NCBI GenBank assembly: GCA_903933715.1
Contig: CAIZLD010000054.1
Location: 1 to 39,083 of the forward strand
DNA from: an uncultured Spartobacteria bacterium
Lineage (GTDB): Bacteria > Verrucomicrobiota > Verrucomicrobiia > Chthoniobacterales > Chthoniobacteraceae
Direction: 5' to 3'
DNA: 39,083 bases
Shown one piece after another: positions 1 to 39,083 of the stretch (positions are counted from its first letter, which is position 1; every line of letters begins with the position of its first letter). The notes beneath the pieces were generated by a model. That model ran no database searches. It was not told where the DNA came from and worked only from the letters and a program-made list of their open reading frames with translations. A program made the position numbers and the translations under genes.

Positions 1-138
1 CGGTAACAAAACGGCGCGCGGTTCTGCCGCATGGCAAGCCCTCGCCTCTTTTGCCGCAACCTGTAATCAACGATCCTCCGATTTAACCGCATTCCTCGCT
101 CCGTTCCTTACCCTCAGCCCTGCGGGCTAAACAGGAAC

Positions 139-306
139 CCAGCTTCAGCTGGTGGTTTTGATGCACCCGATGCTCCAGCCGGCTTCAGCCGGGCTTTTCT
201 TTTTTATAAGAGAAGCCCGGCTGAAGCCGGCTCAAGCTCTTTTCCATGGGCATACCACCGGCTGAAGCCGGTGGCAAAGCGGAGGGAAGCCGGTGGCAAA
301 GCGGAG
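139..306. repeat. Cluster of GCCGGCTGAAGCCGGC-type palindromes (family A, left copy)
   Basis: Seen directly: a CCAGCT/AGCTGG palindrome at 139-152; a perfect 20-bp inverted repeat with arms at 177-196 and 213-232 that extends a few more pairs into a T-rich loop; a palindrome CCACCGGC-TGAA-GCCGGTGG at 255-274; and a direct repeat of about 21 bp (AAGCCGGTGGCAAAGCGGAG) at 265-284 and 287-306. The same palindrome types recur at 13624-13826. The 177-232 hairpin could also stop transcription entering from upstream. Confidence 0.85.
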
Positions 307-411
307 AAGCAGGGCCCGGCATGAGAATACTTGTTCACAGCCACTCAGAACATAAAAGAGGGTTCGAAAGCGGCGATTACCGTGGGTTTAAAAAGTTTTT
401 TAAAATTTCCG

Positions 412-439
412 TTGACGTAAAATGGCTCCATGATATGAC
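412..439 (+). promoter_or_regulatory. Candidate sigma70 promoter of the BMC operon
   Basis: TTGACG at 412-417 and TATGAC at 434-439 are separated by 16 nt. The -35 matches the consensus at five of six positions, the -10 at four of six. It lies in the A/T-richer stretch about 65 nt ahead of pduL. This is pattern matching only. Confidence 0.4.
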
Positions 440-454
440 TGAACTCGATCATAT
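433..454. promoter_or_regulatory. Inverted repeat overlapping the candidate -10 (possible operator)
   Basis: ATATGA (433-438) and TCATAT (449-454) form a 6-bp inverted repeat with a 10-nt spacer, overlapping the candidate -10 and initiation region. Its position suits a repressor site. No regulator gene is in the window, so the cognate protein is unknown. Six-base arms can occur by chance. Confidence 0.3.
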
Positions 455-501
455 AAATCGCCTCCCCCGGAACTAAAAGCCCCTCTGGACCGACTCTCCC
501 G

Positions 502-1179
502 ATGACATCAGAAACTCTTACCGCCAACCGCCCTGCCGTTGAAACGCTCGTCCGTGAAGCGCTCTTCCGTCAGCTCGGTAAACCGCTTCCCAAAGGTCCG
601 GCCCCGATGTTGGTCGTCAACAGCTCGGCCCGGCACATGCACATTTCCCCGGAAAGCCTGGAAATTCTCTTTGGCCCCGGCGCGGAGCTGACCGTGCACA
701 AAATGCTTTATCAAAAGGACCAGTTTGCCTCCCAGCAGACCGTCACCCTGGTTGGACCCCGCAAGCGGATCATCCCAAACCTGCGTATTCTCGGGCCGTG
801 TCGGAATTTGACCCAGATCGAGCTTTCCATCACCGATGCCGTCCAGCTCGGGATCGACCTCCCCGTCCGGATGTCGGGTGATATTGAAGGAACCCCGGGT
901 GCCTACGTCATGGGACCCAAAGGGATGCTGGAGATGAAGAACGGGATCATCCGGGCGGCGCGCCATGTGCATATGTCCCCCGACGACGCCACCTTCTACG
1001 GGGTCAAGCACCTCGATAAAATCACCCTCAAAGTCACAGCCAACGGCTGCGCGACGCGTTTTGACGACCTGATCGTCCGCGTGGACCCCACTTTCAAACT
1101 TGAAGTTCACATCGACACGGACGAAGCCAACGCGTGCGACTTGGAACACGCCAGCAAGGTCGAGCTTATCAAATCGTAA
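502..1179 (+). CDS. pduL: PduL-type phosphate acyltransferase, BMC cargo
   Basis: PduL interconverts acyl-CoA and acyl-phosphate in BMCs; here the likely acyl group is lactyl, made from lactaldehyde by the aldehyde dehydrogenase encoded downstream. The 225-aa product has the two PduL half domains with their zinc-binding histidine motifs: SSARHMHIS (H45, H47), ARHVHMSP (H155, H157) and LEVHIDTDE (H203). Residues about 9-25 form a predicted amphipathic helix (AVETLVREALFRQL) followed by a Gly/Pro-rich linker, the usual form of an encapsulation peptide. The start is the first ATG giving this helix; there is no Shine-Dalgarno. It is the first gene of the operon, 30 nt ahead of a shell gene. Family assignment is secure; the actual acyl substrate is inferred. 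Confidence 0.95.
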   Translation: MTSETLTANRPAVETLVREALFRQLGKPLPKGPAPMLVVNSSARHMHISPESLEILFGPGAELTVHKMLYQKDQFASQQTVTLVGPRKRIIPNLRILGPCRNLTQIELSITDAVQLGIDLPVRMSGDIEGTPGAYVMGPKGMLEMKNGIIRAARHVHMSPDDATFYGVKHLDKITLKVTANGCATRFDDLIVRVDPTFKLEVHIDTDEANACDLEHASKVELIKS

Positions 1180-1209
1180 TCAATCCTAACATCCCAACCC
1201 AAATACAAC

Positions 1210-1479
1210 ATGAGCGAAGCAATCGGACTAATTGAAACTCGGGGCTACGTGGGCCTGGTGGAAGCCAGTGACGCCATGGTCAAAGCCGCCAACGTCGAAC
1301 TCGTCAAATCCATCCAGATCGGCGGAGGCCTGATCACCACCGTCGTCCGGGGCGACGTCGGCAGCGTCAAAGCCGCCGTGGACGCCGGCCGTCAAGCCGC
1401 CACGCGCGTGGGCAACCTGGTTGCCTCCAACGTCATCGCCCGGCCCGCGCCGGAACTGCTGGCATTTTTCACCGCCTAA
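1210..1479 (+). CDS. BMC-H hexameric shell protein 1 (GGG pore)
   Basis: An 89-aa single BMC domain protein of the PduA/CcmK family, which forms hexagonal tiles of the shell facets with a central pore for metabolites. The family signature is clear: IGLIETRGYVGLVEASDAM at the N-terminus, then KAANVELV and VVRGDVGSVKAAVDAG. The loop lining the pore reads IGGGL, where many relatives have GSG. The C-terminal tail is short (PAPELLAFFTA). It differs from the two other BMC-H proteins here in the pore and in a more diverged first helix, so the three are probably not interchangeable. Confidence 0.95.
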   Translation: MSEAIGLIETRGYVGLVEASDAMVKAANVELVKSIQIGGGLITTVVRGDVGSVKAAVDAGRQAATRVGNLVASNVIARPAPELLAFFTA

Positions 1480-1515
1480 TAACAGGCACACCAACTCTCA
1501 AACCTCTCTATTATT

Positions 1516-1812
1516 ATGGCAGGACAAGCACTCGGAACCATTGAAACCAAAGGCCTCGTCGCTCAGTTTGAAGCAACCGACGCGATGCTCAAAGCCGCCA
1601 ACGTCGAGCTGATCGGCTGGGAAAAAGTCGGGTCGGGCAACGTCAGCGTCTTCGTGCGTGGCGACGTCGCCGCCGTCAAAGCCGCCGTTGAAGCGGGCGC
1701 CACCGCAGCCGCCGCTCTGGGCGAAGTCGTGGCCGTCCACGTCATCCCCCGCCCGCACGACGACTTGGCCAAGCTCGGCAAGTTTATCGCCGGAAAAGTC
1801 GCCGCAAAATAA
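1516..1812 (+). CDS. BMC-H hexameric shell protein 2 (GSG pore)
   Basis: A 98-aa canonical BMC-H protein close to PduA. It carries [38 protein letters not shown] and [14 protein letters not shown]. The pore loop VGSGN is the ordinary BMC-H type, so this is the best candidate for the main facet protein. It lies 36 nt after the first shell gene and about 100 nt before the kinase start. Its closest relative in the window is the third BMC-H at 3126-3407 (shared EATDAMLK and ANVEL blocks), pointing to duplication of this gene. Confidence 0.96.
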
Positions 1813-1915
1813 GACCCCGGCTTCGCATTGCTTCGCGCCTTCCGTTCCCCGAGCGGAAGGCAACAGCAACCTGCAACCGCCGGACGTTTTCGAATTGCAA
1901 GAAAGCACCCACTCC

Positions 1916-3103
1916 GTGAATCCCAACCAAATCCTCGTCGCCAATATCGGCAGCACTTCCTTCAAGTTCAGCTTGTTTGAAATGCCCAGCGAACGACTCC
2001 TTGCCAAAGGCGGCATGGATCGCATCGGCAGCGCGGAATCGACCTACAAGCTCAAGCTCGAAGGCCAGCCGGAACAAAAAGGGACCGCCTCTTTTCCGGA
2101 CTACGCCGCCGCGATTGCGTTTGTGGAAAAAGCACTGGGCGGCTTCAGCCACCTGGCCGCCGTGGGATTCAAGCCGGTCATGGCCAAAGGCATCTCCGGC
2201 ACGCAACTCCTGGATGAGCCGGTCTTGTGCGCGATGGAAGAGATCAACACCCTTCTTCCGGCCCACAACCCGCCCTACGTCGCCGCCGTGCGCAGCTTTC
2301 ATCGCTCGCATCCCGAACTGAAGTGCATCGGCACGTTCGAGACCGCCTTTTACGACGACCTCCCGGCACACAACAAGCGCTACCCGGTCCCGCTCGAATG
2401 GGAAACCAAATACGGCATCCGCCGTTATGGATTCCACGGGGCGAGCCACCGGTATGTCACCCAGCGCTGCGCCCAACTGCGCGGCACCGAAGCGGGGCGG
2501 CTCATCTCCTGTCACCTGGGAGGCAGCTCCTCCATCGCGGCCGTTGTCAATGGCAAGGCGATCAATTCGAGCTGGGGCATGACCCCTCAAAGCGGCCTGC
2601 CTCAAAACAACCGCGTCGGAGACATCGACGTCTTTGCAATCATCTATCTCGCACGCAATCTTGGCCTGGGCATCGACGCGGTCGAAGCCGCCCTCACCAA
2701 AGAGTCCGGGCTGCAAGGGATGAGCGGACTTCCCTCGGGCGACATGCGCGATCTTTACGACGCCATTGCCAAGGGGAGCGAAAACGCAAAGATCGCCCTC
2801 GACATCTACGCCGCGAGCATCCGCAAATACATCGGACAGTTCCTGCTGGAAATGAACGGCGCCGACGCGCTGATCTTTACCGCGGGCATCGGCGAAAACG
2901 AAGCCGACCTCCGGGAAAAAGTGTGCGCGAACCTGGATTTCTGCGGGTTGAAACTCGACCTGGAAGCCAACCGCGCCGTCCGCGCCACCGAAGCCGTCAT
3001 TTCCACACCGGATTCCAAAATTGAAGTCCGCGTGATCCCGACCAATGAAGAAATCATCATCGCCCGCAACGCGTGGCAAAAACTCTCCCAACCCACAGCT
3101 TAA
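1916..3103 (+). CDS. ackA: Acetate kinase family enzyme (probable acyl-phosphate kinase of the BMC pathway)
   Basis: Acetate kinases make ATP from acyl-phosphate; placed here, the enzyme would convert the PduL product (predicted lactyl-phosphate) to the free acid. A GTG at 1916 gives 395 aa, normal for AckA; a TTG at 1895 is an alternative and the longer open frame overlaps shell gene 2 and is not credible. Diagnostic blocks: [16 protein letters not shown] (phosphate loop), [43 protein letters not shown] and [10 protein letters not shown]. The usual HLGNGSS reads HLGGSSS and the usual TRSGDID reads NRVGDID, so it is divergent from housekeeping AckA, fitting another acyl substrate. No encapsulation peptide is visible. 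Function as acyl kinase is secure; the substrate is inferred. Confidence 0.92.
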
Positions 3104-3125
3104 CGCAATCAAAGCACCTACACCT

Positions 3126-3407
3126 ATGGCACAACAAGCAATTGGAATGATCGAAACCCGCGGCCTGACCGCGCTCGTCGAAGCGACCGACGCGATGCTC
3201 AAATCCGCCAACGTCGAACTCGTCGGCCCCATGACCCAGGTCGGCAACGCCCTCGTGACCATCTGCGTCACAGGCGATGTCGCCGCCGTCAAAGCCGCCA
3301 CTGAAGCCGGCAAAGCCGCCGCGCAATCCCTCGGCGAAATCGTCGGCGTGAGCGTCATCGCCCGTCCTCATGGCGATCTCATCGCCGTCCTACCCAAAGC
3401 GAAATAA
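3126..3407 (+). CDS. BMC-H hexameric shell protein 3 (GNA pore)
   Basis: A 93-aa BMC-H protein starting at ATG 3126 (an open frame continues upstream into the kinase but only this start gives the family N-terminus, [20 protein letters not shown]). The pore loop is unusual: [10 protein letters not shown], with GNA where the paralogue at 1516-1812 has GSG, and VTGDV where both other copies have VRGDV. This should change pore size or polarity. The stop codon overlaps the ATG of the next gene by one base (TAATG), implying translational coupling to the pentamer gene. Confidence 0.94.
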
Positions 3408-3715
3408 TGATCCTCGCCCGCGTAGAAGGCAGCCTTGTCGCGACCAAGAAGAACCCGAACATGACGGGGAATAAATTCCTCGTCGTGCGGCCCCTGGTCA
3501 TCGACACGGCGAAAGCCAAAGAGTTCAAACCCGGCGCGAGCACGCTTGTCGTTGTGGACTCGCTCGGCGCGGGTGAAGGGGAAATCGTCCTCGTGGTGCA
3601 AGGCAGCTCCGCCCGCCTTGCCGCCACGGATAAAAACTCCCCCGTGGACGCCGTCGTGATCGGCATTGTAGACACCGTCGACCTCGGAAAACAGATCCTC
3701 TATCACGCGCAATAA
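3407..3715 (+). CDS. BMC-P pentameric shell protein 1 (EutN/CcmL family)
   Basis: A 102-aa EutN/CcmL/CsoS4 family protein; these form pentamers that cap the vertices of the icosahedral shell. Visible family features: ARVEGSLVATKKNPNMTGNK at the N-terminus, FLVVRPL, STLVVVDSLGAGEGEIVLVV and QGSSARLA, then VDAVVIGIVDTVDL. Of the three pentamer genes here it is closest to the textbook EutN pattern. It overlaps the preceding BMC-H gene by one base. Confidence 0.95.
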   Translation: MILARVEGSLVATKKNPNMTGNKFLVVRPLVIDTAKAKEFKPGASTLVVVDSLGAGEGEIVLVVQGSSARLAATDKNSPVDAVVIGIVDTVDLGKQILYHAQ

Positions 3716-3754
3716 ACCGCCGCCCACTCCACAGATTCAACCCCAAGAAGAGAG

Positions 3755-3818
3755 TCCGCAGATTTCGCCGATTTTCGCAGATTTCGGATTGAAACCGCTC
3801 TCTTTTTAAATCTGCGGA
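3755..3818. repeat. CCGCAGATT-type inverted repeat (family B, copy 1)
   Basis: In the 126-bp gap between the first BMC-P gene and the aldehyde dehydrogenase gene, TCCGCAGATTT (3755-3765) is the exact reverse complement of AAATCTGCGGA (3808-3818), with a second degenerate TCGCAGATTT unit inside. Copies occur at 7888-7967 and 24211-24286. The hairpin may reduce transcription into, or stabilise mRNA ahead of, the dehydrogenase gene. Confidence 0.85.
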
Positions 3819-3841
3819 TCAAACTCTCCCTTTAAATTCAA

Positions 3842-5275
3842 ATGGTTACGATTGACGAAAGACTAGTCTCCCAAGTCGTCGGCGAAGTGCTCGCCCGGCT
3901 GCAATCCGGCGTTGCCGCCAAATCCGGCGCATCCAATGGCACAAATTTTGGTGTCTATGAGCGGATGGAAGACGCCATCGAGGCGGCCCACCGCTCGTTT
4001 GAGAAACTGCGCGAACAGAGCATCACCGGCCGCAAAGCTGCGATCAAAGAGATCCGCCGCCTGTGCGTCGAAAAAGCGGAAGAATGGGGCAAGATCGAAT
4101 TTGCCGAGACCAAGATCGGCCGTGAAGCCCATAAAATCGCCAAGCTCGGCATCTGCGGCGACCTGGTTCCCGGAGTTGAATACCTCCAGCACCAGGCGTT
4201 CACCGGCGATAGCGGCCTGACGATCATCGACTGCGCGCCTTGGGGCGTTATCGGAGCGATCACCCCCTCCACTCACAGCGTTCCGACCCTCACCGGCAAC
4301 GCGATCAACATGATCGCCGCGGGAAACGCCATCGTTTACAACACACACCCAAGCGCCGCCAAATGCGCCGCGATTGCCGTCCGCGCCTACAACGAAGCGA
4401 TCTTCAAAGTGACCGGCATCTCCGATTTGCTGACGACCGTCATCAAACCGACCCTGGAAACTTTTGACGCGATGACCAAACACCCGCTGGTCCGGCTCTT
4501 GTGCGTCACCGGCGGTCCCGCCGTTGTCAAGGCCGCCATGGCCAGCGGCAAGCGCGCCGTCTGCGCCGGACCCGGCAACCCGCCGGTCGTCGTTGACGAA
4601 ACCGCCAACCTCGCCAATGCCGCGAAATCGATCATCGCCGGGGCTTCGTTTGACAACAACCTGCTCTGCTGCGGCGAAAAACAAGTTTTCGTGGTCGATT
4701 CCGTAGCCGACCAACTGATCGCCGAACTCCGCAAGGCCGGAGCGGTCCAGTTAAACGCTGGCCAGGTCGAAGCGCTCACCACCGTGGCTTTCAAGACCAA
4801 CGCCACCCCCGGCGGATGCGCCCACGCCGTCGTCAACAAAGACCTCGTCGGCAAAGACGCGAGCGTGCTGGCCCAGCAGATCGGTCTGCAAGTCCCCGCC
4901 GACACGATGCTCCTCTTCGGGGAAACCGATAAGGATCATTTGTTCGTCGAGGAAGAACAGATGATGCCGTTCCTGCCGATCGTGCGCGTGCCCAATGTCG
5001 ATACCGCCATCGCCGAAGCGATCAAATCCGAGCACGGCTACCGCCACACCGCGATCATGCATTCGCAGAACATCCGCAACCTCACCAAAATGGCGCAGGA
5101 AGTGGACACCACGCTCTTCATCAAGAACGGCCCATCGATGTCCGGCCTCGGACTTGGCGGCGAAGGTTTTTTAAGCTTCTCCATCGCCACCCCCACCGGC
5201 GAAGGGGTCACCACTCCGATGACCTTCACCCGTTCACGCCGTTGCGTGATGGTTGAAAGCCTCAATCTCTACTAA
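3842..5275 (+). CDS. CoA-acylating aldehyde dehydrogenase, BMC signature enzyme
   Basis: A PduP/EutE-like enzyme that oxidises an aldehyde with NAD+ and CoA to acyl-CoA; the likely substrate is L-lactaldehyde, giving lactyl-CoA for PduL. The 477-aa protein begins with an amphipathic encapsulation helix (ERLVSQVVGEVLARL, residues 6-20) and a Gly/Ala/Ser linker (22-33). The catalytic cysteine lies in FDNNLLCCGEKQVF: C276 aligns with the PduP nucleophile and C277 is an extra neighbour. CoA-binding and cofactor segments such as TPSTHSVPTLTGNAINMI, VTGGPAVVKAAMASGK and CAGPGNPPVVVD match the family, and the C-terminus has FTRSRRC. Six nt separate it from the next pentamer gene. Enzyme class is secure; the aldehyde is inferred from the neighbours. 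Confidence 0.95.
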   Translation: MVTIDERLVSQVVGEVLARLQSGVAAKSGASNGTNFGVYERMEDAIEAAHRSFEKLREQSITGRKAAIKEIRRLCVEKAEEWGKIEFAETKIGREAHKIAKLGICGDLVPGVEYLQHQAFTGDSGLTIIDCAPWGVIGAITPSTHSVPTLTGNAINMIAAGNAIVYNTHPSAAKCAAIAVRAYNEAIFKVTGISDLLTTVIKPTLETFDAMTKHPLVRLLCVTGGPAVVKAAMASGKRAVCAGPGNPPVVVDETANLANAAKSIIAGASFDNNLLCCGEKQVFVVDSVADQLIAELRKAGAVQLNAGQVEALTTVAFKTNATPGGCAHAVVNKDLVGKDASVLAQQIGLQVPADTMLLFGETDKDHLFVEEEQMMPFLPIVRVPNVDTAIAEAIKSEHGYRHTAIMHSQNIRNLTKMAQEVDTTLFIKNGPSMSGLGLGGEGFLSFSIATPTGEGVTTPMTFTRSRRCVMVESLNLY

Positions 5276-5281
5276 ACCCCG

Positions 5282-5545
5282 ATGCGGACCGCGATCATCC
5301 ACGGCTATGCCACCTCGACCCTCAAGCATAAAAGCTTGGAAGGGTGGCGGCTCTTGATCGCGGTTTGCGAAAGCCCCGACCTGGCTCCCCAGATCGTCCT
5401 CGACAATCTCGGGGCAGCCATCGGCCAGCGCGTCCTCATCACCAGCGACGGCAGTGAGGCGCGGAAGATGGTCGGCGATCCCAAAAGCCCCGCCCGCTGG
5501 ACCGTCTGCGGCATCATCGATCCGGAAAGGGCGCTCGCCGTATGA
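5282..5545 (+). CDS. BMC-P pentameric shell protein 2 (EutN/CcmL family)
   Basis: An 87-aa member of the pentameric vertex family, more divergent than the first copy. Recognisable are IIHGYATSTLKHKSLEGWRLLI (strand 1 and the following loop), VLDNLGAAIGQRVLIT and SDGSEARKM, then a final VCGIIDPE strand. It follows the dehydrogenase by six nt and overlaps the next pentamer gene by four bases (ATGA), so the two are probably made in a fixed ratio. Several distinct pentamer paralogues are typical of planctomycete/verrucomicrobial BMC loci. Confidence 0.88.
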   Translation: MRTAIIHGYATSTLKHKSLEGWRLLIAVCESPDLAPQIVLDNLGAAIGQRVLITSDGSEARKMVGDPKSPARWTVCGIIDPERALAV

Positions 5546-5817
5546 GAATGGGCACCGTCATCGGCCGGGTCACACTGACCGTCAAACATCCTTCCTTTGA
5601 AGGGGAGCGCCTGTTGCTCACCCTGCCCTGGAAACAAACCACTTTTGAAGGCCAGGACACCTTTGCCCCGGCCATCGTTGTCTACGATCAACTCGGCGCC
5701 GGAATTGGCCAACATATCGCGATCAGCGAAGGCGCCGAAGCCAGCTGTCCCTTTCCCAAACCCACTCCCGTCGACGCCTACTGCGCAGCACTCGTCGACG
5801 AACATTTCTACAAATAA
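5542..5817 (+). CDS. BMC-P pentameric shell protein 3 (EutN/CcmL family)
   Basis: A 91-aa EutN/CcmL family vertex protein with GTVIGRVTLTVKHPSFEGER, VVYDQLGAGIGQHIAISEGA and CAALVDEHFYK. It shares the KHxSxEG and GAxIGQ blocks with the preceding pentamer gene, suggesting that the two arose by duplication. Its start overlaps that gene in an ATGA arrangement. The aldolase gene begins six nt after its stop. Confidence 0.9.
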   Translation: MRMGTVIGRVTLTVKHPSFEGERLLLTLPWKQTTFEGQDTFAPAIVVYDQLGAGIGQHIAISEGAEASCPFPKPTPVDAYCAALVDEHFYK

Positions 5818-5823
5818 CACACA

Positions 5824-6882
5824 ATGAAACTATTCGCTCAAAAAGAAGCTGAAGCGTTTGTCCAAACCGGCGCCAAGGAATTCCGGTTCAATCGTGAAAT
5901 CCGGCTCACCCCGGGAGCCAAGGACATCTTCACCGAAGCCAACGTGAAGCTCGTATTTGATGAAGGCGCGGCAGCCCCGGCAGCTTGCGCGGCGAAAGGC
6001 GCGGCAGCCCCGAGCGGTGCCGATACTGACGACCAGAAACTTTTCAACTCCCCAAAAGCACAGGAACTCAAAGAACAACTCTGCGACATGGGACGCCGCA
6101 TGTGGATGCGCGAGTACTGCGACGGCAACGGCGGCAACATCTCCGCCAAGCTCGCCGAAGATCGCTACATCTGCACGCCGACCGGCGTCAGCAAAGGGTT
6201 CATGAAGCCCGAAATGCTTTGCCTCGTGGACGGCAACGGCGTTCAGCTCGCCGGCACCTGGAAACGCACCAGCGAATTCATGAGCCACGCGGCGATCTAC
6301 AAATCGACTCCTGAAGCCGCCTCCGTCTGCCACGCGCACCCGTGCTACGCCGGTGCGTTCGCCATCAAAGGGATGCAACCGCCGCCCCGCCTCATTCCCG
6401 AGCTGGAAGTGTTCGTCGGCACCGTCGCGGTCACCCCTTACAAGACTCCCGGCAGCCAGGACATGGCCGACGAAATCTTCAAACTCGCGCCCGCCCATCA
6501 ATCGATTCTCATGGGCAACCACGGCGTGATTACCTGGGGCAAATCGGTCGAAGACGCCTATTTCAAAATGGAAATTACCGATGCCTATTGCCGCACGATC
6601 ATCCATGCGCAGTCGATCCCCGGCGGCACCGCCATTGCAGGCGAAGAGATGAGCACCCTGCTTAAACTCAAAAAAGGCCTCGGGCTCCCCGACGACCGCT
6701 ACGAACTCAAACCCGTGGAACTCGGCGAAATCGATCCGTGGACCCAGATGTGCGGCGAACACGGCTGCTCCTCGCCCGTCACCCCCTTCAACCCGATGAC
6801 CCGCTCCGACACGCCTCCCGCCGAAATGGAAGGCCTCGTGCAGAAGCTCACCGACGAAATCCTCAAACAACTCCAGAAATAA
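5824..6882 (+). CDS. Class II aldolase with BMC targeting tail (fuculose/rhamnulose-1-phosphate aldolase type)
   Basis: Class II aldolases of the FucA/RhaD type cleave L-fuculose-1-P or L-rhamnulose-1-P to dihydroxyacetone phosphate and L-lactaldehyde. The 352-aa protein has an extra N-terminal domain (1-47), an Ala-rich linker (about 48-68), the aldolase/adducin domain (about 78-310), and a C-terminal helix (EMEGLVQKLTDEILKQL) shaped like an encapsulation peptide. Active-site residues are all present: GGNISAK near 103-109, catalytic E151 in TSEFMSH, zinc ligands H170 and H172 in CHAHP, and H233 in GNHGV. Making lactaldehyde inside the shell would confine this toxic aldehyde. It follows the pentamer genes by six nt. 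Whether rhamnulose- or fuculose-phosphate is preferred cannot be told from sequence; the rhamnulokinase downstream favours rhamnose. Confidence 0.92.
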   Translation: MKLFAQKEAEAFVQTGAKEFRFNREIRLTPGAKDIFTEANVKLVFDEGAAAPAACAAKGAAAPSGADTDDQKLFNSPKAQELKEQLCDMGRRMWMREYCDGNGGNISAKLAEDRYICTPTGVSKGFMKPEMLCLVDGNGVQLAGTWKRTSEFMSHAAIYKSTPEAASVCHAHPCYAGAFAIKGMQPPPRLIPELEVFVGTVAVTPYKTPGSQDMADEIFKLAPAHQSILMGNHGVITWGKSVEDAYFKMEITDAYCRTIIHAQSIPGGTAIAGEEMSTLLKLKKGLGLPDDRYELKPVELGEIDPWTQMCGEHGCSSPVTPFNPMTRSDTPPAEMEGLVQKLTDEILKQLQK

Positions 6883-6889
6883 TATCCCC

Positions 6890-7813
6890 ATGAAAGTTGC
6901 AATAATCGGCGGCGGCGGACGCGTGGGCTCCTGCGCGGCATTTGCCCTCCAATGTTCCGGCATCGTCAAAGAAATCGTCATCCTCGACGCCAACCAGGCG
7001 ACCGCCGAAGGCGAAGCGCTCGACTTGCTCCATGGCGCGGCGTTCTGCGCCGACCAGGTCATTACCGCGGGCAGTTATGCCGACTGCGCCAGCGCGGACC
7101 TGATCTGCATCACCGCCGGACTCCGCCGCAAGCCGGATGAGTCCCGCCTCGATCTGATCAACCGCAACGTCTCCCTCTTCAACGGCATCCTCGCGAGCCT
7201 CAAGGGAGCCGGGATGAAGAAGGACGCGATCATCTTCGTCGTCTCCAATCCCGTTGACATCCTCACCCAGCTTGCCGTCGAACAGCTCGGGCTGCCCGCC
7301 AACCAAGTCATCGGCTTGGGCACCGCGCTCGACACCTCGCGCTTCTGCTCGTTGATCGCCAGCAGCCTCAATCTCGCCCCTTCCCAGGTGCGGGCGATGA
7401 TCCTGGGCGAACACGGCGACACCATGGTGCCGATCTGGTCTTCCGCTACGGTGGACGGATTCCCGCTCCTGAAATTCCCGGGCGTCACCCCGATGTTCCA
7501 GAACCAGCTCTTCGAGCGCACGCAAAAAAGCGGCGCCGAAGTGATCTCCCGCAAGGGGGGCGCAGGCTGGGCCGTGGGGGTCGCCATCCGCGAAGTCATC
7601 GACACCATTGCCCTGGACGGTCGCCGGATTCTGCCGGTCTCGAGCCTGGTCAAAGGAGCTTACGGCATCCGCGACATCTGCATCAGCGTTCCGACCGTCG
7701 TGGGACGCAGCGGCGTTATCTCGCAAGTCGAAGTCGAGCTGTGGCCCAAGGAACTCCAAGGGTTGCAAGCCTCGGCCAAGGCTCTGAAAGATACGCGCGC
7801 AAAAATTAAATAG
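6890..7813 (+). CDS. L-lactate/malate dehydrogenase family NAD-dependent enzyme
   Basis: A 307-aa Rossmann enzyme of the LDH/MDH superfamily. Visible: the dinucleotide loop IIGGGGRVGS (5-14), ILDAN ending strand 2 (acidic D33 favours NAD), substrate arginine in LGTALDTSRF, and the catalytic His in LGEHGDTMVP. In the mobile loop AGLRRKPDESR the residue matching the LDH specificity Gln102 is Arg80, as in malate dehydrogenases, while the Glu before the loop arginine is LDH-like, so the substrate is ambiguous. No encapsulation peptide is visible. It is the last gene of the BMC operon (7 nt after the aldolase) and is followed by a terminator. A role in redox balance (NAD+ regeneration with a 2-oxo acid) is inferred. 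Confidence 0.88.
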   Translation: MKVAIIGGGGRVGSCAAFALQCSGIVKEIVILDANQATAEGEALDLLHGAAFCADQVITAGSYADCASADLICITAGLRRKPDESRLDLINRNVSLFNGILASLKGAGMKKDAIIFVVSNPVDILTQLAVEQLGLPANQVIGLGTALDTSRFCSLIASSLNLAPSQVRAMILGEHGDTMVPIWSSATVDGFPLLKFPGVTPMFQNQLFERTQKSGAEVISRKGGAGWAVGVAIREVIDTIALDGRRILPVSSLVKGAYGIRDICISVPTVVGRSGVISQVEVELWPKELQGLQASAKALKDTRAKIK

Positions 7814-7825
7814 CAGCTTTTCGAG

Positions 7826-7870
7826 CGCGCTTCCTGCTGGTAAAACGGCAGGAAGCGCGTCGTTTTTTTT
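7826..7870 (+). terminator. Rho-independent terminator after the BMC operon
   Basis: A 12-bp perfect stem (arm CGCGCTTCCTGC at 7826-7837, complement at 7848-7859) with a 10-nt loop is followed by eight T residues (7863-7870). It lies 13 nt beyond the stop of the dehydrogenase gene and would separate the BMC operon from rhamnulokinase. Confidence 0.9.
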
Positions 7871-7887
7871 GAAACAAACTGTTTTTT

Positions 7888-7967
7888 ATCCGCAGATTTC
7901 GCTGATTTGCGCAGATTATTGAGATTAGAAGTCCTAAAATCTGCGTCCATCCGCGCAATCTGCGGAT
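7888..7967. repeat. CCGCAGATT-type inverted repeat (family B, copy 2)
   Basis: ATCCGCAGATT (7888-7898) is the exact reverse complement of AATCTGCGGAT (7957-7967); degenerate internal units (GCGCAGATT, AAATCTGCG) strengthen the fold. It lies between the terminator and the rhamnulokinase start. Confidence 0.87.
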
Positions 7968-7994
7968 CTTCCCGTTTTTTAATCCCCATCTAGA

Positions 7995-9467
7995 ATGAAA
8001 GACCATTACTATATCGCTTGTGATCTCGGCGCAGATAGCGGCCGGGTGATGCTCGGATGCCTCAAACAGGGCGCAATCAGCCTTGAGGAAATCCATCGTT
8101 TTCCCAACGGCGTCGCCAAAATCCAGGGCACCTTTCGCTGGAACATCCTTCGCATTTTCGAGGAACTCAAAACCGGGCTGCGCAAGATCGCCGAGAAAAA
8201 AATCGCCGTTGAAGGGATGAGCGTCGACTCATGGGGGGTCGATTACGTTCTTTTCAACGAGCGCCAGCCGATGCTTGCGCTCCCCTACCAATACCGGGAC
8301 CCGCGCACCGAAGCCCCGTATCAAGCCGCGCTGGAAAAAGTCGGCAAAAAACGAATTTTTGAGGAGACCGGCATCCAGTTCATGTCGATCAACACCCTCT
8401 ACCAACTGCTCGCCGACGTGGAGCACAATGGGGACGTCCTGGCCATCGCCGATCAGTTTCTCTGCATCGCCGATTACCTGAATTATCTTTTCTCGGGAGT
8501 CGCGTGCGCCGAAGAAAGTCTGGCTAGCACCACGCAAATTTACAACCCGGCCACACGCCAATGGTCCCGGGAGCTGATCAACGAACTGGGGCTGCCGGAA
8601 CGCATTTTCCCGAAAATCGTCCCGTCGGGCACCCAGATCGGCACCCTGCTCCCGAGCATCCAGGAAGAGACCGGCATCGCCGAAATCCCGGTGTGCGCCA
8701 CCTGCTCGCACGACACCGGGGCCGCCGTGGCCGCCGTGCCTGCCGAAGGCAAAGGGTGGGCCTATCTCAGTTCGGGGACATGGTCGCTCATCGGCGTCGA
8801 AACCCCCGCCCCTTACCTCAACGACGCGACGCGGGGTTACAACTTCACCAACGAAGCCGGCTATGGCGGAACGACGCGCCTTTTGAAAAACATCGTCGGC
8901 CTGTGGCTCCTGCAAGAATCGCGGCGCGACTGGATTCGCCAGGGCCAGGTGATCTCCTACGACGAACTCGACCGGCAAGCCGAACAAAGCGAACCGTTTC
9001 GCTCGCTCATCAACCCAAACGACCCGAGCTTCCTCCAGCCCGACGATATGCCGGCCAAAATCGCCGCCTATTGCCGCGCCACCGGGCAGCCGGAACCGGA
9101 AACTCCAGGGCAGATTACGCGTTGTATCTTTGAAAGCCTCGCCCTATCCTACCGGCAGATGCTCAACCAACTCGAAGAGTTGACCGGGGAACAAATCACC
9201 CGTCTGCATATTGTCGGCGGAGGGACCAAGAGCCCCGTCCTGAGCCAGTATGCCGCAAATGCCACCGGGCGGACCGTCCTCACCGGCCCGATCGAAGCGA
9301 CCGCCTGCGGCAACATTCTCATTCAGGCTCTCACGCTGGGGCACCTGGAATCGCTCGAACAACTGCGCAACGTCATCCGCAAATCGTTCCCGATCCAAGG
9401 TTACCAGCCCAAAGACGCCTGCAAATGGAGCGACGCTTTTGCCCGCTTCTCCGCACTCGTAAAATAA
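7995..9467 (+). CDS. rhaB: L-rhamnulokinase (FGGY family)
   Basis: RhaB phosphorylates L-rhamnulose to L-rhamnulose-1-phosphate, the substrate of the aldolase reaction that feeds the BMC. The 490-aa length is normal. FGGY kinase features typical of RhaB: DLGADSGRVMLG (ATP/phosphate loop, 10-21), MSVDSWGVDYVL, LPYQYRDPRT, CSHDTGAAVAAVP, YLSSGTWSLIGVE (ATPase phosphate 2), NEAGYGGTTRLLKNI and IVGGGTKSPVLSQYAANATG (adenosine site). It starts at an ATG without Shine-Dalgarno after a repeat, and is followed four nt later by the tandem aldolase gene, so a second transcription unit (rhaB to lutC) probably begins here. The isomerase is not in the window. Confidence 0.95.
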   Translation: MKDHYYIACDLGADSGRVMLGCLKQGAISLEEIHRFPNGVAKIQGTFRWNILRIFEELKTGLRKIAEKKIAVEGMSVDSWGVDYVLFNERQPMLALPYQYRDPRTEAPYQAALEKVGKKRIFEETGIQFMSINTLYQLLADVEHNGDVLAIADQFLCIADYLNYLFSGVACAEESLASTTQIYNPATRQWSRELINELGLPERIFPKIVPSGTQIGTLLPSIQEETGIAEIPVCATCSHDTGAAVAAVPAEGKGWAYLSSGTWSLIGVETPAPYLNDATRGYNFTNEAGYGGTTRLLKNIVGLWLLQESRRDWIRQGQVISYDELDRQAEQSEPFRSLINPNDPSFLQPDDMPAKIAAYCRATGQPEPETPGQITRCIFESLALSYRQMLNQLEELTGEQITRLHIVGGGTKSPVLSQYAANATGRTVLTGPIEATACGNILIQALTLGHLESLEQLRNVIRKSFPIQGYQPKDACKWSDAFARFSALVK

Positions 9468-9471
9468 TACC

Positions 9472-10767
9472 ATGCCTTTTTCCCTGCTGCACCCACGCGA
9501 TCAAATCGTCACGATCATGGCCCGGATTTACGGCCACGACATGACCACCACGTCGGGCGGCAATATTTCCGTTTTGGATGAGAACGGCGATATGTGGATC
9601 ACCCCGGCCCGGGTTGATAAAGGGAGCCTCAGCCCGCAAGACATCGTTTGCGTCGCCCCGGACGGCAGCGTCAAAGGCAATCATCCGCCGTCTTCGGAAT
9701 TCCCGTTTCACCTGAGCATTTACAAGGCGCGGCCGGATATTGGGGCCATTGTCCATGCCCACCCGTGCGCCCTGGTCAGCTTTAGCATTTGCGGGCAAGC
9801 CCCCAACACGCGCATTTTCCCGGAGTCGTGGAACGTCTGTGGCAAAATCGGTTTTGCCCCCTACGCGGTCCCCGGCACGCAGCAACTGGGCGCAAACATC
9901 GCCGCCGAGTTCGCCTCCAAGGACCAGCCATCGTGCGTCGTCCTCCAGAACCATGGCGTCGTTGTCGGAGCCGCAGACCTCGACCAGGCGTTCAAGCGGT
10001 TCGAGACCCTCGAATTCACCGCGGAGACCCTGCTCAATGCCGGTTCGCTGGGGTCCATCCGCTACCTCAGCGACGAGCAACTCGCCTTTTCGCACCAGCC
10101 GCGCACCCTTCCGCCCGAGACCGCGCCGCAACCGGCCACCAGCCGGGAAAAAGAGCTGCGCAAGGCGATCTGCGACTTCGTCCATCGCGCCTACGCCCAC
10201 CGGCTCATGACAAGCACCAAGGGGAGCTTTTCCGCCCGGGTTGATGCCGACACATTCCTCTTTACGCCTTACAATATCGACCGGCGAGAACTGAGCATCG
10301 GCGATCTCGTCCTGATTCGCAACGGCCACCGGGCGGCGGGACAGACCCCAAGCCGCGCTTACACCATTCACAGTGCAATCTATAATGCGCACCCGGAGAT
10401 CAACGCCGTCGTCAACGCCCTGCCGGTCCATGCCTCGGCATTTTGCGCCAGCGACGCCCGGCTCGACACCCGCACGATTCCCGAAAGTTACCTTTTCCTG
10501 AAAGACGTCCACACGATCCCATTTGACCTCCAATACGCGGGGACGGAAGGTATTGCCTCGTTGATTGGACCCAAAAACCCGGTCGCTTTATTGGAAAACA
10601 ACGGCGTACTCGTCGCGGGCCTGACCGTGCTGGACGCGTTTGACCGGCTCGAAGTCCTCGAAGCCACCGCCAGCGCCATCTTGCGCAGCCAGAGCCTGGG
10701 ACAAGTCCATGCCATGTCCGACGCCGTCATCCAGGAACTCATGGAAGCATTCCCGTCCATGGCCTAG
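9472..10767 (+). CDS. Tandem class II aldolase/adducin protein with an inactive second domain
   Basis: A 431-aa protein with two class II aldolase domains in tandem. Domain 1 (about 1-205) keeps TTSGGNIS, catalytic E76 in SSEFPFH, zinc ligands H95 and H97 in VHAHP and H161 in QNHGV, so it should be an active sugar-phosphate aldolase or a related lyase. Domain 2 (about 225-431) aligns over the same motifs but has lost every one: Glu to A296 (SRAYTIH), both His to N315 and L317 (VNALP), third His to N377 (ENNGV). It resembles a pseudoenzyme half that may complete an oligomer interface or bind ligand. No encapsulation peptide was seen, so it may be cytosolic. It lies 4 nt after rhaB and 15 nt before lutA. 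The substrate is not determinable here. Confidence 0.9.
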   Translation: MPFSLLHPRDQIVTIMARIYGHDMTTTSGGNISVLDENGDMWITPARVDKGSLSPQDIVCVAPDGSVKGNHPPSSEFPFHLSIYKARPDIGAIVHAHPCALVSFSICGQAPNTRIFPESWNVCGKIGFAPYAVPGTQQLGANIAAEFASKDQPSCVVLQNHGVVVGAADLDQAFKRFETLEFTAETLLNAGSLGSIRYLSDEQLAFSHQPRTLPPETAPQPATSREKELRKAICDFVHRAYAHRLMTSTKGSFSARVDADTFLFTPYNIDRRELSIGDLVLIRNGHRAAGQTPSRAYTIHSAIYNAHPEINAVVNALPVHASAFCASDARLDTRTIPESYLFLKDVHTIPFDLQYAGTEGIASLIGPKNPVALLENNGVLVAGLTVLDAFDRLEVLEATASAILRSQSLGQVHAMSDAVIQELMEAFPSMA

Positions 10768-10782
10768 ACCTTCACTTTTTCA

Positions 10783-11499
10783 ATGAAAATCACGCTCTTT
10801 ATCCCTTGCTTCATTGACGCTTGCTTCCCGAAAGTCGGGGCGAGCGCCGTGGAAATTTTCGAGCGCCTCGGCCACACGATCGAATACCCCCAGGAATTGA
10901 CCTGCTGTGGCCAACCCGCCTTCAACTCCGGTTACTGGGATGAAACACGGGAAGTCGCCGACAAAGTGCTGGTCCGCCTCAAACACTCCGAAGTCGTCGT
11001 CATCGTCTCCGGTTCGTGCGGCGCGATGATCAAGAATTTTTACCCGCAACTCTATGCCGGCACCGGGCAGGAGGCGGCCGCCAAGGCGCTTGCCGCCAAG
11101 ACCTACGAGTTTACCGATTTCCTCGTCAGCAAACTGGGCGTGACCGATTTGGGAGCCCGCTTCCCCCACCGCGTCACTTTCCACGACGGCTGCCACGGCT
11201 TGCGCGAACTGGGGATCAAAAAACAGCCCCGGCAATTGCTGGCGCACGTTCAGGGGCTTGAGTTGATCGAAATGAGCGAAGCCGAAACCTGCTGCGGTTT
11301 TGGCGGAACTTTCTCGGCCAAATTCCCGATGATCTCCTCGGCCATGGGCGAAAACAAAATCGGCTCGGCGCTCGAAACCGGAGCGGAATACATCGTCTCC
11401 AACGATTCGAGCTGCCTCATGCACCAGCAGGGGTTGATCGACCGGCAAAAAAAACCGCTGCGCACCCTCCACATCGCCGAAATTTTAAACACCCGCTAG
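10783..11499 (+). CDS. lutA: Lactate utilization protein LutA (CCG-domain Fe-S subunit)
   Basis: LutA, LutB and LutC form the iron-sulfur complex that oxidises L-lactate to pyruvate in the cytoplasm. The 238-aa protein has the two cysteine-rich repeats of the family (glycolate oxidase GlpC-like): LTCCGQPAFNSGYWD near 40-52, and FHDGCHGLRELG followed by TCCGFGGTFSAKF in the second half. These Cys groups hold Fe-S clusters. The start ATG gives the family N-terminus (ITLFIPCFIDACFP). Encoded 15 nt after the tandem aldolase and 13 nt before lutB, it would act on lactate released by the BMC pathway. Confidence 0.95.
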   Translation: MKITLFIPCFIDACFPKVGASAVEIFERLGHTIEYPQELTCCGQPAFNSGYWDETREVADKVLVRLKHSEVVVIVSGSCGAMIKNFYPQLYAGTGQEAAAKALAAKTYEFTDFLVSKLGVTDLGARFPHRVTFHDGCHGLRELGIKKQPRQLLAHVQGLELIEMSEAETCCGFGGTFSAKFPMISSAMGENKIGSALETGAEYIVSNDSSCLMHQQGLIDRQKKPLRTLHIAEILNTR

Positions 11500-11512
11500 C
11501 TTCCGAATCACC

Positions 11513-12913
11513 ATGAGCACCACCCCGGCAGCAGCCGAATTTAAAAGGGACGCCACCACGCTGACCAAAGATCTGCGGCATCGCTCGCTCATCCGCACCG
11601 CGCTCAAGAAATACGAAATCGCGCGCGACTCCAAAAAAGCCCTCTTCCAGGACTGGCAATCGGCGCGGCAGACCGCGGCAGAGATCAAGTGGGACGCCAT
11701 CAATCATCTCGACACCCATCTCGCCGACTTCGCCCGCAACCTCGAAGCGCGCGGCACGCGCGTCCACTGGGCTAGCAACGCCGAGCAAGCCCGCGAGATC
11801 ATTTTGACGATTGTCCGGGAGAAAAAAGCCAGCGCCATTGTTAAATCCAAAGTGATGACCGGCGAGGAGATTCACCTCAACGAAGCCCTTGAGAAAGAGG
11901 GATTCGAAGTGGTGGAATCCGACTTGGGCGAGTTCATCGTTCAACTTCGCAAAGAGCCGCCCTACCATTTCGTTTTTCCCGCCATGCACCTCACGCGGGG
12001 GCAGATCAGCGAAACCTTTGCCAAGGAACTGGGCAGCGCGCCCACCGACAGCCCCGAGGAGTTGACGATGATTGCCCGGCGCGTCCTGCGCGGCAAATAT
12101 GTCACCGCCGACATCGGGATCAGCGGCGCGAATTTCGGCATCGCCGAGACGGGGATGATCTCCATCACCGAAAACGAAGGCAACGCCCGGCTGACGTGCG
12201 CCCTGCCCAAAGTCCACATCGCGCTCATGGGGATCGAGAAAATTCTCCCCAAGTTTGAAGACCTCGCCCTCTTTCTGCCGATGTTGGGAACCGCCGGAGC
12301 CGGGCAAACGCTCACCGGATATAACTCGATGTATGGCGGACCCCGGCAACCGGGCGAAACCGACGGGCCGGAGGAATTCCACGTCGTCCTCCTGGACAAC
12401 AAACGGACGACCTTGATGGCCGACCCGGAACAGCGCGACGCCCTCCACTGCATGCGTTGCGGAGCGTGCCTCAACGTCTGCCCGATCTACAAAAACGTTG
12501 GCGGCCACACCTACGGCACCACCTACCAGGGGCCGATCGGTTCCGTCATTACGCCGCACCTGCGCGGGCTCCAGCAATGGAAACACCTTTCCTTTGCCTC
12601 TTCCCTGTGCGGCGGTTGCACCCAGGCTTGCCCGGTGAAGATCGACCTGCATCATCACCTGCTCCAGAGCCGCCGAAACGCCATCGCCCAGCGGCCGGTC
12701 TGGTGGGAAAAGATCGCCTTCCGCGCCCTCTCCTATCTGTTCAACCACGCCGGGCTTTTCTCGCTTGGCATGAAGCTTGGGCGGATCGGACAAATCTTTC
12801 ACCCCCTGGTCAAAGCCACGCGAATTGACCCTGCCCACGCATGGACCCAATCGCGCGAGCTTCCCAAAGTCGCACCCGAGACCTTCAGAGAATGGTGGCA
12901 ACACAGAAAATGA
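11513..12913 (+). CDS. lutB: Lactate utilization protein LutB (LUD domain plus ferredoxin domain)
   Basis: A 466-aa LutB/YkgF protein: an N-terminal LUD domain (about 70-300, with AIVKSKVMTGEEIHLNEAL, ADIGISGANFGIAETG and NEGNARLTCALP) and a ferredoxin-type domain with two 4Fe-4S motifs, C313xxC316xxC319xxxC323 (CMRCGACLNVCP) and C366xxC369xxxC373 (CGGCTQACPVK). It ends with the family helix region and ETFREWWQHRK. Together with LutA and LutC it oxidises lactate to pyruvate. The stop overlaps the lutC start (ATGA). All expected cluster ligands are visible, so it should be functional. Confidence 0.96.
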   Translation: MSTTPAAAEFKRDATTLTKDLRHRSLIRTALKKYEIARDSKKALFQDWQSARQTAAEIKWDAINHLDTHLADFARNLEARGTRVHWASNAEQAREIILTIVREKKASAIVKSKVMTGEEIHLNEALEKEGFEVVESDLGEFIVQLRKEPPYHFVFPAMHLTRGQISETFAKELGSAPTDSPEELTMIARRVLRGKYVTADIGISGANFGIAETGMISITENEGNARLTCALPKVHIALMGIEKILPKFEDLALFLPMLGTAGAGQTLTGYNSMYGGPRQPGETDGPEEFHVVLLDNKRTTLMADPEQRDALHCMRCGACLNVCPIYKNVGGHTYGTTYQGPIGSVITPHLRGLQQWKHLSFASSLCGGCTQACPVKIDLHHHLLQSRRNAIAQRPVWWEKIAFRALSYLFNHAGLFSLGMKLGRIGQIFHPLVKATRIDPAHAWTQSRELPKVAPETFREWWQHRK

Positions 12914-13605
12914 ACGACGAACGCGAAAATATACTGGGCAGAATCCGTGAAGCACTCCGCCTCCCCGCGCCGGTCCCCGGAGCGCACGAACGCCAGTCCG
13001 CCCATCCCGTATCCGAGCGCGAAGCCGCCGTCCACATTCCCGAATGGCTCCCGAGCGTCGGCGTCACCTTTGAAGAACGGATCGCGCTTTTCCAAAAAAA
13101 CGCCGCCGAATTGAAGGCCCAATTTGTCTTGCTCGACGGAGCAGAGCAACTGGCTTCCCAACTGCGTGAAATCGCCGCCGCCGAAGGGTGGAAAAAAGTG
13201 GCCACCCACGCCAACGAATTGGCCGAATGCGCGGCAAACTCGCTCGGCCTTCCTGTGGTGCGCACCGACAGCGGCTACGACGTCCACGAGCTGGAATCGT
13301 GCGACGCCGGGATCAGCACTTGCGAGGCGTTGGTCGCCCAAACCGGCAGCGTGCTTGTCACCAGTAAAAGCTCGGGAGGCCGCGCGCTTTCGATCCTGCC
13401 GCCCCACCACGTTGTAATCGCCCGGCGCGAACAACTCATCGCCGATCTGCCTGCCGCCTTTGCGCTTATCAAAGCCAAATACGGCCCCGAAAATTATCCG
13501 AGCCTGATCTCGTTCATCACCGGTCCGAGCCGCACCGGGGACATCGAGCGCATCCTCGTTCTGGGGGCGCACGGTCCCAAGAAATTGACGATCCTCTGCG
13601 TTTAG
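12910..13605 (+). CDS. lutC: Lactate utilization protein LutC (LUD domain)
   Basis: A 231-aa LutC/YkgG protein. The chosen ATG at 12910 overlaps the lutB stop in an ATGA arrangement and gives the family N-terminus (NDERENILGRIREAL); an upstream in-frame ATG at 12841 would overlap lutB by 73 nt and is less likely. The C-terminal LUD motif is clear: ISTCEALVAQTGSVLVTS, ILPPHHVVIARREQL and FITGPSRTGDIERILVLGAH. It is the last gene of the catabolic module, followed by repeats. No lactate permease gene is in the unit, which fits lactate produced inside the cell. Confidence 0.96.
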   Translation: MNDERENILGRIREALRLPAPVPGAHERQSAHPVSEREAAVHIPEWLPSVGVTFEERIALFQKNAAELKAQFVLLDGAEQLASQLREIAAAEGWKKVATHANELAECAANSLGLPVVRTDSGYDVHELESCDAGISTCEALVAQTGSVLVTSKSSGGRALSILPPHHVVIARREQLIADLPAAFALIKAKYGPENYPSLISFITGPSRTGDIERILVLGAHGPKKLTILCV

Positions 13606-13623
13606 AGCCTGTGAAAGTCTGAC

Positions 13624-13826
13624 AAGCCGGGCTTCAGCCGGTAAATCCGCTTTGCCACCAGCTTTAGCTGGTGGTACGTGTCTTGGAGAAGCTCTTGAGC
13701 CGGCTTCAGCCGGGCTTCTCTTGTGAAATGGAAAAGCCCGGCTAAAGCCGGCTGGGGCGTCAGGTTGCAGCAAAACCACCAGCTAAAGCTGGTGGCAAAG
13801 GAGTACGCCGGCTAAGGCCCGGCCGG
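13624..13826. repeat. Cluster of GCCGGCTGAAGCCGGC-type palindromes (family A, right copy)
   Basis: Seen directly: AAGCCGGGCTTCAGCCGG at 13624-13641; palindrome CCACCAGCT-TT-AGCTGGTGG at 13655-13674; an inverted pair GAGCCGGCTTCAGCCGGGCT (from 13697) and AAGCCCGGCTAAAGCCGGCT (13734-13753); a second CCACCAGCT palindrome at 13776-13795; and a decayed unit near 13807-13826. The arrangement repeats that at 139-306, including GTGGCAAAG directly after a palindrome. It fills the 345-bp gap after lutC and may serve as a two-way transcription stop between convergent lutC and the - strand cluster. Confidence 0.85.
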
Positions 13827-13885
13827 AAAAAAGGACAAAAGTCTTTTTTCAAAGTTTGCGCCCGGTTCGGATCAGAAGCTTTCGG

Positions 13886-13950
13886 TTCCCCAACACCCCT
13901 GAGCGTTCCCAACACCCCTGAGCGTTCCCAACACACCCCTGAGCGTTCTC
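13886..13950. repeat. Three tandem repeats of about 20 bp (TTCCCAACACCCCTGAGCG)
   Basis: Three back-to-back units of 20, 19 and 21 bp start at 13886, 13906 and 13925 and differ only by small insertions (an extra C, an extra AC). They abut the stop codon of the - strand lipoprotein gene, so they would be in its 3' untranslated RNA. Confidence 0.9.
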
Positions 13951-14439
13951 TTAGCGATCCCAGCCGTTTACCGGTTCAGCCTTCATCACCCGCATCGGCG
14001 GCTCGGCGGAGGTGATTTTACGCTGGGCGGAACGTTTCGTCGGCTCGGTCCGTTCTGCCACCCGCTCGGCGCGTTTCACCGGCTGCGTTTCAACGTAAAT
14101 CGTCTGCGAACGCTCCCAGTGCAATTGGCGACGTTCCTTGAGATTTACGATGCGCCGAAGGGCCGCGTTGCGTTCCGCCTCGTCGGACGCCATTGGCACC
14201 AGCGCCTCCAGTTCCCGAACCCGGGCATCGAACGCCGCAAAAGCCTTTTCCATCCGCTTCTTTCCAATGCGTGACGGGTTTGTCTTGTAAAAATCGACTT
14301 CGCGCCGGATCTGCTCGGTATCAAAACGCATCGCCTCCGGCTCCAGGATTTGCACCGGGCCTTTCGGCTCCGGTTCGCAGCCCGACAGCATCATCAACAG
14401 CAACCCCCAACGGTACTCCACATAGCAGAGTATCGGCAA
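13951..14439 (-). CDS. Small putative lipoprotein of unknown function
   Basis: I do not recognise the family. The predicted product (up to 162 aa) has a short hydrophobic segment ending in a lipobox (LLLMMLSGC), then a charged, mostly helical region (about residues 37-110, rich in Arg, Glu and Ala, with possible coiled coil) and a basic tail rich in Arg, Glu and Thr. This suggests a lipid-anchored envelope protein. The start is uncertain: TTG at 14439 gives a 21-residue signal, GTG at 14421 a shorter one; the ATG pair just before the lipobox would leave too little signal. It is the last gene of the - strand cluster, 35 nt after waaA. Confidence 0.55.
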   Translation of the reverse strand: MPILCYVEYRWGLLLMMLSGCEPEPKGPVQILEPEAMRFDTEQIRREVDFYKTNPSRIGKKRMEKAFAAFDARVRELEALVPMASDEAERNAALRRIVNLKERRQLHWERSQTIYVETQPVKRAERVAERTEPTKRSAQRKITSAEPPMRVMKAEPVNGWDR

Positions 14440-14474
14440 AAGCGCGTCCCGCGGCCTGACTGCCTTCGGCCGGA

Positions 14475-15806
14475 TCAGGCCAGCAACTCCGCCGTGCGAC
14501 GGTTCGCCCCGAGATGCACCTTGAGCACGGACCGCGCTCGCTCCACCAACTCCTGCCTTCGGGCTGGATCGCCAAGCAACGCCTCGGTTTCCCGCAAAAG
14601 CCCAGCCTCATCAGGCACCTGCACGGCTCCCCCGGCGTTCAAAAGCTGGCGCACCAACGCCTGAAAGTTTTCCATGTGAGAGCCGAACACCACCGGGCGA
14701 CCCACCAAAACCGGCTCGGCCGGATTTTGCCCGCCGATGGCCGTCAGGCTTTTGCCGACGAAACAAACAGTGGCGAGCGCATACCAATCGCGCAATTCGC
14801 CCGTCGTGTTCACGATCAAAACATCCGGGCGCGGGCTCCCGGCGGGCCATTCCGGGGTTCCAGAGCGCAACGCCGTCGCCAACCCGAGAGCGTGCAAATC
14901 GCGCTCCACCTCCGCAGTGCGTTCTACATGGCGCGGCACGACGATCAAAAATAAATCGGGGAACCGGGCTCGCAACGCCAGCGCAACGCGACCCAAAATA
15001 GCCTCTTCGCCGGGGAACGTGCTGCCTCCCAATAAAATCGGAGCCTCCGGGGAAACGCCGATTCGTTCCAAAAGCCCCCGGAACTCCGGTCCACGCGCCG
15101 CTTCCGCCACGGCAAAATCGAATTTCAAGCTTCCCGTGCAGACGAGCGCTTCGCGGCGGACTCCCAAGCTTTCCCAACGCTCCAAATCGTCCGGCTCCTG
15201 CACGCAAACCCGCTCCAGCATGGAAAAAAACGGGGCCACCCACCAACGCCATTTACGGAAACCGCGTTCCGATCTGGGGCTCAACCGGGCGTTCACCACC
15301 GAGACCGGGATCGAGCGGCGGTAACATTCGGCGACCATATTGGGCCAGAGTTCCTTATCGACCATCACCACCTGCGCGGGCCGGATCAATTCCAACACAC
15401 GGCGCACCATCCGGACGGCATCCAGCGGATAATAGATCAACTCCATCCCGCCGCCTCCATTTTCAATCTGCTCCCGGGCCACCGCGTACCCGGTGGAAGT
15501 GGTGGTGGAAATCAACACCCGCATTCCCGGGTGCACCGATTGCAGCGTGCGACCCAGGTTGATCCCCATCATCATCTCGCCCACGCTCACGGCGTGAATC
15601 CAGGTCCAGCCGCCCGATGCCAGGCGGGCCCGATCTGCCTTGCCATAAAGCCCGAGTCGCTGGCCGAATTTATGCCGGTAATTGCCGCGCCGGATCATCC
15701 GCATCAAAATACCCGGCAACATCAGGATCAATACGACCGGGAACAGGATGCGGTAGGCCCGTAAAGGGAGGCGGGCGGCGGCAGGCAACGCGCGAAAAAT
15801 TTCCAT
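14475..15806 (-). CDS. waaA: 3-deoxy-D-manno-octulosonic acid (Kdo) transferase
   Basis: WaaA (KdtA) adds Kdo from CMP-Kdo to lipid IVA at the inner membrane, an early step of lipopolysaccharide synthesis. The 443-aa protein has an N-terminal membrane anchor (about 20-36) and GT-B fold motifs: GNYRHKFGQRLG, WIHAVSVGE with the catalytic-base Glu at 77, VVMVDKELWPNM (commonly ETELWPN; here DKELWPN), CTGSLKFD, LLGGSTFPGEE and GGQNPAEP. Its presence shows an outer membrane with LPS. It is 56 nt downstream of ftsZ on the same strand. There is no Shine-Dalgarno; the start gives the family N-terminus. Confidence 0.94.
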   Translation of the reverse strand: MEIFRALPAAARLPLRAYRILFPVVLILMLPGILMRMIRRGNYRHKFGQRLGLYGKADRARLASGGWTWIHAVSVGEMMMGINLGRTLQSVHPGMRVLISTTTSTGYAVAREQIENGGGGMELIYYPLDAVRMVRRVLELIRPAQVVMVDKELWPNMVAECYRRSIPVSVVNARLSPRSERGFRKWRWWVAPFFSMLERVCVQEPDDLERWESLGVRREALVCTGSLKFDFAVAEAARGPEFRGLLERIGVSPEAPILLGGSTFPGEEAILGRVALALRARFPDLFLIVVPRHVERTAEVERDLHALGLATALRSGTPEWPAGSPRPDVLIVNTTGELRDWYALATVCFVGKSLTAIGGQNPAEPVLVGRPVVFGSHMENFQALVRQLLNAGGAVQVPDEAGLLRETEALLGDPARRQELVERARSVLKVHLGANRRTAELLA

Positions 15807-15862
15807 CGCCGGAATTCAAACAGGGTTGGCCGGAAAAGAAAAACCCGAAATGATTCCCATGC

Positions 15863-17527
15863 CTAGCGGAGCTTCACGCGGCGGCGCAGGTAGGTCGGCA
15901 CGTCCAGATCCTGCCCATCAACGATGGTCGGTTCGCTTTTTTCAAACCGGCCTCGCGTGACCGGCTCGAATTGGAGAATCTCCTGCTGGGGCGTTTTGGA
16001 ACCGGTTTGCGGAACGGCTTCATGGTTTGGCTCGGCGGCACGCGGTTTGGGAGCGATGAGCGGCCGACGCTCCGGACGCACGAATGCCGGTTTGGGCTCT
16101 GGCACGGCTTCCGGTTCCGGCTCCAGGCTGGCCTCCTCCATGGGAATTTCCGGAATCGGCTCCGGCTCGATCTCAATCGCCTCAGATTGCGGTTCGATCT
16201 CCGGCTCTTTTTCAACCGGCGCGGGCATTTTTGGATAGGGGCGGTCCAGCATGCGTCCGGGCACAGGCGGCGCGATTTTCGAAGGAGTTTCCTCCTCCTC
16301 TCCAAACAAGGAGGCCTGAGAAACCGGCAAGCGCAGGCCGCGCGGTTTTACAGGGCGTGGTGCCGCGGGAGCGACCACCGGCTCTTCGACTTGCGGCTCC
16401 GCTTCGGGTTTTTCCGCCAAAGCCTCAACCTGTTGGATCGGTTCCGGCATCTCCTCTTTTTGATCCGGGATTGCCGGAATCTCGACGGGCGCGGGAACCG
16501 GTTTTGGCAAAACCGGAGCCGGCTGTTGCGCCTGTGGTTTCGGGCGGATAACCGCTGCGGGTTCGTTGCCAACGGAACTCAAAATCGTCACCACGATGCG
16601 ACCGGCAAGCTCGGGATCGACCGCCGCTCCAAAACAAATGCGGGTGGAATCGTTAACGTACCGGTTGAACTCCTCCATGAGAAGCTGCACTTCGTCGAGC
16701 GTGAGATCGGGGCCGCCGGTGACTTGCACGAGCACGGTTTCGCAATCGCGCAGCATCCGGCCCTTGTCCATCAGCGGGTTTTTGAGCGCGCGCGCCAACG
16801 CATCGTAAGAGCGATTGGAACCTTCCGCCTCGCCATAACCAAAAAGGCAGCGGGCATTGACGCGATGCAATACGGAGGCCAGTTCGTCGAACCCCAGATG
16901 GATCAATCCGTTGCGATTGAGCAATCCGGCCAGCCCCAAAACGCATTGGCTCAAGGTGAGGTCAGCCGCCGCAAAAGCGGCTTGAATGCCGGTTTTGGGA
17001 GCGACGGCATCCCCCATCCGGTCGTTTTCAAAACAAAGGATTGCATCCGCATGCTGCTGAAGCGCGGCGAGCGATTCCCGGGCTTGTGCGGCACGGCGTT
17101 TGCCTTCAAATCCAAAAGGAAGCGTCACCAGCGCAATCACCAGCGCGCCAGTTTCCCGGGCGAGTTCCGCGACAATCGGCGCCGCGCCCGAACCGGTCCC
17201 CCCGCCCAATCCGGCGATTACAAACACCGCTTCAGCTCCTTCGAGCGCGGAGCGGATTTCCGCCGCCGATTCCCCGGCCGCGCATCGGCCCAATTCCGGG
17301 TCGCCCCCGGAACCAAGTCCACGCGTCGCTTCGGCCCCAAGTTGCACCTTTTCGCCCGCAACGGACGCAACCAGTGCCTGTGCTTCGGTATTGGCAGCAA
17401 TGAGGCATCCCGGGTCAACCCCGTCGAGCGCCATCCGGTCGAGCGCATTGGCTCCCGCCCCGCCGATCCCGATGATTTTGATATTCCGGGCCGTGGTGGA
17501 GCCATTGCGAGGGGTAAATTCGATCAT
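15863..17527 (-). CDS. ftsZ: Cell division protein FtsZ, divergent, with long acidic linker
   Basis: FtsZ is the tubulin-like GTPase that forms the division ring. The N-terminal domain has IKIIGIGGAGANALDRM (16-32), AANTEAQAL and the tubulin signature GGGTGSG (108-114). The T7 synergy loop, which supplies the GTP-hydrolysing residues to the neighbouring subunit, is altered: GLIHLGFDEL (207-216) replaces GLINVDFADV, so the first Asp is Gly212 and the second aligns with Glu215. The globular part ends near 320; a Pro/Glu-rich linker of about 215 residues follows, then a conserved C-terminal peptide (DLDVPTYLRRRVKLR) of the type that binds FtsA. At 554 aa it is much longer than the usual 350-400. 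It is 12 nt after ftsA. Confidence 0.95.
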   Translation of the reverse strand: MIEFTPRNGSTTARNIKIIGIGGAGANALDRMALDGVDPGCLIAANTEAQALVASVAGEKVQLGAEATRGLGSGGDPELGRCAAGESAAEIRSALEGAEAVFVIAGLGGGTGSGAAPIVAELARETGALVIALVTLPFGFEGKRRAAQARESLAALQQHADAILCFENDRMGDAVAPKTGIQAAFAAADLTLSQCVLGLAGLLNRNGLIHLGFDELASVLHRVNARCLFGYGEAEGSNRSYDALARALKNPLMDKGRMLRDCETVLVQVTGGPDLTLDEVQLLMEEFNRYVNDSTRICFGAAVDPELAGRIVVTILSSVGNEPAAVIRPKPQAQQPAPVLPKPVPAPVEIPAIPDQKEEMPEPIQQVEALAEKPEAEPQVEEPVVAPAAPRPVKPRGLRLPVSQASLFGEEEETPSKIAPPVPGRMLDRPYPKMPAPVEKEPEIEPQSEAIEIEPEPIPEIPMEEASLEPEPEAVPEPKPAFVRPERRPLIAPKPRAAEPNHEAVPQTGSKTPQQEILQFEPVTRGRFEKSEPTIVDGQDLDVPTYLRRRVKLR

Positions 17528-17539
17528 AGGAGGCGACGG

Positions 17540-18748
17540 TTAGCGTTTAAAAAGTTTTCCCAAAAGCCCTTTGATTCCGGTTTTTTGAGGACGGTTGGCG
17601 TAGGCCGCCTGTCCGTAACGAAGGAGGCCGATGGCGGTGGAAAATTGCGGATTTTCGGAAACGGCAATCAACCCGGAGGTCGATTTGGCGGCATGGGCCA
17701 CGTTCACCGGCACGCCAAAGATTTCCTGCGCAAGCGGCCCGATCCCTCTCATTTGGGAGCAGCCGCCGGTGATCACGATTCCCGCGCCAAGCATCGGCAA
17801 ATACGGCTCCCCCTCCAGCGCCCGTTTGAGCAATTCAAATGTCTCGCCCAAGCGGCAGTTGATAATGGTATTGAGCGTCTCGCGCTCGATCTCCCGGCCC
17901 GCGAAACCGGTTTCATCCTTGAGGTAAAGAGTTTCGCCGGGCAACGCATTGCCGAGCGTGGCATCCCCCTCCTCGATTTTGAGCCGGTCGGCTTTGGCCA
18001 TCGGGATGCGAAGCCCCATTGAAATATCATTGGTGATGTGATCGCCGCCGACTGCCAGCGAACCGCTTTGCTGCACCGCGCCGTCCACATAGACGACGTA
18101 ATCGGTGGTGCCGCCGCCGATGTCGATCACGAGCGCCCCGAGATCTTTCTGCTGCTGATTGAGGATCGCCTGAGCCGAAGCGTAGCCGTTGAAAACCACA
18201 TCCTCCACTTCAATGCCAAGCTCCTTGATCACGCGCACGGTGTTACGGATGCGGTTCCCGACGCCGTGGATGATGTGGAAATCGGCCTCCAGCATGCGTC
18301 CCAGCATGGAAATCGGGTTGAGCACCCCTTCCTGCCCGTCAACGTAATAGTGCTGGAGGATGGTGTGCAGGAAAGCGTTCTGCGGCGGGATATTGACGTC
18401 GCGCGCGCTCAAGGCGACATCCTCGCAGTCGGAGATGTCGATCTCCTCGCGGTCCTCGGGTAGGTTCACGCAACCCCGGTTGTTAAAGGAATGGATGTGC
18501 GACCCGGTGACGCCCGCGAACACCGATTTGATGGTGACGTCGCTCTTGTCCTCGGCGTCCGCAATCGCCTCGCGCACGCATTTATGGACGTTCTCGAAAT
18601 CGACGATCTCCCCCTTGCGGATGCCGCAGGAAGGAGCCTGGCCGACGCCCAGAATTTTGATGGGACCGTCCGCATTCGCCTCGCCCACCACGACACAAAC
18701 CTTGGAGGTTCCCATCTCCAGCCCGACAAAAATGTGATCTTTGGCCAT
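17540..18748 (-). CDS. ftsA: Cell division protein FtsA
   Basis: FtsA is the actin-like ATPase that tethers FtsZ to the membrane. The 402-aa protein shows IFVGLEMGTSKVCVVVGE (phosphate 1), the 1C domain with VFAGVTGSHIHS, phosphate 2 LVIDIGGGTTDYVVYVDG, and IVITGGCSQMRGI (adenosine motif). It ends in an amphipathic helix GIKGLLGKLFKR, the membrane-targeting sequence. Length and motifs are normal, in contrast to the adjacent FtsZ. The ATG is preceded by A/T-rich sequence but no Shine-Dalgarno. Confidence 0.96.
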   Translation of the reverse strand: MAKDHIFVGLEMGTSKVCVVVGEANADGPIKILGVGQAPSCGIRKGEIVDFENVHKCVREAIADAEDKSDVTIKSVFAGVTGSHIHSFNNRGCVNLPEDREEIDISDCEDVALSARDVNIPPQNAFLHTILQHYYVDGQEGVLNPISMLGRMLEADFHIIHGVGNRIRNTVRVIKELGIEVEDVVFNGYASAQAILNQQQKDLGALVIDIGGGTTDYVVYVDGAVQQSGSLAVGGDHITNDISMGLRIPMAKADRLKIEEGDATLGNALPGETLYLKDETGFAGREIERETLNTIINCRLGETFELLKRALEGEPYLPMLGAGIVITGGCSQMRGIGPLAQEIFGVPVNVAHAAKSTSGLIAVSENPQFSTAIGLLRYGQAAYANRPQKTGIKGLLGKLFKR

Positions 18749-18760
18749 CGGTTAAAAACG

Positions 18761-19900
18761 TTAATGGGCCGGTTCGGCGCGGCGAATGATCGGCTCCGCA
18801 CGGCGGATCAGCGGTTCAGCGCGCTGGACTTTCTGGGTTGCGGCGGTGGTGAATTTTTTCTTGAGCGCCGCGGTTGCCGATTTCGATTTCACCGGCTTGG
18901 ACTCCACGACCGGTTTGGGAGCCGGTTTTTCCGGCTCAGCGGCGGCCACGGCGGTCTTGGGGGCGTCCTCCTGGTCCGGCCCCGTTTCCGGCAGGTCGTT
19001 GGCGGCGGGAGGAGCGGAGAAATCAGCCAGGATCGCCGGGATGTTGCGCTCCACCATCAGGTTGACCTTGCGGACTTCCTTGCCTTGGGCGGCGGCGTAA
19101 TCGAGCACGGCCCCCAGCCGTTCCAACTGCTTTCCGATGTCGTCGATGCCAAACGTGAGCTTGGCCCGCTTCGCGTCGGTGGCGATCATGCAATAGCCGA
19201 GCGAAAGATCGAGGCTTTGAAGCCGGAACCGGTTGGCGTCGGAGTTTTTCTGGACTAGTTCAAGCGCGGCGCACACCTCGGGAGTCCCGACGGTTTCGCC
19301 GGGCAGGTAGTTTTCCACCGGGACCCCGTAAATGGCGGGAAGGCGCAGGTATTCCGGGAGCTGGCTTTTGGGCCGGAAGAGAACCCCTTTGCTGTCGATC
19401 AGGAACGATTTTTCGGACGACGACGGATCGGTGGCCCGGGCTTCCGCCAACCACGCGACGGGGCGGCGCTCTACAATATCAATCACGATTTTGTTCGGCA
19501 GGGAACGCTGCAAATCGACCCGTTCGATCTGCGGCAGTTTGGCGAGCGCCTCTCGAGCTTGCGCCAGGCTGACGGTGAAGATGTTTTGCCCAAGCGAAAG
19601 TTTGGCGGTTGAGAGGACCAGTTCACGCGAAAGCGCCGCTCCGTCATCGGCGATTTCGACCGCCGCTAGGTTGTATTCCGGATTATTCAAGAACATCCGG
19701 TTCACCACGGCGCGGCCGCCATAGACCACTCCGCCGACCAGAAAGACGGCGAGCAACAGTTTGCAAAAAACCATCCCGATCGCCCGGTTTCGTTGGCGAT
19801 GGGCGATCTCGGAGCGGACTTTGACCTCCAGGAGCCCCTGCGTCTTGAGCAGACGGCCTCCGGAACGGCGTTTATTGCTGACAGGTTTACGGGAGATCAT
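18761..19900 (-). CDS. ftsQ: Cell division protein FtsQ with repetitive C-terminal tail
   Basis: FtsQ (DivIB) is a bitopic membrane protein linking early and late division proteins. The chosen ATG (19900) gives 379 aa: a basic cytoplasmic N-terminus, one transmembrane helix (about 40-62), a POTRA domain from about 71 (with SLAQAREALAKLPQIERVDL and SLPNKIVIDIVERRPVAW), a beta domain to about 285, then a low-complexity tail rich in Ala, Pro and Lys. The last 21 residues contain three RAEP units (QRAEPLIRRAEPIIRRAEP). An upstream start at 19954 is possible but overlaps ddl by 68 nt; the chosen start overlaps it by 14. The tail is unusual and its role unknown. Confidence 0.9.
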   Translation of the reverse strand: MISRKPVSNKRRSGGRLLKTQGLLEVKVRSEIAHRQRNRAIGMVFCKLLLAVFLVGGVVYGGRAVVNRMFLNNPEYNLAAVEIADDGAALSRELVLSTAKLSLGQNIFTVSLAQAREALAKLPQIERVDLQRSLPNKIVIDIVERRPVAWLAEARATDPSSSEKSFLIDSKGVLFRPKSQLPEYLRLPAIYGVPVENYLPGETVGTPEVCAALELVQKNSDANRFRLQSLDLSLGYCMIATDAKRAKLTFGIDDIGKQLERLGAVLDYAAAQGKEVRKVNLMVERNIPAILADFSAPPAANDLPETGPDQEDAPKTAVAAAEPEKPAPKPVVESKPVKSKSATAALKKKFTTAATQKVQRAEPLIRRAEPIIRRAEPAH

Positions 19901-20816
19901 GGGTACGGGAAAGGGAAAGTTCGGCGATGCGCTCGCAAAGTTGGGGATAGCCAATCCCGGCGGCGGCGGCGGCTTCGGGCAACAGGCTGGCCTCGGTCAT
20001 GCCGGGGATGGTGTTGATTTCGATTACGACCGCCTCGCCGTTGGGACGAAGGATGATATCGACGCGAGAATATACTTCGAGATCGAGCGCACGCTTGGCG
20101 GCGAGAGCGGTTTGCTGGACCAACAAGGTGGCCGCCTCGTCAAGCGCGGCGGGGCAATAATGGTCGGCCGCACCTTGTCCCGTCGGGTCGAGGAACGGGT
20201 ATTTGTTGGCGAAATCATAGAAGCCAACGCGGGGCCGGATTTCAATAATTGGCAGCGCGAGGTCGCCCAAAATCCCGACGGTCAATTCGCGTCCCTCGAC
20301 AAATTGTTCAACCAGCAATTCCTTGGCAAAAGAGGCGGCGGCTTTCACTGCCGGGGCAGCCTCTTCGGGCGTCTTGACGATGAAAACCCCCACGCTGGAC
20401 CCTTCGCACGGCGCTTTGATGACGTAAGGCAACGGCAAGCTCGGCATGACACCCGCCGCGACAATCTCGAATTTGGCGGTCGGCACGCCGCGTTCCACAA
20501 ACCGGGCTTTGGCTTTGAGTTTATCAAACGCCAACTCGCTCCCTTGCACCCCTTCGCCGGTGTACGGCACGCCCCGGGCCTCCAGTTCGCGCTGCACCTG
20601 GCCGTCTTCACCAAAAGTGCCGTGAATGATGTTGAATACGAAATCGACCTTCGAGGGGAGGTCGAAGCCGGGCCCGGTCACATCGAGATCGATGACCTCC
20701 GCACCGAGTTTTTTTAACGCGCCAACCACTCCCGCCGCAGAGGCGTGGGAAATTTCGCGTTCCGAGCCGGGACCGCCTTTCAGGACGACGATGCGCTTGT
20801 TGGTAAGAAAGCTCAT
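19887..20816 (-). CDS. ddl: D-alanine-D-alanine ligase
   Basis: Ddl joins two D-alanines for the peptidoglycan stem peptide using ATP. The 309-aa ATP-grasp protein has RIVVLKGGPGSEREISHASA (9-28), NIIHGTFGEDGQVQRELE, the ATP-grasp core (YVIKAPCEGSSVGVFIV, ELLVEQFVEGRELTVGIL) and the metal site EINTIPGMTEASLLPEAA. The second position of the usual GGxSxERxVS motif is varied (GGPGSEREIS) but Glu and Ser are kept. It overlaps the murC-murB stop by four bases (ATGA) and ftsQ by 14 bases. Confidence 0.96.
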   Translation of the reverse strand: MSFLTNKRIVVLKGGPGSEREISHASAAGVVGALKKLGAEVIDLDVTGPGFDLPSKVDFVFNIIHGTFGEDGQVQRELEARGVPYTGEGVQGSELAFDKLKAKARFVERGVPTAKFEIVAAGVMPSLPLPYVIKAPCEGSSVGVFIVKTPEEAAPAVKAAASFAKELLVEQFVEGRELTVGILGDLALPIIEIRPRVGFYDFANKYPFLDPTGQGAADHYCPAALDEAATLLVQQTALAAKRALDLEVYSRVDIILRPNGEAVVIEINTIPGMTEASLLPEAAAAAGIGYPQLCERIAELSLSRTHDLP

Positions 20817-23119
20817 TTGGATAGAAAAGATTTGGCTTCGCCGACGATTTGGACCTCGGTCTCCAGCGCGATGCCCCGTTGTTCCAGCGCGACCGCTTTG
20901 ACCTGCTCGATCAAATCAAGCATATCGGCGGCGGTGGCGTGGGAGTCGTTAATAAAAAAGTTGCCGTGCAGCGTGGAGACGCAAGCCCCGCCAACGCGCA
21001 TCGCCTTGAGCCCGAGTTCTTCGATAAGCTGGCCCGCGGGACAGGCGGCCGGGTTTTTAAAGGTGCATCCCGCGCTCGGCTCTTTGGGCTGGATGGCCCA
21101 GCGTTTATGGGCGTAATCGTCCATCAAGCGGGCGATCTCCGTTTGAGGCCGGGCAAAACCTTCCAGCACGGCACAGGTGGCGTATTGCCGCCCGAGCGCC
21201 GGAACGCCCCGGTAGCGGATTTCCAAATCGGCGGGAACGCGATCGTGGAGCTGCCCTTCCGAATCAACCACACGCAACGAGAGCACCTGGCCAAACGTTT
21301 CGCTGCCCATCGCTCCCGCGTTCATGCGCAATGCGCCGCCGATGTTGCCGGGGATTCCCTCCATCCATTCGAACCCGCCGATGCCTGCTTTCCTGGCGGC
21401 TTGGGCGAGTTCCTTGAGCTTGACGCCCGCGCCCGCAGTGATGCGCATTCCGTCGATTTCGAGCCGCGCAAATTCGCCCCGCTCCAGGTGAACCACCACG
21501 CCGCGGATACCGCCGTCCCGCACGAGCAAGTTGGAGCCGCGCCCCATGACCATCAGCGGGATGGCCCGTTCGTGGCAATGCGCCACCAGCCGCCCCAGCC
21601 CGGCTTCGGTCTCCGGCTCGACCCAGAATTGGGCGGGCCCGCCGACGCGCAAGGTGGTGTGTTTGGAAAGCGGTTCGTATAATTTAATGACCCCCTCGCC
21701 CATCGCGGCATGGAGTTCCTCCATGGCCGATAGATCGCGCGCCAGGATGGAGCCTTGTTCGTGGATGTTCCCGGCTCCGAGGCTCAAGATGCAATCGCCC
21801 GGCTGCAAAAGCCGTCCGGCTTCCAAAACCATCTGGGCGCGGTCGGAAACGTAATGCCCGCCGTGATGTCCATGGGCCGCCATCGCGTCGGCAATCATCT
21901 GGCTGGTCACGCCCGGAATGGGCGGTTCGCTGGCCGGATAAATGTCGGCCAAAAAGACAAACTGCGCATCGTCAAAGGCGGTTCCAAATTCGTCCTTTAA
22001 CTTCACGGTCCGCGTGTAGCGATGCGGTTGGAACAGGACGAGGATGCGGCGATGGCTGCCGTTGCGGGCGGTGGCCAGCGTGGCGCGGATTTCGCTCGGG
22101 TGATGGGCGTAGTCGTCCACCACCAGGAATTTCTCGCTCCGGTATTTGATATCAAAGCGGCGACGGGCTCCCCGGAAGGAAGCAAGCGCCTCGACGATTT
22201 TCGGGAACGCGATCCCGAGTTCGCTCGCCAGCGCAATGACGCTCATCGCGTTGCTCACATTGTGGAGCCCGGGGACGTTCAGTTCGACCACCCCAAGCCG
22301 TTCCCCATGGCGGATCACCTCAAAGCGGGATTGGAAATGGGCATCGTGGAGCGACTCGAACCGATAGTCGGCGTTCGCGGAAGCTCCGTAGGAAATCACC
22401 CCCGGGCGGCTGCCGCAAATCCGGCTCGCGTGGGGATCATCGGCGCAAAAATAAATCGTCCCCCTCGTCTGGTCCATCAGTTGATTAAAGACAGCTTCGA
22501 TGGCCGCGAGGTCTTCGTAATAATCGAGGTGTTCCTCTTCGATATTGAGGATAATGGCGTGCTCGGTCGAGTAGTTGGCCAGCGTCCCGTCGCTCTCGTC
22601 GCCCTCGGCCACAAACCAGTCCCCATCGGTATCCCAATGGGCGTTGGTTCCCAAAATCGGGATCTCCGCGCCGACGTAGTGCGACGGCTTTGCGCCGCCC
22701 ACACGCAGGACATGCGCCGCCATGGAAGAGGTGGTCGTTTTGCCGTGCATTCCGCAAACCACGATGCCCCGTTTGCATTGCATGATGGCGGCCAAGGCGT
22801 CGGCCCGGCGCACCATGCTCACCCCCTGGCGGATCGCCTCGTCGTATTCCACATTGCCGGGACGGATCGCCGAGGAAAAAATAACCAGGTCGGCGTAATG
22901 AATATTCGCGGCATTTTGCGGCTGGTGGAACTCCAGCCCGAGCTTTTGCAGCCGCTGAACTTCCACGTTGGTGACTTTATCGGAACCGGAAACCGTGTGC
23001 CCCATCGCCAGCAACAACCCGGCAATCCCGCTCATCCCGGAACCGGCCACCCCGATGAGATGGATGCGCAGTTCGCCTCCCATTAAAATTTCAGCCAGGT
23101 ATTTGCTGGTGTCGTTCAT
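20813..23119 (-). CDS. murC-murB: MurC-MurB fusion: UDP-MurNAc L-alanine ligase and UDP-MurNAc dehydrogenase
   Basis: One uninterrupted 768-aa frame carries two cytoplasmic peptidoglycan enzymes. Residues 1 to about 470 are MurC: IHLIGVAGSGMSGIAGLL, the ATP loop CGMHGKTTTSS (122-132), DESDGTL, GVISYG, VVDDYAHHPSEI and FQPHRYTRT. Residues about 480-768 are MurB (the flavin NADPH reductase making UDP-MurNAc): HTTLRVGGPA, VMGRGSNLLVRDGGIRG (FAD binding), GIPGNIGGALRMNAGAMG, and AGCTFKNP, where Cys685 stands at the catalytic Ser/Cys position. MurB makes the substrate of MurC, so the fusion joins successive steps in reverse order. Both halves look intact and there is no stop or frameshift at the join. 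Overlaps murG and ddl by four bases each. Confidence 0.95.
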   Translation of the reverse strand: MNDTSKYLAEILMGGELRIHLIGVAGSGMSGIAGLLLAMGHTVSGSDKVTNVEVQRLQKLGLEFHQPQNAANIHYADLVIFSSAIRPGNVEYDEAIRQGVSMVRRADALAAIMQCKRGIVVCGMHGKTTTSSMAAHVLRVGGAKPSHYVGAEIPILGTNAHWDTDGDWFVAEGDESDGTLANYSTEHAIILNIEEEHLDYYEDLAAIEAVFNQLMDQTRGTIYFCADDPHASRICGSRPGVISYGASANADYRFESLHDAHFQSRFEVIRHGERLGVVELNVPGLHNVSNAMSVIALASELGIAFPKIVEALASFRGARRRFDIKYRSEKFLVVDDYAHHPSEIRATLATARNGSHRRILVLFQPHRYTRTVKLKDEFGTAFDDAQFVFLADIYPASEPPIPGVTSQMIADAMAAHGHHGGHYVSDRAQMVLEAGRLLQPGDCILSLGAGNIHEQGSILARDLSAMEELHAAMGEGVIKLYEPLSKHTTLRVGGPAQFWVEPETEAGLGRLVAHCHERAIPLMVMGRGSNLLVRDGGIRGVVVHLERGEFARLEIDGMRITAGAGVKLKELAQAARKAGIGGFEWMEGIPGNIGGALRMNAGAMGSETFGQVLSLRVVDSEGQLHDRVPADLEIRYRGVPALGRQYATCAVLEGFARPQTEIARLMDDYAHKRWAIQPKEPSAGCTFKNPAACPAGQLIEELGLKAMRVGGACVSTLHGNFFINDSHATAADMLDLIEQVKAVALEQRGIALETEVQIVGEAKSFLSK

Positions 23120-24198
23120 TTAAATCTTTCAATCGTGTCCGCAACGCAGACGGCGGCATCGCGCGGCGCAAGATGCGCGCTCTGGCTGGCCATCTGCTGG
23201 AGCCGGCTTGCGTCCCCAAGAAGCGCGCCCACTGCGGCGGCCAGCGTTTCGCCCGTCGTTTCGGACTCTTTTAATAACGTAGCCGCCCCGGCTCGGGCAA
23301 ATATTTCCGCATTCAAATGCTGATGATTTTCCGCCGCGTGCGGGAAGGGAATGAGGATCGACGGCAGCCCGAAATGGGATATCTCTGAGAGGCTTGCCGC
23401 GCCGGACCGGGCAATCACCAGATCGGCGGCGCTGTAGGCGTTTTCCATTTGGTGACAAAAGGCGGCAACATGGGCCGGAATCCCGGCTTCCCGGTAGACT
23501 TGCGCCATCGGCTGCTCGTCTCCGGGGCCGGTGAGGTGGATGACCTGGACCGACTGGAACTGCGGGGTGGCTGCGGCCGCGCGCAACGCTTCATTGATGC
23601 CGTGGGCTCCCTGGCTGCCGCCCATGATGAAAACGGTCTTGCGCTCCGGGGAAAGCCCGAACCCGGCCAGCGCTTTTTCCCGCTCCACCGGTTGGGCCAG
23701 CGAGCGGCGGATCGGCGTGCCGGTCACTTCACAGCGGGCGTGGGGAAAATGAGCCTTGCATTCCTCAAAACCCAGCAGCACCTCGTCCACGAGCCACCCG
23801 TTGAGGCGATTGGCTTTGCCGGGAATGGCGTTGGATTCATGGACAAACGTCGGGATGCGCCGCAGTTTTCCGGCCAAAATGGGCGGCGTGGAGGTGAACC
23901 CGCCCATGCCCAGCACGGCATCGGGCTGGAACTCGTTAAAGATTTTCCGGCACGGGGCAAAGCTGGCATTAAACCGTTTGAAAAAAGTCAGCATCGCCGG
24001 GGAAAAAAGCCGGGGCATCCCGATGCTCGGGAGCTTCTCGAAGCGGAACTCGTTGCGGCCTCGAATTGCAAGCGCATCGACCTCTTTTTCGGAAATGAAA
24101 ATAAGCACCTCGTGGCCGCGTTCCAGCAACACCTCCCCCACAGCCAACGCCGGGAATAAATGTCCGCCGGTTCCACCGCCTGCAATGGCAATTTTCAT
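23116..24198 (-). CDS. murG: Lipid II synthase MurG (GlcNAc transferase)
   Basis: MurG transfers GlcNAc from UDP-GlcNAc to lipid I at the inner face of the membrane. The 360-aa GT-B protein starts with IAIAGGGTGGHLFPALAVGE and contains DAVLGMGGFTSTPPILAG, FVHESNAIPGKANR, VFIMGGSQGAHGINEAL (second G loop), ADLVIARSGAASLSEI and PFPHAAENHQHLNAEIF, all diagnostic. The stop overlaps the murC-murB ATG (ATGA). It is separated from ftsW by a repeat, the largest gap between ftsL and ftsZ. Confidence 0.97.
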   Translation of the reverse strand: MKIAIAGGGTGGHLFPALAVGEVLLERGHEVLIFISEKEVDALAIRGRNEFRFEKLPSIGMPRLFSPAMLTFFKRFNASFAPCRKIFNEFQPDAVLGMGGFTSTPPILAGKLRRIPTFVHESNAIPGKANRLNGWLVDEVLLGFEECKAHFPHARCEVTGTPIRRSLAQPVEREKALAGFGLSPERKTVFIMGGSQGAHGINEALRAAAATPQFQSVQVIHLTGPGDEQPMAQVYREAGIPAHVAAFCHQMENAYSAADLVIARSGAASLSEISHFGLPSILIPFPHAAENHQHLNAEIFARAGAATLLKESETTGETLAAAVGALLGDASRLQQMASQSAHLAPRDAAVCVADTIERFK

Positions 24199-24210
24199 AC
24201 GAGGTGTTTT

Positions 24211-24286
24211 AACCGCAGATTGCGCAGATTAAGCGTTGTGACTCAGGGAATTCAAAAATCTGCGGTAATCTGCGTAATCTGCGGAT
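24211..24286. repeat. CCGCAGATT-type inverted repeat inside the dcw cluster (family B, copy 3)
   Basis: AACCGCAGATTGCGCAGATT (24211-24230) faces AATCTGCG units at 24257-24286 (three tandem complementary units ending AATCTGCGGAT). It occupies nearly all of the 95-bp gap between ftsW and murG and would form a hairpin in the operon mRNA. Confidence 0.87.
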
Positions 24287-24293
24287 CATATCT

Positions 24294-25514
24294 TCAAATT
24301 CTTGGCGTCATCAAAGGCCGGGGTTTGGTGACCGAACGGACCGGCGGCTTGGAATCGCCTTTGCGGTAAATATTCAAGAGAATCCCGATCCCCAAAAGGC
24401 TGAAAAGCAGGTTGGAACCGCCGTAGCTGATGAACGGCAGCGGAATCCCTTTGTTGGGCAGCACCGCAGTCGTGACCCCGATGTTCATCGCGGCTTGGAG
24501 CGCCAGCATGGTGGTGATGCCGGTTCCCATCAGCATCCCGAACCGGTCGCGGGCGTTCAGCGCAATCGCCATCCCGCTGATGATCATGACCACATAGCAA
24601 AAAACGATCAGCAATGTGAAAACAAGCCCCAGCTCTTCGCCAATGGTGGGGAAAATAAAATCGGTATGGGCTTCCGGCAAAAACATGAATTTCTGGCGGC
24701 CGTTGCCCAGCCCCAGACCGTCCACGCCACCCGAACCGAAGGCAATGAGACCGTTCCATTGCTGGTAACCGCCCCCCTCTTTGTGGTTTTCCAGATCCAA
24801 AAACGCCAGGAGGCGTTTGACCCGTTCGGGAATTTGCCAGGCGGCGTAGAGAATCCCCGAAATCCCGATCACCGGCAGCGGGAGCAGGTAAAAAAGATTG
24901 GCCCCGGCCACAAAGATCATCACCAGCGCGGTGCCGCCTATAATTGCCGTGGTGCCCAGATCGACTTCCCCGGCGATCAACCCCATCAACACGCCCACCC
25001 CCATCAGCGGCAGAACGATTCCCTTGATCAATTCCCTGGCATCCTCAATGTGGTTCTGAAACCACGACGCAAGGAAAGCGATGGCGGCGATTTTTCCGAT
25101 CTCGGAAGGCTGGAAAGAGATCGGGCCATAGCGAATCCACCGGTGCGAGCCGTTGATTTTCGGGAAAACGTAACAGGCGAGCAACAAAATCACCGCGAGC
25201 CCGAACCAATACGCCCACGTTTTCTGCCAAAAATTGTAATCGAGCAGGGCCGCCCCGAGGCAGACGCAGAGGCCGATCCCAAGCCACATGGCCTGGCGTT
25301 TGACGAGGCATGCCGGGTCCCACAGAATCTCGTTTTCGCCCGCATCGCCGCTGGCTTTTTCCGCGCTTGGCTTGGCGCCGGCAACGGCCTCGTGCTTATG
25401 CTTTTTGACCTTGTAGGCGTCGCGGCTGAAAGCGCCGGTGCTGAAGAGCATGACGATCCCGATCACCACCATCGTGGTGACCGAAAGCAGCAGTCCCAGA
25501 ACGGCTCGTTTCAT
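24294..25514 (-). CDS. ftsW: Septal peptidoglycan glycosyltransferase FtsW (SEDS family)
   Basis: FtsW polymerises lipid II at the septum with FtsI. The 406-aa polytopic protein has the SEDS marks: INGSHRWIRYGPISFQPSEI, GEVDLGTTAIIGG (matching the QPDLGT loop, with the catalytic Asp kept but Gln-Pro replaced), GLGLGNGRQKFMFLPEAHTD followed by FIFPTIGEELG, and PLPFISYGGS near the end. The first extracytoplasmic loop carries a charged insertion (about residues 31-66, rich in Lys, His, Ala and Glu), much longer than in common FtsW. It follows the LysM gene by eight nt. Confidence 0.95.
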   Translation of the reverse strand: MKRAVLGLLLSVTTMVVIGIVMLFSTGAFSRDAYKVKKHKHEAVAGAKPSAEKASGDAGENEILWDPACLVKRQAMWLGIGLCVCLGAALLDYNFWQKTWAYWFGLAVILLLACYVFPKINGSHRWIRYGPISFQPSEIGKIAAIAFLASWFQNHIEDARELIKGIVLPLMGVGVLMGLIAGEVDLGTTAIIGGTALVMIFVAGANLFYLLPLPVIGISGILYAAWQIPERVKRLLAFLDLENHKEGGGYQQWNGLIAFGSGGVDGLGLGNGRQKFMFLPEAHTDFIFPTIGEELGLVFTLLIVFCYVVMIISGMAIALNARDRFGMLMGTGITTMLALQAAMNIGVTTAVLPNKGIPLPFISYGGSNLLFSLLGIGILLNIYRKGDSKPPVRSVTKPRPLMTPRI

Positions 25515-25522
25515 GTGAGGTG

Positions 25523-26095
25523 CTAATTGGAGGAAGCGTGAAGTTTGACCGGCACGCGCAACTTCTGGCCAATTCGGAGTTTCTTGGGATCGTCAATGCG
25601 GTTTAATTTGAGAAGGTCTTCCTGGCTCACGCGGAGCCGCTTGGAGATGTTCACGGGGTTGTCCCCTTTGACGACGGTATAGGTCGTGCCGGAATCCTTT
25701 ACCGTGACGGCTGCGGGAGCCGTTGCCGTCGCGGCAACCGGGCTTTTCTTGACCGGCTCGGCGGCGGCAGGAGCGGCAACTTCAGCCGCTTTGGGATGAG
25801 TCGCGGGGGTGATGGGAGCGGCCGCTGCGGGAGCGCTCGTCGCTGCCATCGCGGTTTTCGCTACTGCGGGCCGCCTCCCCTCAGTGGCTTCCGGGTGATG
25901 CGTGTTGATCGATTCAAACATGTAGATGCCCCCGGCAAAAACGACGTGAAGCATCACCACGACCACCAGCGCGGTGGTAAAGCTGGTGGTCGGCTCCTCC
26001 TCTTGCTCGATGGAGGCCGTCCGAGCCGAACGGCGCACGACGGAGGCTTGCAAAATCTGGGCCGGTTTTTTGGGTTTCGCAGGGAAGAGTTTCAT
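25523..26095 (-). CDS. Single-pass membrane protein with periplasmic LysM domain
   Basis: A 190-aa protein: basic/acidic cytoplasmic N-terminus (1-38), one transmembrane helix (about 40-60, TALVVVVMLHVVFAGGIYMF), an Ala/Pro-rich spacer (about 70-135) and a C-terminal LysM domain (138-182; TYTVVKGDNPVNISKRLRVS, then LLKLNRIDDPKKLRIGQKL). LysM binds GlcNAc-containing glycans, so the protein probably ties the membrane to peptidoglycan. Position between murD (ATGA overlap) and ftsW (8 nt) implies a role in wall synthesis or division. No enzyme domain is present and I cannot assign a known dcw protein name. Confidence 0.88.
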   Translation of the reverse strand: MKLFPAKPKKPAQILQASVVRRSARTASIEQEEEPTTSFTTALVVVVMLHVVFAGGIYMFESINTHHPEATEGRRPAVAKTAMAATSAPAAAAPITPATHPKAAEVAAPAAAEPVKKSPVAATATAPAAVTVKDSGTTYTVVKGDNPVNISKRLRVSQEDLLKLNRIDDPKKLRIGQKLRVPVKLHASSN

Positions 26096-27429
26096 AGGGC
26101 AGGGTCAGGTAGGTTTTGAACGAGGGTGCGAAATTGGTTGCCGCGATCGGCGTAGCTTTTGAACATATCAAAAGAGGAGGTTCCTGGGGAGAAAAGAACG
26201 ACATCGCCGCTCCGGGCCTGGGAATGAGCGAGTTGCACGGCTTCGGCCAGCGATTGCGCCCTCTGGCAAGGAACCCGCGAACCCCAAAACCGGGCGATAC
26301 GATCGGCCATTTCGCCAATCAGAATCACCGCACGAGCTTTGGAGGCAACCAGATCGGTGAGCGAGTCGAACTCAAACCCTTTGTCCTTGCCCCCGGCGAT
26401 CAGGACGACGGGCCGGGTCTCGGAGAGCAGCGCTTTTTCGAGCGCGTCCAGGTTGGTCGCTTTTGAATCATTGATGTATTCGACCCCGCCCACGGCCCCT
26501 ACGCGCTCGCAGCGATGCGGCAACGCCTTGTAGGTGCGCAGCGATTCGAGCATCGGCGCGAAATCGAGTCCCCGCACCGCTCCGACCGCCAGCGCCGCCA
26601 TCAGGTTCTCGGCGTTGTGCAGGCCGCGAAGCTCGGTCTCTTCGAGGCGCAACACCGGTTTGCCATGGAAATGGATCACGCCATCGCGCAGATCGAGATC
26701 GCCGCCCTGCGTATAGGCGCTGAAGGTGATCTTCTTCGCCTTGATCGGGGGCAGCTTGTCTTCAAATTTGACAATCGCGACATCGTCCGCCGTCTGGTTT
26801 TCGAAGATGCGGATTTTGGCCGCATAATATTCCTCCATCGAGGCGTAGCGGTCGAGATGGTCGGCCTGGAAATTAAGCCAGATGCTGATCACGGGGCGGA
26901 AGGTGCGAATCGTCTCCAACTGGAACGAGCTGACCTCCAGGGTCATCAAATCAAGGCTGGCGCTCTCCCTCACCCGGGCGGCAAAAGCGGGACCGATATT
27001 CCCGGCGGCCATGCTCCGCAACCCGCAGGCATTGAGCATCCGCTCGATCAGTTGCGTGGTGGTGGTTTTGCCGTTGGTCCCGGTGATCGCCACGACCGGG
27101 CAGGCGCACAGCGTATAAGAGAGTTCGAGTTCGCCGATGATCGGGATCGAGTCTGCCAAAAATTTGCGAACGAGCGGCACGACCGGGTCAATCCCGGGGC
27201 TCAACACCGCCAGATCGTATTGCGACGGATCGCTCTCCGCATCGCTGCCCAGCAACACGCGAATCCCGTCGGCCCGGAGTTTCGCGGCGGCGGCTTGGAG
27301 TTTTTCCGAATCGCCGCTATCGAGCCCCGTCACGCATGCTCCTTCTTCGAGAAGTCGGCGCGCGGCCGCCTCGCCGCTGGAACCCAGTCCGAGCACGGCA
27401 ATCGATTGATGGGCGTAAGGGGAGTTCAT
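26092..27429 (-). CDS. murD: UDP-MurNAc-L-alanine:D-glutamate ligase MurD
   Basis: MurD adds D-Glu to UDP-MurNAc-L-Ala. The 445-aa protein starts at the ATG overlapping the mraY stop by one base (TAATG); a longer frame exists upstream but runs into mraY. Family blocks: IAVLGLGSSGEAAARRLLE, LAVLSPGIDPVVP, ATP loop VVAITGTNGKTTTTQLIE, AGNIGPAFA, LEVSSFQLETI, LNFQADHLDRYASMEEYYAAK, GLHNAENLMAALAV, HRCERVGAVGGVEYINDSKA and FSPGTSSFDMFKSYADRG. All typical active-site motifs are present. Confidence 0.97.
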   Translation of the reverse strand: MNSPYAHQSIAVLGLGSSGEAAARRLLEEGACVTGLDSGDSEKLQAAAAKLRADGIRVLLGSDAESDPSQYDLAVLSPGIDPVVPLVRKFLADSIPIIGELELSYTLCACPVVAITGTNGKTTTTQLIERMLNACGLRSMAAGNIGPAFAARVRESASLDLMTLEVSSFQLETIRTFRPVISIWLNFQADHLDRYASMEEYYAAKIRIFENQTADDVAIVKFEDKLPPIKAKKITFSAYTQGGDLDLRDGVIHFHGKPVLRLEETELRGLHNAENLMAALAVGAVRGLDFAPMLESLRTYKALPHRCERVGAVGGVEYINDSKATNLDALEKALLSETRPVVLIAGGKDKGFEFDSLTDLVASKARAVILIGEMADRIARFWGSRVPCQRAQSLAEAVQLAHSQARSGDVVLFSPGTSSFDMFKSYADRGNQFRTLVQNLPDPAL

Positions 27430-28529
27430 TAGCGAAGTTTTAAAGTGGCCAGGCCAAGGAAGGCGAACATGATCGAGAGAATCCAGAACCGCACAATCAC
27501 CGTGTTTTCCTGCCACCCGAGCAGTTCAAAATGATGGTGAATGGGCGACATGCGGAAAATCCGTTTGCCGGTCAGTTTAAAGCTGGCCACTTGCAGGATC
27601 ACCGAGAGCGCCTCGATGACAAAGATGCCGCCGACGACCAGCAAAAGCAGTTCCTGCTTGGTGCAGATGGCGACAACGCCGAGCACGCCGCCGATGGCAA
27701 GCGATCCGGTGTCTCCCATAAACACGCGGGCCGGGTGCGCGTTAAACCACAGGAAACCCATCCCGGCTCCCAAAAGCGCCATGCACAGCACCGTCAGTTC
27801 ACCCGCCTGGGGATAAAACGGAATCTGCAAATAGCTGGCAATTTTGACATTCCCCGCGGCATAGGCAATGAGGCCGTAGGCAAACGCTGCCGTGATCGTG
27901 CAGCCGGTCGCCAGCCCGTCCAGACCGTCGGTGAGATTGACGGCGTTGGAGGTGCCGACGATCACAAGCGCGAAAAACAGGAAGGTAAAATAGCCGAGGT
28001 TTTGGACGACCGCGTCTTTGGAAAACGGCACGAACAGTTCCTTCGCTTGGATCTGGAGCGCCGGGTTTAAAACAAAAAACGCCGTAACCACCGCCGCCAA
28101 CGAAAATTGGGCCAGCAATTTCAGCCGCCCGGGAAGGCCGTCCGATTTTTTCTTGGTAACCTTCAGGTAATCGTCGATAAACCCGACCACTCCCAGCCAA
28201 AGCATTGAAAAGAGGGCCAGCCAGACGAATTGGTTGTCCGGCCGCGCCCAAAGCAGCGTGGTCGCCGTGACCGAACCGAGAATTAAGACGCCGCCCATCG
28301 TGGGGGTGCCCCGCTTGGCTCCGTGCAACTCGGCCAATTTATGGACTTCCTCCTTGGTGCGGATCGGCTGGCCGATTTTCAAGCCGATCAATTTGCGGAT
28401 CACCCAGTTCCCGAAAATCAGGCAGAGCAGGAAAGAGGTCATCGCGGCGCCAATGGCCCGGAACGTGATGTATTTGAACACGTTAGTCCCATCGATATGC
28501 TCGCTTAAAAGGTGAATGTAATACAGCAC
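27429..28529 (-). CDS. mraY: Phospho-MurNAc-pentapeptide transferase MraY
   Basis: MraY moves phospho-MurNAc-pentapeptide to undecaprenyl phosphate, forming lipid I. The 366-aa polytopic protein contains [16 protein letters not shown] (usual KxGTPTMGG), [19 protein letters not shown] with the catalytic Asp pair, [32 protein letters not shown] and [16 protein letters not shown] (HHH motif). About ten membrane helices are apparent. It lies six nt after murF and overlaps murD by one base. Confidence 0.97.
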
Positions 28530-28535
28530 GGGTGA

Positions 28536-29927
28536 TTATAAAATGGCGTTGGAGAGACGAAAGGCGGGGTGATCGAGCACGCGCTCCATCCGGGCGGAAC
28601 GGCTCCCTTTGACAAGGACCAGGTCGCCGGGGCGGGCCTCTTGACAGAGCCAAAGCGCGGCGGCTTCGGGATCGTCGAGCTGGTGGACTTGCTTCAGCCC
28701 GGCTTCCCGCGCGGCTTCGGCAATCCAGCCGGCTTCTTCTTCCCCGACTGCAAGAACGGTGTCGATCCCGGCTTGAGCTGCCTCGCGGCCGACGGATTGA
28801 TGTCCGCGCTCGGATTCCGCGCCGAGTTCCCCCATCCGCCCCAGCACGGCAATTCGCGCCCCTTTGACCGGCAGCACGGCAAGAGTCCGCAAGGCGGCCC
28901 GCATGGAATCCGGGTTGGCGTTGTAGGTGTCGTCCAGAAAATCGATCCCGGCGAGCGTTTTGCGTTCGAGCCGTCCCTTGGTGAGATGGCATTTGGCCAG
29001 ACCCTCGGCAGCCTGCGCGAGCGGAATCCCAAACACCCGCCCGACGGCCAGCGCAAGCAATGCATTCTCCACCATGTGCAACCCGGGCACCGGCAACGAC
29101 ACCTCCGCCTCTTCATCCCCGGCCCGGACCCGGAAACGGGTGCCCTCAAAGCCGGTTTCCAGTAGCGTGGCGGCCATATCGCCCCGTTCGATGCCGGTCA
29201 TGACGGTGGGAGCCGGGCAGCGGCGGGCGATGGATTCGCTAAAATCGTCGGCGGCATGGAGCACCAGGTGACCCGAAGCCGGGAGCGCTTCGGCGAGCCG
29301 CCCTTTTTCCAGCGCAATCGCTTCGCGGGTGCCCATGTATTCCAGATGCGCGGTGCCGATATTAGTGATGATCCCGACCTCCGGGGCAGCCATGGCGGCG
29401 AGCGGCGCGATTTCGCCGGGATGGTTCATCCCGAGTTCAAACACGCCGATCCGGTCGGCGGCGCTGGCCCGAAGCATCGTGAGCGGCAACCCGATGTGGT
29501 TGTTGAAGTTGCCTTCCGTTTTGACCACCTGGAATTTTTCGCCCAGTACGGCGGCAAGAAAATCTTTGGTGCTGGTCTTGCCGGTGCTCCCGGTTAGCGC
29601 GACGACCCGCAACGGCAGCGATGCCCGGTAGCGGCTCGCAACCGACTGCAACGCCCGGAGCGTGTCGGCCACGCGGATCACCGGAAACCCGGGCGGCCAC
29701 TCCTCCTCAAAACCTTGCTCCACCACGACGGCTGCGGCTCCCCGGGCGGCAGCCTGGGCGGCGAACCGGTGTCCGTCGAAATTTTCACCCCGGAGCGCCA
29801 AAAAGAGATCGCCCGGCTCCAATTTGCGCGAGTCGGTGCAGACGCGCGTCACCGTCTGGCCGGGGTGGTTCCCGTTCAGCGTGCCGTCCGCCCATTGGGC
29901 GATTTGTTGGAGTGTCGTGGCGTCCAC
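28536..29927 (-). CDS. murF: UDP-MurNAc-tripeptide:D-Ala-D-Ala ligase MurF
   Basis: MurF adds the D-Ala-D-Ala dipeptide, completing UDP-MurNAc-pentapeptide. The 463-aa protein shows TDSRKLEPGDLFLALRGENF, ATP loop VVALTGSTGKTSTKDFLA, EGNFNNHIGLPLTML, FELGMNHPGEIAPLAAMAAP, TNIGTAHLEYMGTREAIALE, DDTYNANPDSMRAALRTL and VLVKGSRSARMERV. All are standard. It is nine nt downstream of a small ORF and six nt upstream of mraY. Confidence 0.97.
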   Translation of the reverse strand: MDATTLQQIAQWADGTLNGNHPGQTVTRVCTDSRKLEPGDLFLALRGENFDGHRFAAQAAARGAAAVVVEQGFEEEWPPGFPVIRVADTLRALQSVASRYRASLPLRVVALTGSTGKTSTKDFLAAVLGEKFQVVKTEGNFNNHIGLPLTMLRASAADRIGVFELGMNHPGEIAPLAAMAAPEVGIITNIGTAHLEYMGTREAIALEKGRLAEALPASGHLVLHAADDFSESIARRCPAPTVMTGIERGDMAATLLETGFEGTRFRVRAGDEEAEVSLPVPGLHMVENALLALAVGRVFGIPLAQAAEGLAKCHLTKGRLERKTLAGIDFLDDTYNANPDSMRAALRTLAVLPVKGARIAVLGRMGELGAESERGHQSVGREAAQAGIDTVLAVGEEEAGWIAEAAREAGLKQVHQLDDPEAAALWLCQEARPGDLVLVKGSRSARMERVLDHPAFRLSNAIL

Positions 29928-29936
29928 AATATAAAA

Positions 29937-30122
29937 TCAGTTAAGAAAAGAATAACGGCCGTCCCGAACAATCACCTGCGCTTCGGACCAGACCTGACGG
30001 CACCGCATCCGTGCATACCGGACGCCTCGGGCGCGTCGATTCATTTCCAGACGGGCATTATCCTGCTGCTCGCGAATTTCGCAATCGGCAATCTGCACAG
30101 ATTCGGTTTGAGGGGAGGTCAT
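29937..30122 (-). CDS. Small unknown ORF between murE and murF
   Basis: A 61-aa frame with ATG start fits the murE-murF gap with 8 nt on one side and 9 on the other, the same spacing as its neighbours. The peptide is very charged (many Arg, Glu and Gln; RRARGVRYARMRCRQVW in the middle), with no signal or membrane segment and no family I recognise. Operon geometry argues for a real gene; lack of conserved features argues for caution. A similarly sized open frame on the other strand overlaps it and has no such context. Confidence 0.45.
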   Translation of the reverse strand: MTSPQTESVQIADCEIREQQDNARLEMNRRARGVRYARMRCRQVWSEAQVIVRDGRYSFLN

Positions 30123-30130
30123 GGGGGGAT

Positions 30131-31621
30131 TTAGGGTTCGGTTTCGACCGGTTTGGCTTCCACGGCGAGCCGCGCAATGGCGAGATCGTCAAACGGAACC
30201 GAGTGATCGGCAAATTCCTGGATTTTCTCGTGTCCTTTTCCGGCAATGAGGACGATGTCGCGGGGAACGGCCATTGAAATCGCGTGAAAAATCGCTTCGC
30301 GGCGGTCCTCGATGGCTTCGTAGTTCCGGCCTTTGAACCCGCGTTTAATCTCTTCGAGAATCGCTTCCGGGCTCTCCTTGCGAGGGTTGTCGGAAGTGAC
30401 CACCGCCCAATCGGCCAGCCGCTCCACGGCGGAAGCCATCAGGGGACGCTTGGCTTTGTCCCGGTTGCCGCCGCACCCAAAGACGACGATCAGCCGCCGG
30501 GGACCGAGATCGCGCAAGGTTTTCATCACATTGGAGAGGGCGTCGTCGGTATGGGCGTAATCGACAAATACGCGGAATTGCCGTTTCACCGGAACCGGCT
30601 CCAGCCGCCCCGGGACGCTCGGCGCATCGGCCAGGGCGCGGACCGCCGTTCGCAGGTCCACCCCCATTGCCGCGGCTCCCGCCAATGCCGCGAGTGAATT
30701 GTAGACGTTGAAAAAGCCAATCAACGGAAGCCGAACGAGGTAGGTTTTTCCCTGTGCATCCAACTGGTATTGCGTGCCGCCGAAGTCGGTTTTCACGGCG
30801 CTGGCGCGGAAGTCGGCCCGGGCGTTCATTCCAAACGTGATCACCGGAAGCCCCGGCGTGTCTTTGTTGAGCCGCGCAATCAACTGCTGCCCCCAGCGGT
30901 CGTCGATATTGATGACGGCTTTTCCTTTTTTCCGAGGCTGTTCGGCCATCCCGGTGAACAGCTTCACCTTCGCCTCGAAATACGCCTCCATCGTCTTATG
31001 GAAATCGAGGTGATCCTGCGTCAAGTTGGTGAAAATTGCGGTATCGAACTCGACCTGGCGCACCCGCCCCTGGTCAAGCGCGTGGGATGAGACCTCCATC
31101 GACACGGCCCGGCATCCGGCGGAGCGAATCTGGTAGAGAAGTTCCTGCAAATCGAGCGATTCGGGCGTGGTGCGCGGGGCAGGCAAAATGCGGTCGCCAA
31201 TTTCGTATTGGATGGTGCCGAGCAACCCGGAGCGCATCTGCACGCTTTCACAAAGATGGCGCAGCAGAAACGCCGTGGTCGTTTTGCCATTGGTGCCGGT
31301 GATCCCGGCGACCTTGAGCCCCAGGGACGGGTTGCCGTAAAATTCCGCCGCCAAATCGGCCAGCGCGTTCCGGGCATTCTGGACTACGATGATGGTGGCG
31401 CGGCGTTGCGGCTGTTCCTCCTCGCTCACGATGGCAACGGCACCGCGTTCGATCGCCTCGTCGATGTAGCTGTTGCCATCGGCCTTTTCGCCGCGCAGGG
31501 CGACAAAAAGGGAGTTTTTCTGGACCCGGCGCGAATCGTAACAGATCGCGGCGATGTCCCGGTCAACGGAACCGACGGTCAGCACCGTGGGGAGTTTGGA
31601 AAGAAGAGCTTTAAGTTGCAT
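30131..31621 (-). CDS. murE: UDP-MurNAc-dipeptide:meso-diaminopimelate ligase MurE
   Basis: MurE adds the third stem residue. The 496-aa protein has DIAAICYDSRRVQKNSLFVA, ATP loop AGITGTNGKTTTAFLLRHL, TTPESLDLQELL, MEVSSHALDQGRV, FTNLTQDHLDFHKTMEAYFE, VDYAHTDDALSNVM, VFGCGGNRDKAKRP and TSDNPRKESPEAI. The DNPRKE block (411-416) is the signature for meso-diaminopimelate rather than lysine, so the wall is of the Gram-negative DAP type. It is nine nt after ftsI. Confidence 0.97.
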   Translation of the reverse strand: MQLKALLSKLPTVLTVGSVDRDIAAICYDSRRVQKNSLFVALRGEKADGNSYIDEAIERGAVAIVSEEEQPQRRATIIVVQNARNALADLAAEFYGNPSLGLKVAGITGTNGKTTTAFLLRHLCESVQMRSGLLGTIQYEIGDRILPAPRTTPESLDLQELLYQIRSAGCRAVSMEVSSHALDQGRVRQVEFDTAIFTNLTQDHLDFHKTMEAYFEAKVKLFTGMAEQPRKKGKAVINIDDRWGQQLIARLNKDTPGLPVITFGMNARADFRASAVKTDFGGTQYQLDAQGKTYLVRLPLIGFFNVYNSLAALAGAAAMGVDLRTAVRALADAPSVPGRLEPVPVKRQFRVFVDYAHTDDALSNVMKTLRDLGPRRLIVVFGCGGNRDKAKRPLMASAVERLADWAVVTSDNPRKESPEAILEEIKRGFKGRNYEAIEDRREAIFHAISMAVPRDIVLIAGKGHEKIQEFADHSVPFDDLAIARLAVEAKPVETEP

Positions 31622-31630
31622 ACAAATGGT

Positions 31631-33475
31631 TTAGCGCCCCGAATTGGCAAGTTTGGCAATCGCTTCCGGAGATGCCTGTTCCAGATCGGGTGAGATATTG
31701 AGGTAATGAGCGGTCTGTTCGCCGATCCGGGAGAAAGAAGGACCGGCCACCAGGCCGCCGTAAGTGAGGTTTTCAGCCGCCTTGGGATCATAAGCCATCA
31801 CAAGGCATACAACCTGCGGATCGTCCACGGGGAAAAAGCCGACAAAAGAGGTGACGTAGCGGTTCTCGTAATAACCGCCCCCATTGGGCTTGGCGATGTT
31901 GGCCGTGCCGGTCTTGCCGCCGGTGGAGTAGCCGGGGATGGCTGCTCCAAATGCGGTGCCGCGTTTGCTGACGACATCTTTCAACGCGGAGCGCAGCTTG
32001 GCGGCCGCTTCGGAGGACACCACTTCCCGCATCTGCACGGGGGTGAAATCGACGATGCTTTTCCCGCTCTCATCGACCACGGCATCGACGATTTGCGGCA
32101 TCATGAGATGGCCGCCATTGGCAATGGCGCTCATCGCGGCGATCATCTGGATCGGAGTGACGCAGACCCCCTGCCCCATCGGCATCCGGGTGATGGTCAA
32201 AACATTCCACCCGGCGCTCTTTGGGGAGTGGACAATGCCGGGGACTTCGCCGGGGAGATTGATGCCGGTGCGTTCGCCAAAACCGAAGGCGCGGACGTAT
32301 TCGTAAAAGCGCTGTTCACCCAGCTTCATCCCGAGCTTGGCACAACCGATGTTGCTCGATTTGACGACGACATCGAAAACATTCAGGTCGGGATGATCGC
32401 AATGGCCGTGGTCTTTGAGGATTTTGCCGCCGTAGAAAAACCGCCCCCCTTCGCAGTTGATCATGGTGTCGAGGTCCACCAGTTTTTCATTGAGGGAGGC
32501 GGAAACGGGAACGATTTTGAATACCGAGCCCGGCTCGACGACATTGATCACGGCGGCGTTTTTCATCGCCTCCGGCTTGATCTTATCGGTCTCCCCTTTG
32601 GTCAGGTCGTTCGGATCGAAGCACGGCCGGTTGGCCATGGCCAGGATGCGCCCGGTCTTGGGGTCCATCATGATGGCGGTGGCGAATTCGGGCCGGTATT
32701 GCTTGTAGAGCCCCTCCAACTCGGTCTCGACGATATGCTGCAACTGCATGTCGATGGTGAGCCGCACATTGTAGCCGTCGCGGGAGGGACGCTCCTGGCC
32801 CCGGTAGGGGACGATCTCTTTGCCGGTGCGGTCCCGCTCGATGTAGCGGAAGCCGTCATAGCCACGCAGCCATTTGTCCATGGTGCGCTCCACCCCTTCC
32901 ACGCCGACCCGCTCGCTTTCCTCCACGCCCGCAAAACGGGTTCGCTTTTCCCCGATAAACCCGAGGACATGGCACAACGTTTCGCTGTTGGGGTAGACCC
33001 GCCGGGTGTCCGGCTCAAAGAAAATCCCCCGGATCGGTTTCCGGTTCTTCGCCTGGAACTCCTCCATCCGCTGGGTCAATAACGTCGTTTCCGCTTCAGT
33101 GATCCCTTTTTTTAAAACCACGTATTTGCGGGAGGTATCGATCTTCTCCTTAAGTTTCGAGGCGGAGATCTTCAGCGGCCCGGCCAGAACGGAGGCGATT
33201 TCGGAAGGGGTCACCTTTCCGGCCGCAACGACGCTCCCATCCACCACGACGTTATTGAGCGGTTCGTTGGCCGCGAGCAATTCGCCTTTGGTGTCGAGAA
33301 TCACGCCGCGCCGGGCGGCAATGATCTGTTTTTTGACATGTTTTTCCGCCGCCAACCGCTCGAATTTCTCGTGCTCGTGGACTTGCAGATAGACCAAACG
33401 GGCCGAAAAGCCTGTAAAAGCGCACACCAAGCCAAAGCAGACAAAAATTGCTCTTACTTTGGCGGTTTTGTTCAT
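31631..33475 (-). CDS. ftsI: Septal transpeptidase FtsI (class B penicillin-binding protein)
   Basis: FtsI (PBP3) crosslinks septal peptidoglycan with FtsW. The 614-aa protein has an N-terminal membrane anchor (about 7-29), the class B dimerisation domain (RRGVILDTKGELLAAN; DTRRVYPNSETLCHVLGFIG; VGVEGVERTMDKWLRG) and a transpeptidase domain with the active serine in EPGSVFK (S317, K320), SSN (373-375) and KTGT (521-524). No PASTA domain follows. Its start overlaps the ftsL stop by four bases. Confidence 0.97.
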   Translation of the reverse strand: MNKTAKVRAIFVCFGLVCAFTGFSARLVYLQVHEHEKFERLAAEKHVKKQIIAARRGVILDTKGELLAANEPLNNVVVDGSVVAAGKVTPSEIASVLAGPLKISASKLKEKIDTSRKYVVLKKGITEAETTLLTQRMEEFQAKNRKPIRGIFFEPDTRRVYPNSETLCHVLGFIGEKRTRFAGVEESERVGVEGVERTMDKWLRGYDGFRYIERDRTGKEIVPYRGQERPSRDGYNVRLTIDMQLQHIVETELEGLYKQYRPEFATAIMMDPKTGRILAMANRPCFDPNDLTKGETDKIKPEAMKNAAVINVVEPGSVFKIVPVSASLNEKLVDLDTMINCEGGRFFYGGKILKDHGHCDHPDLNVFDVVVKSSNIGCAKLGMKLGEQRFYEYVRAFGFGERTGINLPGEVPGIVHSPKSAGWNVLTITRMPMGQGVCVTPIQMIAAMSAIANGGHLMMPQIVDAVVDESGKSIVDFTPVQMREVVSSEAAAKLRSALKDVVSKRGTAFGAAIPGYSTGGKTGTANIAKPNGGGYYENRYVTSFVGFFPVDDPQVVCLVMAYDPKAAENLTYGGLVAGPSFSRIGEQTAHYLNISPDLEQASPEAIAKLANSGR

Positions 33476-33843
33476 CGGCGGGCGACGCTGTTAGAGACGG
33501 TCCGGATTTCGCTTCCGATAACGCCCGCGGGATGCGGGAAATCAACGTGCACAATGCTGGCGGGAGCGATTTTGACCATCTTGATGAATCCCTCGTCGAG
33601 CCGTTTTTGCAATGCGGCGCAGCCGGAAAGCTGGGCGATGCGCCAGGTCAACGCCTCGTTCTTACGCCCCAGGGCGGCCAGTTCGTTTTCCATCGCTTTG
33701 ATCTCCCCGCCCCGGTTGACGATCTGGTTTTTGTAATAAACCCACGTCATTCCCCCCATCAAAACGAGGATGGCAATAATTAACCACGGTGAAAAAGCCC
33801 CCACCGGGACGGTATTTTCAAGACGGCGACGGTTAGCTGACAT
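33472..33843 (-). CDS. ftsL: Cell division protein FtsL (FtsL-like bitopic protein)
   Basis: The 123-aa product starts at ATG 33843, overlapping rsmH by 11 nt (a longer frame runs back through rsmH and is not credible). It has a short basic N-terminus, a transmembrane helix (about 18-36, SPWLIIAILVLMGGMTWVYY), then a heptad-like segment (GGEIKAMENELAALGRKNEA) typical of the FtsL coiled coil. Sequence conservation of FtsL is poor; the call rests on topology and on the invariant place between rsmH and ftsI. Residues beyond about 75 form a longer C-terminal region than in E. coli FtsL. Confidence 0.85.
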   Translation of the reverse strand: MSANRRRLENTVPVGAFSPWLIIAILVLMGGMTWVYYKNQIVNRGGEIKAMENELAALGRKNEALTWRIAQLSGCAALQKRLDEGFIKMVKIAPASIVHVDFPHPAGVIGSEIRTVSNSVARR

Positions 33844-34834
33844 AATGTTTGGCGACCACGCGGAGTTTGGCGCTGCGGGAGCGCGGGTTGCGGTTTTGCT
33901 CCTCCTCCGAAGCGATGGCCGGCTTGGGGGTGAGGAGCTGGAATTCGAAATCGGGATTGCGGCGCGGCTCCGGCCACTCGGGGCGGTCAAGCCACTCGAT
34001 GCTGCGCGCCTTGAAGAAATTCTTCACGATCCGGTCCTCCAGAGAATGGAACGTGATGACCCCCAGGCGTCCGCCGGGGTTGAGCCGGGCGGAAAAGCCG
34101 GTCAACGCCGACTGAAGGACGTCGAGTTCCCGGTTCACGGCAATGCGCAGGGCTTGGAAGACTTTGGTGGCCGGGTGGACCCGACCCCGGCGCGGGTTCA
34201 CTTTTTCCACGCTGCGCACGAGGTCAAAGGTGGTCTCCAGCGGACGTTCTTCCCGGTCGCGGACGATCCGGTGGGCGATGCGGCGGGCCGCGTTTTCCTC
34301 GCCGTAGTCGCGGAAAATGCGCGCCAGCTCCCCTTCCGGGGCAGTGTTGACGATCTCCGCCGCGCTCAACGGCGCGTCCGGGTTCATCCGCATATCGAGA
34401 GGGCCGTTCTGCTGAAAGCTGAACCCCCGTTCCGGCGTATCGAGCTGCCAGGAGGAAACGCCGATGTCCAAAAGCGCCCCGTCGATCCCTTCAATGCCCA
34501 TCCGGTCGAGAACCGAACCGACTTCCTCAAAATTAGCGCGAACCGGCGTGAACTGCTCGCCGTAGCTTTTTAAGCGTTCCCCGGCAAACGCGAGCGCTTG
34601 CGGGTCTTGATCAAGGCCGATCACCCGCGCGCCGGCTTTCAAGAAGGCTTCCGTGTGGCCGCCGCCCCCGAGCGTCCCGTCCACAAAGAGCTTCCCCGGC
34701 GCGGGCGCAAGCAGCGTCAGCGTTTGCTGAAGCAAGACCGGCTCGTGATAAGGTGTGGGGGGGTTCAAGTAACGACTCCTTTGCCGCAACCCGGGGGCCG
34801 CGGCTTCCATAAACTCGACTGCGGGGATCATCAT
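33833..34834 (-). CDS. rsmH: 16S rRNA (cytosine-1402-N4) methyltransferase RsmH
   Basis: RsmH (MraW) methylates C1402 of 16S rRNA with S-adenosylmethionine. The 333-aa protein has PYHEPVLLQQTL, the SAM loop VDGTLGGGGHTEAFL, VIGLDQDPQAL, DGALLDIGVSSWQLDTPERG, FSFQQNGPLDMRM, KVFQALRIAVNRELDVL and ITFHSLEDRIVKNFF. The N-terminus is about 25 residues longer than usual; the ATG at 34834 overlaps the mraZ stop (ATGA), which supports it. Confidence 0.97.
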   Translation of the reverse strand: MMIPAVEFMEAAAPGLRQRSRYLNPPTPYHEPVLLQQTLTLLAPAPGKLFVDGTLGGGGHTEAFLKAGARVIGLDQDPQALAFAGERLKSYGEQFTPVRANFEEVGSVLDRMGIEGIDGALLDIGVSSWQLDTPERGFSFQQNGPLDMRMNPDAPLSAAEIVNTAPEGELARIFRDYGEENAARRIAHRIVRDREERPLETTFDLVRSVEKVNPRRGRVHPATKVFQALRIAVNRELDVLQSALTGFSARLNPGGRLGVITFHSLEDRIVKNFFKARSIEWLDRPEWPEPRRNPDFEFQLLTPKPAIASEEEQNRNPRSRSAKLRVVAKHYVS

Positions 34835-35286
34835 AGACCAAGCTCGTTCGCAAGATCTCGACTCTCGACCTCGTCAGCGGACTGCTCGGCAGCCCACCGC
34901 TCGGTGTTCCAAATTTCAAACTGGCCGAAACCGCCGACCAGCATCACCTCGCCCTGCAACTCTGCCTTAAGGCAAAATTCCGGGGGCAAAACCATGCGCC
35001 CCTGCTTGTCCACGCAACACCGATGCGCCCCTGCGGAGACCATACGGATCAGCTTTTGCTGCTCGGCAACGGTCTTGTCTTTGCGGGCTTCAATGGCGGC
35101 CACCGTTTTCCGAAGTTGATCCGGCGGCAAGACCGTGAGATGACTCCCGGTGCTGTGAATGCGCACATAAAGCACCCCTTCTTCACCCGAACGCCAATCC
35201 GCCGGAATGGTGAGCCGGTTTTTCGTATCGACCCCGTGCCGGAACTGACCGGTGAAGGTGATGGAATTGTAGGCGTCGGAGGGCAT
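34831..35286 (-). CDS. mraZ: Transcriptional regulator MraZ
   Basis: MraZ is a DNA-binding protein of the SpoVT/AbrB fold that represses its own dcw operon in studied bacteria, binding repeated TGGG-type boxes. The 151-aa protein has two such half domains: FRHGVDTKNRLTIPADWR near 16-33 and HRCCVDKQGRMVLPPEF near 88-104. It is the first gene of the cluster, and its own upstream DNA carries phased TGG boxes over a promoter, consistent with autoregulation here. There is no Shine-Dalgarno ahead of the ATG. Confidence 0.95.
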   Translation of the reverse strand: MPSDAYNSITFTGQFRHGVDTKNRLTIPADWRSGEEGVLYVRIHSTGSHLTVLPPDQLRKTVAAIEARKDKTVAEQQKLIRMVSAGAHRCCVDKQGRMVLPPEFCLKAELQGEVMLVGGFGQFEIWNTERWAAEQSADEVESRDLANELGL

Positions 35287-35290
35287 TGGG

Positions 35291-35335
35291 TGGAATTTCG
35301 TGGGATTTTAACCCATTTCGTTCCAATTTCAACCA
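35291..35335. promoter_or_regulatory. Candidate MraZ operator: five TGG-type boxes on a 10-bp grid
   Basis: On the + strand, boxes lie at exact 10-bp steps: TGGAA (35291), TGGGA (35301), ACCCA (35311), TTCCA (35321), AACCA (35331), each followed by an A/T-rich 5-nt spacer. Read on the mraZ strand: TGGTT, TGGAA, TGGGT, then inverted TCCCA and TTCCA. TGGG-type boxes with 5-nt spacers are the described MraZ target. The array spans the promoter and ends 5 nt before the mraZ ATG. Confidence 0.65.
35305..35332 (-). promoter_or_regulatory. Candidate sigma70 promoter of the dcw operon
   Basis: On the - strand, TTGAAA (35332-35327) and TAAAAT (35310-35305) are separated by 16 nt; each matches the consensus at five of six positions. 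Transcription would start near 35298, leaving a leader of only about a dozen nt before the mraZ ATG. Both hexamers lie inside the box array described above. Confidence 0.6.
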
Positions 35336-35418
35336 CCATTCTTCAAAATTTCAGAATCTTTTCTCTGGAGAGCCGGTTGCGTATGGAGGCGACCGGGTCG
35401 ATTAATTAAGTTTGCCCT

Positions 35419-37170
35419 ATGAGCACCGTTCTTCGCGTCTTCCGATACTTGCGCCGCTACCCCTGGCTGGCGGCCGGTACGCTCGGCTGCGCCATCCTGA
35501 TGTCCTCAATGGTCATCGTGTTTCCAAAAGTCAGCCAACTCGCCATCGACGACATCTCCAAAGGCCGGGGCGACCGGCTCGTGGGACTGACGCTTTTGGC
35601 CTTGGGCGCGTTCTTTCTGGAGGAGCTTTTCAACGCCCTGCGCATCCGGCTCAACAACACGTTTGAGCAGCGGGTCATTTTTGATCTCCGCAGCGATCTC
35701 TACGCGCACATCCAGCGGCTGCCGGTCGGCTGGTTCGACAACCGCTCCACCGGGGATGTGATGACCCGGCTGCTGGAAGATGTGACTTCGGTCGAACGGG
35801 TTCTCATTGACGGGATTGAGCAGGGAGTCGTTGCGCTGCTGATGGTGGGGCTCGCGGCGACGATGTGCTTTGTTTACAGTGCGAAACTGGCTTTGCTGGC
35901 GCTCACGCCCATTCCGTTTTTGGTCGCGGGCGCCCTGACCTACACCCTCACCGCCCATCTGCGTTACCGGGTCCAGCGCAAGGCCGCCTCTGCGATGAAC
36001 GCGCTGCTTCACGACAACCTCGCCGGAATCCGCCAAATCAAAACTTACGTCAGGGAATCGCAGGAGCACGCCCGGTTTAACGGCGCGAGCCGCAATTTGA
36101 TGGAGGCGACGCTGGTCGTCATGCGGGCGTGGTCGCTCTATAACCCGTTGATGGGCTTCTTCGCCTCGTGCGGGATGGTGCTGATCATCGGCTTTGGCGG
36201 GCAGGCCGTCCTGGCGGGAACCCTCAAGCTCGGCGATCTGGTCGCGTTCCTGATCCTCGCCCGGTTGCTCTACGAGCCGATCAGCCGCCTGCATCAGCTC
36301 AACCAGTTAATCCAGGCCGGACGCGCCGCCGGGGAGCGGGTTTTCGAGATCCTCGACACCGAAGTGGAAGCCAATGCCGCCGGGCCGGAACGCCAAACCG
36401 GGCGGTCCCGCGCCGAAGCGCGCTCCCTCTGCGGCGATGTCCGGTTCCAGAACGTCTGCTTTTCCTACGACGAAGCGATTCCCGTGCTCCACAATATCAA
36501 TCTCCACAGCAGCCCTGGCGAGACGATCGCGCTGGTCGGCTCGACCGGCGCGGGCAAATCGACCCTGGTCAACCTGCTCACGCGCTTTTACGAGTTCGAC
36601 ACGGGGGAAATCCTCGTGGATGGCCATCCGCTGCGTGAAATCCCCAAGGATGTCCTGCGCGAAGCGGTGGGGCTGGTGACGCAGGAAAGTTTTCTCTTCA
36701 ACGGCAGCGTGCGTGACAACCTGCGCCTGGGCAAACCGGACGCCACCGACGAAGAGATGATGGCCGCCGCCCAAGCCGCCAACGCCAGCGCGTTTATCGA
36801 ACGGCTCCCGGAAGGTCTCGACACCGTAGTCGGGGAGCGTGGCGTCAAGTTGAGTGTGGGCGAAAAACAGCGCGTCTCCATTGCCCGCGCCCTGCTCAAA
36901 GACCCGCCCATCCTGATCCTCGACGAAGCCACCGCGAGCGTCGATACCGAGACCGAGCGGCAAATCCAGCAAGCGCTGGACCGGCTGATGGCGCATCGGA
37001 CCAGCTTCGTGATTGCCCACCGGCTTTCCACCGTCCGCCACGCCGATCAAATCCTCGTGATGGAACGGGGCCGGATCGTCGAGCGCGGCACGCACGAGGA
37101 GTTGCTCGCCCAAGCGGGGATTTATGCCCGGCTCTGTGAAAACAGCTTTTTGGGAGTGGAGACTGCGTAA
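35419..37170 (+). CDS. ABC exporter, MsbA-like (fused membrane and ATPase domains)
   Basis: A 583-aa half-transporter that would work as a homodimer in the inner membrane. The first part (about 1-305) has six predicted helices with the exporter coupling regions (GWFDNRSTGDVMTRLLEDV). The ATPase domain (about 338-583) has Walker A GSTGAGKST (374-382), Q-loop VTQESFLFNG, signature LSVGEKQRVSIARALL, Walker B ILILDEATASVD and the switch His in VIAHRLSTVRHA. Residues about 318-337 form an unusual basic insert before the ATPase domain. Lipid A/phospholipid export (MsbA) is likely given the nearby LPS and wall genes, but drug or peptide export cannot be excluded. It is divergent from mraZ, sharing a 132-bp intergenic region. 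Confidence 0.9.
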   Translation: MSTVLRVFRYLRRYPWLAAGTLGCAILMSSMVIVFPKVSQLAIDDISKGRGDRLVGLTLLALGAFFLEELFNALRIRLNNTFEQRVIFDLRSDLYAHIQRLPVGWFDNRSTGDVMTRLLEDVTSVERVLIDGIEQGVVALLMVGLAATMCFVYSAKLALLALTPIPFLVAGALTYTLTAHLRYRVQRKAASAMNALLHDNLAGIRQIKTYVRESQEHARFNGASRNLMEATLVVMRAWSLYNPLMGFFASCGMVLIIGFGGQAVLAGTLKLGDLVAFLILARLLYEPISRLHQLNQLIQAGRAAGERVFEILDTEVEANAAGPERQTGRSRAEARSLCGDVRFQNVCFSYDEAIPVLHNINLHSSPGETIALVGSTGAGKSTLVNLLTRFYEFDTGEILVDGHPLREIPKDVLREAVGLVTQESFLFNGSVRDNLRLGKPDATDEEMMAAAQAANASAFIERLPEGLDTVVGERGVKLSVGEKQRVSIARALLKDPPILILDEATASVDTETERQIQQALDRLMAHRTSFVIAHRLSTVRHADQILVMERGRIVERGTHEELLAQAGIYARLCENSFLGVETA

Positions 37171-37186
37171 TAGACGCCCACCCCCG

Positions 37187-37468
37187 CTACCATTGGACGA
37201 TTCCGGGAATCCAGCCCCCGGTCAGGGCGTGCAACGTTTCCACAACCAAAATCACAATTCCCAAAGCCAGATTAAACAAGAGACCGCCAAGGATAAGACT
37301 CTTCATCCCCCAAACAACTCCCTCGCAAAAATCGGGGAGCGGCGGCTCCGAACCGTTCCGCTCCGGCTCAACTACATGGATGACGCACTCCTCACAGACC
37401 CCGTGCGATACGGTTTCCTCGGGGCCGTCCTGAATGACCTTTCCGCACCACGCGCAGATGATTTTCAT
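37187..37468 (-). CDS. Small zinc-ribbon membrane protein of unknown function
   Basis: The 93-aa product starts with a zinc-ribbon pattern, C5xxC8 (IICAWCGKV) and C25xxC28 (GVCEECV), followed by an acidic/proline stretch and one long or two short hydrophobic segments (about 50-85, GMKSLILGGLLFNLALGIVI and onwards). The MKIxCxWCGK start is common among small bacterial zinc-ribbon proteins of unknown role. It is convergent with the ABC exporter gene (16 nt between stops) and stands alone on the - strand. Confidence 0.7.
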   Translation of the reverse strand: MKIICAWCGKVIQDGPEETVSHGVCEECVIHVVEPERNGSEPPLPDFCEGVVWGMKSLILGGLLFNLALGIVILVVETLHALTGGWIPGIVQW

Positions 37469-37771
37469 GCCTTGGGTGCCCAGGCAAAAAGAAGGGCGCG
37501 GCCCTGCCGCGCTGGTCCCGGTGGCCCTAGAAAGCCAGACACCAAAACACGACCGAACCGCGCCGATTGTCGGCGTGGTCAGTAAATGCTTGGTGTCGTC
37601 TAAAAATTTCTAGGTTTCCGGGACGCCCAATCTGCCTGCGCAGTTTTAAAATGTAATGTTTACGATGGAAATCTCCCAAATTGCCCCCTCAAGGTCAACT
37701 GGTTTCAGACTTCGCTCCCGCCATTCGACATTGACTTGGCGGGCCAATTCCTTCCCAATCCCAACCGCGCC
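37469..37771. other. Intergenic region with structured hairpins
   Basis: No gene seen between the zinc-ribbon gene (leftward) and aroE (rightward). It holds a 7-bp hairpin GCGCGGC/GCCGCGC at 37496-37512, the nested hairpin at 37526-37614 and an A/T-richer stretch near 37640-37675 that could carry the aroE promoter. A TTG at 37736 could extend aroE by 12 residues. Confidence 0.5.
37526..37614. repeat. Nested imperfect palindrome of 89 bp
   Basis: Three nested stems are visible: outer CCTAGAAA (37526-37533) with TTTCTAGG (37607-37614); middle GACACCAA (37538-37545) with TTGGTGTC (37590-37597); inner ACCGCGCCGA (37557-37566) with TCGGCGTGGT (37570-37579), a 10-bp stem with one G-T pair and a 3-nt loop. 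It lies 58 nt upstream of the zinc-ribbon start. It may be an RNA structure or the remnant of a small palindromic element. Confidence 0.6.
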
Positions 37772-38695
37772 ATGAAAGATCTCTACACGCTCGAAGATTT
37801 GCGGCATTGGGAAACCGCCACCGCCGGGGAACCGCTCCCCATCCGGCTCGGCGTTTTTGGCGATCCGGTGGCCCATTCCCGCTCCCCCCAGATGCTCAAC
37901 GCCGCCCTGGAGGCGTGCGGCATCCCGGCGCGCTATTGCCGGCTTCATATCCGGCCCGAGGAATTTGCCGAAGCGGCCCGCCTGTTGCCCCAGGCCGGTT
38001 TTATCGGAGCCAATGTCACTGTGCCCCACAAAATCGCCGCGATGAATGAGGCGGATGTCGTGGACGAAAACGCCCGCAAAATCGGTGCCGTCAACACGCT
38101 CGTGGTCGAAGGCGAACGCCTCCTCGGGTTCAACACCGACGGCCCCGGTTTGATGCGGGCGATCCGGGCGGAGTTCGGGGTCGATCTGCGTGATTTGCGG
38201 GTGATGGTCCTTGGGGCGGGCGGCGGCGCAGGCCGGGCCATCGCCGCCCAGTGCGCGCTGGAAGGGTGCGAACGGCTCGTGCTGGTGAACCGGACGCTTG
38301 AGAAGGCGCGGGAGGTCGCCGCCGAATTGGCTCCCTATTTCAAAGGCCCGCGTGTGTATGGACCGCTGCACCGGCTGGAGGCGGTCCCCTGGGAAGAAAC
38401 CAAGCTGGCTGCGCAACTGACCCAGACCGACCTCGTCATCAATGCCACCTCTTGTGGCATGAAACCGACCGACCCGTCGGTGCTTCCCGAGTCGATCCTC
38501 CAAGCCAACCTGCTTGTTTTCGACACAATTTACACCGCCCGGCGCACCCCGCTGGTGGAAGCGGCGCAAACGGTTGGAGCCCGTGCCGCCAACGGCCTTT
38601 CAATGCTCCTTTACCAGGGCGTTCTCGCGTTTGAAATCTGGTTCAACCGCACCGCCCCGGTGGAGATCATGAAAAAGGCGCTTAGCTCCGCTTAA
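37772..38695 (+). CDS. aroE: Shikimate dehydrogenase
   Basis: AroE reduces 3-dehydroshikimate to shikimate with NADPH in aromatic amino acid synthesis. The chosen ATG gives 307 aa, slightly longer than usual owing to about 20 extra N-terminal residues; a TTG at 37736 would add 12 more. Motifs: GVFGDPVAHSRSPQMLNAAL (substrate site), GANVTVPHKIAAM (catalytic Lys), GAVNTLV, GFNTDGPGLM, the cofactor loop VMVLGAGGGAGRAIAAQ, VNRT (NADP-binding Arg), INATSCGM and GLSMLLYQGVLAFEIW. Its last 99 bp recur in altered form at 38853-38951, beyond a hairpin repeat, so the present C-terminus (IMKKALSSA) may not be the ancestral one. Confidence 0.94.
   Translation: MKDLYTLEDLRHWETATAGEPLPIRLGVFGDPVAHSRSPQMLNAALEACGIPARYCRLHIRPEEFAEAARLLPQAGFIGANVTVPHKIAAMNEADVVDENARKIGAVNTLVVEGERLLGFNTDGPGLMRAIRAEFGVDLRDLRVMVLGAGGGAGRAIAAQCALEGCERLVLVNRTLEKAREVAAELAPYFKGPRVYGPLHRLEAVPWEETKLAAQLTQTDLVINATSCGMKPTDPSVLPESILQANLLVFDTIYTARRTPLVEAAQTVGARAANGLSMLLYQGVLAFEIWFNRTAPVEIMKKALSSA
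38597..38695 (+). repeat. Direct repeat, copy 1 (3' end of aroE)
   Basis: The last 99 bp of aroE. Its first 68 bp (38597-38664) are identical to 38853-38920; the remaining 31 bp differ in sequence but keep the same frame and length to the stop. Confidence 0.95.
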
Positions 38696-38719
38696 TTGCG
38701 AATTTCTATCATTTTAATT

Positions 38720-38790
38720 TCTCGCAAAGACGCAAAGGCGCAAAGAAGAGAAGGCTTGTCTTTCCTTTGCGCCTTTGCGTCTTTGCGAGA
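38720..38790. repeat. 26-bp perfect inverted repeat (CGCAAAG-type hairpin)
   Basis: The arm at 38720-38745 (TCTCGCAAAGACGCAAAGG...) is the exact reverse complement of 38765-38790, with a 19-nt loop. Each arm is itself made of three CGCAAAG units. It starts 25 nt after the aroE stop and may act as a transcription stop, though no T-run follows. Confidence 0.95.
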
Positions 38791-38852
38791 GACAAATTCC
38801 TATTCGGGCGTGAATCAGACTTCATTCGTGAGCACGCCTAAGATTTTTCCCG

Positions 38853-38951
38853 CTTTCAATGCTCCTTTACCAGGGCGTTCTCGCGTTTGAAATCTGGTTC
38901 AACCGCACCGCCCCGGTGGAAGTGATGCGAAAGGCGTTGATCGAGGCTTAG
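38853..38951 (+). pseudogene. Duplicated 3' fragment of aroE
   Basis: A 99-bp copy of the aroE end without the rest of the gene. After 68 identical bp the two copies diverge but remain homologous: copy 1 encodes EIMKKALSSA and stops at TAA, this copy encodes EVMRKALIEA and stops at TAG. There is no start or upstream coding sequence, so it is not expressed as AroE. The divergent ending looks like a native AroE C-terminus, as if the hairpin and a partial copy were inserted into an aroE gene. Confidence 0.9.
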
Positions 38952-39083
38952 GCTGAATCGACATTCGATCGAGCCCCAAACCCAATGGGTTTGAAGCCCA
39001 TAGCCGGTGGTTGAGCGAAGCGACACCACCGGATGAGGTGTTGAAAAGAATTCACCTCAAAGGGGTGGCAGAACCATCGCCTC
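38952..39083. repeat. Terminal stretch with two short palindromes
   Basis: No gene seen. AAACCC-AAT-GGGTTT lies at 38978-38992 and an 8-bp stem CCGGTGGT/ACCACCGG at 39004-39032 encloses GAGCGAAGCG. The stem shares the CCGGTGG core with the palindromes at 255-274. The window ends shortly after. Confidence 0.6.

Follow-up and report, generated by a model that had tools for sequence, protein, structure and literature searches.

Phased direct and inverted boxes upstream of mraZ in a genus of Chthoniobacterales, probably a new form of MraZ operator

MraZ, a ring-forming protein with an AbrB fold, is among the most widespread regulators of bacteria, and to our knowledge the way in which its ring contacts DNA is known for few systems. 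The stretch of DNA analyzed here (39 kb, hereafter the window) carries an mraZ gene at the head of a dcw cluster, directly preceded by boxes that lie in phase and point both ways. The locus thereby raises the question of whether MraZ units recognize DNA with a fixed polarity or may also read half-sites from the opposite strand of the same operator.

The box array at the head of the dcw cluster

On the plus strand, TGGAA, TGGGA, ACCCA, TTCCA, and AACCA start exactly at 35291, 35301, 35311, 35321, and 35331, where the preliminary description had placed them. Read along the mraZ strand, these are three direct boxes (TGGTT, TGGAA, and TGGGT) followed by two inverted ones (TCCCA and TTCCA) in 10-bp steps, also as described before. 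On that strand, the operator reads, in order, TGGTTGAAAT TGGAACGAAA TGGGTTAAAA TCCCACGAAA TTCCACCCAATG. The features of the region are the following, where "genus genomes" refers to the four congeneric genomes with upstream DNA.

31631 to 33475, minus strand: gene of an ftsI-type penicillin-binding protein of the dcw cluster (Pfam search)
33833 to 34834, minus strand: rsmH (mraW), second dcw gene (Pfam search, E 4e-104)
34831 to 35286, minus strand: mraZ, presumed regulator, first dcw gene (Pfam MraZ, E 1.1e-16)
35291 to 35295, plus strand: box 5, second inverted box, TTCCA on the mraZ strand; TCC[AG]CC in 4/4 genus genomes
35301 to 35305, plus strand: box 4, inverted, TCCCA on the mraZ strand and TGGGA on the plus strand, one 10-bp step past the last direct box; TCCCAC invariant in 4/4 genus genomes
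35305 to 35310, minus strand: -10-like hexamer TAAAAT, after a 16-nt spacer; invariant in 4/4 genus genomes
35311 to 35315, minus strand: box 3, last direct box, TGGGT; TGG invariant in 4/4 genus genomes
35321 to 35325, minus strand: box 2, direct, TGGAA; TGG invariant in 4/4 genus genomes
35327 to 35332, minus strand: -35-like hexamer TTGAAA of the predicted dcw promoter; invariant in 4/4 genus genomes
35331 to 35335, minus strand: box 1, direct, TGGTT, preceded by TGG, which gives TGGTGGTT; invariant in 4/4 genus genomes
35419 to 37170, plus strand: ABC exporter gene, divergent from mraZ (Pfam search); inverted relative to five related genera

The D-x-x-x-R motif marks each MraZ/AbrB-like half of an MraZ protein, and the protein encoded here has two such halves (PF02381) with the motif in each. 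It aligns over residues 11 to 131, both halves included, to PDB 1n0e and newer MraZ entries; in the alignment to 1n0e, DTKNR and DKQGR stand opposite DAKNR and DTAGR. After mraZ, the gene order continues with rsmH, a frame at the ftsL position, the ftsI-type gene, and a murE-like frame, murE being judged from its translation. The reading frame at the ftsL position (33472 to 33990) is without any Pfam match.

The five on-grid TGG/CCA units form a run that is unique in the window, and elsewhere in its 39 kb no run of four or more such units was found. Among 300 windows simulated under a first-order Markov model, none held a run of five, and runs of four or more occurred at 0.047 per window. The spacer motif CGAAA, pointed out earlier for its repetition, is indeed present twice; the repeat is not kept in the congeners, for which reason it looks incidental, and we rejected CGAAA as a spacer motif.

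Conservation in the genus and across the order

The genus was sampled by five genomes including the window's own, four of them with the region upstream of mraZ, the contig of G038 ending at mraZ. Conservation in close relatives had been proposed beforehand as a check, and both boxes and spacing were kept in all four: in one register, every genome carries TGGTGGTTGAAATTGG, TGG, TAAAATCCCAC, and TCC[AG]CC. Among these four genomes, 14 of the 15 box-core columns are invariant, compared with 11/23 of the columns that belong to neither boxes nor hexamers (Fisher p 0.004), and the promoter hexamer columns lying outside box cores are all invariant (12/12). The exact layout, three direct boxes followed by two inverted ones, is matched once per genome, always at mraZ, in 4/5 genomes of the genus; with one mismatch allowed, the five genomes have few further matches, a reversed control pattern matching at a comparable level.

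For the order Chthoniobacterales, 121 regions upstream of mraZ were compared, representing 13 families and 38 genera; MraZ was present in 196 of the 213 genomes searched. These regions comprise 38 of the 39 of family f1 (L003 was dropped because its contig ends at mraZ), 23 others among the matches listed, and 60 chosen to cover genera; family f10 is under-sampled, with 5 loci among the matches listed. Left uncounted were L031, L033, L034, L035, and L036, which share their upstream DNA with counted loci, and L032, a copy of L003. The automatic array call was poor at a few loci (e.g., L044 and part of genus g8), which were kept in the counts. The last direct box, located by its T and G alone with no use of CC, served as the anchor for all offsets; arrays hold 3, 4, 5, or 6 direct boxes in 20, 73, 27, and 1 loci, respectively.

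One 10-bp step past the last direct box (+12), CC occurs in 87/121 loci and, by majority, in 25 of the 38 genera; the 42 remaining offsets average 13.8 loci, and the highest count among them, 40, falls at the adjoining +11 (as in CCC). Box 4 of the window is thus this order-wide terminal inverted box. The full CCA is found at +12 in 49/121 loci (other offsets, mean 4.2 and maximum 11), and on-grid CCA upstream of the array (-8, -18, and -28) in none of the 121. Like the window, other families of the order have direct GTGG/TTGG boxes; CCA at +12 occurs in families f1, f8, f11, and f12, each with one on-grid inverted box downstream of the direct ones, as opposed to two in the window's genus. Families f6 and f7 have CC at this offset without the A, and CC is absent there from f2, f3, f4, f5, f9, f10, and f13 (14 loci). 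Altogether, CC at +12 is missing in 34/121 loci which, with the seven families that lack it, indicates that the inverted box is not needed for every MraZ. On a tree of 61 MraZ proteins, the label "CCA at +12" changes at least 11 times, 5 of the changes being forced by well-supported branches; hence, either there were repeated gains or losses of the inverted box or its third base is subject to drift. The base next to the inverted core matches the direct boxes of the same operator weakly (26/49 versus 20.5 shuffled, p 0.036, rows not independent). Genus g8 comprises two mraZ lineages that differ greatly, also in operator type (L039, L040, and L045 on the one hand and L030, L037, L038, and L041 to L044 on the other), one lineage with the on-grid inverted box and the other without it.

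The second inverted box is, on four sequences, special to the genus of the window. At +22, CCA is present in 3/4 genus loci and CC[AG] in 4/4, whereas CCA at +12 together with +22 occurs in 0/117 loci outside the genus, CC at both offsets being found in 11 of these. The mixed operator had been presented as an unusual form: judged by its conservation it is real, although an operator with one inverted end box is common in much of the order. The genus operator may have arisen from the flip of a fourth direct box, or it may combine three direct boxes and the usual terminal inverted box with an extra one.

Beyond the order, the comparison used 49 loci in other orders of the class, selected from a 383-genome sample of the phylum so that these loci cover genera. 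CCA at +12 was found in 2/49 of these loci (other offsets, mean 1.1 and maximum 5) and CC in 10/49 (mean 3.5 and maximum 13), and because of these counts, we allow that there may be a faint trace of the terminal inverted box outside the order. In the same class, mraZ of L177 (family f16) is preceded by no fewer than six direct TGG boxes, an array of unusual length. Elsewhere in the phylum, the mraZ arrays of L135 and L141 are made of AGG boxes in place of TGG with the 10-bp period kept, which suggests a shifted MraZ specificity.

The predicted promoter and the neighboring exporter gene

The boxes overlap the predicted dcw promoter and start: a TTGAAA-N16-TAAAAT promoter lies within the array on the minus strand, from 35332 to 35305, as stated in the preliminary description. 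It was the sole match in a promoter scan of both strands of 34801 to 35900, where shuffles gave a mean of 0.3. In the rest of the order, a TTGAC -35 stands upstream of the array; it was found upstream of the last direct box in 111/117 loci outside the genus and in 0/4 inside (Fisher p 2.5e-5, rows not independent). Behind box 1, relatives often have TTAAAA or TTTAAA, a likely -10, where the genus has TTGAAA, a likely -35, and the -10 of the genus, TAAAAT, sits behind box 3. In this genus, the ancestral TTGAC -35 is gone from the aligned sequences, and the predicted promoter is located ~20 bp nearer to mraZ, inside the operator, a position that is special to the genus. Despite the moved promoter, the inverted box is still in phase with the direct boxes.

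The neighbor of mraZ differs as well. The ABC exporter gene is divergent from mraZ in the window, G035, and G037, 132, 58, and 59 bp from the mraZ start, respectively, while in genera g2, g4, g6, g8, and g9, with one genome each, it lies upstream of mraZ in the same orientation. There is no ABC ortholog near mraZ in G036, and no match to the gene at E 1e-100 was found in G036 or G038. In two congeners (L216 and L217), the 58 to 59 bp between the divergent start codons are nearly filled by the MraZ-box array. If the events took place in the order that we infer, the old -35 may have been lost through an inversion with one end at the operator.

Reading of the inverted boxes

The Escherichia coli MraZ operator is said in PMC8475190 and PMC7761207 to have been described at mraZ1p by Eraso et al. 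in 2014. As seen in the K-12 sequence, this operator resembles that of the window in its position upstream of mraZ at the head of the dcw cluster and in its TGGG-type boxes with a 10-bp period; in contrast, its boxes are direct only, whereas the operator of the window ends in two inverted boxes. The E. coli boxes are placed downstream of the -10 in the available text of PMC7761207, while the array of the window spans from the -35 to the expected start. As far as the accessible parts of these sources go, MraZ is a repressor in E. coli and M. genitalium (PMC8475190), and MraZ sites, where described, are given as direct repeats or as repeats (PMC8475190, PMC5138195, PMC7761207, PMC12283558, and PMC11796246). 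In the same partial texts, the Mollicutes sites are AAAGTG[T/G] direct repeats, and those of Burkholderia cenocepacia are four 7-nt repeats with 3-nt spacers, i.e., a 10-bp period (both PMC8475190 and PMC7761207); both share a GTG/TGG core with the window. The Mollicutes sites are termed direct repeats and the Burkholderia sites simply repeats, and, unlike in the window, no inverted box is mentioned in those parts. The earlier claim that described MraZ operators are direct repeats only holds for the E. coli sequence and fits the absence of any mention of an inverted box in these partial texts, although the wording for Burkholderia is less specific. Within the open-licence literature, a scope that leaves out the primary E. 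coli MraZ paper, the text at hand yielded no report of inverted MraZ boxes. The operator of the window has three direct TGGNN boxes with a 10-bp period and two further, conserved boxes that are inverted; since direct-only is a description of known cases and no demonstrated requirement, we count it as a variant rather than exclude it.

We consider it likely, from comparative sequence data, that the array is an autoregulatory dcw operator and that MraZ reads its terminal half-sites from the opposite strand. Consecutive DNA-binding units of the MraZ ring would line up along a single side of the helix, with one half-site per 10-bp turn; three half-sites would be read from the mraZ strand, and the array would be capped by half-sites with an identical core (GG) on the other strand. 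In the genus, the half-sites extend over the whole predicted promoter, from the -35 through the spacer and the -10 to the expected start site; MraZ bound there would keep RNA polymerase out and thereby repress mraZ together with the downstream genes. We infer this binding of the inverted boxes from their core, their phase, their one-sided position, and their independence from start codon and promoter; repression would be the likely outcome.

These last properties also bear on an unlikely alternative, in which only the direct boxes are MraZ sites and the on-grid CC(A) has some other function, for instance in the initially transcribed region, as the site of a second DNA-binding protein, or as context of the start codon. 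Such a role would suit box 4 of the genus, which falls at the expected start site, the inverted box of family f11, which lies a near-constant 6 to 8 nt before the next ATG, and the seven families without an inverted box. However, across genera the distance to the next ATG varies, most of them falling between about 6 and 64 nt, whereas the phase to the boxes is constant, and we rejected start-codon context as the source of the inverted box on this difference between genera. Moreover, the phase was retained although the promoter moved, and the inverted core is the direct-box core on the other strand. Pairing between TGG and CCA could instead reflect secondary structure in the leader, as a hairpin or as a G-quadruplex like that of the Staphylococcus aureus mraZ promoter, where one is located downstream of the promoter in the accessible part of PMC11796246. 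In 22/49 loci, versus 12.9 shuffled, the fourth base of the last direct box does pair with the base at the mirror position, but the following pairs are not significantly above shuffles (5 versus 11.5 and 14 versus 11.4), and an RNA hairpin was rejected since the enrichment is limited to this one pair, the first next to the core. Lying upstream of the expected start, the direct boxes of the genus would moreover be absent from the RNA; they have only 2 to 3 G here, and the inverted boxes are C-rich, which makes structure a very remote explanation.

The exporter gene offers another reading for the genus, in which the inverted boxes became direct boxes for the ABC gene after its inversion and MraZ controls both directions. 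The change from a co-oriented gene in g2, g4, g6, g8, and g9 to a divergent one in the window, G035, and G037 speaks for it, as does the short distance in the latter two, where any ABC promoter must overlap the operator or mraZ. Nevertheless, G036 has the same five boxes without an ABC ortholog at this place, and the inverted box elsewhere in the order is left unexplained. The scan for a separate ABC-direction promoter gave nothing convincing (best about 7/12 matches), and altogether we hold control of both directions to be improbable as the source of the inverted boxes.

Returning to half-sites read by MraZ from both strands, the five-box layout with inverted ends probably adds a new form to a regulatory switch that is well known. 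A more far-reaching proposal, which we put forward only tentatively, is that the inverted terminal half-site caps the array and fixes the number of MraZ units that load, as an undescribed class of operator in one order; in the genus, inversion of the exporter gene would then have removed the old -35, the promoter would have been rebuilt inside the operator, and the operator would have become a two-way switch for dcw and the exporter. The genus provides a readable case, its predicted promoter having shifted by ~20 bp inside an operator of unchanged phase, and with its phased boxes pointing both ways, this natural operator puts to the test whether DNA recognition by MraZ units has a fixed polarity.

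Follow-up and report, generated by a model that had tools for sequence, protein, structure and literature searches.

The 3' end of aroE, the gene for shikimate dehydrogenase, occurs twice in the DNA analysed here (the window, 39,083 nucleotides, which is the complete contig C54 of G000, a 2.8-Mb verrucomicrobial draft genome in 77 contigs, for which the closest named relatives found are MAGs labelled Spartobacteria and Verrucomicrobia), and past an identical 68-bp segment the two copies continue into different aroE endings. The explanation that we favour, with about even confidence, is that the locus is the scar of an additive, one-sided recombination with a diverged donor that carried a hairpin. 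It looks like an ordinary recombination scar and not like a new kind of mobile element, and recombination with a second strain is also the best supported of the readings offered by the initial annotation. In a genome rich in interspersed hairpins, the locus is a compact illustration of how a housekeeping gene can gain a new C-terminus while its former one stays on as a remnant.

Two endings of one gene

The intact aroE reading frame comprises 319 codons and scores 222.7 bits against the TIGR00507 profile, whose cut-off is 200.2. Its 3' end takes part in a direct repeat of 98 nt (38597-38694 versus 38853-38950, spacing 256, 89% identity), the second copy of which was recovered in a six-frame search as a 5'-truncated aroE remnant of 32 residues with 84% identity. 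The interval between the copies contains the stop codon of aroE, then a hairpin element and, after it, 46 bp of unique sequence (Table 1). As had been noted earlier, identity gives way to divergence within the repeat: exactly 68 bases are identical, the left edge being set by mismatches (AACGGC versus TTCCCG directly before it), and mismatches then occur at 12 of 31 positions. Of the 99 positions compared, only the final 31 contain any of these 12 mismatches (P = 1.5e-7 under even scatter), a clustering on which we reject simple drift of one copy; the change from full identity to such a density of mismatches is not a gradual one. To the left of 38597 and 38853 no sequence match was found, nor is any microhomology evident at the right-hand junction. 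The 26-bp perfect inverted repeat previously described between the copies is also present.

Table 1. Features of the aroE locus at the end of the window
Feature	Position	Strand	Basis or remark
aroE (shikimate dehydrogenase), intact ORF ending EIMKKALSSA*	37736..38695	+	ORF and profile match
Copy 1 of the identical 68-bp segment, within aroE	38597..38664	+	
Tail A, divergent, unusual aroE ending	38665..38695	+	
CGCAAAG hairpin element	38712..38806 (about)	.	closest sibling G000:C56:10570-10664, 96% over 95 bp
Left arm of 26-bp perfect inverted repeat	38720..38745	+	
Right arm of 26-bp perfect inverted repeat	38765..38790	+	
Unique sequence from hairpin to copy 2	38807..38852	+	junction without homology at 38852/38853
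Copy 2 of the 68-bp segment, 5'-truncated, stranded	38853..38920	+	
Tail B, genus-like aroE ending EVMRKALIEA*, stranded	38921..38951	+	
Half of a large palindromic interspersed repeat, ~135 bp per half	38949..39083	.	contig ends inside

Comparison with relatives can indicate which of the two endings is the older. Each of the four same-genus genomes (G001-G004) has a single aroE end and an AroE protein 76-80% identical to that of G000, and in all four the protein ends in EVM(R/K)AAM plus a few residues. At the DNA level tail B scores higher than tail A in every one of them (15 vs 12, 17.5 vs 12.5, 18 vs 13 and 19 vs 16), while beyond the genus the picture is mixed, with L007, L010 and L012 favouring tail A. 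Judging from these sequences, the odd ending is the one on the intact aroE, whereas the stranded piece has the ending usual in the genus. Since tail B is closer to the same-genus endings, the 3' end of aroE was most likely replaced and the old one left stranded, in agreement with the initial annotation, which had proposed a new 3' end for aroE and called for such a comparison. Tail A is itself homologous to aroE endings and would therefore have come with an aroE allele, and the abrupt departure of the living copy from the genus points to recombination with a different allele of the gene. Against recombination it may be said that two alleles whose tails differ this much should show differences in the 68 bp as well, unless the crossover fell exactly at the edge; the lack of evident microhomology at the right-hand junction also counts against it, as does the failure to find a donor in the genus.

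In the four same-genus genomes we did not find a donor sequence for tail A together with its flank. The sequence 3' of aroE differs among them (in G001 gpsA follows directly, in G004 a hairpin comes before gpsA, and G002 and G003 have other sequence there), which is consistent with repeated change at this position. In G004, two oppositely oriented copies of a longer version of the hairpin flank aroE (L222, G004:C2:320001-340000; C2:333205-334427), and these longer copies share their flanks (tcaaacgccactaaa...).

Hairpins and other duplicated gene ends

The arms of the aroE hairpin extend, imperfectly, to 32 nt (38720-38751 and 38759-38790, 94%), and its DNA fold has a z-score of -9.1, with 0 of 200 shuffled sequences folding as well. 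It is one member of a repeat family that has dozens of copies both in G000 and in G004: for the triple CGCAAAG motif we counted 97 occurrences in G000 and 71 in G004, as compared with 11 times in G001, 11 in G003 and none in G002. The motif is rare elsewhere in the phylum, being present in 8 of 144 other sampled genomes, at no more than 5 copies each. A literature search for the hairpin sequence returned no paper. The repeats resemble REP/RAYT-type palindromes (PMC3733652) in being short, palindromic and numerous and in sharing their genome with Y1-family transposases, for which G000 has three genes (Y1_Tnp); they differ in sequence, consisting of CGCAAAG heptamers, and no transposase was linked to them in this analysis. 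In the hairpin copies listed, the foot shows no evident GTAG or CGTC tag, and the string CGCAAAG was not found in PMC3733652.

One may consider that the hairpin itself caused the event, either by stalling replication or as a mobile hairpin whose insertion duplicates a long target, so that the neighbouring gene end is copied. We examined the 500-bp flanks of 56 hairpin clusters, five of which, at four loci (aroE, ftsY on C10, and loci on C18 and C8), have long flanking direct repeats, the other 51 having none; in a cross-locus control, direct matches appeared in 14 of 300 pairs, owing to shared repeats. On C18 a hairpin-bearing unit of 158 bp is duplicated in tandem at 94% identity (L114, G000:C18:66500-68200), and on C8 the same holds for a hairpin-bearing repeat cassette of 242 bp, at 95% (L101, G000:C8:33500-35400). 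These tandem duplications mark the CGCAAAG repeats as sites of local duplication and speak for a causal hairpin, as does the presence of a gene end on both sides of such repeats at aroE and ftsY, the only hairpin loci examined where a hairpin lies between duplicated gene ends. As a rule, however, the hairpin is rejected as the cause of flanking duplications, given 5 clusters out of 56 and two of the four loci being tandem repeat copies; in 400 kb of G004, moreover, none of 12 hairpins has a duplicated gene end. The earlier proposal that the hairpin arrived with a long target duplication is only weakly supported: ftsY is the only recurrence of the pattern among the 56 clusters, and what follows copy 1 is itself an aroE ending, an aroE-like tail that a target duplication leaves unexplained. 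On balance we find it rather unlikely that the hairpin caused the aroE event. The broader claim, that CGCAAAG hairpins, expanded in two species of the genus, repeatedly cause the 3' ends of neighbouring genes to be copied and so swap housekeeping C-termini, seems to us very improbable; if hairpins did drive such copying, the repeat load of a genome would have a direct influence on how its core genes end.

Two further gene ends in G000 are duplicated in a comparable way. At ftsY (L103, G000:C10:32400-33800) the copies, C10:32847-32978 and 33159-33290, span 132 bp at 95% identity and enclose a repeat cassette that includes half a hairpin; the name follows the best NCBIfam rank, the 167-aa fragment being below the model cut-off. 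The other case, the one further gene-end duplication in a survey for short-range duplications (1.18 Mb of G000 in sampled stretches, with 41 hairpin clusters), is a sigma-54 regulator (L163, G000:C29:80001-100000; C29:81672-81752 versus 82465-82545, 81 bp, 97.5%), whose copies enclose an Unstab_antitox/ParE pair, i.e. a toxin-antitoxin addiction module, and no hairpin. Of the three gene-end duplications, two contain CGCAAAG repeats. This is a larger share than one would expect from the density of hairpins and counts against the favoured explanation, although the numbers are too small to test. Since aroE and ftsY are the only such cases among the hairpin loci, and the regulator was duplicated with no hairpin present, the hairpin is more likely a passenger than a cause, and its role in the aroE event was probably passive.

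In both of these genes it is the stranded copy that has changed, as expected of dead copies: that of ftsY departs from a glycine kept in the genus, and that of the regulator has a K to M change. Such drift is what plain tandem duplication followed by divergence of one copy would produce, but at aroE all 12 changes are crowded into the last 31 positions and it is the functional copy, not the stranded one, that departs from the genus, so that we consider this origin of the aroE locus highly improbable.

Integrases that target gene ends leave the host gene with a core and a foreign tail, followed further on by a second core and the host tail. This is the arrangement seen at aroE, where the 68 bp might be an attachment core of an element since mostly lost. 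Only 188 bp separate the two cores, however, with no integrase or remnant of one, and the three duplicated gene ends have no evident common core; site-specific integration is accordingly a most improbable origin.

A proposed recombination route and known parallels

From the anatomy of the locus we infer the following route for the favoured additive recombination. The donor, either a diverged relative or a second allele, would have supplied DNA on which an aroE ending was followed by the hairpin repeat. It would have paired with the resident aroE near the 3' end, replacing the ending there. On a sister copy of the chromosome, the other end of the donor DNA would have been attached immediately upstream of the resident 68-bp segment, at a point where the two have no homology. 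The product would consist of the host gene body, the 68-bp segment, donor tail A, the hairpin as cargo, the second 68-bp copy and host tail B. Such a product should have one junction within homology, and indeed the body of aroE continues into tail A as an intact gene, and tail A is homologous to tail B; its second junction should have no homology or microhomology only, and to the left of the two 68-bp copies nothing matches.

Homologous-plus-illegitimate recombination is a known kind of event, which has been proposed, and observed in competent bacteria (PMC5361080, PMC2884548). In its homology-facilitated form it has been proposed for effector displacement in Vibrio cholerae (PMC5361080), and a homologous/illegitimate mechanism has also been proposed for small variable segments (PMC2884548). 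As with the displaced gene endings of V. cholerae T6SS effectors and the C-terminal displacement of Rhs (PMC5361080), aroE appears to have a new 3' end on a conserved gene body, older material downstream, and one homologous and one non-homologous junction; unlike in those systems, the gene is a housekeeping one and the cargo is a hairpin only, with no toxin or immunity gene. In Helicobacter pylori, according to the part of PMC1643837 that relays Nobusato et al. (2000), insertion occurs with a long target duplication, the cargo often being restriction-modification genes. The aroE insert likewise lies between two long direct target copies, but it differs in that its cargo is a hairpin and the copies differ in their ends.

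The contig end and the assembly

A duplication of this kind might be produced by the assembly, through the merging into one contig of two strains that differ in their aroE ending. The sample may hold several strains, the draft is in 77 contigs, and C54 ends (at 39083) only 132 bp past the duplicated aroE tail, copy 2 running directly into the palindromic repeat in which the contig end lies. Against an artefact, the junction at 38852/38853 offers no overlap through which a graph assembler could re-enter the 68-bp segment. Contig ends have 126-140 bp of repeat in common, a sign that the word length of the graph was well above 68, and in the 1.18 Mb of G000 sampled we found no other exact non-repetitive short-range duplication, those of ftsY and the regulator containing mismatches. 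The junction, the word length and the lack of a second such duplication argue against a graph artefact; a misjoin of two strains may nonetheless underlie the duplication, and altogether we judge an artefact unlikely. A fixed-length k-mer artefact was considered separately and no pattern supporting it was seen (the ends share 126-140 bp and the overlaps measure 128 and 96, which gives the assembler's word length only imprecisely).

The palindromic repeat of 38949-39083 has dozens of copies in G000, and several contigs begin or finish in the palindrome. The gpsA gene of G000 is found on C59, and the first bases of this contig are half of a repeat of the same palindromic family that ends C54. C54 and C59 may be neighbours on the gpsA side, although the many copies of the repeat leave this adjacency unproved. 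Near the start of the contig, at 1217-1756 of the window, there is also a diverged direct repeat of 236 bp (68%).
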